Shown here: in pieces, positions 1 through 64,000 of the stretch | Numbering within the stretch: the first letter of the stretch is position 1 | Layout of the letters: every line of letters begins with the position of its first letter | Origin: Rhododendron vialii | Lineage: Eukaryota > Streptophyta > Magnoliopsida > Ericales > Ericaceae | DNA: 64,000 bases | Direction of reading: 5' to 3' | Assembly: GCF_030253575.1 (NCBI RefSeq) | Contig: NC_080563.1 | Location: 38,357,501 to 38,421,500 of the forward strand | The notes under the pieces: generated by a model | Told to the model about the DNA's origin: nothing | The model's input: the letters and a program-made list of their open reading frames with translations, nothing else | Databases searched by the model: none | Made by a program: the position numbers and the translations under genes

Positions 1-312
1 CAGGGAGATGATTGTGCAGACTCTTTAGAATCTGGAATACATGCTGCTCCATCTCGTGAAATAAGCACCGATCTGCACAGTCAACATCATTCTACAAAGA
101 AAAGGTAACCTTATTCGCGTATTCATATTAGTTAGACTTGACTTTTGGTCAGAGCTAAATTTGGTCCCCTAGCTCTCTCTCTCTCTCTCTCTCTCGGTTT
201 GGTGATTATATTGTGTTTTTCTTGTCATTGCATTTTTTACGTCATTTTCCCTTTCTCTTTTTGCCTCTCCTGCAGAGAATTGGAAGATTATGGCGCTGAT
301 GGAGGTGTATGA
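1..312 (+). CDS. 3' end of an unidentified gene (last two coding exons)
   Basis: An open reading frame runs from the window edge to 104, where a GT donor follows AAAAG. It resumes after a TGCAG acceptor at 276 and stops at TGA 310-312. The split codon (AG + A) joins in frame and gives a short acidic, polar C-terminus ending in ELEDYGADGGV. The intron (105-275) holds a CT-rich microsatellite near 173-195 and a pyrimidine-rich 3' end, as expected. I do not recognise the family; no catalytic motif is visible in about 46 residues. The exon junctions are seen directly; that the gene starts left of the window is inference. The 3' UTR probably continues for several hundred bases and may itself be spliced. 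Confidence 0.5.
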
Positions 313-1415
313 CTGGGGGCTCGAACTCTGTAAATAAAGGGATAATTGTAAGTTCGTCTATCTTGCTTCCACATCTACTGGTGATCTAGATTTACAATGT
401 TGGTGGTTTGGAAAACAATATTTTGTTCCCTCGGATATAGACGACACAGCAGTATCATTGTATCCATTCCTCTATACCCGAACTCAAGAAAGCCTCGTCC
501 TAGGTTGGGACTCTTTAACAATTGGTGTCAGTCAATCTTCTTGTCATGCAAAATGCGCGAACTTGGTTCATTACCCTTTGAATTTTCAATGTTGTGCACT
601 ACTTTTCCATAGTCTCTCTTATTTCTGCTGCATTTTTATACGTTATCGCATAAAGTTTATTTTTTCTTTTCTAATCTTGACTTTCTGTTGGTTTTCTTGA
701 GAAATCATGTGTAGATAGAGCAGTAAATAAGTTAAATCACACAAGTTAACTTTATTTAACTTGGCCTTTGCAATGTTTCAGGACAAAGATTGATAATAAG
801 CATTGGGTTGCTTGTTGATTTCCCCTGACATGGGTTTATTCTTCTGCCTTTGCATCACAAGGAGGAAGACTAGTTCATCCTGCCAAGCACAAGGAGTGTG
901 TGATTAGTAAAAGTATTGCTAGCTGTCGTGCCATTTCCATTGTTCTTCGTTTTAGTTTTCTATTGTTCTGTATTTGAATTTGATTTCTCCCGACGTGGGA
1001 TGTCTATGAATATGGTTGTGAATGCTGCATATACGTGTATACAAGTCATTTGTCTCTCCAAAGATCCATCACGAATTAGTAAGTAAATAACTGATGGTTG
1101 CTCTTATTTTAATCCTGTGGTTATGCTTATTGTATGGTTGGATTCGTTTTCCATTAATGGTCCAAATTTTCGATAAAAATTTGTAGCAGGAATTTTGTGA
1201 AAGGAATCCAAGTAGGTATGCCAATAATGCCAGTATTTGATCTGAAATTATTTTTGGGGTTATGATCTCCCCTCACGTTTCATTATGAGGAAAGGAAGTA
1301 GTACAAGAAAGCTAAATCTTAGTATGTGGACAATGTCATGAAAGCTGTTGTAGCTTTGTAGGTTCTCTTACTTGAGCTTAAAATTTTTAGGGCGTTGCTT
1401 TTGAGATGCTAAGAT

Positions 1416-1719
1416 AGCATCTTCAATGGTACTGGTCATTTTATAGGAACCGAAGCCATTTTTTGGTTTGTTATAGTGTTATATTTTGTCAAAATTTGGT
1501 AAAAAGTGCTCTACGGTACTTAAAGCCATTATTTGGCCGCTACCACTTGTTGCCGTTCCCACATATCAGAGCAATTGGATTGCTTCCAAGAGCTATAAGA
1601 TCACAACCCTCGAAAGAAATGGCCAAGTTATTTTTTGGCTCCCAAAGTGACTTTCCATATTTTTTGAAGCCAAAAAAATATGAATTTGGCTCCCAAAATG
1701 GCTCCCCATGTAAGATGCT
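1416..1719. mobile_element. MITE-like element with short inverted ends
   Basis: The left end reads AGCATCTTCAATGG. The right end in reverse complement reads AGCATCTTACATGG, giving degenerate terminal inverted repeats of about 14 bp around 300 bp of AT-rich DNA. The interior repeats words such as GGCTCCC and TTTTTTGG. The superfamily is not certain because no clean target duplication was found. Confidence 0.4.
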
Positions 1720-2076
1720 TTAACAACAATCTTAGTATAATTGTTTAACTCATCCTGTCGTGGAGTTGATCTTTTGAACCTAAGCTATGTCGTCATCTAA
1801 CACAAACTCTTAAATTGTTCAGCCTAATCGTTTTATACCAACAGCATTGTAATTAAATTTTGATTTACAAAGGGCCCATTAACTTTTAAAGTAAATATGC
1901 TTTGTAACTCGGAATTTATTACTAGTAAAGTAAATGAGTGTTTTGATATTGTTAGACGATGGCCACCTCCTAGTCCCCTTAGCTCTATCCTTGAAATCAA
2001 TGCGGTGATGATAAAAATGATCAATATTTTTTATAACTAAGTGTCCGGTTAACTTACACGCACTTCAACTAGCCTC

Positions 2077-2183
2077 AAAAAAGATCATTTGTACTGTATA
2101 TTTGTCCTGGTTTCGAACTCAAGTCTCAACCCTTGATCATTAGGAGAACGTTGAAAAAAAGATCATTTATACTGTATATTTGT
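2077..2183. repeat. Short direct duplication (about 28 bp, two copies)
   Basis: A 28 bp word starting AAAAAAGATCATTT and ending TACTGTATATTTGT occurs at 2077-2104 and again at about 2155-2183. The roughly 50 bp between them contain a GGTTTCGAACTC stretch that resembles a tRNA B box. This may be a small SINE remnant with a long target duplication, or a local slip duplication. Confidence 0.4.
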
Positions 2184-2507
2184 TATTGGCCTTGTCAAAT
2201 TGAAATATTGATCGAATGTATTCTCAATGAACAGCACTGACCACGACCTTTCAACCGCTATCTGCTACGACAAGCCGAAACTTCAAATTAATGTTGACAA
2301 CAAATCCGACAAACTGAAAATAAACAGATTTTTTTTTCCCATATTGGAAACTTTGAATTGTCTAACATGACAGATAAGGAAAGATAGGAAATAAAACATT
2401 TATTTTTTTAGGTCTTGTTAATATAACATTTATAAATAGGAGAAAATCGCTCCTTATTCACCTCCTTAATCTATCCTAATGCTAATAAGGCTACTAGGTT
2501 AGTAATA

Positions 2508-3254
2508 TCAGTGGCTTTTGCCAGGAGGAAGGTAAGGGCCTCCTTTACCGTCCCCAGGACCACTCCCTGATCCACTTCCGCCGCCGAAACCTCCACCACC
2601 ACCACTAGAGCCTCCACCACCACCACCACCACCACCACCACCACCACCACCAGCGCCAGCGCCAGCGCCGTTGCCACTGCCATATCCTGGGCCTGATCCA
2701 GAGCCCATCCCACTTCCTCCTCCTGTACCCCCTCCAACACCTGGCCCGTAGCCACCGCCAAACCCGCCTCCATTACCACCGCCAACACGAAACCCTCCAC
2801 CATTACCACCACCATAACCACCACCTTGGCCAATCCCCGAGCCCCCACCTCCCCCGCCCCCACCAACGCCACCTCCACTACCATAGCCACCACCTTGGCC
2901 AATCCCAGAGTCCCCACCCCCACCAACGCCACCTCTACTACCATAACCCCCACAGCCAGCCCCTCCTCCACCTCCACTGCCAATTCCTCCCCCTCCACCC
3001 CCTCCCACACCACCAGAACCATAACCCGAAGCACCACCCGCACCTGATCCTCCCCCACTGCCACCTGGTGCAGACCCTCCATAGGTAGCATCTACCCTGT
3101 ACCTATTTTCCTGCAAATCGTCAAGACCATTGTGTCTCTCATGGTACAAAAGCATCCCCTCTCTAGTAGCTTCAACAGCAACATAATCAAACAGCCCCAA
3201 AAGCACCAAGACAGAGAAAACGAGACCCCAAAAAACTACAGTATTTCTTCCCAT
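2508..3254 (-). CDS. Secreted glycine-rich protein (cell-wall type)
   Basis: A single intronless frame of 248 residues. The first ATG (3254) opens MGRNTVVFWGLVFSVLVLLG, a typical signal peptide ending near VAVEA. The next 45 residues or so are charged and not repetitive (REGMLLYHERHNGLDDLQEN). From about residue 60 almost the whole protein is glycine runs with Ser, Ala and Tyr (GGYGSGG, GIGQGGGYG), including a run of more than ten glycines near residue 200. The tail is GPGDGKGGPYLPPGKSH. This matches plant class I glycine-rich proteins, which are exported and usually placed in the cell wall; the exact role is not readable from sequence. An upstream TTG-initiated extension was rejected because the ATG begins the signal peptide. 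The glycine codons make the + strand CCA/CCG-rich, which creates spurious frames on both strands. Confidence 0.85.
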   Translation of the reverse strand: MGRNTVVFWGLVFSVLVLLGLFDYVAVEATREGMLLYHERHNGLDDLQENRYRVDATYGGSAPGGSGGGSGAGGASGYGSGGVGGGGGGGIGSGGGGGAGCGGYGSRGGVGGGGDSGIGQGGGYGSGGGVGGGGGGGGSGIGQGGGYGGGNGGGFRVGGGNGGGFGGGYGPGVGGGTGGGSGMGSGSGPGYGSGNGAGAGAGGGGGGGGGGGGGGSSGGGGGFGGGSGSGSGPGDGKGGPYLPPGKSH

Positions 3255-3455
3255 GAATCCCCCCTTTTTAGTACTTGCAAAGTGCAAGAAGTTACATCCT
3301 CAAGAGGAACACAATCACTTACTTATACGCAACCTTTCAAATATAATAATAATTAAGAGCTAAAAAAAATTAAAGAGAAAGCATGAAAAATATGCAGATA
3401 AAAGAAGGAATTTAAGGTTGGGAGGTGGTGACGGTCCTCTGATGCTACACATATC

Positions 3456-3465
3456 ATTTTATATA
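3456..3465 (-). promoter_or_regulatory. Probable TATA box of the glycine-rich protein gene
   Basis: The minus strand reads GCTATATAAAATG here, about 200 bp upstream of the ATG at 3254. It is the best TATA match in the upstream region. A weaker alternative, GTATAAG, lies near 3325. The transcription start is inferred, not seen. Confidence 0.45.
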
Positions 3466-4151
3466 GCTTGTAGTCTGCGTGACTGGGAGTGGTGGGGGGA
3501 TGATCACAGACACAGAGAGTGTTCATGCATGATGAGCCAACATGTGCGAAATGCTTCTGGTGGTGATGGCAGTTTGCATGACCACTCTGGTGAGGAAGTA
3601 TTATCTTCCTGGTGATAATGTCATGTGGTATGCATTGCACTTTAGAATGAGGGGCATAACATGGAATAGAGGCCTGGAATGTATGGCATAGGAATGTGTC
3701 CAATTGATTTCTCGCTTAATTTCCGGGGTTCTAAAGTTACATTCCATCACCCGACTGCCGACGCATCTTTAGAGTGAAAACTTTATGAAAAGAGAATCAC
3801 AGGACTAGGTGGCGGTGATAGCAACATCAAGGAGTGGACTATGGAGAATGGGGAGCTACCAAACTGGTATTTCGCCAGACATTCTGCTTCACTGCTAGAT
3901 TTGCACAAAACTGGCTTTCAAAACTGGGTTTGATGTGGAGCAGGAAAGTAAAAGATGAAAACTGGTCTGTACACTAATTTAAACACGCAACTGAACAAGA
4001 TTAACCAAGAGGTCCAAGATAAACAATAGAACAGATAATTGGTTTTGTAAAACCATTTTGTGGCTAGTATTGAGAAATAATTCAGAACATTTGTGATCTT
4101 GGAAAGGATAGCGTTGAAAGCCATCTGAGTAGGCTAAGAGAATACACCACA

Positions 4152-4311
4152 CACCCAGTGCATTTTAATGAAAGCAATGTATCAGCTGTAAACAATGACA
4201 CTATGCTTCAATTCATGATTATAACTCAACCACTCACCCAATGCATTTTAATGAAAGCAACCTATCAGCTGTAAACAATGACAGTATGCTTCAATTCATG
4301 ATTATAACTCA
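4152..4311. repeat. Tandem duplication, two units of 83 bp
   Basis: The word CACCCA(G/A)TGCATTTTAATG begins at 4152 and again at 4235. The following 70 bases (AAAGCAA, TATCAGCTGTAAACAATGACA, ATGCTTCAATTCATGATTATAACTCA) are nearly identical, with only a few differences. This is a recent local duplication with no coding content. Confidence 0.85.
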
Positions 4312-4469
4312 TTAATCGTTCATGAGCTTGCTTCCAAACAAAATAGAACACCCATTTAGTAATCATATTCCACTACCCACCAGCTAGAGCTGCTTGTGCT
4401 GCTAAAATGAACTTTAATGAACAGGCCATGTGACGTGTCCCACTATTTAAAAGGTTAGACTTTAATGAA

Positions 4470-4485
4470 CATGCCACGTGGCATG
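4470..4485. promoter_or_regulatory. Perfect 16 bp palindrome containing a G-box
   Basis: CATGCCACGTGGCATG is its own reverse complement and centres on CACGTG, the core bound by plant bZIP and bHLH factors. It sits about 1.2 kb upstream of the glycine-rich gene and 370 bp beyond the stop of the methyltransferase gene. A diverged copy of the same neighbourhood (AATGAACAGGCCATGTGACGTGTCC) lies just before it. A regulatory role is inference. Confidence 0.4.
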
Positions 4486-4854
4486 TCCAATACATGTCCC
4501 TATGTGCCAGCGTGACGCATGTCCCAGAGTGTCTGACAGAGATACAACCATCTCTAGGAGTGTCATTGCTTCATCGCACAAAATTAATGCCATTATTGAC
4601 GAATAATGTGCACTCTAATTATTTTTGATGAGTAAAATCAAAGTCCACTAACGTCCTGAGCATGTACTCACAAGATCATACACTGACGTGTAAGACATCA
4701 AATATAGCACAAGTTTACTCAAGGGTGATTTCCTCTTTTCCCTATCCATCCAATCTTGAATCTGCAAATACTATAAGTACTAAAAGAGACTGAATGGTCT
4801 AAACGATGATTAATCATACAGAACATCAAGAAACAAGTAGTATGAATCCAAACA

Positions 4855-7754
4855 TCATTCAGAATCCTGTATAGACTGACAAACAGGGAGGTAATATGTG
4901 TCCAACTGCCAATATTTGTGTTTCACACCCTTCCAGACTTCTTCTCCCAAACAATCCTTTACAGGTAAGGGTATTAACTGTGTGGAATAACCCAAACTCT
5001 CAAGCTCCAGAGAAACTAATTGACAGTACACAACATGAAAAAAGGCATTACCCCCACAAAGGCCGTTGAAAAATGAGTAGATCCCTCCAGGTTTCAACAA
5101 CAAAGGAAGTTGCTGGTGGAATTCTCTCATATCTTCATAATACTCTCCGTAAGTGTCAAAGAAAATACCTGAACCAAATGAGACCAACAATTACAAAGTG
5201 CTAGAACATTGACAGTTAGCCAAAGTGCAGGGCATACCAACACCCAATCAGCTATTGTTTTCACTAATAACTCAAGGTAGCAAATTATGTAGAGGTCTAA
5301 ACAAGAATGATTTTTAGCCATCCAAGTAGTTGGGATCAACTTTCTTAGGTCAGTCAGTTGAAGTGAGTGGCCACTCTGTTAACAATTAGCTAGATGAGTA
5401 ACATAAGTGCATAACTATTTTAGAGAAAGCATTCATAAGGATTCTCACCTGCAAATAGAGAAGATTTCAGAGGCTAAGACATACAGCAGGTAGGTAGGAA
5501 GCTAAACTAGTCTTAGAGCAACCCCAAGGGGTTGGCCAAGAGGTCTTGGCCTGGGACTTGGGGGTTTGCTCCCTCCTAAGGTCTTAGGTTCGATACTCCT
5601 TGCCAGCAACTCTTGGGGCCACCTAACCCCCATGTATAAGTGCGTGAAATGGCTGTGGGCGGGGCTGTTGGGATTAGTCCGAGGTGCGCGTAAGCTGGCC
5701 CATGACACCTTGCTTTATAAAAAAGAGAGAGTCTTCCCATACATTATTAAACCACTGCCACTGCAGCATTTCCTTAGTCTCTTTATTCAAGTGCCTCATC
5801 CCCGATATGCTTTCCCCCCCCTCCCCTTTTTTTTAATGTAAAAGTAAATATCCATGTTTTCATACGTATATAATATAACGGCAACTGAATCTTGTCTTAC
5901 CATCATAAGATTCAAGCTGAGGAAGGACATCCTGCCAGCGGCCCAATATTATCTTCACATTCTCCTTCTCCCCCCAACCAGAATGAAGCATACGGTCATA
6001 GACCTCTGGGTGAGCTTCAACAATGGTGTGAGCAACTGGTGCATATTGTTGAATGGCAGTATCCACAAGCCCCATTCCAAATCCAATGTTCAGTATGTGC
6101 CCACCTCCTGAACAAACAGCTTTTGCATGCGCCTCCATCAATGGCTTCTCCCAAGCCATCATGACAGCCTTACTTTCAGAGTCCATCAGCTTATCCTCAC
6201 TAAAACTAACTCTATCCTCCAAGTAGTCACCATTAGGATCCCCACCTGGATTTGCTCTCCTTGCAATGGTTCCAAGGATCAACTCAGCTTGTATCCCTAT
6301 ATAATATTATGTTAGAAAATGAGAAAACAGAAACTACTTGCAATGGTTCCTGAGCAATTGATATGTACATAGAAAATAAAAGTAGTAGAATCACAGATTA
6401 TCCGTATATTCATGAACTTATCTTCAGCACCAAGGGTAGGCAATTTGAAACAAGCTGGTGCAAAGACCTTGACCCCAAAGGGTAAAACTAGTGAAATTGT
6501 GGAAGGCAACAATGTCAGTTCCTTTGACACGTTTAATTGTTCAATTATTGTTAAAGGGCAATCAAATGAAGCAAACTACTGAAGATCGAATTGTCGAAAG
6601 CTCATTCACGCTTGGCGTGTGACATAAATACACCAAGCTCAAGCATATTCTTAAAGTCTCATTACATTTTCAACTAAAACTATCTAGCGCTCTGCTCGAT
6701 AAGTTCTGAAAAAATTGGAAAAGCAAACTATCGAGTGAAAAGAGATTATCAGCTAGGTTTAAGCTCAACTGATAAACAAATAAAGCTTGAAACAAAATTT
6801 CAAGCTCAAGTTTTTAACCAACTAAAACCCATAATTACAGTGCATTCGGAACCCTATCTCACCGAATCAATTAAAGACAAAGGAACAAATCAAAATATAC
6901 CAATTTGGCACATTTCTCGCAAAAACACTCAATCATTTCTTTTATTCTCTTACCAAGTCAGGTCAATCCAATGGGGCTGTAAAACAGCCCATTTGGATTG
7001 TGGGAAAATGCTGATAAGAAAGGGGAGCAATTTCTCATCAAATCTCACCGCTGAAAAAGGGGCAAAAGAAAAAAAAATCAATTTTGTACATTTCTCTCCA
7101 TTTGTCACCAAATTACTCAATGCAATGAGTGATGATTTGACGATAAACTCTAATCCTTTCTTTTCTTATCAAATCCTTCAACCCCAAGGGGCTGTGTACT
7201 CAACTGCAGCTCTATTATTGTATTTCCAGAAATGCGACACATGAAGAACCCTAAGGGGTTGGCCTGACGGTCTTGACTTGAGACTTAAGTATTTGCTCCA
7301 TCCTAACATCTAAGGTTCGATTCTCATTCTCGTCAGCAACAACTCTTGGGGGCCACCTCACCCGCATATGCGTGTGATGGGAGGGGCGGTATGGATAAGT
7401 CCGAGATGTGCAAGCTGACCTGAGACACTATGCATTACCAAAAAAGGAAAGGAGGGAAGGAAGAAAGCGCAATCACGAACCGGCATTGAGGAGGAGGTCG
7501 AAGGCATCCTGGTGGCCGGAGTCCATGGCGAAGTCGCCGGCGGAGAGGTTGGAAGGCGAGAGGGCGTTCCAGGGAGCGCCGGCTTCGAGGAGGCGCTTGA
7601 CCACGGCGGCGTGGCCGTGCTTGGCGGCGTGCATCAGAGGGGTTAATCCGTCGCCGTCGAAGAACGAAACCTCTGCTCCGGCTTCTATTAGGGTGTTCGC
7701 CTTTTCGGTGTCGCCGCTTCTCGCCGCCTCGCAGAGTAGCTCCCCGTCGTCCAT
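4855..7754 (-). CDS. Ankyrin-repeat arginine N-methyltransferase (RMT2 / PRMT2 type)
   Basis: Three exons join in frame: 7481-7754, 5901-6296 and 4855-5168, giving 327 residues. Exon 1 encodes ankyrin-like repeats (DGELLCEAARSGDTEKANTL, then DGLTPLMHAAKHGHAAVVKR). Exons 2 and 3 encode a class I methyltransferase: motif I in HILNIGFGMGLVD, the acidic post-I strand in VEAHPEVYDRM, then FFDTYGEYYEDMREF and LLKPGGIYSFFNG. Ankyrin repeats before this methyltransferase are the layout of yeast Rmt2, which methylates the delta nitrogen of arginine in ribosomal protein L12, and of its plant homologues. Splice sites: donor GCCG|GTTCGT, acceptor ATATAG|GG, donor GATG|GTAAGA, acceptor TTCAG|GT. The start ATG at 7754 opens the first repeat directly. 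The gene is head-to-head with the syntaxin-domain gene. Family assignment is strong; substrate is inferred from family. Confidence 0.9.
5515..5729 (+). mobile_element. Au-like tRNA-derived SINE in PRMT2-like intron 2
   Basis: Near the 5' end are the RNA polymerase III A box TGGCCAAGAGG (5533-5543) and the B box GGTTCGATACTCC (5587-5599), spaced as in tRNA-derived SINEs. The 3' half has GGGATTAGTCCGAGGTGCG and AAGCTGGCCC, which resembles the 3' body of the angiosperm Au SINE family, then a short A-rich tail. AGTCTT flanks both sides (5509-5514 and 5730-5735), a possible target duplication. It is antisense to the host gene. Confidence 0.75.
7225..7448 (+). mobile_element. Second Au-like SINE copy, in PRMT2-like intron 1
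   Basis: Same family as the copy at 5515: A box TGGCCTGACGG, B box GGTTCGATTCTC, then GGATAAGTCCGAGATGTGC and AAGCTGACC, ending in an A-rich tail. It is more diverged than the first copy. It ends about 30 bp from the donor of exon 1, so it lies right against the start of intron 1, antisense to the gene. Confidence 0.7.
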
Positions 7755-7821
7755 GTCGGCGCACGCTCGGAATGTTGGAACGTATGCAGAACCCTGGTTT
7801 TGGTAGGGGAGCGGTGCACAG

Positions 7822-8157
7822 AATTTTTTCACACATACGGTGCAGATACATTTTGTGGGGCCATATCAGGTACTACACAAATAATCCGGACCGTGCATCT
7901 TTTTTAAATTATTTTTTAGGGTATTCTAGGGAAAAAAATAACTCAAACGGATGTCGATAAGGATTTTTTCAGAAATCATAGTTTTACGATTTCTGAAAAA
8001 ACTCCTATTGTTATCCGTTACAACTAATTCTTTTTCACAAACTTAAAAAGAATATTTTACAAAAGATGAGCGGTTTGGATTATTTTTGTAAGACCCGAGA
8101 TGAATCCCACAAAAATTTATGTGCATGATCTGTATAAATTTATCTGTGTCAAAAGGT
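7822..8157. mobile_element. Foldback MITE in the PRMT2-like 5' region
   Basis: The two halves are inverted copies. Outer arms: GTGCAGATACATTTTGTGGG on the left against ATGCACATAAATTTTTGTGG from the right in reverse complement, and ATAATCCGGACCGTGCATCT against ATAATCCAAACCGCTCATCT. Inner arms of about 32 bp (7946-7977 and 7988-8019) pair almost perfectly around a 10 bp loop. It begins only about 70 bp upstream of the methyltransferase ATG, so it lies in or next to the core promoter or 5' UTR. Confidence 0.65.
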
Positions 8158-9143
8158 CTTTCCTATATCTATTTTAGATCTGTTTCGGATTAAAAAATGA
8201 TTGAAACCGCTTATTTTATTTAGAATTATTTATTTAGGGTTTCTTAAAAAATAAGTTTAATTGGATATCGGTAAGAGTATTTATGATACGTCCAACTTTG
8301 TTTAAAAATTAATGGCTGAATTCTGAAACAATAGTTAATTTATCTTTTTTCGGTTTGGTTTCTTAAGCAAAATTTGATGTATCATAAACAACTTTATCGA
8401 CATTCAATTTAACATTTCTTGACGCAATCCAACGACTCAAAATACATGGATACAGATAATTTCAGCACAAAAGAAGCACCGTGATTTCCAGATACTGTAC
8501 TTCTGTTATGCAGTCCTAATCCTATTGCACATCAATTTTGACCGCACACGGTGAGCACACCTAAAAGCCGCCATCCAATCCTCACAATAACTCCCAAGAG
8601 AGGATTTTCAGCGCCGAGCGGATATTACGTGGTGGTATCGCTCGGCGCATTCGGCCTGTTCATTTCAGTTTTGAACGATTCGGTTTTGAAGAGAGAAAAA
8701 GTAAAGAGAAAGAGAAGAGAGAGTGTTGGAGAAAGTATTTTAATTTAGACTGTTTAATACATTTTTGGATGGTCTAAATATATTGCTCGGACACCACGTC
8801 TCCGGGTGACGTGACGTGGTACCCACCGAGCAACCAAAAATTTCTCAACTCCCACAGTTAAACTCATTTTCCCCAAAAAGTCCCCAACTACCTCACAATT
8901 ATATTTTCCTACCCCACATTCTCTGTCTTCCTCGCGCCCCTCTCCTCCCTCCCCTCTCTCTCTCCTCGCACGCGCGCAATCTACGAGGACACGCACATTG
9001 AGATTCCAACGCACTACCGATGAATTTTTGGGAAATCGACGCTTCTATGATACAATTTCATAGTTAGGGTTTTGATTTCTGGTTGAATTACCTGAGATTT
9101 TTGTAGTTTTGGTGGAAGAAAAAGAGCTTTTGGTATTAAAAGG
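8158..9143. other. Bidirectional spacer, upstream of the syntaxin-domain gene
   Basis: No gene is seen. The MITE at 8602-8846 occupies its middle. The stretch 8880-9000 is C/T-rich (CTCTCTCTCTCCTCGCACGCGC) as in plant core promoters and 5' UTRs, and no clear TATA box was found for the gene at 9144. Confidence 0.4.
8602..8846. mobile_element. MITE with G-box-like terminal repeats
   Basis: The left end reads TTTTCAGCGCCGAGCGG and continues to ATTACGTGGTGG. The right end in reverse complement reads AAATTTTTGGTTGCTCGGTG and continues to GGTACCACGTCACG. The copy at 43421-43651 has the same arms and the same internal GAGAGAAAAA tract, so this is a family. Several ACGT cores (TACGTGG, CCACGT, GACGTG) lie in the arms. 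It sits about 300 bp upstream of the syntaxin-domain ATG. Confidence 0.6.
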
Positions 9144-11612
9144 ATGGCGTCGAATTTTGATCGGTGGGAGAAGGATCCGTTCTTCTCCGCAGCGGAAGAG
9201 GTTCAGGAATCTGCTGATAGGTATACACACGGTCTGTTTGCCCACCTAGGGTTTATTAATCTTTTGATTTCTCAATTTCGTTATTCGATCTTATTCATTC
9301 GTAGATCTGGAAGAACATTTAGACGCGTATCTTGTGACTTTTGTGTTGCCCGTTGGGCCTAAGTCTCCTTGTAAGCATTCAAACATGTGTAGGAATTTTT
9401 AGTTATTTGATGGTTGCGAGGTTCGAGAATAGAATCTATTGATTGCAGTATCTATTGTTTGTGGGGTTCATAATGAACCGAACTGCAGGAGTGTGAGTTC
9501 GTGGTAGGTTGTTAAAAGTTTGTTGGAGACGGTTTGCTGCGTAAACTAACCGAACTTCAACATTTTGTTGATGCTCTGCTCGTTAAGTTTTCAAAACCAA
9601 CCTCAAACAAGCTGACTATTCGGCTCGTTAGACTTAGCAACTCGTCCGACTTGTGATATTTAGAAAATTTAAGCTACTTGATATTAGGTCGTGATCGGCT
9701 CAATTGTTTGAGATTGGCTAACCTTGTAAGTTATTAACAAGCGAAGCTTGAACATATTTAAGCGTTTGAACAATCAACTTTTGGGCTCGTTCGTTTAGCA
9801 ACCCTAATTGTTTGCTCTCAGACCATGTGAAATTTCTGAAATTATTAATGACCAACTCATTTAGAAGTCTAAACGAGTAATGTTAGGAGAGGAGTACCTT
9901 CTACCGGTAGATTCAAAATAACGTAGTTTAACATGACTTGCTGTTGATGCTAAGTTTGAGTCTTCCTAGTAACTATTTACTGTATATCAATGTCTTGTAG
10001 GATGGAATCGACTTATAGAACGTGGATTCACTCAATGAAAGACTCGTCTGGCATATGGAATTCAGAAGAACTTCGTAGGGATGTACGTACTACCCTCGGC
10101 ACCACCAAATGGCAGGTCATCCCATTCTCTCTGCATATTGATGTTTGTTTTGAGTATATATTAATGGCAGCGAGAAAAGCATTGGAAATACGTAGAAAAT
10201 CCTAATTTACCTTGATGAATTTGATTATTGAAATCCTTGCGTGATGGCAAAAGAATTGTAGCATGCTATCGTTTACGTCTCTTTCAATGCTTACTAGCCA
10301 AATATTTTTCTTTGGCTATGAATGGTGGTGTGGGCTGTGGAAATTAGTTATGCAATGAGTTGGATTCATGTTAAATTGGTGTTGGGAACAATGAGTTGGT
10401 TAGGATTTCAACTTCTATAAGTTTGCGTGAAAATTGCATGGCATTAGAGTATTCATTAGCTTTTAAGGGTGGTTAAATGTATATTAAAAAGAAGTCATCA
10501 CGCGACTATTTTTGTTACATATATTCTCCCCTGTTGAGGGTGGTCAAATTACCTCCCTAAAGTACTTGGGCAGCTGCGTCTATTTGTGTGTGTTGCGGGA
10601 ACAAGGGGTTTGTGATATCATGCCTAATGATTATGAATTGCTGTTCGGCAATCAATGCAGTTGGAGGAATTGGAACGTGCTGTCAAGTCTAGTTACGCTA
10701 ATAGCTCGTCTGATGATGCGAAAGAGAGGCATCACAATTTTGTTACTGCAATTGAGAGCCAGATTTCAAAGATTGAAAGTTCCTTGCACAAATCAGCTAT
10801 TTCAAATGGCAAGCCACCTTTGCCGTGGGTGCGTTTGGATGAAGGGGAATGCAACGAGCTTGCATTGTTTCTTTCGGGACCATCAGTTAGCATGGACAAA
10901 AGCTTTGCAAATATTGACATCAGGACTGAACAATCAGCGAACCTTCAAAAGGCTGATAAGGAATTAGCGCAAGATTGTGCAAAGAATTCAAGACATTCGG
11001 TGGAGAGGAATTTCGTGGAGGATAGGGAGGAGAAGTTGCCTGGACATCGCAGGACAGCAAGCGCAAGTGCTGATATTGAAGCCTGGAAGATTGCAGTTCC
11101 TGATGATGTTTTCCCCCATAATTCGGCCAATGGACATGTTGTGCCACCTCCTCGAAAGGTACCCAGCTTAGGGTTGCTTAGTACGTTGGAAAATGCTTCT
11201 AAGTTGAAGTGGCCGAAGAATGGGTACAGGAAGTTGAAAAATACAGATCACCACCAAGAAGCTGACTCTATGTTATCACAACCTCAGCAATTGACGAGGG
11301 TGACTATTCATCTTCTTTTTATTCTTGAAATACATTTTTGGATTTGCCTGTTGGTTTCCATGTGGAACGTTGTATGTTGCCAACCCTTATAATCCTGCTT
11401 TTTCTTCAAAGGGCATTGATGCATGTTATGAAAGAAGTAAGAGTTGCCTTGCTGGATGCGATGATTGTTATGACAACAAGCAACTGTATGGTTGGTATGG
11501 AGCTGTTCAGAGACTCCTTCAAAGGTCTCAGTATCAGATGCAGTATCGTCGGCCCCTTCAAGTGGTCTTTTCAATTGTTCTACTTCTTGGCCTGATTGGT
11601 GAGCTTGCTTGA
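9144..11612 (+). CDS. Syntaxin-6 N-terminal domain protein (plant syntaxin/t-SNARE family protein)
   Basis: Four exons join in frame: 9144-9220, 10001-10115, 10661-11299 and 11412-11612, giving 343 residues. The N-terminus (WEKDPFFSAAEEVQESADRM, then YRTWIHSMKDSSGIW and TTLGTTKWQLEELERAV) is the three-helix syntaxin-6 N-terminal domain, as in plant proteins annotated syntaxin/t-SNARE family. The middle is polar and disordered. The last exon carries a conserved block (IDACYERSKSCLAGCDDCYD, then KQLYGWYGAVQRLLQRSQYQ) and a C-terminal membrane segment VVFSIVLLLGLI. I see no SNARE coiled coil, so it is probably an endomembrane tail-anchored protein with an Habc-like domain and not an active SNARE. 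The end is uncertain: ATTG|GTGAGC near 11599 is a good donor, and a further short exon after the CTCCAG acceptor near 12035 would change the last residues. Confidence 0.85.
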
Positions 11613-14091
11613 AGTCTTACCTTATCTTGCCTTTTTTTCCCCTTAGATTGATCATTTGTCTGTTTATGGGAGTGTAGTATTTTGTTAAGTCCTTTTCACA
11701 ATATTCTTTTTTTCATGCAGCTTGCAAATTGCTTGCAAGGTTTAAAATGCGTCTGAAATTATCTGAGCAGTTCAATTATTTGCCTAGTGCTTCTATAAAT
11801 ATGTATATATGTATGCATATTATTAAGCATATAGTTGTGCATATAACCTTATGCATGTCTGATTGGTATAAGCCAGTTACTTGGTCATCTTGTGTTTTTG
11901 TTTTTTGGGTTATATGATAATTAACAGATGCTTTATACAGAGATAGATTCTGCAATTGTGGAGTTCTATTAAAACTGACCGAAAATCACGGATTATAATT
12001 AGGTTCCTCTTCTCGCTAGTCTTCTCCTTCTCCAGGCACTACCATTTTTCGGTTCTTGGATGTATAGGTTCTGCATTTCTTTGGGCCTTCAGTACAAGAA
12101 TTGGTACTCATTTCTCCTGTCGGTGTAACTGCTATTCTGGCCTGAGAACAGATCTTGAATAGTTCTTCAAATCATGAGGGGCAGGCTTAAACTTCCAGCA
12201 TGTGGGTTTCATTATCCACTGATATCATTCTGTTTTTTGTTGAAAACTGGAGGAAAACCTTCTGTGAATATAGTACTGAAAAACTAGAAAATGATTTGCC
12301 TCCTTAAGGAAGTTGAACCATTAGCGCAATTGGGAAATCACTGTACAGAGAATAGCTCGAGTTTTCTTTGACAGCCTGTGGTTTTCAGTTCCTCAAATGG
12401 GTTTCCTTATGTCACAGCAGCAGACAAGGTTTTCACTAAATCTGTATGTTGATTGGTGTTAAGCTGGGCCAGTTTAGGGCCAACTAAAACCATGTATCAT
12501 CAAGTTTGTTTGCTGTAGTGGTTTTATTTATGATTAGTTTGGTCAGACATTCACTTGGGCACTTTCATGATAGTTGGTGCTTCTTTTTTAAATAGTCTTG
12601 GATACGTCTCTCATGAGCTGTGCTATGATTCTAGTTATCTTATTAGATCTCCGATGTAGCATCATTCAAGCCTTCCAAAGCTCAACCCGGTATGCTTAGC
12701 CTTTGTTTCCTCATACAAGCCTACTTTGCGACGCGATGTGTTTCTGTAATTCATATAAATAACCTAGCAACAGCCTAACTTACTATGTTAGGTACTGTTC
12801 ACAATGCTTACAGCCAAATTGGCCCCCAAATTCCCATACATTAATGTTCAAAATCTCTCCTTTTGTTTCTTTGTAAGAAGCTACAAACTATGAAGTCCTA
12901 AATAGGTTACCGGTTTTCTGTTGCATGATTATTAATTGAAGTCTGCCAGATAGAGCTTTACTTTTGGCTCAAGTTTACCGGAGCTCGTGAGTTGTAGGAG
13001 CGTGTACCCCTGCATTCATCCTACTTAAAGGCCCGGATTCAGTGGCATTTTTCGGGTGATAGGATGTGTCTCTTGTATGCTTCCTTCTGGGTTAAGCCAT
13101 GAGATTCCCAAGACCAGGTATAGAGGTCAATGAATGCGGTGCCTAGGTCTTGGACTAAATCCTGGGCCCAATCCAGAGGATTTTTGACTTTCTATATGCT
13201 AGTGCGGTATCTTTGGTTAAGCATTGCTTCAAAGTGCGTTTTATCCTCCATTTTTTTTGGCCTTACCCTTGTCTATGGCATCTTGTTCTAGGATAGATTT
13301 AGAGCCTCGGGAGCCTGTTGGGCTAAGTTTTGTGGCCATGGGGTGCCACATCTGTTGGTTAGATTTCCTGGGGTGCCACACCGTTAGGTTAGATTCCCTG
13401 GAGGTTAAAGCGAAGAGTTAAATCAAGTTTCTTGGTCCTTTGTGGGACTTGTGCCTTGGCCATGCTTTGTAGTTCGTACCCTCCTATAAATACATCCACT
13501 TCATACCTTTTTTTCACTATTCTTCCCGGTAGGTGATCTTATGAAGTACAAGATTATAAAATTTTCAGATGACCGAAAATGATCTAACAGAGTAAATTAG
13601 AAAAGCTAGAACTACTGTTTCCTTGAAAAGTGTGGTTTTTGATATGAGAAGAAAAGGCCCAAAAGGGACTGAGGGAGTAGTCGAGGTTCCTTTGTAGGGA
13701 TGATGTTGTGGTCCTCCATAGTAGCTGAGAAACATTACCTTGCCACGCCCACATGGTGGCTTATGTGGCCTGAACTTTACCTATATACAAAGTACCTCTA
13801 TTCCTCCACCAAACTTTTGTACCTTCTGGTTATCCGTAACTAGAACCCGTATTGCTGTATTGGTAACTAATCAGTTATTCCGCATTGTATGATGATTTGT
13901 TCTGCCTATGCATAGTTTGTGATAAGAATGGTTGTACTTGTATCTAGCCATTTCCAAATGTTGCAATTTAACTTGTAATTACTGCCATCAAGATTGAAAT
14001 GTCATCCTGACATGTTAAAGTCTTATTCACATCTTCAAGTGTTAAGCTGGTGAAGTTCGTTATTTTCTGATGGTACTATGGCAATGTACTA
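11613..14091. other. Intergenic, no gene seen
   Basis: The first several hundred bases are probably 3' UTR or an alternative last exon of the syntaxin-domain gene. Beyond that there is low-complexity T-rich spacer with no coding frame of gene-like composition, no tRNA and no clear transposon ends. Confidence 0.5.
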
Positions 14092-14273
14092 AAAGTCGCT
14101 CGGCGCTAGTCGGGCGGTCGGCCACCTTTGAGCCATTAATCGGATTAATCGGCAATTAATCGGTGCATATTAATTAGTAATTGGCGATTAATTGTTACTC
14201 GGACCTAATCGGATAGGCCCCACCAGCTATTAATCGGTGATTAATCGCCGATTAATTCCTTGTTTTAGAACAC
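14092..14273. mobile_element. Short dispersed element rich in ATTAATCGG, 7 bp target duplication
   Basis: The core is packed with ATTAATCGG and CGATTAAT words in both orientations (about eight within 14130-14260). It starts with AAAGTCGCTCGGCGCTAGTC and ends with CCTTGTTTTAGAACAC. TGTACTA flanks both ends (14085-14091 and 14274-14280), a perfect 7 bp target duplication. No terminal inverted repeat and no poly(A) are present, so the class is unclear. Confidence 0.6.
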
Positions 14274-14991
14274 TGTACTATGGTAGTGCTTCTGTTTCCC
14301 ATGAAAGCTTATTTATGGCGTCTTTAATCAGTCTCATGAGAGCGGTGCTGTAATTGTCTTTAACCAATTTTCTTTTGGAGGCTTATCCTGGACATGGTCC
14401 TCTTTGCAGTTTTGATTGCATTTCAGGCAATTTAAGGGAGCAGAAGCCGATTCATCATTGACCATTTTGTTATTGATAGCGGTATCTGGGAATGTGAAGG
14501 TCCGGAAAAAAACAGAAGGTGTTACTGGTCTTAATGCTGACACCTGATGAATGTAGGTGTGTTATCTTCTATGTTATGCCATATAACGGTAATACTTGGA
14601 AGTTAATGGCGCTGTATTAATATCCTATCCAAATTTTTAATATATCTCCCAATTTTGATTTTTTGACCAGCAAAATTGTGTTGTATTCCCTTGTCAACCC
14701 CAAGGTGGTGGCTGAGAATGTTGGTCTAGGGTTGTGTTCCTTCAGAAAATGTAACAAAAGAAAGACCTATATTTTTTGGCACTTGCCAGGTCTTGTATAG
14801 TTTTATTTTTCTTGTAATGGGGCTGCTTGTAGTTTGTGATCATAAAGTTACAGATGTGGCATATTGAACTTTATTTTATTATTCATCTGTCAGTCGTTCC
14901 GTTATTTTATTCTCTTGGTGATTGCAATGGGGAAAAAAGGTTTGTAGTAGTGGTGATTTTCACGGAATGGGGATGCTAATGAGCATCTCTC

Positions 14992-15138
14992 TGTGGAGCG
15001 GTTAATCTGGCCGTTTATCTCGGCAATCAACGGTTCGGATCTTAATCGAGTAATGGACGCTTTAGATTTGTACGTGCTCGGATTCAATCCGAGTCGTCCA
15101 TATTGAGATGAATGGCCGGATCGGCCGTTTTACACGGT
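14992..15138. mobile_element. MITE of the CGGCCGTTCATCTCGG family, copy 1
   Basis: The left arm has TCTGGCCGTTTATCTCGGC and the right arm in reverse complement has GATCCGGCCATTCATCTCA. The same arms and the internal word CAACGG(T/C)TCGGATCTT occur at 56681-56816, which shows a repeated family. Confidence 0.55.
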
Positions 15139-16054
15139 GTAGAGAGGGGGTGCACGGCCGCGTCCCCCATCCTGATTTCTTTTTTGCGGCTTATGCTGTG
15201 CCAGACCAAACAATTTTGCCCAAATTTGCCATAATACCATGGTTTTGCTTGTTTGTGGTATCTACTGGTATTGGCAAACTTAATTGGTATGATACCTTTA
15301 AGCTCCGGATAATCTTTAGTGGTTTGAAGTTTCGAATTTGATTTTTCCAAATGGTGGCTTGCTCTTCCTTTGATTCGCGGCCTAACATTTAGAATTATTA
15401 TACACTAGCTTTGTACCTACACTAATATAACATCATTCTAGGTGAATATTCGGTGGACATAAGTAGGGTGAAGTAGGGTGATAAACGAGCAGAATGAGCT
15501 GAGTAGTTAGTTTTTCAAGCTTGGTTTGAAAGCTTATTGAGTAGCTGGTTTATGAGATGAGTCTATCTCGACCGAGCTTTAATCGACCAAAACACGAGCC
15601 AATCTCGAGAAGGTTGAATTTTTTAGTATACAATTTGAAAAAAATGTTCTAAGCTTGATTTGTTACATAAACAAATTTATCTTGAATGAACTTTTAACGA
15701 ACAAACACGAGCAGGTTGGTATGTTTATCAACCCTAGACATAGGACCTTCGTTTCTTTAAATAAAAACATATTTGCTGAGAAGGATATTGCGCCTAATCT
15801 AACCTACCAGTTTTATATGTATATTTCTCCAATGAATGAGTGATAGAATCCATAAATGCGATAAGAAAATTGGAAAGGTGCAACAATAGTCAAATATTTC
15901 GGGTGTTTTAATATTGTCTTGGTGCAAATGTGCCTAACCTAACCATTGGCTTTGTCATGTTATTAGGTCTACAAATAAAGCAAACTAGCAAAACAACCAC
16001 AGGGAAAAAAGAAAAAAGACAAAAAGAATTAAGAATAAGAGTATTTGAGAGTGT

Positions 16055-16195
16055 TTTTTTTTTTTTTCCATACGGTAGGATGTTAGGAATTACTAGTTAC
16101 GACGGGAGTCGAACACCTCCTCCATGAGAACTCCAACTCAAGACCTCTCCCTTGAGAGTGAGAGTACGGAACTTGCAACCACACTCAATACGGCC
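16055..16195 (-). mobile_element. tRNA-derived SINE-like element, minus strand
   Basis: On the minus strand an A-box-like TGGCCGTATTG is followed about 85 bp later by a B-box-like TGTTCGACTCCC. The element ends in a poly(A) tail, seen as a T run at 16055-16069 on the + strand. No target duplication was confirmed. Confidence 0.45.
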
Positions 16196-16324
16196 AGATA
16201 CCAAATGTTGCTTGTAATGTTTGGATGGCATTACTGAATAATAATGTAACAACTATCACCATGATTTCACCAAGCAAACTTCTAAGTATTAGTCTACACA
16301 GAGCTAATATGGATCAACATTCTC

Positions 16325-16465
16325 TTCTTCTTTCTTTTTTTCCATTCGTTAATCCTAATCCTAATCTACTCTATCCTAGGGGACTTGGGGAGGGAGATGG
16401 GTGCTTACGAGAATCGAACCCTACCCATGTACATGGGAGTATAAAGGAGGCATCAACTGCAGTCC
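16325..16465 (-). mobile_element. tRNA-derived SINE-like element, minus strand
   Basis: On the minus strand a B box GGTTCGATTCTC lies about 50 bp after a weak A box (TGGACTGCAGTTG). The tail side is T-rich on the + strand (TTCTTTCTTTTTTTCC). The adjacent element at 16055 has the same architecture but is not the same sequence. Confidence 0.35.
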
Positions 16466-17209
16466 ACTTGCAACATTCTCTTCTTTAAAGTTTTAACTTT
16501 TAACCAGTAAATCCAAAAACAAAACCAATTCAAATCCATATTTAAATTCAGAAAATCAAGTCCCGGAATTAAGGTACTACTACAATGGAAACTTTGTGTA
16601 CTAAAATGGTTTTATAGTGAATATGGATTTGTGGTCCTGGCTACCTTTGTTAATATGCTTGCATGTGATGAAGGTGTTCCAATCATTTCAAATTGATAAC
16701 CCTTACCATGTTACCATTTTCCACCTTCAAAGTAGAGTTAAAAAGAGAGATGAATTGTGCATTCTTTACACCTGAATGATTTATGTTACATCGAATTGGA
16801 TACAGGTATTGAGAACGATAATGTATTTAAGCATCGGGTTCATTTAATTCTCATGTCAAGGATACGGCTGGGACACTGCAAAGTACTCAATCTGAATGGT
16901 TTCCTACTTTTTATGGTAAAATGAATTTACCAGGTGCTAAAGATCATTTCATGCATAGTATAAGAGTTTTTATGCATCGTTCTGCAGTAGAGACGAAACG
17001 ATAACTAAAAATGCTAGATACATCCCAAACATGTACTGAAGTGTTGGGTGTCCAACAACACCTGACACTTCATACATTTCGAAGAGTCTACCATAGGATC
17101 AAAACTTGCCCATCACATGAACAGCCAAAAAGCAAGCATGAATTGGCTGTACTAAACTACTCTAATCGAAGCTGCAACTAGAATTTGTTACTAAAACTTC
17201 ATTTTTGAC

Positions 17210-19242
17210 TTACTGTGATACAGCCAAGGCAGCATTCTTTCTTTCCTTGGATCTTTCCAACTTTCCCCTGCCACTTCCACTCTTTCTGATCAAAGGTTCT
17301 TCTACAATGGTTGACAAACCTGAAAAAGAGTGAACAGTCATCAACACATGCATCAAAACTTCCATAAATCTTCTATTACACAAATTAAAAAATTAGGTTG
17401 ACAGAGTTAATTACCTGTCGCGAAAGCCTTGTTCTTTGTCATCATTCTCAACATTTCAAAGTTTGAATCCTCGTTGCTGCTAGCCTCATTATCACCGTCT
17501 GCTTGTTTTGCTTTATCCATGTGATCGCTTGCTGTCTTTGATTGTGCGATGGCAAAAAGCCATGAAATTTCCATCTGCTTGGTAATCATGCGTGCCGCGT
17601 AGTATGGGATTTTAACATGCTTTGTTGTTTCTGAACCTATGAATCTGTTTACGAACATTAAGCAGTCCATTAAGCTTTCTTTGGCCAACCCTTTCATGTC
17701 ATAAGCCTGAGATCTTCTCCACAGGCTTTTACTATGAGAGTTGACAGGGGTAGAAAGGGAAAGAGCTCTTGTTGTGTCGCTAATGGCAGAATCAGGATCA
17801 TTAAGCAGCAAATGACACTGAGCTCTATTACTGTACAAAACAATTCTATCTTTTCTCAACCTCATTGGACACAACTCTAAACCTTCTGTATACTTCAACA
17901 AAGCCTCTTCGATTTCTCCTACCGAAAAGCTATGGTTCCCTTGCTGTTTTATCAGGCTAACCAAAACCCTTTTCTCCTCAACGTTCTCACTAGACAACCT
18001 CTTCTCTTTCCTTCTCCTCTCCACCTTCATATCCCATATTTCTTCTAGTGCTCTCTCAACTCTACTGTCCACAATTTTCGATTTTGTTTGTCTGAAATCC
18101 GTGAGCAGTGCCTTTGCAATCGCTTCACCAATGTTTGTTTTTCCTCCGAGTGTCCGAATCTCAATCAAGTCCGCAAGACACAAAGTGGCAGTATGGATGA
18201 CTTTGTTTCTTGTATCCGCATCATTTAGAAGTAACCGAAGACAATCAATCCCCATATACTGCCAATCATCTGAAGATCTAGAGAGATTACAGAGTTTCTC
18301 TATGACTTCTGGTGATTCTGAAATTCTTTTTCTTCCAACTTCAGTGTAACACAAGATTCTAATGAGTCCAACCCCCGCGGCTGAGCTGTGATTCACCAAC
18401 CCACCCCACATTCCACACAAGTCCTCAAGGAACTCTTTCTCAGACATGAGATTTATGGATCTCTCTTTAATGGCAAAGCAGTTGAGAAGATAGAGAGACC
18501 AGCACTGGATTTGGCTAGCCCATTCCTCAGCCTTTCGGTTCTCCATTTCCATTCCTCCAACCCCTCTAGTAAGCAAATCACAGTGGTAATTCAACCTCTT
18601 GCTCTTATCCTTCACACCTACATAATTAACATATACCACTTCAAGACAGTTGGAGGCCAAATTCATGGCTAAGTTGACCAACTCTTCTTCATACTTTGCC
18701 ACAGACTCAAACGTGCTTTCGTAGCTTGCCAAGTGTCCAAGGGCTCTAACTGCAACCCTTTGCTCAACCCAACTCATTTTTCCTCTGAAAAGCTCCATCA
18801 GTGGAGGGATCACTCCTGAGTCCACTGCTTTTTCGGCAAACTCAACCTTGTTCATGGTGTAGGAGCCTATAACATGAGCTGCATAATAGGGAATATATAG
18901 GTTTTGGTCCCTAAGAAGCCAATCTCTGTCGATGAGACCCCTGTGGATTAGACTGGCCATGCAATTAAAGATGCCGAGAGATGGAAACTCTGGATCATCC
19001 GGTTGAGTCATGGCGATGTTCCATAATCCGCTTAGGACCAAAACGTGTTCATGGTCGTTGGTGAAAGGCATTTCCTTGAAACAGTTTGCAAGTCCTTCTC
19101 TCCTTATTGAGGACTCAGGTTCCTTCATAAGGCAGAAGAAACAGTTAAGGTTAGTGCAAGTCTCTTTGGGCTGCTGCATACTATTGGCTGTGGTACTAGT
19201 AAGGGGGATGGGCAGTTTCTCCTTTTTCTTATGCAAGTTCAT
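17210..19242 (-). CDS. ARM-repeat plus tetratricopeptide-repeat protein
   Basis: Two exons: 17415-19242 and 17210-17319, joined in phase at GACAG|GTAATT and TTTTTCAG|GT, for 645 residues. The N-terminal two thirds are alpha-helical ARM/HEAT-like repeats (for example IPPLMELFRGKMSWVEQRVA followed by VRALGHLASYES), preceded by a Cys-rich start NLNCFFCLMKEPESSIRREG. From about residue 410 there are three TPR-like helical pairs: LIKQQGNHSFSVGEIEEALL, then LYSNRAQCHLLLNDPDSAIS, then SLWRRSQAYDMKGLAKESLM. The tail is basic (LIRKSGSGRGKLERSKERKN). This architecture fits the plant ARM-repeat/TPR-like family of unknown biochemical role; both repeat types mediate protein binding, so a scaffold or cochaperone-like role is inference. 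No transmembrane or catalytic motif is visible. Confidence 0.88.
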
Positions 19243-22136
19243 GGTGGAGTGAAAATAGATTTACTCCAGAATTTTGGGCTGGGATTAGGATTAGGGTTTA
19301 CATGTAAAGATGTAAAGCTAAATGAAGGTTAGTGGAATTGGCCGAGTGGTGGAATGTTTCCTAACGGCGCACGAGGAAGAGTTTTATAATAGTTTCAAAA
19401 ACAACTTTTCCTTTTTAAATTCTGCCCTTTCTTTTCTTCCAAGAGAAAGACTGCATTTATTTTTTGTCCTTTCATTAACAACCACAAGGGGCGCTATTTT
19501 AAAAACGTTTTGAGAGCACCTACTTTGTGCATACATTGCCAATGGTTACGTCTGTCTTTAGTCCTCCCCACCCATGCCCCGATGGATTGAGGATTACATA
19601 GGTACTTCTATCATTGTATAAACAACCACAAGAGAATTTTCACAGTAAAAAAAAATCAAAGGGATGCAGACTTATCTTTTAAGTTAATAACCAACTTGAG
19701 CTTTATCATAAAGATTTCTTAAAATATCAATGCTTGTGTTTGTTTATCTTATCTTTTTTGTCTTCTGTTATTAGTGCCTGCCACATTCACACCCTCATGT
19801 TACCACTTCCTTTATATACCATTTTTGGACACAAGCCTTTTGTGTTCTTATTAAGCAAACTCTCCCACAAATCTACCAAATCAACAGTAAAACCTCAGAC
19901 TGATAAAGGGTAGAAAAAGAAAAATCCTTAACAGTAGAACTGTTTTCTATGCAAATTTTGTCAGGATGCTGTCTAGAATCCAATACTGGCTTTGGGTAAT
20001 TTGGTCAAGGGGTCTAATGCTAGCTAAGCTTCCCTAGGTAGAGTTACCCAAACACACATGGGCTTGAATACATTAGCATATTCATTCCAAAGTACCGGCA
20101 AAAAACCCCCCGAATGCATTAGCATATTGGATTCAATCTGTCTATGTCAGGGAAATATTACATGTTTATAATCAGAAGTAATGCTGATTAGCCTGGAACT
20201 ACATCTCCCCTTTTGGGACCACAACTTGAAATTGGGACACTGTCCCTGCAAACTAGAGGTAATGCTGTGGTCCCTGGCGTTTGCGAATGTTATTTTCTTC
20301 AAACAAATAGTACCACACAAGTTGCAAAGCAGAGAACAGAAGGCAGGAATGGAGTAATAAAAACAGTTCCGTGCATGTGGGGAAGGTCTCAAGAATATGC
20401 GGCTACGAAACAAGAATACAATATGGCGATGGAAAGCATGAAAAGTAGGTTTAAACCTAAATTATCTCCATTAAGTATTGGTGATTGTCCTGAAAAATCT
20501 TCCCCTAGCTACCTATCCTACTGTCATGATGATTCAGCGTGGCGTAGTCCCTGGGAAGACATCTGGTTTCTGTCGCGATGCATGATTAAGTTTTGTTTTA
20601 TTCCTTCCCAAAAACCCATCCGCGTGTTGCATAATTGTACTAATTTCTAAGTTGATGATCACACAATACACCAGGTGAGCTGTTAAAGTTTTTTTCTTCT
20701 TCAATTTTGAATTTGAACGATTTTTTAGCCTGGAAGTTTTAGCAACTGAATTAACAATGTCCAAGCTGGTAAAGAGGCTTCAGTACGTGTTTTCCACATT
20801 ACTCTTATCAGCCGAAGACTGGTCATGTTTAGTCGACAGCTAACGAAGACTAGGCTCCAACAGCAGGAAATGGTTGCGATTAACACATGCCTGATTCAAT
20901 CCCCTTTGAAGACAAGCTCGAGACAGGAAAATAGGCAGAAGTGAGTCTGCATTAGGAGGCATCAAATTAACCATTGGCAAACCCAAGGGGAAAAAACTTA
21001 CTTCACAACAACCATTAGAAAGGGTAACAGTAACTAGAATTAATCCAGAAAGCTGTGATGAGTTGTTTTTTTAGGTAACTAAGCAGTGATGACTTACAAT
21101 TAGATTGGTCATTTTCAGGTCATTCGTAAGCAATACAATTTCGTTACAACATTGTGGGAATTAAACGTTACCTATTAAAAGTCCGTGAAGCAAGATCTTT
21201 AGGACGGGAAAGAAAACTATATTTCCAACTTGTCATCGTGATGTACAACGAAAATCGTACCTGGTGCACAGGACGTTCTTTCGAGACTGAACTGAACTCT
21301 AGCAATACTCAGAAGCTGGACTGGCTGGGACGGCACTGTGGGACCCACATGCTTGACAAAAATACCTCCTCCAACATCCCAGTCAACAACCCAACCCCTT
21401 TCAGTTTGAACATATTTTGTGAAGCCGTGTCACAAAAGTTATTTCCACGCCAATCGTATGTAAAAATGCGCACATGTAGTGCATGCCGTCCTTTTTATCA
21501 ACATAAAGAAACAACTAAAATGACAGACGTATACACTCGTCTGAAGTATAACTCTGAGTCTCTAGCATTCTTTTCTGTCCGCGCTTTCGATTTTCTTTAT
21601 TTTCTCTATTACTGTATCCTAGATCCTGTGTTAGGGTTCTTCAAATTTCTAGAAAAAACACACTCCAGTGTTTGTGTTTGTAAGAAGCATATGCATAGTT
21701 GAACTTCAACACAGGCTATAAGGACAAACAAGACTCTCCCAACTATATATATTAAATGTGTGTAATTTGTAATGGGCAGTAAACATTTTCGTAACTGGTG
21801 AAAATAATTCATAACACTTCATTCGAGATTGACCGGAATAAATAGTTGCACAAATTGTTAGAAATGAAGTAAAATAATACGTGACAAATTAAATCATGTA
21901 GGTAAATGCATGATTTCCACGCTGCCCTTTTACACTCATCCACTCATTTTTTTGTTTTGTTATTATGCATGTGAAATTACAAAACTAGCCTTACTCCTAC
22001 CTTCACTTTTTACATGTGAGGGGCAATTTGATAATTCCGTATGGATAAAGACAAAGAAACGAGTGCAAATAGATAAGAGAGAAGTATGAAAATCATTTCT
22101 TATCATGAACTTGTTTCTCCACAAAAAGTGCAAAAA
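19243..22136. other. Intergenic, no gene seen
   Basis: Open frames of up to about 180 codons near 20.2-20.7 and 21.2-21.7 kb have no recognisable domain, lack convincing ATG contexts and are not flanked by splice sites that extend them. I read this stretch as spacer. The first 100 bp or so are the promoter of the ARM/TPR gene (no clear TATA box seen). Confidence 0.45.
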
Positions 22137-22939
22137 CCAAATCGGCTAGAGTAGCGTGGGCGTGCCAGGGCAGGATTGCTGCCCAAATTTGTATCAAGGC
22201 CTGGAAGCCTCAATCTGACTTCTAATCGAACGAAAATGCACGGCCTAAGGGAGGAGACCGTGAGAAGGTTCGTGGTTTGCCTTTGCGGGATAAGGACTTA
22301 GTATTTCCTAACCCTATGAAAAATGGAGATAAAAGTAGAACAAGGCCTAAAACAGAATTAAAAGGACTTTATTAACGGTTTAACAAAGTCTGGTTACAAG
22401 GAAATGAAATAAAATCTAGGCTTGGCTAGATTGAACGAGAAAGTAAAGATAATTGAAAGATAAATTGGATAAGTCGTGGGCTTGATGGTCGTGGACCTTT
22501 GCCAAGGCCTTCAACTCTGTAATTTATAGGGTCTTCAGGCCTTCAGCTGCTTCAAATGCTTCGATGCATGGCTGCCATGTGGCCTTCTAGCAGAGGCTTA
22601 GGCTTGAGCAGCTTCGAAATGCTCAAATGAGGGGTTGCTCCCTGACCAAAATGTTCCTTTTACTCTAAGAAAACGGCAAAGGCCTGAGAAATCCTTCTTT
22701 CTTGTATAAAACTTTGTAAAAGGGCAAAAAGAATTTCAGCTCCTGCAACATCCAGGCTATTTGAACTGCTTCAATACTCAAGCTACTGCTTGAATGGACT
22801 CCTTCTGGGCCCACCACTGCTGAAGACCAATACTTTTTCAGGCCTTTCTACCATTTTATTTCCTCTATCTCTTGTGGGCCCTCAATTCCTCTAAACTTGA
22901 TTCCTTATGAAAGAAGAATCAAGAAACAAAGGATTAACC

Positions 22940-23455
22940 AGACCTGAATGAGCTGCTTGTGTGCAGCTTGCTTAGGTCTGCATGAGTCATTCACCAACAG
23001 CTCCAAGGGCTGCATGTACGCCACCTGTTCTTGGCCTTGCTTCATGTTGAAAGGTGCTAGTGAGCAGCATACCCATGTTTGCCAAACAAGAACATTCTAG
23101 GCCTTTAAGCTGCTTGTGAGTAGCTTGAGGGCTTTGAGCTGCTTGTGAGCATGGATGTTTGTAAAAAAGGCATATTTGGGCCCACCAAGGCCAAAAATGC
23201 AGACCTGGTTGAGCTACTTGTGAGCAGCTTGTGTGATGTTAGATAGAACCTTCTAGGCCTTTAAGCTGCTTGTGCAGGCCTAAGCTGCTTGTGAGCTGCT
23301 TGGGATGTCTCCATGCATGGCTGCCATGTGTCCCAAGCCTTGTTTCATGCTGAAAAAAAGTAAAGACTCAGACCTTGAGCTGCTTGTAAGTAGCTTACCT
23401 AGATCTGTCCAGCAAGAACATTCTAGGCCTTTAAGCTGCTTGTGAGCAGCTTGAG
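22940..23455. repeat. Cluster of about eight hairpin-forming AAGCTGCTTGTGAGCAGCTT motifs
   Basis: The best copy (23433-23452) has perfect 8 bp arms AAGCTGCT and AGCAGCTT around TGTG. Diverged copies start near 22951, 23110, 23138, 23212, 23263, 23283 and 23379, several preceded by GGCCTTTA. Spacing is irregular. Confidence 0.6.
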
Positions 23456-23595
23456 GCCTTTTCCCTGCCAACTGAAGGCCATAGGTGACGTTTTCTTTAA
23501 GAAGTAGGCCCATTTGTTATTTGGGCCCGAACTCAATGTGAATCATGGTCCTTCGTCCATTGTAAGCCTTCTGAGCCCAAGCCTGGTGAGAAAAC

Positions 23596-25140
23596 TGATA
23601 AGCACCCAATATTGTAGATATTTGGTGCACCTAGTCTTGTTTTACGTCATTTAACTTATGTTTATTTACTGTTTTAAGTGATTTTGCGCGTAAGGTTTTC
23701 TGTTGAGCGTTTCAGGCAATACGCATTAAAGGGGCATGTTTTGATGTGTTGAACAATCTTTGAAAGGAACCGAGTGGCGATGCCTTATGGAGCGTAGCCG
23801 TCGGACTATGGGAATGAACAAACGGAAGGTCGGGAAGAGTCAAGGGCCATCGGGTGTTAAGTCGGGGCACGAGGGGCTTGATTTTGCCAGTAAACAGTAC
23901 GGTATCGATACGATTCTTGGAGTATCGATACTTCATTAGAACAGAAGGAAATCCAACTCTCAGCTTATCGATACAATTTTCGAAGTATCGATACGGTTCC
24001 TCTTTGTGTAATTCTGGATTTCTGGTCAAACAGCACGGTATCGATACGGAGACAGCGTATCGATACGGTTCCTTTACGGGGAATTTTGGAATTCAGAGCA
24101 AGGCTGCACGGTATCGATACGGTATTAGAGTAACGATACGGGTGACTCACCGACATGCTTTTTGGCAGATTTTAACTTTCCATTTGTGGCATGTTTCCAC
24201 TTTTTGGATATTTTCTGATATTTTTGAAGAGAGAGAATGCATTTTTGTATAAATAGCCATCACTCTCTTTCTCTTTCTTATCATCTAGTTCATTAGAAGT
24301 TTAGTCTCTCCTCCATTAATGTTTTCTTAAGCTTTTCAAGTGTAATCTTCCTAAAACTCAATCAAGTAAGTAACTCTCGTTTATTAATTTTCCGTTTATT
24401 AAAGTTGTTTGTACGGACTAGATTCTCTTTAATATCAAGTTTATTCTCGTTTCCGTCGGTTAAACTTCATGTCTCGTTTTTATACTCTCTTCTATACTTT
24501 AAGTATGTGTGAGTAGTCGTTAGGCTGAGTCTCGGGATATTCTTTCCCAAGGACTAGGGTCGTTATTCGGTTCTCAAACCACCGGGTTTAAAATCATGAT
24601 TCTCGGAATAGAGCTTAACTTGCATTTTTGGTCTAAACCAGGGGTGTTAACTCCTTGGTAAGACGTTTAGTCAAGCGGTCTTGGCAAGCAGCTTATCTAG
24701 GACTCGTGGCCTCCTATGTGTTTGATAAATGTTAAAAACAAGTTGGTTCGCCTCCGTTTAATCACATCTTTCAATAAACGTAGTCTTTAAAGCTAAATCT
24801 TTCGGGCGTGAGCACGCGGTCGTGACTCTCGCCTGCATTAAATTGAGAACCGGTAACATCCTTTGTCAAGGGTTAGAAAATCCCTAGACTTGTCTTTTTT
24901 AAGTTAATTAAGTTTTTTCCTAGACTTTTGCCTTGGCAATTTTCACCGTTTCAAAGTATCACCAAGTTGGCTGTCTTGAACGCTACATTCTACCATTTTA
25001 ACCTACAATCCGATTAAGTTATATTCGAATTCCTTGTGGTACGATCCCGGTCTTGCCGGTTTATTATGCTACCGACGATCTAGCCCTACGCTTGGGGTTT
25101 TTCTCAACCTTATTCGAAGGCGAGGTTCGGAGACTAAGCA
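23596..25140 (+). mobile_element. Solo LTR of an LTR retrotransposon, 5 bp target duplication
   Basis: The element begins TGATAAGCACCCAATATTG and ends GGAGACTAAGCA, so it has the TG...CA termini of an LTR. AAAAC flanks both sides (23591-23595 and 25141-25145), an exact 5 bp target duplication. A TATA box (TATAAATAG, 24248-24256) lies about 650 bp from the left end, marking U3 and R in + orientation. No primer-binding site, coding domain or second LTR adjoins it, so it is a solo LTR left by recombination. At 1545 bp it is long, and the GTACGATCCCGGTCTTGCCG stretch near the 3' end is typical of plant Ty3-gypsy LTRs (family inference). Age cannot be dated from a single LTR; the intact duplication suggests it is not ancient. 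Confidence 0.8.
23902..24139. promoter_or_regulatory. Paired GTATCGATAC palindromes in the solo-LTR U3
   Basis: Copies start at 23902, 23922, 23965, 23985, 24038, 24057, 24111 and 24130. Seven hold the exact core TATCGATA and the last is TAACGATA. They form four pairs with 19-20 bp between partners, and pair starts are 63, 73 and 73 bp apart, so the unit is an imperfect tandem repeat. The array ends about 110 bp upstream of the LTR TATA box. Confidence 0.7.
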
Positions 25141-25601
25141 AAAACCCAGGCTTTAACTGATTTGGACCTATTTGTAGGCCTTGTTACTTCTAAGAACTGG
25201 GCTAGGCCTGGATAAAATACTTAGAGCTAGTGGGTCAACCCAAGTCTTCGGCCAATCTTGAGCTTGGGCTTGTGATAACGAAATCTTAGGCATAAATTTG
25301 GCCCAGGCCTTTGAAAACTCAACTTGATCAGTGGCATTCAAATCGGCCCGATTTCATAGATGACCGATCATGAGGCTTTTCAAAGCCTGAGACCTTCATT
25401 CAAGGCCTTCTTCTAACCAACAAACTGATTTTCTGAATTTTGGCCAAAAATGGGTGTAAATAGAACCGTAAAATTTGTAAATAGAACTGTAAAATTTGTA
25501 ACTAACCATAAAGTCACACCGAAACTTAACTTCACTTTTTCATGATACACACGTATTTGATCGTAAATATACCAGAGAATACGTATTACATGCACCATAG
25601 A

Positions 25602-25768
25602 ATTTTTTTTTTTTTTTTTTGCCAGACAGTAAGAAGAATTTTCGTTAAGTTAGATTATTATAAGAAATATAGTCGTTGTTCTATCCGCTTGAACCGAGAA
25701 CTTTCCAACACCTGAGTACTAGTATATACGACCAATTGAGCTAGAAGCCCGGCCGGCTAGTCGCACGT
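25602..25768 (-). mobile_element. tRNA-derived SINE, minus strand, with 8 bp target duplication
   Basis: On the minus strand an A box TAGCTCAATTGG is followed by a B box GGTTCAAGCGG about 50 bp later, and the element ends in an 18 bp poly(A), seen as a T run at 25603-25620. ACCATAGA flanks both sides (25594-25601 and 25769-25776). Confidence 0.7.
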
Positions 25769-25776
25769 ACCATAGA

Positions 25777-27152
25777 TTTTTATCCTTTGCCTTCTGGTTT
25801 TGAAACTTTGTGCCTTAGCTTGCACTTATAATGTGAAACAAAGAATTCAAAGGATCTACAAAAGGAAGGCTAGCTAATTGCTTTGCGTAGCCGCGTACAT
25901 TAATTAGAATTTCAACTTTACAGCATTGCTGGTAATATTGGACGTTGTCTTTAAGAATGGTTAATATGCCTAAATTAACATAGTCTCGTAGTATTAGTAT
26001 TTTGATAAATATTAGTAGTGTTTTTTTTGTTTTTAGAAAAAAATTTCGTTTGGCGTAATTTTTTTTGATTTTCCTGATGAGAAAAGTAAAAACTTATGAC
26101 CAAAAGCTGAGAAAATCAATACAACCGGAATTAATTCAAAAAAGATAAGTTTTTTTTAGATCTATCTTGGACTTTTGGGAAGTACTATATGGTTTATTTT
26201 ACAGGATTACTAGTGGATGTCTGTGCCTAAAGGCACATTGGAATGTAACATAGTTTCAGCTTAAATAAATTATCCGCTCTAGCTAACTGTTTTATGCGAT
26301 AATTATAATCATCACAAAGCGTCAGTTACCATTTTGATATATATGAAATATATATTTATATATTCCTATTTGATCAGAAAATACAGTATTTACATAGAGA
26401 TATATTGTCCAAAAAATAAGGGTAGGGAGGGATAGATTTATTAAAAGAATATTCTTTGTATCTATTAAAAAAATTTTGATCCGATGGCTACAACTTTAAC
26501 ATGAAGTGATGTAACGTCTGTAGAGGTTGCTCTCGTTTATATGCCTAGATATTTTAAATAGAAATCGTTCTATTTCATATAGGAGTATTACTTATTTCTC
26601 TTATCGATTGAAATCTGGAAAATAGTTTGATAGAAACTATGAAAGCTAATAACGACCAAAATTATAAATATTTATGTTTGTCAAAATCCACCTACGTCAC
26701 ATGCAACATATGATTGGTCATTCAGAAATTAATGAGGACGGCCATGTGAAGATAACGTCCTCCAAGGAGTACCAACCGCTAGCGGATATTTGGCCACACA
26801 AAAATCACCTGACAACTGTGGACCACTTATCTCTTTTAATACGTCCGGCAACACTTTCCAGCTGGTCCTACCTTTTTCTTTTCTTTTTCTTTTTAAAGAC
26901 GCTCATGGTTTCCGGACCCATTTACGCGCATCAATCTCAATTGATTTCTTTCACGGCCAAAATTAAGAAATTCACGAGAAATTACTACTTCCTAATTTCG
27001 ATATGACCCCAAGAATCGAATCTTGATAAATTTTGTGGGAAGCCCACTCACCAACCTTATCCTTTGGGTCTACCAACCTTTCCTTTCTTCTTACTACAAA
27101 TATCGCTCTAGTCCTCTGCTTTTGTTTGATTCAGTACATTACACAATTTCAC

Positions 27153-27154
<2 letters not shown>
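25777..27154. other. Upstream region of the snakin gene; Helitron end, no gene seen
   Basis: AT-rich spacer with a Helitron-type 3' end at 26210-26236. The stretch 26030-26160 resembles the foldback MITE family seen later (AAAAGTAAAAACTTATGA). The last 100 bp carry a weak TATA-like CTACAAATATC near 27097, followed by a CT-rich leader. Confidence 0.4.
26210..26236 (-). mobile_element. Helitron-type 3' terminus
   Basis: On the minus strand the hairpin GTGCCTTTAGGCAC (26223-26236) is followed nine bases later by CTAG and then T. A short hairpin about 10 bp before CTRR, with insertion next to a T, is the 3' signature of Helitrons. The element would extend to the right; its 5' TC end was not located. 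Confidence 0.5.

Positions 27155-27186
<32 letters not shown>
27155..27186 (+). repeat. (AG)n tract directly before the snakin ATG
   Basis: Sixteen AG units abut the ATG at 27187, so the whole tract is in the 5' leader. GAGA tracts are bound by plant BPC factors; a role here is inference. Confidence 0.7.
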
Positions 27187-27190
<4 letters not shown>

Positions 27191-28249
27191 AGGTAGCTCT
27201 TGCAACTTTCTTGCTGGTGTCCCTTTTTCTCAGCTCTTCTCTCCTTGAGACTGCAATGGCTGGTTCAAGTAAGATGCTTATTATTATACCTAATAAAAAC
27301 TTATTCTTTCAAACCTAAGATGCCCTACAATTTAAATACATGCATGGTAACCAAAATCAAGAACAATGTGCATGTGACGTACTAAATTGTTCAAGCTTAA
27401 GCTGTTAGTGGGAGAAATAACGAGTTATATATATAGGGCGTCTAAAAAATTAATTAGGGACCCATCAAAACGTTTCTTGATTACTCGTACCTGCCATAGT
27501 ATTTTGTCAAAGATTTTTGCACACAAATTCCAAAGGAATAACATTTCACTTTCATTTTTGGGTCTTCCTTGGCTAGGTGAACGAAGTTAATTAATTAAAA
27601 AAAGAAAAAGTTTCGTTTACATGGTATAAGAATTTCGTAAAATTGAAGTAAATCACAACAAAAATATGACTACAAATGCTTTTTCTCTTATAGTTTTGCC
27701 TAATCAAGACAAAAGGAGTCTGAATCTCTCACATTTGACATATCCTTTTGAGTCTAATTATCAATATGTATATGCACGCATACACATGTTGTTTATTTTT
27801 GTTTTGCTTAGGCAGCGTTTGCGAATGGTAAATTAGATTACCAAAGCACCGAACCTGACTCCATTCGAAGTTGAGATCGACTTCTTCCCTAGGCACTTAA
27901 ACTCCTCCCCATGCGGTTGGACCAAAGGCCTGATGACATGTTTTTTATTTTCATCGTCCAGAATATAAATGTAATTATGTAGTATATATGTACGTATGTT
28001 TATCTCTACTGATTAATTTGGTGATGTGTATGTTTTTTTTTTTTTTGGAATTATATATATTAAGGTTTCTGTGACTCCAAGTGCGGGGTAAGGTGCTCAA
28101 AAGCAGGACGGGAGGACAGGTGCTTGAAGTACTGTGGCATACGCTGCGAGGAGTGCAATTGTGTTCCTTCTGGGACTTCTGGGAACAAGGACGAGTGCCC
28201 TTGCTATAGGGACAAGAAGAATTCCAAGGGCAACCCCAAGTGCCCTTAG
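27187..28249 (+). CDS. Snakin/GASA-family cysteine-rich peptide with 11 of 12 cysteines
   Basis: Two exons, 27187-27268 and 28065-28249, join at TCAA|GTAAGA and TTAAG|GT to give 88 residues, the usual length. Residues 1-26 are a signal peptide ([20 protein letters not shown]). The mature part follows the GASA pattern: [14 protein letters not shown], then [20 protein letters not shown], then [22 protein letters not shown]. The family is secreted, gibberellin-responsive in many plants, and includes the antimicrobial potato snakin-1. The canonical GICC pair is GIRC here: residue 54 is Arg (CGC, 28142-28144) where the family has Cys, leaving 11 cysteines. All other family positions are kept and the frame is open, so this reads as a real gene with one unusual substitution. 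The 796 bp intron has no other exon-like piece. Confidence 0.92.
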
Positions 28250-28381
28250 AATTTCAATCAGTACTATAACATAGCCATGGTAAAAAGAATATATACACAT
28301 AAGTTGTTCAGAAATTGGGTCTAAGGTCTTTTCAGTATTTGGGGAATAAAATGGAGTTATTTGCAATTTATATATGTATGA

Positions 28382-28413
<32 letters not shown>

Positions 28414-30144
28414 GATCCTATCATGGTCCATATGTTTGCTATGGTGGATTCAATTACTTGGTAATACAGCTATAAATTGTTACTACTCATTCTATATGTG
28501 TTTTTTTTTTTTTTCAATCGAAATGAGAGACCATTTACATCAGGTATGAATCACAAAGTACAAACCCGAGATACCGCATCGATTGTGAGAGTCCACAAGA
28601 TAACAAAGCACAACTCAACCAATACGAGAAACAAGCCCACATCACATGGAATAAATAAAAAAAGAATTGAGTTTCGAGCAAGATTATGAGTTTTGATCAT
28701 AATTTTTTATTTTTTCGATTCTTCTAGTCGTGACAAAACAATAATTCAGAAAAGATGCAAAACGAACAAATGAAAAGAAAATTGAATAAAAAAAAAGAAA
28801 AAGAAAAGAAAAGCCGAATGACTTATTTTTGCCAAACTAGACCTTACTTGAATAACACGAACAACATAAATACTCCTACATTTAGATTAGATTAAATTAA
28901 TTCTCTCATGTGGCATCCTCGACACGTGCAGAGTGTACAACGTTAGAGACCACAGAGAACTTTTATTTGGTAGGCGGTCCCCCATGGTTGGTGCCTGGAT
29001 TGCACATGAGCCACCAGTGAAAAAGGCACAGGTGCTAGGCTACTGCATTTGGAGCTTTTCTCTTTCAGAAAAAGAACCTCAATTTTAGTATATATGATTG
29101 GAACAAGTCATCAACATCTGCCCATTCACTCAGGAAATTCATTTTACTAGCAATCAATACACGTGGTAGACCCCAGTTACTATTTTCAAGGTATCACTTC
29201 TCTTTAGTAATTATCCCGGACAGTCTATCAGTTTCTCTTGACGCAGCGATATTTCTCACAATGCAACAGTATCTTCTTTGAATGATACACTTCCTGGTTG
29301 CCACACTTGTGAGACGACGACGACAACTGCCCGAAACAATTACTAGAGAAGATCCACATTCGTAAGGTCCAACGCAAAGTTATTTACATTTATCAAAAAT
29401 TGATAAACGAAGAGAAGAATCACGAGCTAAGAAAGGGTCCAACGCAAAGTTATTCACATTTTTCAGAATTGATAGACACAGCAGAATTATGATAAGAACA
29501 AGCTAGGCAGCAGCACGTCCGAGATAAACCACATCAAACACCCGCAATATAAAGCCTTACGGTTGTATAGCTGCACGTAAGTACAGTTGTACTTAAATTG
29601 ACGGTTGAACTGCTACGAAGAGAAAGTTGATACCCTTGTTCATGAACCGGGTCAAGGTTAGACTAGTGTAGATTCAGGAAAACAAATAGCCATGGAAGGA
29701 AAAAGAAAACAGACACACAAGAAGCCCACCATGTGTACAAATAACGGTAATGGGTCCTAAAAGTCTGTTCCACAGAAAAAAAAAACAATTACTTAGTACA
29801 AATAAACCTTAATCTTACAAAAAACACAAAAAAGCTTACACTTTTTAAGGTATAACATTGAACAACAGGAAGCACTCTGATTCTACAGTACAGATTATTC
29901 CGTCATTTCCAGTCGTCTTCAATCCTTCATTTTAATGCCTACTCGCTCGCAGGGTACAAACTAGTTCGAATACCCACAAATACACTACATAATGTCACAT
30001 TGGTAATGAAATTTATAAGCACAACATACCGAACCTAAGAGATCTCTGAAAATACAGATAAGCAAGAACAAAGACGTATAATGTCAGTTACCCATCCAGT
30101 GTCAGTGAATTTCTGTAAGAACTGACTGGCCAGCTTGTTAATGG
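28250..30144. other. Spacer between convergent snakin and Pumilio genes
   Basis: No gene is seen. It includes a compound microsatellite (TG)n(AG)n at about 28383-28413, a T run at 28501-28514 beside a possible decayed retroposon, and a short duplicated phrase GGTCCAACGCAAAGTTATT at 29366 and 29436. The right part is the 3' UTR of the Pumilio gene. Confidence 0.45.
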
Positions 30145-33100
30145 CTAAGCATGATGTGACTTGATCTTGTCAAGCCGGTCAAGGACCTTCCTCCCATACA
30201 TATTGGTACGCAAGATGGCAGCGTTAGCCCTGATTACGTTAAGCAAAGCACTACGGATAACACCCTGTTTCACCCAAAAACAAGTATCAGGTCAGAGTTG
30301 AACGACAAGAGTGCATGAAATTAAAATTGTCAACACTGACATTGCAAATTCCAATCAATTGTAGCTCTTCTTTGTTCGGTTGGACTATTAGTGAGGAGAT
30401 AAATAGTCTCCATTCCCAAGTGATCTTATCATATTAATAGTGAGGGGATTAATAACACCAAATCTCCCAAGGTATGTATATCCTATATTTCGTGGAAAAT
30501 CATATCCGACGGAATTTAATCCTAGCCGCAAAAGTTCCATCTAACATGGGGATATGTGGTTTCCTTAGGTTTATACTATAGTCCAATCTAATGCCTTGAC
30601 TCTTGCAGGAAGTTTTGAATAAAAAATAAATATGAAAATCAGGAAAACCATTCTTAAATACATTGCATGTGAACAATGTCTTGTCAAGTGTTCATTTTAG
30701 GAATATTTTTTTCCCGGTAAATCTCTTATAAGGAATATATGAACTATAGCAAAAAGATTGAAGAGATGACACGCTTGTATTGTCTCTGCTGTTAGTCATG
30801 GTTTGACCTTATTTGGTTGATTTCAATGCCTTCATCCAGTGGCTTAGTAGACATATTTGTTATCGGAACGTATAATTATTATATTATAAAGTTTTTGTTT
30901 TCCAATACATCACATTTAGACATTGAAATGATTCTATCCTAATGCAGTTATTATACCAATCGTTTAATATTTTTTCTTTAGACTACTTCAATTGTTACGT
31001 ACTTATTTTATATTTATGAAAGAAATTGAGAAATGAGAATGTAAAAGAACCAATTTTTTATCAAATCAAACCAAAATTATGAAGATAATAAGTAGCTATA
31101 CACGAATATTTATCAATAATATTAAAAATCAGGTATATACAAAATAAAAATTTTAAAACTTGGGAGCTCGGGGTGCTGGGGCTAGGGGCCAGGGCCCCAA
31201 CATAGCTCCGCCACTGCCTTCATCTAAGCAAGCTGACATGGCCTCCGTTACTGCATAGCATAAACTATCAAAGGCCCCTCCATTTTCAAAATTGCAGCTA
31301 ACAGTCAACTAGGTTTGCATGGCCACCTTGATTTGGTTTAAACTGTTCACTAAAGTGCAAATGCACCCTTCATCCAATTTTAAGTCCTTCTGAAGTTAAA
31401 GGATGTAGAAATAAGTACATTTAAGAAAACAGATAGAAAACTTGTTCACGAACTAATACTCAATTAGTAACAAAAAGCTAACATCCGCTAGTTATAACTA
31501 ATTTTTGTGGGTGCGAGTGCAAGCATTAGAGATCAGACGTTCCAAAACTTTAATCGTAAGACATTTGGGTACAGGTCAAAAAGATGGGAATGAGAATGAG
31601 ACACCTCTTGAAGAGTTAATCATACGATATTTGTAGATAGTAAGGTATGAATTGACTGTGAGTCTGTATGCAAGTACTTGAAATCAAAAGGGAGCAAGGG
31701 AATATACGGATTTCCTTCTCCCCTCCTTGCAAAAGCTAGAAATGTTTCTTTTCTAGCTAATGTGGACTTCTTTTTTGCTTTAGATATCTTCAAAGAACAA
31801 TAAGATTCAAGATCCTAGTTCTTAAATCAGGTAGTGGTGTTGGGCACATCCCAAATTCTTATCCGTGTGACATCCATCTATTCCCTAGGCAACAAAGACA
31901 AGAAGGGGAACGAATAAATATGAATTTGGCGATAAGCTTACCTTAGACACCGATAATGCTGACTGAATGACGAAGTTTCCAAAAGGATCAATTAGAAGCA
32001 TCGAAACATCCGGACTTCTAAGAAACTCCAAAAGAATCTGCGAAGATACCTCTTCTCCTGCTTCAGTCAAACATTTCTCCATCACATTACTAGCGTATTT
32101 GTTGCATGATAGAGATACAAAACTTCCTTCAAACTGCTTCACAAGATTCTCTGTGACTTCTCGTATCTTGAGTCCCAGTAAATGTTGTACCACATAATTG
32201 CTACATATTAAAACATGTACGAATATAACTATGTTAATCTTAAAAAATATATGGAGTAAATAATGGGAATGGTTTGTAGAAACAAACCCATAAGGATCTT
32301 CAGCTAGGTGAATAGCATGTGCTATTATCTCAGCCACGAGGCTTTCTCTGTATTCTCCTTGAGAGTGGTCCACACATGCCTGTAGCACACAACACCCGTG
32401 TTTGTTGGTTGCGATTTTCAAGCAGTTATCCGCTATCCCATTGAGAAGATACTGCAAAGAAAGCACATAGTATTTCATAAGCAGTTGTCCGATAAGGAAT
32501 AGAATGTTGAAGTGATTCCTGCGAGCACCCACTACTACAGTGAGATAAACAGAAGAAGTTCCAGCAATGAAATTTTAAAAGAAAGAGCATCATTTTTGTG
32601 TTCGTTTTTGGCCTTCATTTTTACATTTTGAATCACTATTGTCTTCAGATCATTGAAATATTTTAGTGAAACGTAACAGCAAACTAGAATACTTTCCAAG
32701 AATTCTCGACAATGGGTTGTTTTACTGAATTTCCTTTGAAAGCAATTTATTTGAATGGTTTTACAAAAATGTTTCCTTAGTTTTCTTCATTTCCCCTGTT
32801 TTAATTTCTAAAAAACAGTTTCCAAAATGATGCCAATATGTGAAATATCCAAAACAAAAGAAAGGGGCATCTCAAAGGAAGTATTTGTTAACAGAACTCT
32901 TGTCCACCTTCATGGCGTGCCAATACATGTCTCAACCGTGTTCAACATAAGCTAAATAGACTGCTTTGCTGTAGAATAGAAGACAGAAGTGATACGGCAA
33001 GGGTGTTAGGGATAAATATGATTGTGTGTTAGCTCTGAAAGGGGAAGGTGGTGGTGGTCATTTTGGTGGTAAGTGGACAGTGGCAGATGAGGGATTGACA

Positions 33101-36100
33101 GTATGGTGCACAAAGTCTCGGGTGGTGGCAGTGATTGAGCCAATCACTTTGGGTTCTATGTTTCTTTTTTGGGTTTTAATCCAATCTTGTGGGGTCTGTG
33201 GGCTTTCTTTTGAGATTGTAGAAGGTTCTTTGTAACTAAGATCACATTGTTCGGCAGATCTTCGTTTCTTGGTTTTCAGTTTCCGGTTTCTAACCAACTG
33301 AGGTAGCATTTATAGATCAAGTGGTAATTTTGCAGCTTGTGCTCCTCAGCTATGACGCTTTTTACTAGAATCTATCTTAACTTGGTGTATTATTTTCTCA
33401 AGTTAGTAAATTCTTTTTTTCAGGAAAAAAATCATTACGAGGCTTATTAGAAGTGACCATCCACTTCTCACTATCTACTAGCTATACAAACCTAAAAAAG
33501 AAACCAATATGTATAGTGTGCTAATTGCATCATCCTAGACCGTAGAGGCGGACATAGGGGGGTGCAAGCAGGGGCCCGGATCCCCACAAACCCCCCAATT
33601 ATCGCAATATTTCTACTATATTTTAGATTTTGTATATAAAAATTATGAAGAAAGGTCTCCTCAAAATTGTGTTATTGCTATATGAGGATGAAATTTTGTT
33701 GTTAATTTACAAATACATGTGATTCGGTCTCCCCACATCAAGAATCCTGCGTCCGCCACTGCTAGACCATCCATTTAAAAGTGCTTATATTTTTGTTTGG
33801 TGAACATTTGAAAGTGCTTATAGGTTAGTGGTTAGGTGTGACAGACTCTCATAGAGGTCATTCAACGACAAATTATGTTAGAACTTGTCCGGTTAACTAT
33901 ATCTTCAAAATTAGTATAGGAGGACATGCCACCTGGTCAGTTAATTTTGAATTGGATGTTTTTAACTTATTAAAAGATGAACTGATGAAGACTAGACCAC
34001 CTAATACTAAGCATATTTTTTATGTAAAGGGGCATACCCAATGGAGGAAAGGATTTGGATATGAAACCGTATCGTCTTGAATGGAAATATCACTTTTAAC
34101 AATTTTTGCGTACATTCATTCCATTGCTCAAAACACAATATCCACATAAGTTTAGGGGAAACAAAGTTAACTAATGTCAACAAATCGTGCCTTTTGAACA
34201 CAAGGAATGGGAAACAAAGAATTTACAAATGCAAACAAGAAAACAGTGCAGCATGACTCATTAACATGTTCTCTGTAATACCTCAATAAAAGTCCTGTAA
34301 TTCTTGGTTAATTAAGTTTTCTAAGACTTAGCGAACCTTAAATTCAAGAACTGCAGCTGCTAAAGGAAAAAAAAAAAAAGCAATAACTTATCCAACTTCC
34401 AAGTTACTTGTTACTTTATTAACTTATTCAAGAATGTTATTGGGAAGATGCCATCTTCTTATGAATGATTTGTATGAGAATGACTCGTTAGCATCTGGGA
34501 AAGAGAGTTGGGATGGCGGTTGGGCCTTAACCCTCATACTCTAGCTCATGAGGTCAAGTGTTCAACTCCCCCAGAGCCCCCTTCCCTTCCCCTGTAGACT
34601 AGAGCCACAAGGCTAGAGTAGGTTCTATAAATCCACAAAAAAAAAAAATCATTATCTGAACCTAAAAATCCAACTTAATGCCATAATATCTTCAAAACAT
34701 ACACTTCTTGAAAGGTACAGAATATTGACAAACCAATACAAAAACGGTAAAAAACTTAAGACAGAACACAGGACCCAATGTTTTGGTTTGTTGTAATAAT
34801 ACAACATTTACGAGGATTCGGACTCGGACAAGAATTCCATGTATGGATCTCATAGAACATGCAATTCACAAGTTCAGAAAAATATTTGAGGTTCAAAACC
34901 AATAAAGCCCAAAGTTCCTTGACCTAAACTAAACAATTTCCATAACCTATTTGTTGGTCTCTTATTGAAATCAAGGCACCCCGAATTACTGATTTGAACA
35001 TATCAGGTCAACAACCAGAGGAGTATCCTGCTCACGCAGTTGGACCCTTTCCCCACCTTCCCCAAAATGAGAACTATCTTAGATGAAACTACGTAAATAA
35101 CAAGTTTTTCACAAGATACTAAAAACACAACTTAAATTGCAGCATTATACAAGTTTTACACATAAGTAAGAGAGATTGGTCACATACAACAAAGAGGATT
35201 GAGACCTACCTTATTATCTTCATTTGAGAAATGAATCAAGCACTGCTGGATCACATGATGTCCATTTGGGTCAGTGGCCAATACTACGGCACCAGGGCTC
35301 AGAGCTGACAAAACCAAGGAAATTTGCCGTTGGCTATCAATAGTCTCCAACAATCTCTGCACAACTCTAGTTCTGCAATCAAAACAATATTAATCAGCAT
35401 TAAAACACCACGAAAAATATCAAACTAACAACGAACTCCAATCCGTACGTACCCGTGGGGGTTGAGACATATACTAATGAGTTGATTCTGAATCTTGGTT
35501 AATGCTAAAACCATTAGAGTCCTCTGTCTCTCATTGCACACCTTCACAAGCTTCTGAACAATGTAGTTCCCAAACTGATCCTTCATCAGCTCACCCACAT
35601 GGTCTATCACCTCCATCAACACCATCTCAATTTCGTCCTCTCCAGGGTCCTCAAACTCTGTTTGCAACAACCTACTCCCGTATTGGTCTTTCGCCAAGCT
35701 AACAATCCGACCACGCAAATCCTTCAGCGAATAACCGTTCAAGAACTGTGGAAATTGATTCAAACTTCTAGTACCCAGATTATTATATGAGTTCATAGGC
35801 ACAAAATTATCAAGAAAATTGCTTTTGTTAGAAAAGGGCAGAATTGGGATTTGGTTTCCCAATTGTTTCTTGGGTTGCAAGAAAGACCCACCAAGATTAT
35901 GATCAGTAGGGCACTGGAAAAGGGCTGGGTCAAAGAAACTGTGAGAGTAGGCCCTGCTTGCGTGGGACCCAGAGCCACCCTCACCCACCAATCCAAGCCC
36001 TTGGTTAAACCCAAACGGAGAACTAACGTTAACCCCCTTGGATATCTGCCACGGCTGGCTCTCAGCCGTCGGATACGGACCCATCTGGGGCCCCACCGTC

Positions 36101-36369
36101 GGATTCCAGCCGGACCCACCAAACCCAAAACCCATCTGACCGTCCACCGCACTCTGAACCCTAAGCCCCTGAGTCGAGTAACCCTCGGCGCCGATCAGGT
36201 AATCAAGATCTTCGGGGTGAAACGGCGGCGTGGAGGAGGAGAGGGTGAGGCGAGAGAAAGAGGGTTCTAGGGTTTGATCAAGGGCAGGAGGGGTGTTTCG
36301 GTCAGTTGGGTAGTAGTTTTCCGACGATGAGTTTTGATTAGAGAGTGATGAAGGGTTTCTTCTCTCCAT
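30145..36369 (-). CDS. Pumilio-family RNA-binding protein (PUF, eight repeats)
   Basis: Five exons join in phase: 35453-36369, 35210-35372, 32288-32451, 31942-32200 and 30145-30264, giving 540 residues. The first 210 or so residues are low-complexity and rich in Ser, Gly, Pro and Asn. The rest is a PUM homology domain with eight repeats; recognition helices include DQYGSRLLQ, DQFGNYIVQ, NPHGTRVVQ, DPNGHHVIQ, NKHGCCVLQ, DPYGNYVVQ, NKYASNVMEK and DPFGNFVIQ. The domain ends RANAAILRTNMYGRKVLDRL. PUF proteins bind UGUA-type sites in mRNA 3' UTRs and lower translation or stability; cytosolic action is expected. Repeats 3, 4 and 5 (TR, HH, CC at the base-contact positions) differ from the classic plant PUM core and fit a diverged APUM-like subgroup. 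Start at 36369 was chosen because it is the first ATG and follows a GA-rich leader. Introns of 2.8 and 1.7 kb carry transposons. Confidence 0.92.
30837..31216. mobile_element. hAT-type MITE in Pumilio intron 4
   Basis: The ends are CAGTGGCTTAG and, from the right, CAGTGGCGGAGC, a known hAT terminal type. CCTTCATC flanks both sides (30829-30836 and 31217-31224), an exact 8 bp target duplication as expected for hAT. The interior is AT-rich and non-coding. Confidence 0.8.
33542..33761. mobile_element. Second hAT-type MITE, in Pumilio intron 2
   Basis: The right end is GTCCGCCACTG; the left end AGAGGCGGAC is a diverged match. CTAGACC flanks both sides (33535-33541 and 33762-33768). The GC-rich subterminal stretch GGGGCCCGGATCCCC resembles the one in the copy at 30837, suggesting one family. 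Confidence 0.65.
34505..34648 (+). mobile_element. SINE-like element with poly(A), Pumilio intron 2
   Basis: TGGCGGTTGGGCC resembles an A box and GTGTTCAACTCCC a B box. The element ends in a 13 bp A run after ATAAATCCAC. Not the same family as the Au-like copies. No target duplication was confirmed. Confidence 0.45.
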
Positions 36370-36385
36370 TTTCAAGAAAACGCAC

Positions 36386-36416
<31 letters not shown>

Positions 36417-36417
36417 G
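36386..36417. repeat. (GA)n tract in the Pumilio 5' leader
   Basis: A GA repeat with one C interruption begins about 17 bp upstream of the ATG at 36369. On the coding strand it reads CT. The position matches that of the AG tract before the snakin ATG. Confidence 0.7.
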
Positions 36418-37645
36418 GTTTGGAGGGGTTCGGGATTTTGTAGTGGGGTTTTATAGGGGTTTGGGTGGAGATTTAAATGGGTATTTAATTTTCAATCTGT
36501 TTTTGAGTGAAGAAATTGAGGAAGAAAGCAAAAAGCTGAAATGGGATTTGGGCAATGTTGATGGGATTTGGGATTTTAGGTATGTATGTATGTATTTTTT
36601 TCCGTATCTGTGTATGTATGGGTGGGAGAGTGAGGAAGAGAGAGGGGGAGAGGAAGGGATTTGATTTGATATGAGTCTGAAGAGAATGAAGAGAGAGAGA
36701 GAGGGGATGCATGCAGTTTATGGAAACATTTACATGCGGAAAGGCGTAGGTGGAAGGGCTACTGCGGGGTGGGTGTCTGTCACCCTGGAGCTGCTTCGCA
36801 GCTTCTATCTATCCTCCTGTTACAACCCACGCGGTTTCATACTATTTCTGCTCTATAGTTTTCGTTTTCTTTTTCTTTTTTCCTTTACTACTACTTTTTT
36901 AGAAATAATTTGACCCTCCTCACACTAGTCACTTTTTTTGTTTTTATTTTATATATTTCATAAAATGTTTACTAATTCTGTGTTGAATTCTATAAAATTT
37001 GACATTGACTTTGACGTTTAATAACAAATTATAGCACGTGTGTATTTAGATTACTCTTTTTTCCTAAACCGTTCTCAAGTTCCATTCATATGTTTTTTGA
37101 CTTTCCTGATTATTCTTATCAAGGTAGAATCAAAAGGAATTAAGTACTTGACCCAAAAGTTTAAAAAAGTTCATTAACAATCAAAATATTTTCTGAAAAT
37201 AAGTTAAGCTAGTCCAATATCCACCTTAAACAAGTTAGTCCAATATCCACCTTAAACAAGCACACATTTTTTCATTTTCGTCTTTTTTACTTAAGATAAA
37301 GTTTTAATTTTTTTTTATTACATTTTCTTGTTATAAATAAAAATGTAAGTAGGCAAGTTAGCAAATGAAAGAAATCATCAAAACTACAGTACTACTTGTT
37401 TTCGTTTTTTTTCAACTTGTTTTTTTTTTCCATCTCTATTATAAAATAAAAGGGTATTGGGACAAGTTGTTGGAATGATTAGGATTCATTTGATCCAAGG
37501 GTTCAAGTGTGATTTCCAACTCTCTTAAGAAAACACTCACACTCTTACAAATATATTACAAAAATGCCATCAATTTTATTTTTTTCCCCTACCAATCAAC
37601 TTCTGTCTTGTTGATAAAAAAAAAAAACCCCCCCAGTAGTCACCG

Positions 37646-37682
<37 letters not shown>

Positions 37683-37934
37683 AAGCCTCTCCTCTGATTG
37701 TCCAGCCACAAACAGTCATCGCCCTTGCCGGTAAGTCACTCGGAACCCGGAATCCATTGTTCTCGGTAACATACTCTCTCGCTCTTTCTCTGATACATAG
37801 TACTTTTTTTGTTTTGGTTATCATTTTCTCTATTTTCCTTTATCTTTTCTAAAATTTTTATAGCTATCTAAAATTTGAAATAATGTTTTGAGCCACTATC
37901 AAAATTCAAATGGTAATTTCAATTGGAATAAGTA

Positions 37935-37988
37935 GTGCCGTAGGCACGGATTGGGGTGGGTAGTGCCATAGGCACGGGTAAACACTAG
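37935..37988 (+). mobile_element. Helitron-type 3' terminus with doubled hairpin
   Basis: Two hairpins, GTGCCGTAGGCAC (37935-37947) and GTGCCATAGGCAC (37963-37975), precede GGGTAAACACTAG and then T. The second lies nine bases before CTAG, the Helitron 3' layout. A related GTGCCGTAGGTACGGG occurs at 54256. The element would extend leftwards. Confidence 0.55.
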
Positions 37989-38061
37989 TATTGTATACGT
38001 CGGTGGAGGTTAGGGGGGAATTAATTAGTTAATCTATGAGAAATTTAAAAGCTATCCAAGC

Positions 38062-38150
38062 CTTAAATGCAAAACGCCTTTGACGAGGCTCGAACGGTGA
38101 CCTTGCTTGTGGGAGCACAAGGAGGTAACTACTGGGCTACAAACCCATAA
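38062..38150 (-). mobile_element. tRNA-derived SINE-like head, minus strand
   Basis: On the minus strand GTAGCCCAGTAGTTACC serves as A box, followed by TGCTCCCACAAGCAAGGTCA and the B box CGTTCGAGCCTC. This is a common plant SINE head layout. The tail was not resolved. Confidence 0.5.
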
Positions 38151-39816
38151 TTTGGATCTTTTTTCTTCAACTTGAAAGCTGTCCTTAATTTGGTTTGTTA
38201 GGTACATGTCTTGAGGGAGGTTTTAAGAGTAAAAGTGGAGAGAGAGAGATAGAGAGATGTGAGTAATTAGTAGAGAGAAAATTTATTGAAAATCGTGCTA
38301 AAAGAGGGAGAGAGCTAATGTTGTGTGATGTCCACCGAATTCATATTGAGTCCTAATAACTGTAATTTTTTTTTCCCCATGAACTCATGAAGAATGACTT
38401 TTTAGATTTCCGCAATTTTATAAGGTCCCTTTTGTAATCCATCTTATTCGCTTGTTTTTTAAATTTAAAACATGAACAAAATATACAAAATAAGCTAGTT
38501 TTGTTCGTTATACCTAGCTTATATTTAGCTTAATTATCTGTGAGTGATAAGTAAATAAGCAAATAAGATTAATCACCAAAAGGCCTAATGTGTATACAAA
38601 TTCTTTTCTAAGAAGTGTGAAAATCACTATCTAATCGATCGAAGCATTGGATTATTTGAATATGCAAAGAAACGCATTATCGATAGTAAAGATGTTATCA
38701 ACATTAATTTTCTCATTTGAAAATATATAGGGACAGTTATTAATGTCATGTAAGATCATTCGTAGATCTGCATATACTAGTATCTCAAATAATTAATGAA
38801 GATCATGACTATGGATACTGTGGATAAATTTTGTTCATAAATTAAAAATATATACATTGTTAGCACGAAATTTAAAACGGTCTTTCTATTGTCAGCCCAG
38901 TGAGTTGACAATAAGCACACAAGAGAATAAGGAAAACACATATTTTTATTATACTTTTTAATACACATTCACACTTCTTATTGTCAGCCTAGTGGGCTGA
39001 TTTTAGATTTTTCCAATTTAAAAAGTTAATCAATTCGTTACAGCTTGGTCAAACGTACCAATCTAACTCCATGGCAAGACCAAATCTCGAGCAAAATTTA
39101 TGATCTAAAGCATAATCTGATGCTACAATTTAAAGTTTGTTTCTACAACTAGAGAAAAATCTTGTTTACAGATTACCTGTAAATAAATATTTAATGAGCT
39201 CAATCTCGATCGTTCAAAAGTGTTTTGGACGACCCGGATTTAAAAAAAAACTATTCACGCGAATAGTTTTTTTAAAATTCAGACCATTGATTGTCGAAAC
39301 GGACGACTGAGATTGCACAGCTCCGTAAATAGGTTGTTTGCTGCTGCTCCGGAAATAAGTTTCTCTCCTGCAACAAACACCACTACACGTCCTTTGGACC
39401 TTTGGTTATTATGGCGCATGAGAAATGAAGCTCTCAATCTCTTTCTTAATTGACATGTGTCTTTCTTTCAATCTCTTTCTTTGTTTAGTTATTTCTTCGA
39501 AAGTAACGCCCCGAAAATGGAATAGAATTGAAGTTGGAAAGATCACTACTATAGTATACTATACAAAAATAAAGAAAGATTACGATTTTAACCCATGAGC
39601 TTTGTGTTTTCATCTCGGTTTAAAAAACCGAGATTGAAAAAAAATAAAAAGCGTGATTATTATGGGTTTGATCTCGTGAGTTCGCAAGTGGGTTCCCATC
39701 TCTTTCCGCAGGCTCTGATTTGCACGACAAACCACCTTGAACATGCAATATTGGAGTGTGCAGGAGTGCAGAAATATAGCAACTGAAAATGACTAGCAAC
39801 AAATTGCGAGAAGAAA

Positions 39817-40147
39817 TTGGGTGAAATTACACGGATACCCTCTTATCTATACGTTTTGGATACGGAGACTTTTTGACGTTTAAAACCGCTCATTCAGACT
39901 CCCTCATTTATATGAAATAAAATATTGGCTAACTCTGTTAATGGAGTGAGAGAAAATGACGATTTCACCCTTTAAAACTTGCCCACGCTAACTCCTTCAT
40001 CTTAACGATCTTTTGACGGAAGGATAGAAATATGCTGATTGGTTAACGGTTATAGATGAGAGAATGCTTTTGGGCGTTTTTAAAGATTATGAAGTGTTCG
40101 TGTCCAAAACATATAGACGAGAAGGTCTCCGTATAATTTCACCAAAA
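39817..40147. mobile_element. MITE with about 75 bp terminal inverted repeats
   Basis: The left arm is TTGGGTGAAATTACACGGA and continues to TCTATACGTTTTGGATACGG. The right arm in reverse complement is TTTGGTGAAATTATACGGAG and continues to TCTATATGTTTTGGACACG. Arms extend to about 75 bp with scattered mismatches. No clear target duplication was found. Confidence 0.65.
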
Positions 40148-40355
40148 TAATTCAAGTCTTTTACCGGGAAAGAAAAGTTCAACTCCGCGGGGATTAATGG
40201 TTGGCAAATTTGGTTTTTTTTTTCCCCTTTCCCCACATAGGATATTTGGCTTAATTTGTACGTATCTCGACTATTTTAAGGCACCGAAATTAACGATTGG
40301 CGAACTCTTCAATGGATTCGAAGTTTAGAATTTTTGACTTCGATAGGATTCAAAC

Positions 40356-40725
40356 TGAGGGAGGGGGGCTGCTGCACCCCTTTTTGGGGCCCACTCCGGT
40401 CTCGCTCCGATGATCTGAATCGTTCACTTTGTAGAGCTCGTCGAGTAGAATAACTATGCAAAAAATTAGTTTAATTGGATATCATTAAGTACCTGATCGG
40501 AACCTTTTTATCTTAAAAAGAATGGATCCGAAACACTGGATCAAATCCACTGTAACCCATGGACTGAGAGTTATATGGGCTCCGATCAGGTACTTAATGA
40601 TATCCAATTAAGCTGATTTTTTGCATAGTTATTTTACTCGACGAGCTCTACAAAGTGAACGATTCAGATCATCGGAGCGAGACCGGGGTGGGCCCCAAAA
40701 TTGGGACAGCAGCCCCCCCGCGTCC
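40356..40725. mobile_element. Mutator-like (MULE) MITE with 9 bp target duplication
   Basis: Two arms of about 145 bp are inverted copies of each other with few differences, containing GCTCGTCGAGTA, ACAAAGTGAACGATTCAGATC and GGATATCATTAAGTACCTGA with their complements, around a 75 bp centre. GATTCAAAC lies at both ends (40347-40355 and 40726-40734), an exact 9 bp duplication as made by Mutator-like transposases. No transposase is present. Confidence 0.85.
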
Positions 40726-40906
40726 GATTCAAACATACACACCTGATCAAGAAGGACAGTTACTTTATTGGGAGATTTGTTTTGAATTTCCTAATTTGAT
40801 GCCTTCGAAGACACACAAACAAGTACTCCGTACATAATTACATATCGTCAATTTAGCGGTCAGTGGGTTACCCCCACAGGGTCTCGAGGTCATGACTCGG
40901 GTGTTC

Positions 40907-41290
40907 GCGCTAATGATTAATTTATGCGATACAATTTTTTGATTTTGTTTTTATTCAATTTTTTTTTTTACGTTTGCTAGTTTTACGCTAAATTTTTAGG
41001 AAATATGGGTGAATAAGATCGTGAGGAATCCGAAAAAGTAAAAATTTATGACTTTTACACAAGTATTTTAAAAAATATCCAAGAAAAAAATTCAAAAACG
41101 GACCTTTTGAGCTTTTCTTTGGATATTTCCAAAAATACTTGTATAAAAGTCATAATTTTTTACTTTTCTGATTTATCTCTTTCTTACTCACCCATATCAC
41201 ATAAAAGTTTAGCGTAAAACTAACAAATGCCAAAAAAAATTGAACAAGTTTGAATCAAAAAATTATTCAGCATAAGTTAATCACTAGCGT
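40907..41290. mobile_element. Foldback MITE, family F, copy a
   Basis: Long inverted arms: GCGCTAATGATTAATTTATGC against CGCTAGTGATTAACTTATGC from the right; TAGTTTTACGCTAAA against its complement; and AAAGTAAAAATTTATGACTTTT against the same from the right. Copies at 41809, 44245, 47245 and 57328 share the AAAGTAAAA..TTATGACTTTT block. Confidence 0.7.
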
Positions 41291-41808
41291 AACCCTTTTG
41301 TAGTGAATTACTATAAATTGTAGATCTAGATTATAGATTCTACATTTGAAAAGATTCGCAATATAACTCAATAAGGTGAAATTATACAATAGTTTGGGAG
41401 TATCGCTACGTGATACTCTAGACCACTATATAATCAAATATTTCTGTAGAATCCATACACTTAGTGGTAAACTCGACATGAATGTGTGGTTATAAAGAGG
41501 TCCGGAATATCACGTGACGGTTTTCTCAGACTATTAAATAATTACGCCTCAATAAGATGTCAGTGTTAGTGGGCACGATTGTAGGGTTAATAGGAGATAA
41601 ATATAGTACGGAGTAGTTATTATCGATCTAATTTTGTTTATGAAGGTAACAGACCATGTTTATCCGGTGGCTTATAAGAATCATGTGTTTAAAAAAGTTT
41701 ATTTTCGAGCATAATCATTTTGATTCATATCGTTAGAGGCTCTGACAAGTTATTGGGCCAGACGACTTTTTATGAATCAGCATAACCAATCTCTCTGCGT
41801 TCTTGTAA

Positions 41809-42145
41809 ATTTATTTATTCAGAATTTATTTTGGTATTTTTTATTTTTTGTAATTTTTTGTTTAGCTTTTCGTGATAATTTTCGGGATTAATGTTCGTCT
41901 CGACGAGACGAATCGAAAAAGTATAAAAGTATGGACCGATGTTGAAAAAAGTTCATATAAAACAATACTTTAGACAAAAAAAAACAGCAGCTATTTGATA
42001 CTTTTCTCGTCATTAGTGATTTTTTTTACTTTCAGTCATAATTTTTTACTTTTCAGACTCCTTTCGTCAAGACGGATGATTAATCAGAAAAATATAACGC
42101 AAATTGAAAAAAAATTCAAAAAAGACGTACAAAATAAACAAAACA
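41809..42145. mobile_element. Foldback MITE, family F, copy b
   Basis: The left arm carries TTCGTCTCGACGAGACGAATCG, itself a palindrome, and AAAAAGTATAAAAGTAT; the right arm carries the inverted equivalents (CCTTTCGTCAAGACGGATGA, AATTTTTTACTTTTC). Part of a family of at least five copies between 40.9 and 57.6 kb. Confidence 0.6.
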
Positions 42146-42307
42146 AAAAAGAAGAAAGTGACTGGCCCCAAAAGTTGCTACGACCCTTTTCATTTTGAAT
42201 TTTAAGGAAGGTTTGTAAGAGTAATGAATAGAGAGAGATAGATAGGAAAAATTTATTGAAGATCGGGCCCAAAAATTTTGAGTTCCCAAACGAACAAGGT
42301 CTCCTTA

Positions 42308-43240
42308 GGCTCCGTTCAGTTGCCAGGAATGTTGTACCGGAAAGTTATTCTCAAGAAAAGTTAAGTAAAGTGAAATAAAGGAAAAAGAAATCTATTTTTC
42401 TGTAAGTGTTCATTTGACAATTTTTTTTGCAGGAAAACTAAAGTTTAGTGGTTCATTTGCTGGAAAAAGACATTTATAAAAAACTTCTTTATTTTTATTC
42501 CCGTGTCTAATTTTAAATAAAAGTAACTTTGAGAGCTAAATAATAGGCTATCATATTTCAAAAATTAACACATACTACAAAAAATGTATTTTATCTAATG
42601 CAAAACCTTAACATGAAATGAAAAAATCGACTTGTAATTCCCTATTCAATTTACTATATTCTGAATGGTCATGCAAATCCCCCATTTAAATTGACATTCT
42701 CTGATAATCAACCGTACAAATGAAGTTTAAAAAATAAGTAGATGATTACTAAATAAATAAATATTAAACAATCGTGCTTAATTAGTTGCCGATGCAAAAA
42801 CTCACTAAAAATTAGTTAGTACAAAACAAAATTGAAGACTAATGACAAGATAAATAAATACTTCCAAAAAAAATAAACTACCAATCTTTTTCCACAATAA
42901 TTATCTCAGAAATGACCATAGTAGTCAAAATTTTTGTTGCTCACATAAATTTCAAAGTGTCTTTCTAAGAACCTAATTCGTTTTTTTTTTTTTTTTGGTA
43001 TTGGCGTCATTCACTTTTTTTCTTATCCACCAATTATTTTGACCCTACAATGGAGAAAACTTTTCCCGTGACGCAAAATCCTATGCTTTTGGCTGGATCA
43101 CTTTTGCAAGAAAGTAAATATTACAGGAAAACTTAAAAACATGTTTCCGACTACTTTCTTGCCAACTGAATACTACAAAAGTTACGAAAAAATTGATTTT
43201 CCCATTATCTCATGTACTTTCATGGCAACTGAACGGAACC
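42308..43240. mobile_element. PIF/Harbinger (Tourist-like) element, TTA duplication
   Basis: Ends are GGCTCCGTTCAGTTGCCA and, from the right, GGTTCCGTTCAGTTGCCA, with one or two differences. TTA flanks both sides (42305-42307 and 43241-43243), the target preference of PIF/Harbinger. It is 933 bp with no transposase frame, so non-autonomous. Confidence 0.8.
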
Positions 43241-43420
43241 TTAGGTGGAAAAGGATAAGGACTTGTTTTCGTTTTTCTGGTGAGGTGATAAGAAAGGCAA
43301 TTTGACTGTTGACTCTTCGTTTTAAGGCAAAAAATTTACTCCCCTTCTCTTCGCTATATCCTGAGCCATTGAAAATACAATAGGCATTGATTTCTGCAAT
43401 CTGGAGAAGCCAAATTAGTG

Positions 43421-43651
43421 ATAAATTTTTTAGTGCTGGGTGGATACCACGTGGTTTCCGCTTGGCACATCCGAGCTGTCCGATGCGATTTTAGATGCCG
43501 CGGATTTGAATAGAGAAAAAGGAGAGAAATATGAGGGATGAGAGGAGAGAGAATATTTCAATCCGAGCCATTAAAAAGTGTATCGGACGACTCAAAAATG
43601 CCGAACGGATACCACCTTGGATATACCCGCTCGACACTGAAAAATTTCTCC
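43421..43651. mobile_element. MITE with G-box-like terminal repeats, copy 2
   Basis: The left end reads AAATTTTTTAGTGCTGGGTG then GATACCACGTGG; the right end in reverse complement reads AAATTTTTCAGTGTCGAGCG then GGTATATCCAAGGTGGTATC. It matches the copy at 8602-8846 in ends, length and internal GAGAGAAA tract. Confidence 0.6.
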
Positions 43652-43684
43652 AAATGAAGGAAGGAAACAGTTTGGTACATGCAA

Positions 43685-44048
43685 CCAATTTCTATAATTA
43701 GTCATTCATTGCTATGAGTTGAATCTAAAAAGTAGATGATTATCACCAATGGAAAAAAAATTACCAAAACACAAAAAAAGTTTAACAAAGACAGTGTTTT
43801 ATTATCTTCATAGTCATATTATTTAAAGTTTTTCAACTTCGGTTTATGTTTTAATAGTTCTTCGATTCGTTAATCTAAAATATTAACAACAAACTAAATA
43901 CATGGTTCTCCAAATACTAATAATCCCAACCGTCTCTACAAATCATAGGTCAAACTGGCCCTAAGTACTTGCCTTTTTAAAATTCTCATCCATAAATTAA
44001 TTAAAATCAAGGATTAAATTCTTGGACCATGCATGTCCTGTCATTAAA
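43685..44048 (+). repeat. Dispersed direct repeat, copy 1 (about 365 bp)
   Basis: Nearly identical to 45682-46048 over its full length, with roughly twenty scattered differences. Contains ACAAAGACAGTGTTTTATTA, GGTCAAACTGGCCCTAAGTA and GGACCATGCATGTCCTGTCA. Both copies begin CCAATTTCTATAATTAGTCA and end TGTCATTAAA. The class is not recognised. Confidence 0.85.
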
Positions 44049-44244
44049 ATAATCTAAAAAAGCTTTAAAGGTTTTTACTTTTTTTTTTTCCATTTCCAAA
44101 GAGTAACGTAACTTCGACAAGGAGTCAGAGGTCGCATCAGAGAATTGTTTGGAAGGCGATGATTGCACTGATTGTACAGTTTCAGTCTCCGTTGCGTTCG
44201 CCGAAGCCACCGCTTAGGTTTGGATTAAAAAGTAAAGTGACTTC

Positions 44245-44557
44245 TTTTTTTTTTGTTTCTATTCAAATTTTTTTATATTTGTTTGTTTTGCGACAAACTT
44301 TTTATCGCTATTAGTTCGTCTCGACAAGAGAATCGAAAGAGTAAATTTTTTTACTTTTACCCTAATATTTTTTATAATATTCAAGATAAATCTCAACAAC
44401 CGGCTTTTTGGGCTTTATCTTGGATGTTTTCAAAAATATTTGGATAAAAGTCATAATTTTTTACTTTTCTGATTGGAGCGAATCAAAAATCGTAAAATAC
44501 TTGTCGCAAAACGACAAACATGAAAAAAGTTGAATAAGGACAAAACGAAAAAAAGCC
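44245..44557. mobile_element. Foldback MITE, family F, copy c
   Basis: The left arm has TTTTGCGACAAACTTTTTATCG and GTTCGTCTCGACAAGAGAAT; the right arm has TTGTCGCAAAACGACAAACA and AAGTCATAATTTTTTACTTT as inverted partners. Same family as copies a and b. Confidence 0.65.
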
Positions 44558-44630
44558 CAAAAGAGGGAGAGGAACTCAAGGAATTGATCTTGTAATTATC
44601 TTATCACAGTCAAGAGGAGCTCAAGGGATT

Positions 44631-44741
<111 letters not shown>

Positions 44742-45062
44742 GATTGGATTGAATAGTGAAGACCAACTTTTATTTTTTGATCGTTCAGAATGAAGACCGA
44801 ATTCGGTCCGGTACAGCAAGGATTTTTTGTTCAACGGTAGTTAACTTTTGTAATTTTGTGAGGAATGAGTCTTTTAATTTCAACCCATATTGAACCCATT
44901 TTTAATCCATATAAACCCATATAAATAAAGGTTTACATGGGTTCGACCCATAACAACTCAATATATAATATGAGCGGGTTGGATTATAAGTGGGCCGATT
45001 TGGACGGATTTAAAATATAAATTGTGATTGCCATGCACATCTAGTTATAACTCCGCATAATG

Positions 45063-45462
45063 TTATGAGGCTAATTATAACGCAAGCCATAAAGTCATGA
45101 GTGGAATTTTACTGTGTATGAGGTTCATATCGAGAACTTATACTTTGATAGTTAGAGTTGTTCGTTCCGTAGAATGTGGAGTTTGTTCTCTTGGGGTTTC
45201 AAAATCTCTCTCTATCTCTGTGCACAATTTTTAGGGCGTTATGAGGCTTATAACGTCGCAAGCCATATATAAAGTAATGAGTGGAATTTTGTCATTCAAT
45301 CCCTTTAATAAGTGGGTGAACATTATTTTACTTTGTATGAGATTCATATCGAGTACTTATACTTTGATAGTTAGATCGAGTCGTTCATTCTGTAGAACGT
45401 GTGGAGTTTGTTCTCTTTGGGTCTCAAAATCTTTCTCCATCTCTGTGTGCACGGATTTTCAA
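45063..45462 (+). repeat. Tandem duplication of about 165-225 bp units
   Basis: Unit 1 (45063-45226) and unit 2 (45239-45462) both start TTATGAGGCT. They share AGTGGAATTTT, ACTTATACTTTGATAGTTAG, GTGGAGTTTGTTCTCTT and ATCTCTGTG; unit 2 has about 55 extra bases after AGTGGAATTTTGTCATT. No coding content. Confidence 0.75.
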
Positions 45463-45468
<6 letters not shown>

Positions 45469-45513
<45 letters not shown>

Positions 45514-45534
45514 AAATCTCTCTCTCTCTCTCTC
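45469..45534. repeat. (CT)n microsatellite, interrupted
   Basis: Two CT runs separated by CAATAAATC, the same word that precedes the first run, so the tract itself looks duplicated. Confidence 0.85.
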
Positions 45535-45681
45535 CAAAACCCATATCAAACAACCCTAATTTCCATTCAATCTTGTAAAAATCAGCTCAATTTAAATCCA
45601 ATCATTAATGGCCTGTTTGGCCTAAATTTAGTGGAAGGCTTTATGGTAATCTTGTTTAAGTTTTTTTGATGGATTCGCTGC

Positions 45682-46048
45682 CCAATTTCTATAATTAGTC
45701 ATTTATCGCTATGATTTGAATCTAAAAATTAGATAATCATGACCAATGGAAAAAAAATCACGAAAACACACAAAAAAAGTTTAACAAAGACAGTGTTTTA
45801 TTATCTTCAGAGTCATATTATTTAAAGTTTTTTCAACTTCGGTTTATGTTTTAATTGTTCTTTGATTCGTTAATCTAAAATATTAACAACAAACTAAATA
45901 AATGGTTCTCCAAATACTAACAATCCCAACCGTCTCTACAAATTATAGGTCAAACTGGCCCTAAGTACTTGCCTTTTTAAAATTCTCATCCATAAATTAA
46001 TTAAAATCAAGGATTAAATTCTTGGACCATGCATGTCCTGTCATTAAA
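45682..46048 (+). repeat. Dispersed direct repeat, copy 2 (about 365 bp)
   Basis: Partner of 43685-44048, same orientation, about 2 kb away. The flanks on both sides differ from those of copy 1, so only this block was duplicated or mobilised. Confidence 0.85.
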
Positions 46049-49000
46049 TTGAGAAGGTTTTTTTTTTTTGCAATAACTGAAAGTCAAGGTCTACAAAATG
46101 AACGTCTCTGATCATCGAAATGAGACTCGGGATGAGTCGTGGCATTACAAATGGTAATGGTCACCCATTTTGGATGAGTTAACAAACTTGCTCTCAAAAG
46201 CAATGATTTGAAGACCGAGAGTTTCAACCACCCCCATTGATCCATAAAAGGAAATTCTTTGGTGGTCTCTTTACTCAACCAATACTCCGAAACAGCAAAT
46301 TTTTGACCCGATTCGACACGCTAAGATTCGTGTCAAGACTCAAGAGTCTTCGGTCTTTAAAATCCTACCTCTCTCTTTCACGGCACGGTTCCCAATAAAT
46401 TTTGAAGAGTCATTAATGTCACTTGAAGTTTACGGTAGCACTCGTCTATTTAAGATTTAGGTAACTAATGTAAAATAATTCGAACTAACACAAAATATAT
46501 TTTTATAAGTAGTCAAAAAAATTCATAAATATGTCTTTGCGAACTGGGACACACCCATTTGCTACTGACCAGAATAATACGTAACAAATACGATAAAAAG
46601 TACTAGTACTAACTAATGAAGCGAAAAAGTACGCAACAAATTGAACCATAAAAATATACAGAACACATTGAATCGTAAAATTTTTAATTTAAGCATAAAG
46701 ATGCATAACTTTATTTTTCTACGTACGGTATTCTTTATTTGAAGCCAAAAATAAAAAAAACGTAAAATAAACTAAAAAGTACGTAACGTAACGTATCGTA
46801 AATCAAAAAAATGTCTCGTAAACTTTTTCAAAGAAACATGTAATGAGCATAGATAAACTTAGATTTTAAATGACTTCTTTCCGCTACTGCTCCATTAGAA
46901 ATGTTTATATTTTTCTGCGTTTGTACGGGTTATTTTTAGAAACGTACCAATTGTATATTTCTTGATTTTTCATAAAAGAATAATATTCCGGGACTAAGGA
47001 GAACCTTGTATTTTCTAGAGGGAAACATCTCGACTAGTAAAAGGTGTTTGAGAGTTTACTTTTTGACTTTCAATTTTTAACCTAAAAACTAACTTGCCAA
47101 ACACCCTCTAAGTTTTAGAGCTGTTAAAACAAATCAAGCTACTCCAATTCAACTCATTATGGATGTTGGAAGCTTGGGTCATTGTGTAAACAAACAAACT
47201 TTACCACATCTAGCGGCGTTTCCACCAATCGACAAGTTGTAGATCACAATTTTTTGGTTGTCCTTATTTAATTTTTTTTTTCGCATTTGTTAGTTTTGAG
47301 CCGAACTTTTATAAATATTGGTTTGTCTCGAGAAGAGGAATCGGAAAAGTAAAATATTATGACTTTTACACAAGTATTTTTGGAAACATCTAAGAAAAAG
47401 TCCAAAAAACTAGCATTTTTCAGACCAAATCGCCACAATTTTTGAGGGTTAGAATCATCAATTTTTGAGGGGTATTAGGGGGGATTAGATATGGATACCT
47501 CAAACTCTAGCCATAGGTAAGACCCCCGAATCCCCTTTTCTCCGGTGTTACAAAAGAACGGGGGATAAAGAATACCCAGTCTCAATAGCTTCCCAAACCA
47601 GGACTAAGCCGTGGGCCTAGATATAAAAGAGGGGTATTGTTATCACCCCGTTCTAAGCCGGCATCCAAACGAGCCCTAAAGGTTCACTATTGTTGAACGT
47701 GGCCTAAACTTGGACATGAAGAGCTAAGCTTTTAACACCCCTTTGGACTGTGTGATTTGATGAAAAAAGAAAGTGCCATGATTTCTCACAATCTTTTATA
47801 AGAAATGGCGAGAAACAAAAAAAAAGTCTTGCATTTACACATTCCTCGTCATTCCTTACCCATTTATCCGAACAGGTGGTGAGAATCCCTTCCTCGTTCT
47901 TTTCTTTTCTCACTAAATCTCTCGATCCAAAGGGGTTGTAAGCATTAAAGTCAGCCCGGTCCCTTTAGATATGTCAACCCGGCCCTAATCAAGGCACTAA
48001 ATCAATGAGCCCAATGACAGCCCAACCATTTTATGGGCCAACCTTCCACCCTTTCCTGACCCGAATGACATCCCGTCACCCTTGGGCCTTGACCCATCCA
48101 GCACTTCAAATCTCTCGGGCTTGATGCAATTCTTTTTCAGCAAATTACCTCTATCACCATTGAAAGCATTTTCTTGTAACTGGCCTATGGTAGAGGTGTC
48201 AAATGGGCCGGGCCATGTCGGTCCAGTCCGTTTAGTTTCATGTCAACCGTGCTTCGTGCCGTGCTTAGCTCGGCCCGTTTATTAGTCATGTCGGTCTATT
48301 TCAGAATATGCTTGGCCCGGCCTAGCCCATGGACATGCGTAAGTCTATGCCTCCAATTGGACTTTTTTTTTTTTTTTAATTGCTGTAAAGATGAAAATAG
48401 TAGTATAAAAAATGTGGTGCATAAATATCGTCATCGTATCATTGCTTTCGGTTTTTTTTTTTTTTTGGGGTAAGATGATTTCGTTTATGTTAGCATAACT
48501 AGGCATTTACTTCGTTCAATGCTTGAGATGATGAAGTGTGAATGCCTAGTTATGCTATATAAACCCGCGCCCATGCTATTGCTTATTAATAAAAGAAAGA
48601 CTCACTATACACACATAAATTCTGAGTTTGAAATAAAGACAAGAAATTAGAGGGACAACTTGCTAGAGTGGGTCTCGAAATGTAAACTTGACTTAGATGC
48701 CAAAAATCATATGCACTCGGCAACAATTACTACTTGACATTTAACATCAATTATAATTCATGGCCGTAAAACTGTCCACGTTAGCTAACCTACTTAACTC
48801 TCAGCCTAACCACTTGACTCAAAAAATTAATCTCGAGTTAAACAATAGCTGCTCACTGTTCGTTATATACCGATTCCATTTTCTATGTCTCACCGATGTG
48901 GGATCCTATATAGCCATAGGCCGAGCTAAAACTCGCTTGAATTTTCTGGTGCGAAGGAATTTGATGGCTCAATAATTGAAACCAGGAATTTTATGGTTTG

Positions 49001-49335
49001 TTGCTTTATTTTTGTGGGGAGATTCTATTGAAATCTTTGGTTCTTGATTATATGAAGCAGTACAATACAGTAACTTCCCTTCCATGACCAAGTCTTTGAA
49101 AACTAGGCCTTACAATCAGATTGAGCTTGAATTGCAACCCATAGGGAAAGAAGAAGAAAGAAGAACCAAGGCTTATACAAACAGAGTTTTATGAACAAAA
49201 TCGTTATACAGAATGTTGAGACTTGTTATGGTCGTTCCATTTCATACAAAACCCCAACCATCGATCGAGCGTTTTATTTTCAAACTTTCCATTGTCGCGT
49301 CGATTTGGTTGATTTATTCTGTTTGTGATATATTC
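46049..49335. other. Gene-free spacer downstream of the P450 pair
   Basis: No gene is seen. Contents: a small MITE-like hairpin at about 47041-47110 (GGTGTTTGAGAG against GGTGTTTGGCAAG); a half copy of foldback family F at about 47245-47410; GC-richer stretches at 47500-47660 and 48000-48340 with GGGCCGGGCC-type words common in plant repeats; a perfect inverted repeat beside a TATA box at 48491-48563; and 3' UTR sequence of the first P450 from about 49105. Confidence 0.5.
48491..48563. repeat. Perfect 17 bp inverted repeat next to a TATA box
   Basis: TAGCATAACTAGGCATT (48491-48507) and its exact complement (48541-48557) flank 33 bp. The right arm runs directly into TATATAAA (48556-48563). 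Downstream is AATAAA-type sequence. It could be part of an LTR-like or MITE terminus; no gene follows. Confidence 0.6.
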
Positions 49336-50272
49336 TCAAAGTTGTGAAAGCAAATTCACCATGGCACGGCGTGGCCTACATTTCGCAACCAAGGGTTGAG
49401 CCTTGGGCGCAGTGAGACCCGACCCCTCGGTCATGTCGACCATCTCCTCCCCATCCCTCTCCCATTCAAAGCACTGGATGAGGGATCCTAACACCAAACC
49501 AATCACTCTCATAGCCAACCCTTCCCCAGGGCACCTCCTCCTCCCAAACCCAAATGGAATGAACGAAAACCCATCATCGTCTCTTTCACCCCACCTTTCG
49601 GGCTTGAATTTCGTGGGCTCGGGCCAAAGATCAGAATCATTTTGTATGGCCCAGATGTTCACCAACAGCATCGTGCCACGTGGGATGCGAAAGCCACCTA
49701 CGGTGCATTCTTCGGATGATTCACGGGGTGCGTTCAAACGGGTAGGTGGGCACATTCGGAGTGTCTCTTTTATGATTTTGTGGAGGTAAGGAAGCTCGTT
49801 GAGGTCCGACTCTTCTAATAGTCTATTTTGCTCACCAATTCTACTCTTGATTTCCATATAAGCCTTTTTGAGGGTATCGGGATTGTTCAGTAGAAGTGAT
49901 AATGCCCATTCTACTGTCCCAGCTGAAGTGTCGCTCCCTGTAATTAACATAACCTGTAGGCAAGTAATAGGCAATTGGTTGATGTAGAGTTGGAATTGTA
50001 CACATTGTCCAAAAACTGTAAGGAAGAGAGAAAAAGTGATCGATCAAAACAAAACCTGCATCAATCCTCTGATAATTTCATCTGTATAATACTCCGGTTC
50101 GTTTTCCTGAAGCGACAACAGCACGTCAGTCATCGTCTTGCTCGTCTGCTGATCGCGAAAATTCTCGCTCTTCTTCTGCTTCCTATGCTCTTCAATCAAA
50201 TCTTGCATGAACTTATCCCTCTTCTGGTGCAACACCTTCAACCTCTTAACAAGCCCATTCAGTCCAACCCAA

Positions 50273-50381
50273 TGTCGACGTCTTGGTAGTTTTGGTTCAT
50301 TCTTGTATCATTTGATGAAATCTGTATTGCCTTCGGGCTTTGAAATGAATTTGACATTATCAAAAAAAAAAAAAAAAAAAA
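50273..50381 (+). mobile_element. Poly(A)-tailed retroposon (5'-truncated LINE-like) inside P450 exon 2
   Basis: Comparison with the paralogous exon at 56928-57233 shows about 109 extra bases. They read GGTTCATTCTTGTATCATTTG, then GGGCTTTGAAATGAATTTG, then 20 A residues (50362-50381), like the 3' end of a plant LINE. It is antisense to the P450. Only two or three bases of possible target duplication (AAT) are visible. Confidence 0.6.
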
Positions 50382-51229
50382 TTCAAGACAGGAAAGAAAT
50401 CTCCTATATTCGCGCCCCCGCTCAATTCAAAACTCTCGGTCACCATCTCCTTGAACTTCCTTGTTTCATCCTGTTGATGAAAATACCAGAGTAAATCTAA
50501 ACAGAAACACCGAGATCTAGCTCTTGTCATGCTCCATTAATATGAAAATATGTTTCCCCCAAGCATATCCAAAGGTGCAAAATAAGGCAGCCCATATGAT
50601 CTACACCGACAACTTCGTTTAGGTTAAAGATTTCCAAATAGTGACCAAATATGTTTTTCTATGAAGTATAAACTATTTTTCTGGAAAAACATGTTCTACA
50701 CAAACCCAAGTATGTGTGAGTATGCAGGAAGCAAGCAGCTAGTTGTTCCCAAGACGCAACAGATCCCCCTGTGCTTTTTTAAGTCCCGTTTAGTTGCATG
50801 AAAAGGATGAGAAAATCAATTTTACTCTAACTTTCTTTTGTATTCAGGTAGCAAAAGAGTTGTAGTACCTTCAACTTTCTCGTTTGGAAAAACCACTTTT
50901 CCGCGAAATACATTGTTTTAAATTAATTTTTTTTTTCAAAGTTTTCCTACAACAATATTCTTTGTCAACAGAACACAAAAAAAACATAGCTTTTTCGAGA
51001 AAACATCTTCCACACAAAATTCACAACCGTTTTTTAAAAAATTTCGGCACATATAATTCAATCATATTTATGTCATACTTACCTTTCATAGTCATACACG
51101 CCATTTTATTTCTGTAATAACATACTTGATTATAAAAGTACCACAACAATAATTGAGACGAGAGACATATGATTAGTTTTCTTGTTTTGCAAACACGAGA
51201 GATATATAATTATATGATTAGTTGAGAAA

Positions 51230-51362
51230 CCACTGCTGCAGTTGGTTGTCTCCTTTCTCCCATGGAGGCTTCGGTTTGAGCCCCATGAGGGGCGCTGGGG
51301 CGGGCTTTGGGAGCCGACTATGGATAGCCTTTGAACCCTCTTGTGTTAACTCTAACATCCCA
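51230..51362 (+). mobile_element. Possible SINE-like element in P450 intron 1
   Basis: GGTTTGAGCCCC is a fair B box, and AGTTGGTTGTC a weak A box about 35 bp before it. The GC-rich body (GGGGCGCTGGGGCGGGC) contrasts with the AT-rich intron. No tail or duplication was confirmed. Confidence 0.3.
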
Positions 51363-52505
51363 CTAACCACTACTAATGTATATAATTAATATTGGCAAAG
51401 AAAAAGAAACACGAAAGTAAGAAGTTAAAATCCTAAAAATACCATATATTTTCGTTACTCTGGAAAGAAAAATGATAATTTTGCCATTTATTTCATCTTT
51501 TGCCACCACGCGGTCAGTGAGAGGGAGGAAATTGAGATGGAACGCTAACTATGGAGTTACAACTGACATCGTTAGCACTAGAGGGACGAAATTGAGATTC
51601 CAATGAAAAAACTAAAGGCTATTTCTTAACAAAAATGCTGCTCAACTATGCAACTACCAGTCGACCAGCAAACGGCAGCAGGTGTACATCATTTGAGCCG
51701 TTCGTTCGACAATTCAACGGTTCAAATTTTATCTCCATCGGATAGCATCTGAGTAGTTCATTTGTTGAAATGAAATCTGGACTGTTGAGTTACCGAACGG
51801 ACTAGCAACAAGGAATCCAATAAGCTCTCTCACCAGCTCCGATCAAGTCAACGGGCTCTATACCAATTGCAAGAAAAGAAATCAAAACAAAAAACAGACC
51901 ACAGTTACCTCCAAATCCGCCATTTTCTCCCCATAATACCTCTTCCCAGCAATCATCCTCATGATATTATTGAGCGTCATCTCAAACAACACCGTCTTCA
52001 TCTCCACCGCAGCGAAATCCCCGTCCGAGCAGTTCCGATAAACCCGACCCAGAAGCCGCCGGACCTCGTCGACCCGAATCGTTTTAAACGTTTGGATCCG
52101 GTTGGCCGACAGAATCTCGGTTGAAACGAGTCTTCTCAGGTTCCTCCAGTGCTGGCCGTAGGAGGCCCACACGAGGGTGGTGTAGTTGTACCCGAGGTGC
52201 TTCCCGGCGAGCAGCTTGGGGCGGTTGGCGAAAACGACGTCGTTTTTGGTGAAACATTCCTCGGCGGCGGAAGGGGAGGAGACGAGGAGGACCGGGCGGG
52301 AGCCGAATCGGAGGGAGAGGATCGGGCCGTGGGTTTTGGAGAGGGCGGATAGGGTCCGGGGGAGCGGCTTTTTCAAGAGGTGCAAGTGGCCTAGTATGGG
52401 GAGGGCGGGGGAAGGGCTTGGCGGGAGGTTTTTGTATCTGTGGAGGAAGTGTTTGGCGAGGAAGAATGTGAAGATGAAGAGGAGGAAGATGTATGGGATG
52501 TCCAT

Positions 52506-53336
52506 TTGGTTTTGGTTTGTAGCTTTGTGGTTTTCCCAATTCTAGAGAAGTATGATCATCAAATTTTGCTGATCGGAAATAATAGTTTCCATATATATAT
52601 TTGCTATTGCATGTGCAAGTTGTTGGGATTGGTCTATCCAAAAGTCAATCATTGAAGTATTTTATTCGGGAATGTTTACCGTAGTGAATAAGTTATTAAG
52701 AAAGAATTTTTTTAATTAGTTTTTAGCTATTTTTGATAGTGAAAAAGTTGTGAATAAGTATATGTGAGTGAAAAAGTTGTTGATAAAGAAGTTGTTGTTG
52801 ACAAGTTGTTAGTTAGTGTGAATGACAAGCTAAAATGTCAAAATTTATTGATTCGTGTGAAAGAGATGAAAACTTAGTGGAAACATGGCCTCAGTGGTTC
52901 GGGCACTGCCACCCCCTCTTGTGTCCCAATAGTTTTTTCCGTTACGTATTTTTATGGAATCTATACACCTAACAAAGTGGACTCTACATAAATGTGTAGT
53001 GTGAAGGGTGTTACGGACCTATACTTATATATTGTATCCAGTCTTCTCCTTCAAAATTTACAGAGAAGAAAAAGTGCTTGTACACTTTTATAGCAACAAA
53101 ACAAACCTATATTCACTCTGTTTTTAGTGTTGCATTACTTTGGAGCTACTCTTATTATATTTTGAACATACAGGCAGTAAACTTTAACTGCACATAAAGC
53201 TTCTCGGAGGATCGCTAAATCTTGAGACCCCAATAGTTGACGGAAGCAGAAAGCGACTGCTTTATTTATTTATGGGGAGAGATTTGGTGGGCTTGAGCAC
53301 CAATAGAATGGTTGTTTTCGACCAAAAACAAAGACT
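52506..53336. other. Upstream region of the interrupted P450; no gene seen
   Basis: A TATA box (TATATATATG on the minus strand, 52590-52600) lies about 90 bp upstream of the ATG at 52505. A MITE-like stretch covers about 52668-52893 (GAATGTTTACC against CCATGTTTCC from the right). The remainder is spacer. Confidence 0.4.
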
Positions 53337-54170
53337 CTAATGACATCTTCTCTGATCACTCTTTGATTCTTGATTACGAAGTACTCCAATAGTCTGATAC
53401 AGACCAAAAATGATACTGTAACAAATTCTGGCCGTCCAGATTTTAAGTAAATTATTTTGCGCGAATAATTTATTTATTCCCTGAGCGAATCTGAACCGTC
53501 CATTATAACAATGAACGGCTAGCGATCGATTGTGCAAAAAATTTTGCACTAATTTGGCTTTCATATTGCCAAGGAAATTGCCCTGCCATTGACCCTTGTG
53601 ATCCCTAATTAGACCACCTGTTGCAGCTCCAGCTGTACCTGTACCCGTATCAAGATCTACCGCCCCATCCGCGTTGAGTTTGAAAACACCTATTGGAGGT
53701 GGTGACAATTAATTAACAAGAATGCTATTCCTCCTTTCTCTGCCTTGTTTGTTTCACCATCTAAAACCCTTCCCTTGATTGCGCTAAAATGATTTTGGTG
53801 ATTTGAATAGGTTGGTTAGAACTCGAGTTGGAATCAAACAAACATTTCTTTCTGTGACACCAAATTTGTCAACAGGCAAAGGGGAAGATGAGGCTCCAAT
53901 GTACCCCAGAATGGTGAGAACCAAGGATGCGTGTGTTTTTAGTGTCCCAAATATGGAAAGGATCCGTGACGTGGAAGAGAGGGAAATCAAGATTTACCCA
54001 GATTTCAGTTGCCTGTGGGCAATCACATAAGACATGGCAAGTATCCTCTTTGGTATCCTCACACAAATCGCAAAATATCACTTGATTTCGGAAAAAGAGG
54101 TCTTCTGAAAGCCATGGTCTAGTTTGATTTCGAAAAAAAGAGAACCTCTTCTGAAAGCCCATTGTCTTCG
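53337..54170 (-). mobile_element. LINE remnant: zinc-binding RT domain and RNase H-like domain
   Basis: Reading leftwards, the first part encodes a plant LINE-type zf-RVT region: CDLCEDTKEDTCHVLCDCPQ followed by ATEIW. A second part encodes the start of an RNase H-like domain: PPIGVFKLNADGAVDLDTG, then GGLIRDHKGQW. In plant L1-type LINEs these lie in this order at the C-terminus of ORF2. The two parts are in different frames with stops between them, and a MITE (53410-53560) cuts the RNase H part, so this is a decayed fragment. No poly(A) end was found. Confidence 0.65.
53410..53560. mobile_element. MITE inserted in the LINE RNase H region
   Basis: The block from about CTGGCCGTCCAGATTT to CCGTCCATTATAACAATGAAC and GTGCAAAAAATTTTGCAC interrupts the RNase H frame. 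It contains hairpins (AAATTATT..AATAATTT, GTGCAAAA..TTTTGCAC). A related hairpin-bearing block with GGACGACCCGGATTT lies near 39220-39310. Confidence 0.5.
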
Positions 54171-55032
54171 GCCTTAATGTTTGATGCTTCTTGGGGCTTC
54201 TTTGGTGAAGTCTATCACAATTGAATGAATGTTGCGGACTTGCGGGTTATTTTTTGGGAAGTGCCGTAGGTACGGGTAATTCAATATTTAAGACGGTCCT
54301 TGAAGTAGAGGAATATGAACACACAAATGTAAAAGCGAAACTATTATGAATTGTCAGTCCCTGACCTTTGCCAAGAAAGTTTGTTAGATTTGGAAAAAGG
54401 CCAACACCCATGATGACGCTCTTGCCAAGGAAGAATTGAATCCTTTGAATACAACAAGATATTTAGTGTGGCTTAGATCATCGTCAGTAGTGTGCTGTAG
54501 CCTGTAGGCACACAGGCAATGCTCTAGTACGATATGTCAAAATGCTCCATAGTAGAGAACCAACAGGCTCCAAGAAAATAATTATGAGCCTTTTTGCGCG
54601 AATCAGGTGAGTTGGGCCAGATTTCCTCTTGGGTTGCGGAGAAAAAAAAAACTTGCCTAGATCAAAATCGCTGCGGATCACGGATTGAATGCGGAAAACG
54701 GGCTGGACTGCAATGAACAGGATGACGCAGCGCAAGCGCGTGTGTAGGATCTGGATGACGTGTTGGGAGTTTTAAACTTCTAGGCCTTACATTCAGGTCG
54801 AGCTTGAATTGCAAACCAAAGAGGGAAAAAAAACAAAAGAAGAAGAAGAAAGAAGAACAAAGGAAATGCAAAGAAGTTGATGGGCAAAAAATCCTTATAC
54901 AGAACTATGGGACTTGTTGTGGTCCTTCCTTCTGCTTCGAACCTCCACCATCAATGCCTTGTAATTTCAAGAGTTCCATTGTCGCGTCGATCGACTTGTG
55001 TGTTTATTTGGCACAAGCGTCCTGTTCGTAAA
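54171..55032. other. Spacer and 3' UTR of the second P450
   Basis: No gene is seen. From about 54783 the sequence matches the 3' flank of the first P450 (GCTTGAATTGCAAACCAAAG; AAGAAGAAAGAAGAACAAAG; TTCCATTGTCGCGTCGAT), showing that the tandem duplication included the 3' UTR. A degenerate Helitron-like hairpin (GTGCCGTAGGTAC) lies at about 54256. Confidence 0.5.
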
Positions 55033-56882
55033 TCATTCGCGCAGTTGAGAAAGCAGATTCACCATAGCACGGCGTGGCCTACATTTCGCGACCAAGGGCA
55101 GAGCCTTGGGTGTTGTGACCCCTGTCCCCTCGGTCATGTCCACCATCTCCTCCCCTTCTCTCTCCCATTCAAAGCACTGAATTACCGATGCTAACCCCAA
55201 ACCAATCACTCTCATAGCCAACCCTTCCCCCGGGCACCCCCTCCTCCCAAACCCAAATGGAATGAACGAGAATCTAGCATCATCCATATCGCCCCACCTT
55301 TCGGGCTTGAATTTATTGGGCTCATGCCATAGCTCAGGATCATTCTGTATGGCCCAGGCATTCACCAACAACATTGTGCCACGTGGGATGCGAAAGCCAC
55401 CTATGGTGCATTCTTGGGATGATTCATGGGGTAGGAGCAAATGGTTTGGTGGGCACATTCGGAGTGTCTCTTTAATGATTTTGTTGAGGTAAGGAAGCTC
55501 GTTGAGGTCTGACTCTTCAATCAGTCTGTTTTGAGTCCCAACGTGTTTTTCGATTTCGAAATATGCCTTTCCGAGGATATCTGGATTGTTTAGTAGCAAC
55601 GATAGAGCCCATTCCATAGTTCCAGCCGAAGTGTCGCTCCCTCCTATTAACATAACCTGAAGGCATTATAAAGTATGTAATACACATTAGTTGTTGTAGA
55701 GCAGCGATGTCCATTGGTCAAAATTTCCGGAAATTCTCGGTAATAGAATTACGGGAAGCATCGATAGTTCAAGGTGAAGAGAATTGGGAATAACTTTTCC
55801 TAATTAGTCAAAGATATGAAGAGAAGGATTCCCAAATTGTAGACCCATCACAATAATATTGTTCATCAATTATTGTTATATAGGAAGTCTATAAAATAAT
55901 CCCTTTGGGTTTTTCCTCTTCAAGAAATGAGGTTAAAAAAATAGTCCAAAATCAAATTTAATGGACCAAGTGAAATATTACGAAACATGAGGTCTCAAAC
56001 TTTGAAAAACCAAACTTCACACTGTATTTTTATGCAAGCTCAGTGGAAAAAGACAAAAATGGGGGGGGGGGGGGGGGGAATCTTATAGTAAACAGATAGA
56101 AAGAAAGCAACTTATCTACGGATGTAATTGAGCGGCGGCGAGATTTTGTGAAGAAATATTCTTCAAAGTCGAGAAGAACACATAAATTGAGAAGAAAACC
56201 AGCAGAAGTTTTGATGTCGATTCTATCATTGACACGAAATAACGTCACAATTCAAGATGCCTTATTTTAGTACAGTTAGCTTAAATTAAAAATTATTCTT
56301 TCTTAGTTAGTACTGTACGTGCATTTCACAAATTTATAGTTTTTAGTATGTATTGACCACTACTAGCCGGCTCCACGTACCCAATTAAATTGTCTTCTAG
56401 GTGCTTTTCCATGTATACAATTAGGGGGCATTTTCACTAAAAATTTTGGACTACAAGTTATAGCACCTTGTTTAGTTGTTCATACTAACTCACAATTTCT
56501 TCCTCTTTATTTTCCCCTCTATTTTCCCTTTTGACCTGCTCATATACCATCTACAACTTATGGGTTAGTGAAAACAACTTGACATTTTTGGATAATAAGA
56601 AGTTGTTCATAACTTATTAGTTAGCGGAAAAACTATGCTTCAGAAGGGATTGGGAGATACTCCCAAGCACAGGGGCAGCAGTGTCGAGTGGCCGATCCGG
56701 CCGTTCATCTCGGCGGTCAACGGCTCGGATCTTGAAATGATTGGCTCAAATCTGTATACGCTTAGATTCAATTCAAGTTATCTGTGCCGAAATGAACGGC
56801 CGGATGCTGCTCGGCACCCACTTGGCAGCACACAGCAGCATCCCCGGGACCCTCCGGAAGACGTAAGGGAGAGAGGGAGAGA

Positions 56883-56925
<43 letters not shown>

Positions 56926-57233
56926 ACCTGCATGATTCCACTGATAACTTCATCTGTGTAACACTCGGGTTCATCTTTCTTAAGCGACAACAGCACATCG
57001 ACCATCGTCTTACTCCTCTGCTGATCATTCTCACTCTCGTTCTCTCTCCTATGCTTTTCAATCAAATCTTGCATAAACGTATCCCTCTTGTGCTGCAACA
57101 CCTTCAATCTCTTGTCAAGCCCATTCAACCCAAACCAATTCAAGACAGGTACGAAATCTCCGATATTCGTCGCCCCGCCCAACAGAAAAGTCTCCGTCAC
57201 CATCTCCTTAAACTTCCTTGTTTCTTCCTGTTG
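55033..57233 (-). CDS. CYP81-type cytochrome P450, second tandem copy (first exon not in window)
   Basis: Two exons are seen: 56928-57233 (phase 0 at both ends) and 55033-55656, together 309 residues plus stop. The first begins QQEETRKFKEMVTETFLLGG after an ATTTCAG acceptor and ends ECYTDEVISGIMQ. The second has I-helix GGSDTSAGT, KETLR, FKPERW and the heme loop FGFGRRGCPGEG. The paralogue at 49336-52505 shows that a first exon of about 199 codons (anchor, proline hinge, B-C region) should lie to the right, yet none appears between 57234 and 64000. That stretch holds nested transposons, so exon 1 may lie beyond the window or be lost. The visible exons are open and keep all P450 signatures. 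Intron 55657-56927 carries a G run, a MITE and a GA tract. Likely an ER-bound monooxygenase of specialised metabolism if complete. Confidence 0.8.
56061..56078 (+). repeat. Run of 18 G
   Basis: An uninterrupted G18 homopolymer in the intron of the second P450 (C18 in the transcript). It could form a quadruplex in DNA and is a likely place for assembly length error. Confidence 0.9.
56681..56816. mobile_element. MITE of the CGGCCGTTCATCTCGG family, copy 2
   Basis: The left end reads GTGTCGAGTGGCCGATCCGG then CCGTTCATCTCGGC; the right end in reverse complement reads GTGCCGAGCAGCATCCGG then CCGTTCATTTCGGC. Same family as 14992-15138. Lies in the P450 intron. Confidence 0.65.
56872..56920. repeat. 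(GA)n tract in the P450 intron, by the exon 2 donor
   Basis: The tract ends only about 8 bp from the splice donor of exon 56928-57233, so on the transcript a CU-rich run follows the 5' splice site. Confidence 0.85.
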
Positions 57234-57327
57234 CTGAAATTGGAGTATCATAGTACATAGTGAAAGATGGTTAGTTTTCCAACTTGTTATGATCGAGGCG
57301 ATCGATCGTCCCTGCAATAATCTGGGC

Positions 57328-57600
57328 TCCATTCTTTTTAGATTTTTGAAACTTTTTCTTTAGCTTTTCTTTGTAATTGTTGAGATTGATCATTCATTTC
57401 GACGAAAGAAAGCATAAAAACATAAAAATATGAATCGATGTTGAAAAAAAATTCATATGAGACGACATTTTAAACAAAACAAAATAGCTCTTTGTTTGTT
57501 TTTTTGTCTTTACTAAACATATTTTGCTTTCATGACTAATTACATTTTATAGACTCTTTTCGTTGCGACAAATTATTAATCCAAATGAGCTTTTTTTTTT
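57328..57600. mobile_element. Foldback MITE, family F, copy e
   Basis: The left arm holds TTTGTAATTGTTGAGATTGA and ATTTCGACGAAAGAAAGCAT; the right arm holds TCTTTTCGTTGCGACAAATT and GACTAATTACATTTTATAGA. It resembles copy b most closely (GATGTTGAAAAAAAATTCAT occurs in both). Confidence 0.55.
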
Positions 57601-57767
57601 TATGCTCTTTTCCATCAAACTATCAACTTTTCTTTTCTTTTTTTCTTCTTTTTAAAAAATTTTTAAACTACAAAAATCACCCATTTCCTCCTTAAACTAT
57701 CCTAATTTCACCTATTGAGTCCAAAGAATGAGATTCGGATTCATTAAAGGAATAATTAGTTCATTAA

Positions 57768-59217
57768 GGCCTCGTTTGATAAAAGTATTAGAGGTGTGGG
57801 ATTCTTAAGGAGATGAGATTAGGATTGGGATTAGTAATGACTAATGAGAAAGAATTGATAATGAAAAGGAATTGATAATAAGTATGTTTGTTTGGGATGA
57901 GATTAGATGATGGGTTATTAATATCATGTTTGTTTCACATGTGGTAGGATTGGATTGTTAGCAAACATTTTCATTTTTACCCTTATGCAAAACTGAAGGA
58001 TAACATATGATTAAAAAAATTAATTATGACTCTTTAGGATAAAATGATCAAAAAAAATAAAATCTTCGTATCGGTTCAAACGGATTAAAAATTGGAGCAC
58101 TTAATTTTTTAACCATATTTTTTAAATATATAAACAGTCTAAAAAAATTAAGTGCTCCAATTTTCAATTCGTTTGAACAGGTGCAAATATTTTATTTTTT
58201 TGATTATTTTATTCTAAAGGCTCATAATTAATTTTTGACTCTAGATCCCTCATATATGAGCCCTAAGGCCATCCACAGTGGTATAATCAAAAGCCAATTA
58301 TTTTTAAAGTTAACAATGTTAATTTGTGTAAAAGATGGCTCACAATAGTATAATCAAACTTAGCAACATCCTTAGAAATAATCAAATTTTAGGCTTTGGA
58401 TAACCAAAACTAGCAACATTTTTCAATAATCAAAATTTTTTGATCTCACATCACATAAGTTAACTAGTTCTAAAATTTGTATACATGCATTTTTCAATTG
58501 ATATTTTCTTCTTTTCTTCGCCAACTTTATATCTTCTCCATTTTACCCACAAATTATTTTCCTTTTTTTCCTTCCAAAAGTGAAGTTCATATCTCTTGAT
58601 CATCTACAATTCAACCCATCGTCGCTGGATTATGGTATTTAACTTTTCTTTCTCGTTTCTATTTTTTCCCCCACAAATAAAATTCCTAATAGGAGAAAAG
58701 GAAGTCACCGATTTTTCTCCAAAATTAAGGGAGGGAATTGATATAGCCCAAAAAAAACGTAAATGAAGAGAAGTAAATGACGGGAAACAGAGGGGGAGAG
58801 TGAGAGTGAAATTATTGTGGATTACTTATTTTGGTTATGAACTAGAAGCGACCATTGTGAATCTTAACATTAGTAAGCTTAGTAACCTCTTAAATGAATA
58901 ATCAAAAGCTGATGTGTCAACTTTTAATTATCCATTTTTTATTATACCACTGTGGATGACCTAAGATGTCATAGAACCAAACAAAGAATAATTAGTTGAG
59001 AAAGTCATGGGTACTTTCGTCATTGTATTGGAGGGACTCCGGATTGGATTGATAATACCATGTCTTATGCGGTATTAGTAATCCACCTTACTCCCAGAAC
59101 TCACGATCCCATGGGTAAGTTAGTCTGGCCATTGAGAGTGAAAGCAAACGAAGAATTAGTAGTCCAATCCCATTAATAGTCCAATCCCATGGCCGGAGCC
59201 GATTGTCAAACGGGGCC
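57768..59217. mobile_element. PIF/Harbinger-type element (outer), TAA duplication
   Basis: Ends are GGCCTCGTTTGATAAAAG and, from the right, GGCCCCGTTTGACAATC. TAA flanks both sides (57765-57767 and 59218-59220). About 750 bp without the inner element. No transposase frame, so non-autonomous. Confidence 0.75.
58267..58961. mobile_element. PIF/Harbinger-type element (inner, nested), TAA duplication
   Basis: Ends are GGCCATCCACAGTGGTATAA and, from the right, GGTCATCCACAGTGGTATAA. TAA flanks both sides (58264-58266 and 58962-58964). It lies wholly inside the element at 57768-59217, so it is the younger insertion. Confidence 0.85.
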
Positions 59218-59282
59218 TAAAGGACTAATTGGACTAATAGGTGGGATTTGGATAGTTTCAAGACGAAATGGGTGGTTTTAAT

Positions 59283-60900
59283 TGTAACGCCCCGAATTTT
59301 GGAGACGTTAAAAGGATAATTTCATTAAAAATTTAATGGAGTTTGACTCAATATTATAGCATAATTCTCAAAAGAGTACTTTTATTTAACAAAAGGAGGG
59401 GTAAACTAGGGTTCCTATCTACTGCTCTGCCTCTTCTTCCATTCTGACCAGCTCTTCGGCTCCAAAAGCTTCCAAGGTGTAGAGTTCACCCTATTCGTCA
59501 ATAAGATCTGACACATTATACCAGTGTCGTCACCAATATAATATGTCAAGGTCACCAAAAGGTAACACTGTGAGCCACAAAAACTCAATAGAGTAACTCA
59601 TACCCACTATCCCTTAACTTAAAAACAAATGATCACAAATTCAATAATTTCCACATAGCTCATACATATTCGACAAAACAGTTAACAATGACACATCCGC
59701 ATTCACTATTCAACTAACGTTGGTGTCCATGATTTTTTGAGTTTCTTCTACGCGATTTCTCGTAGACCGTGTCACTAGTTTCACCTTTCATTAACTAAAT
59801 CAACATTTTCAAAATCGTCATCTTAACACACCCAACCTCGGTTCTGCCATTCCGGTCTCCCGAGTATCCTCACAATGGTTCCGCCACACTGGATTCCCAT
59901 TGGCACACAAAACTTTGCATTGGCTCCTCTCTGCGGATAACTAAGCTATATTACCAATGAAGCTACCGGCCACGTCTGGCCCCATTGGCAATCTTCACAA
60001 TGGGCTACCAAGTCCGGCCACATTGCGAGTTCTCATTCACACAAAAGGCTACCAAGTCCGGCCACGTTGCGGTTTTCGCAATCCACACGATGGGCTACTA
60101 AGTCCGGACACATCGCGGTTTCCACACACACAATAGACTACCAAGTCCGGCCACATTGCGGTTTCAAACATACATTGCCATTAACACACCCTATGTGTCA
60201 TATTTCTACTTTCTCAGTTTCTGTCTCTCGTTTTCATGCAACGACTCCGCGGTAGGACTTTTCACATATGTAATCATAAATCATTCATTGTAATCTTGAA
60301 ACTAAACTAGCAAGATTATCCAACTCTATATTACTAATCATACTCAAATCACCACTTCAAATATAACGCCACATGTACGGACGTCTTTGGAGTGAAAATC
60401 ACTTATGCTTTACAACAAGACATGTAATGCAAGCAATTCATGTATACATGCTCATAACCATTCTAAAGATCAAAATATGAATACTTCTACCAAACGATAA
60501 AGTCTTATCTTTCAAAAATTGTACTTTCTTCATATGTGGAAAGTTCAAAACAACATATATTTATTAGAGTAAAAGTTGATTATTCCAACATGCTCATATT
60601 TCCATTAGCGAAAACAAATTTGTTAATTATCATGCATTCCAAACCTTATAGGTGAAATATAACCTTATATACTTAAAGAAAATAGTTAGGGATATTCTAC
60701 GTATACTTATAGATAGGGGATAAGGATAATCTACCGTTCTTCTTAGCGGTAGAGCGGCTACGGAAAGGTAAGTCGGCGGTCGAACGAAGTAACTTCTTAC
60801 GGTAAGCTTCCGGTAGTTTCGAAAGAGAAAGGTTTCTTTCGAAACTTGTTTTTGACTAAACTACTTAAACTTTTTGGATCGAAAGGGTAGTCTAGTGGTG
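59283..60900 (-). mobile_element. LTR fragment of a Ty3-gypsy-like retrotransposon, reverse orientation
   Basis: It begins TGTAACGCCCCGAATTTT, which in reverse complement is an LTR 3' end of a type common in plant Ty3-gypsy elements. Inside are about 44 bp tandem repeats (60005-60172) and, to the right, A-rich stretches as in R/U5 regions. The far end was not identified and no matching 5 bp duplication was found, so it looks like a decayed or cut fragment. Family assignment is inference. Confidence 0.45.
60005..60172. repeat. Four tandem repeats of about 44 bp
   Basis: The word CTACCAAGTCCGGCCACATT or a close variant starts at 60005, 60049, 60095 and 60138, followed each time by GCG and a variable A/C-rich spacer. 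A fifth, weaker copy (CTACCGGCCACGTC) lies near 59962. Confidence 0.8.
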
Positions 60901-61504
60901 GTTTAATGGCGGCCTAAGATGAGTTTCTTGAAGAACACAAGAAGAACTCAAGAACAACTCAAAAGCAAGAAGAACAAAGAACAATTGCAAGGATTCTAGA
61001 GAGAGAAGTTGAATGGGTGGAGGTGTGTGTTGAATGGCAAAGATGGGGTGCTAGTTATAGCTAAACTAACTTCTATTACCCAATGAATAAAATTTTTCCT
61101 AGCAAATATTGTCCAATGGTTAAAAGGGTAATTATGAAAGGTATATATGGTCTTGTCTAATCAAGCTTTTCATGCATTCCAAGACTTGTCAATCCAACTT
61201 AGGTGTAAGAATAGATAATTATGAAGATTTTCTAAGATTTAAAGGCAATCCTAGGTAATTATAACATAGGTTGGTAAGTCTTGCAAGTAAGAAGGAAATT
61301 ATGGCTAGACTAATGTGTAGTCTTCCCATGTTTAGTCAATCCTAGGCTAGGTTATAGTCAATTTCTAAGATGATTAAAGACTAGGTAGTGTGCTTGAAAT
61401 AGTATAGGAATGAGTTGTCATGAAGTACTTAGGTTGAGTGTGAGGTTGGTCAAAAAGAGTTAGCTTGTTTGAGTGTACAAAATCACATGCACCACACATA
61501 CACA

Positions 61505-61581
<77 letters not shown>

Positions 61582-61932
61582 GTACTAGGTGTATATATAT
61601 AGATGTATATATCTACATATATGGTTATATATGAGTACACTTAGGTACTAAATAGTCTAGGATGGGAGGTGATGAGTGACAAGGCTTAGGTTGCTTCTTT
61701 TGGAAGCAAAAATATGACTTCTTTTGGTAGTAAAATGATGGCATGAGTTGTCTTGTCAAATATATAAACACATTGGCAAATCTAGCTTCCATTATCCAAG
61801 GAACAAAAATTCCCCTAACATTTATTATCCAATGGGTAAAGGAATAATAATGATGACTAAGGTTAAAATGACTAGACATAGAGTATAATGATGACCTCTT
61901 TAGGTCTAAAAGGTTCAATTAGGGTTGAAGGG
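60901..61932. other. Spacer with long (CT)n tract, no gene seen
   Basis: AT-rich sequence, possibly further LTR-derived. A 73 bp (CT)n run fills 61508-61580. Related phrases TTCTATTACCCAATGAATAA and TTCCATTATCCAAGGAACAA (61070 and 61788) suggest an internal duplication. Confidence 0.4.
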
Positions 61933-62984
61933 TGTTGAAAAATGTATGCATTATAATTTGTGAAAATTTATATGCATCTCTATTAATTATTTTGATGATT
62001 AATTCAATGATATTTTTATTCGGCAAATACAAAATTTTCGAAAAGTCGATTCCCGAATTAAATATTTTCGTGACCTTGAAATATAGCATAAAGTCTCTTG
62101 GATTCATGATTTATATTTACAAAGACTTTATTGAGCTCAATACATGCTTTAACGGTTTATTTAGATGAAATTGTGAGCCACAGGTTGACGAACCGGCTGA
62201 CAAGCCGGCTGTCTGAACAGAAAGCTGTGATAACCGGACGACCACCCGGATGACCACTCTTTCAAACGGCTAGTTTCCAACGGCTAGTTTCAAACGGCTA
62301 GTTTCCAACGGCTAGTTTCAAACGGCTAGTTTCCAACGGCTAGTTCCAACGGCTAGTTTCCAACGGCTAGGAAGCATATGGATGACTATATAAGGCATCA
62401 AGAACTCATTAATGAGTACATACACAAGCTACAACATTCCATATTATTGCAAGAGCAAATTCTCAAAAGATCAAAGCCAAAAATTCTCATTGTTCTTCCA
62501 CTTTCATATTATTCTTGAGAGAAAATTTGTACAAGTCGTGAGCGATAATTTTCATACCTTCTTCACATACTTGTATTTCCTAAGTGAGTGTTTGAGTCAA
62601 ACACTTGAAAGCTTAGAAGACCAAATTCGGGTTGGAATTTGGGTGTTATTGTTTTTGAGAAGTTTTCGGAGAAAATTCTTGCGGTTGTGCTAGCTCCTCG
62701 GGAAAGCTAGAGGCATTCGGTTCTTGTAAGCACCCGCAAGACTTACAAGTTGTAATCTTTTAAAGATTAGTCTAACCTTCAAGTAATTGCTTGAGGAGAA
62801 GTGGAGTAGGGCCGGACCGTGGACAAATCCGGACCGAACCACTATAAACGGGTTCTATCTCTCTATCTCTCTATTTTGATTGCATACTTATTGTTTGCAT
62901 ATATTGTTAGAGATAAATTTTTATTGGTAATTATTACTAGCAATCCTATTCACCCCCCCTCTAGGTTGCATAATTTGGGTAACA
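61933..62984 (+). mobile_element. 5' LTR of a Ty1-copia retrotransposon
   Basis: It starts TGTTGAAAAATGTATGC and ends TTTGGGTAACA, so TGTT and AACA are inverted ends. Two bases after it lies the primer-binding site at 62987. A TATA box (TATATAA, 62387-62393) and an array of AACGGCTA repeats mark U3. The five bases before it (AAGGG) should recur after the 3' LTR, outside the window. Length about 1052 bp. The left boundary rests on the inverted ends and is slightly uncertain. Confidence 0.75.
62262..62369 (+). promoter_or_regulatory. Array of eight AACGGCTA repeats matching the MSA element, in the copia U3
   Basis: Motifs start at 62262, 62276, 62290, 62304, 62318, 62332, 62345 and 62359, every 14 bp (once 13). 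Five read TCCAACGGCTA, an exact fit to the plant mitosis-specific activator consensus YCYAACGGYYA; three read TCAAACGGCTA, off by one base. The array ends 17 bp upstream of the TATA box. All copies have the same orientation. Confidence 0.8.
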
Positions 62985-62986
62985 AT

Positions 62987-62998
62987 TGGTATCAGAGC
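62987..62998 (+). other. Primer-binding site, initiator tRNA-Met type
   Basis: TGGTATCAGAGC is complementary to the 3' end of the plant initiator methionine tRNA. This is the usual minus-strand primer site of Ty1-copia elements and lies two bases after the LTR. Confidence 0.9.
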
Positions 62999-63042
62999 CT
63001 CGGCTCTTGTTTGTAGATTTAACAATCTAAGAGTTAAGATCC

Positions 63043-64000
63043 ATGGCAACCACTAGTAATGTTTCTTGTATCGAAGGTCAATCATCCAATAGACCTCCCT
63101 TGTTCACCGGAGAAAATTACTCTCATTGGAAAAATAGAATGATGATCTTTATTCAATCCACGGATTATGATCTATGGAAAATTATCAAAAATGGTCCCAT
63201 TATTCCTACTAAGAAAGTTGGAGAAGAGACTTTGCCTAAACCAGATTATGAGTGGAGTCATTTGGAAAAGGCTTCAATAGAAAAGAACTATAGAGCTATG
63301 AACCTTCTTTTTTGTGCTATTACTCCCAATGAATATGATTGTGTTTCCGCATGTGAATCGGCTAAAGAAATATGGGATAAGTTAGAAATGTCACATGAAG
63401 GAGATAGTCAAGTTAAGGAGTCCAAAATTGATATTCTTGTGCATAGCTATGAGCTCTTCAAAATGAAACCGGATGAATCTATATCTCAAATGTTTGCTAG
63501 ATTTGCTAGTATTACTAACGGTTTAAAAGCTCTTGGAAAGATTTACAGTCAATCCGAAATGACAAGGAAGGTGCTCCGTTCCATGCCAACCAATTGGGAC
63601 ACTACCACCTCCATCATCCTACAATCCAAAGATTTCTCAACATACACGATGGACAAGCTCATGGGATCTCTCATGACGGAGGAAATGCATCACAACCTCA
63701 AGGGTGAAAAAGAGAAGAAAGTTAAGGATCTTGCCTTCAAAAGTACAACAAGCAAATCAAAAAGCAAGGAGGATTCAAGCAACGAAAGTGAGGATGATGA
63801 AATGGCGCTCATCACAAAAACGTTCAAGAAACTCCTCAAAAATAGAGCATCTCACAAAGGCAGAGGATTTTCAAGAAAAGATGGAGGCAAAGAAGAAAAT
63901 AGTAAAAAGGATCCAATCATTTGCTACGAGTGCAAGAAGCCCGGCCACATCAAAAGTGAATGTCCATATGCCAAAAAATATTCAAAGAAGGACAAAAGGA
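63043..64000 (+). mobile_element. Ty1-copia gag region, open to the window edge
   Basis: The frame opens at an ATG 58 bp after the LTR end and stays open for 319 codons to the edge of the window. It shows the copia gag fold typical of plants (PPLFTGENYSHWKNRMM near the start, IWDKLEMSHEGDSQVKESKI in the middle), an acidic/basic linker, and a CCHC zinc knuckle at 63922-63963. The long LTR and gag style suggest a SIRE/Maximus-like or related lineage, but reverse transcriptase would be needed to decide. The visible part looks whole, so the insertion is probably young. The remainder lies outside the window. Confidence 0.88.

Follow-up and report, generated by a model that had tools for sequence, protein, structure and literature searches.

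The U3 of a Ty1/copia LTR in the window (the whole stretch of 64,000 nucleotides analysed here) carries a tandem array of MSA-type sites ahead of its TATA box, and an array of this kind is present in each of the 107 LTRs of the family decoded overall (98 plus 9 more), with 2-16 cores per LTR. MSA elements, whose core is AACGG, are binding sites of MYB3R factors. We consider it probable that the array makes the LTR a MYB3R-driven promoter timed to G2/M, its units being reshuffled during or soon after replication.

The array occupies positions 62260..62370 on the forward strand, where Tandem Repeats Finder reports a repeat of period 14 with 8.0 copies and 92% matches. Seven of its eight units are 14 bp long and one is 13 bp. 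All contain AACGG (starts at 62265, 62279, 62293, 62307, 62321, 62335, 62348 and 62362), and five match YCYAACGGYYA exactly (starts at 62276, 62304, 62332, 62345 and 62359). The preliminary description had counted eight repeats of 13-14 bp, five of them sharing one sequence, and both the repeat finder and the motif counts bear this out; the spacer to the TATATAA at 62387..62393 (+), given there as 17 bp, measures 16 bp. From the TATA box, transcription on the same strand would be expected to start at about 62413-62425. The sequence TCCAACGG is present in 5 of the 8 units. Units 1, 3 and 5 read TCAAACGGCTA, which differs from the 11-mer at one base, and with their A preceding AACGG they may be weaker sites; TCAAACGG, of the same A-before-AACGG type, is found in the promoter of a CYCB1-like gene of the host as well. 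Besides the array's five there is no exact YCYAACGGYYA site on either strand of the 64 kb, and dinucleotide shuffles of the window contain a mean of 0.26 and a maximum of 2. A triple-core pattern matches 6 times (overlapping) in the window and in none of 100 shuffles. These shuffles rule out the array as a chance or simple-repeat artefact.

The LTR itself is the 5' LTR of the element, 1052 bp long with TG...CA ends (61933..62984, +). It is preceded by the left copy of an AAGGG target-site duplication (61928..61932) and followed by a primer-binding site, TGGTATCAGAGC (62987..62998, +), which we take to be of the initiator tRNA-Met type. The gag reading frame (63043..64000, +) is open to the window end, which falls inside the element, and encodes a CCHC zinc knuckle and a Retrotran_gag_2 domain (Pfam PF14223, E = 6.3e-30). 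Some 7.25 kb further along the contig, beyond the window, comes the 3' LTR (L069), which is followed by the right copy of AAGGG, so that the 5-bp duplication flanks the insertion. With paired LTRs, a primer-binding site, a target duplication and a copia-type gag, this is a Ty1/copia element, and the earlier placement of the array in the U3 of a copia LTR agrees with all of these features. Other repeats lie nearby: a second, more degenerate CCGG repeat of the CCGGACGACCAC type immediately 5' of the array (62182-62258), seen also in L105, L118, L136 and L137 and longer in a second U3 subfamily; a TC dinucleotide repeated perfectly 36.5 times, some 350 bp 5' of the LTR (61508-61580); and a tandem array in which CTACCAAGTCCGG recurs and whose periods are 43 and 89 bp (59988-60164).

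To find further LTRs of the family we used similarity to the array-containing stretch, or the array itself (one query was the L105 U3 with its first units), together with two partly overlapping samples that were blind to the array. The first consists of the best 40 matches to a 591-bp R-U5 query, 36 of which score as identical, and all 40 LTRs carry arrays. In the 34 newly fetched ones the number of units is 5-13 and that of exact MSA sites 3-9, with 31 of the 34 arrays distinct; in the remaining six the core count is 7-12. The second sample rests on the flank of the TATA box, searched as a pattern with up to 2 mismatches, which gives 438 matches genome-wide (reversed control, 0) and hence a family of about 438 LTRs. 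The 100 matches listed are all exact and lie on C1 to C3; those listed on C1 carry arrays in 26/26 cases, the count per array being 5-16 for cores and 1-11 for exact MSA sites. Since the array-independent samples are positive throughout (40/40 and 26/26), we reject the reading that the array was found merely because it was in the query. The preliminary description had held that relatives with a missing or scrambled array would count against it, and had raised the possibility of copy-number variation; every family LTR decoded has the array, and its size varies over the range given above.

The arrangement of the array is uniform across the family. In all 98 LTRs measured, the distance from array to TATA box is 16 bp (97 TATATAA, 1 CATATAA). 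The cores lie head to tail in one orientation, with no reverse core in 61 arrays. Genome-wide the triple-core pattern has 3364 matches, against 348 for its reversed control. Patterns with exact flanks, which are present in 85 of the 98 decoded LTRs, retrieve two LTRs with two units, which belong to a single element, and three with three or four; no LTR with fewer than two units was retrieved. As a comparison we took 34 loci found by a primer-site pattern alone (30 + 4), in which copia and other LTR types are pooled. Two of them, L045 and L124, are family members and both have the array; the remaining 32 contain at most 3 AACGG/CCGTT cores, both strands counted, in any 150 bp. With a comparable array in 0/32 non-family loci, the array is ruled out as a general feature of LTR elements in this genome. 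A scan of IMG/VR with a two-unit string gave no match. Judged by sequence, with consensus sites and AACGG cores near the start predicted from the TATA box, the array fits the MSA/MYB3R promoter type, and such sites directly 5' of a TATA box are laid out as in a compact G2/M promoter.

The composition of the units was tallied over 828 units from 98 arrays, leaving out each array's first unit and four odd-length pieces. Position 5, which precedes AACGG, is C in 569 units, A in 164, T in 87, G in 6 and a gap in 2; C and T fit the MSA pyrimidine and A and G (170/828) do not. Position 1 is absent in 287 of the 828. The five core positions show five departures in total, and the CTAG after the core three; two additional core changes occur in L165 and L168. 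The units of the second U3 subfamily are for the most part 13 bp long and have TTCC or TTCT ahead of AACGGCTAG, and the two subfamilies, with their different units, both retain AACGGCTAG. We do not claim the conservation of the core as proof of selection on the array, because the copies are young and homogenisation of the units yields the same picture.

The youth of the family is seen in its LTRs and in its gag genes. When 11 LTR pairs were aligned with the array left out, 6 substitutions were counted over 10,340 bases; a substitution rate of 1.3e-8 per site per year would put the age on the order of 20,000 years. Of 1604 first-look gag candidates 125 were scored, and all are 99-100% identical, 3 of them with a stop; older, decayed relatives were not found among these 125. 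The family is therefore young and recently amplified, with at least 125 near-identical gag copies. Three gag copies (C4:3066256, 3086065 and 3105852) lie on one strand at a spacing of about 19.8 kb, which resembles a larger tandem segmental duplication. Of the 100 LTRs listed, 94 can be grouped into 47 pairs whose members share a strand and are separated by 6.6-8.0 kb; the six left over are perhaps solo LTRs, or else LTRs whose partner has an altered flank. The separation is 6.6-7.4 kb in 24 of the pairs and 7.8-8.0 kb in the other 23, and these two size classes suggest an internal indel of about 0.6 kb within the family.

Against this near-identity the arrays change readily. They are unequal between the two LTRs in 4 of the 11 pairs (three by unit number, one by single bases) and, on C1, in 6 of 13 pairs (26 LTRs), five members being shared, wholly or in part, between the two sets of pairs. 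The window element has 8 units in its 5' LTR and 7 in its 3' LTR, and the L005/L078 pair differs by one unit with zero substitutions elsewhere. As both LTRs of an element derive from one cDNA, such changes point to slippage or template switching of the reverse transcriptase, or to change soon after insertion. The shortest arrays belong to a single element (C12:1101676 and 1109498, L147 and L148) with two units per LTR, none of them an exact MSA site. No difference separates the two LTRs over 972 bp and TACAC stands on both sides of the element, which implies that a very short array did not block that insertion.

In the host, a protein search for MYB gave 147 matches, and five loci have a split R2/R3 exon pair, a structure that is like that of MYB3R genes. 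One of them, L172, additionally encodes R1 (90% over 30 residues) and is therefore a three-repeat MYB gene; the best match of its R2R3 piece among structures is the c-Myb DNA-binding domain (1h88, E = 2.7e-44). The single gene retrieved by a degenerate MYB pattern was discounted as a MYB3R and excluded from the count, since its residues look R2R3-type, including NHLRPDIK, which we take to be a marker of that type. A CYCB1-like gene on C13, with a cyclin box 76% identical to the query and the start MASRAAAVPKQPRG, supplied the one host G2/M promoter compared here. Its upstream 561 bp contain seven AACGG cores, six of them inside 140 bp (0/5000 shuffles), among them TCCAACGGTAA, GCTAACGGCTA and TCAAACGGTCT; the exact 11-mer is found at 0 of the seven. 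Two adjoining cyclin-box matches (58%) lie at C7:38466883 and 38471905, about 45 kb past the window end. The preliminary statement put the copies sufficient in a host promoter at one to three, which is too narrow a range, as this promoter has its six clustered cores and Arabidopsis SCL28 is credited with four MSA copies in the available text of PMC8964727.

In the mechanism that we favour, the tandem array, as a set of putative MYB3R sites 16 bp 5' of the TATA box, would act as the U3 enhancer. Activator MYB3Rs would bind it in late G2/M, and the LTR would be transcribed in dividing cells such as meristems and germ-line precursors; repressor MYB3Rs would keep it silent in resting cells. Units would be gained, lost and reordered through slippage or template switching of the reverse transcriptase, or through instability soon after insertion, so that copies vary in site number and retain the core and the TATA spacing. 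Much of the earlier reading of the array stands: motif, position, family-wide presence and copy-number variation hold, and the three-repeat MYB gene and the CYCB1-like AACGG cluster of the host agree with it. Its transcription in dividing cells, advantage in heritable insertion and sequestration of MYB3R are predictions, and in our own account MYB3R binding to the array, G2/M timing, the mode of array variation and the benefit to the element are inferred. Arguing against the mechanism are the 170 of 828 units that depart from the consensus, the two-unit element without an exact site, the three further LTRs with three or four units and the lack of an exact 11-mer among the seven CYCB1-like cores. 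A wider version is possible, if doubtful: a G2/M-locked retrotransposon whose enhancer is repeatedly rewritten, the family forming a swarm of promoter variants selected for their strength in dividing germ-lineage cells and scattering thousands of mitotic sites across the genome of the host.

The core AACGG fits general MYB sites too, which also weighs against the preferred mechanism, and the array could be a real enhancer bound by R2R3-MYB factors of the stress, wound or reproductive kind, answering stress or tissue cues and not mitosis. The host's many MYB genes (the 147 matches) would allow this, and there is precedent in the activation of tobacco Tto1 by NtMYB2 and in the MYB cores of Rider LTRs, both reported in the part of PMC6762207 consulted. 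We nevertheless regard R2R3-MYB control as unlikely: the full MSA 11-mer fits with its flanks, the placement near the TATA box is like that of MYB3R targets, and the clustering of cores is common to the CYCB1-like promoter.

If the array were instead a passive minisatellite, multiplied by slippage in the U3 of a young family and having no role in transcription, one would understand the differences within pairs (4/11 and 6/13), the 31 distinct arrays among 34 and the existence of a two-unit element, and homogenisation by itself can lower core diversity. However, what is repeated matches a known promoter element exactly and stands where a promoter has such elements, the TATA spacing is invariant in 98/98 LTRs, and free slippage predicts more short arrays than the 5 LTRs with four units or fewer that the exact-flank patterns retrieve genome-wide; we judge this explanation improbable. 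Still another role, that the arrays serve chiefly as a sponge for MYB3R factors and not as promoters, could draw on their number, since 438 LTRs with a mean of about 10 cores (C1) give an estimate of roughly 4,400 sites genome-wide, and human LTR12 U3-repeat RNA is reported, in the available part of PMC11853044, to sequester NF-Y and lower cyclin B. Silenced copies are perhaps closed to the factor, and sequestration alone leaves the fixed TATA spacing unexplained, so that this role seems to us very improbable indeed.

Plant LTR switches in the literature surveyed are mostly stress-responsive. If MYB3R control is correct, this element would be tied to a mitotic activator network that is active in meristems, where insertions are heritable, and this would be a possible reason for the recent burst. 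The cell-cycle timing of plant retrotransposon transcription would become directly testable, and the family offers a natural promoter series, in which the cores number 2 to 16 and the TATA spacing is constant, on which to measure MYB3R output against site number, with the two-unit element L147/L148 as a natural short-array control.

Host-factor sites in LTRs (ONSEN, EVADE, Tto1, Rider) and variable U3 arrays (LTR12) are already known from the portions of the papers cited below; an MSA array in an LTR promoter is apparently new, since none of the papers listed in our searches describes one, or an LTR promoter under MYB3R control, as far as titles and abstract starts show. A search with the string AACGGCTAG gave no LTR paper by title among the matches listed, and in the available part of PMC8484011, which contains both terms, MYB3R and retrotransposon, MYB3R appears only in a reference. 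Like the family described here, tobacco Tto1 (NtMYB2) and tomato Rider are plant copia elements with MYB-type promoter sites in their LTRs, but they involve R2R3-MYB factors and stress or ABA cues, and the text available describes no array of this size (PMC6762207). Arabidopsis ONSEN (HSFA2) and EVADE (WRKY) are likewise copia elements whose LTRs carry host transcription-factor sites, and these answer heat or immune cues (PMC12786077, in part). In tomato EPRV, of pararetrovirus type, a MYB3R1 motif is reported within a transposable element near virus-induced genes; unlike the LTR array, it is an intronic case of statistical motif enrichment, with no tandem LTR-promoter array described in the section at hand (PMC8725346).

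The host promoters of G2/M genes, such as SCL28 and the B-type cyclins, resemble the array in that AACGG is repeated near the start, and they are MYB3R-bound (PMC8964727, PMC10905365, PMC9730800, each in part). The SCL28 promoter depends for its activity on AACGG cores close to the start site, and their mutation removes most reporter activity; MSA elements are described as located near the start site (PMC8964727, PMC10905365, excerpts). The tomato factor SlMYB3R3 binds three copies of TCCAACGGT in yeast and is a repressor, and the array could therefore mediate repression also (PMC9730800, in part). As far as the available text of these papers goes, the SCL28 and B-type cyclin promoters have few, dispersed sites in both orientations, whereas the LTR array has its 2-16 cores head to tail in one. 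A likeness in architecture is seen in the U3 of human ERV9/LTR12, where the available text of PMC11853044 describes 5-17 head-to-tail repeats of several subtypes, each with a host-factor site, beside the start. LTR12 belongs to a primate endogenous retrovirus with repeats of about 41 bp and sites for NF-Y, GATA-2 and MZF1, and the present family is a plant copia element with 13-14 bp units and MSA sites. The two are alike by analogy, with no kinship implied, in having variable head-to-tail units of several types in a U3 ahead of the start.
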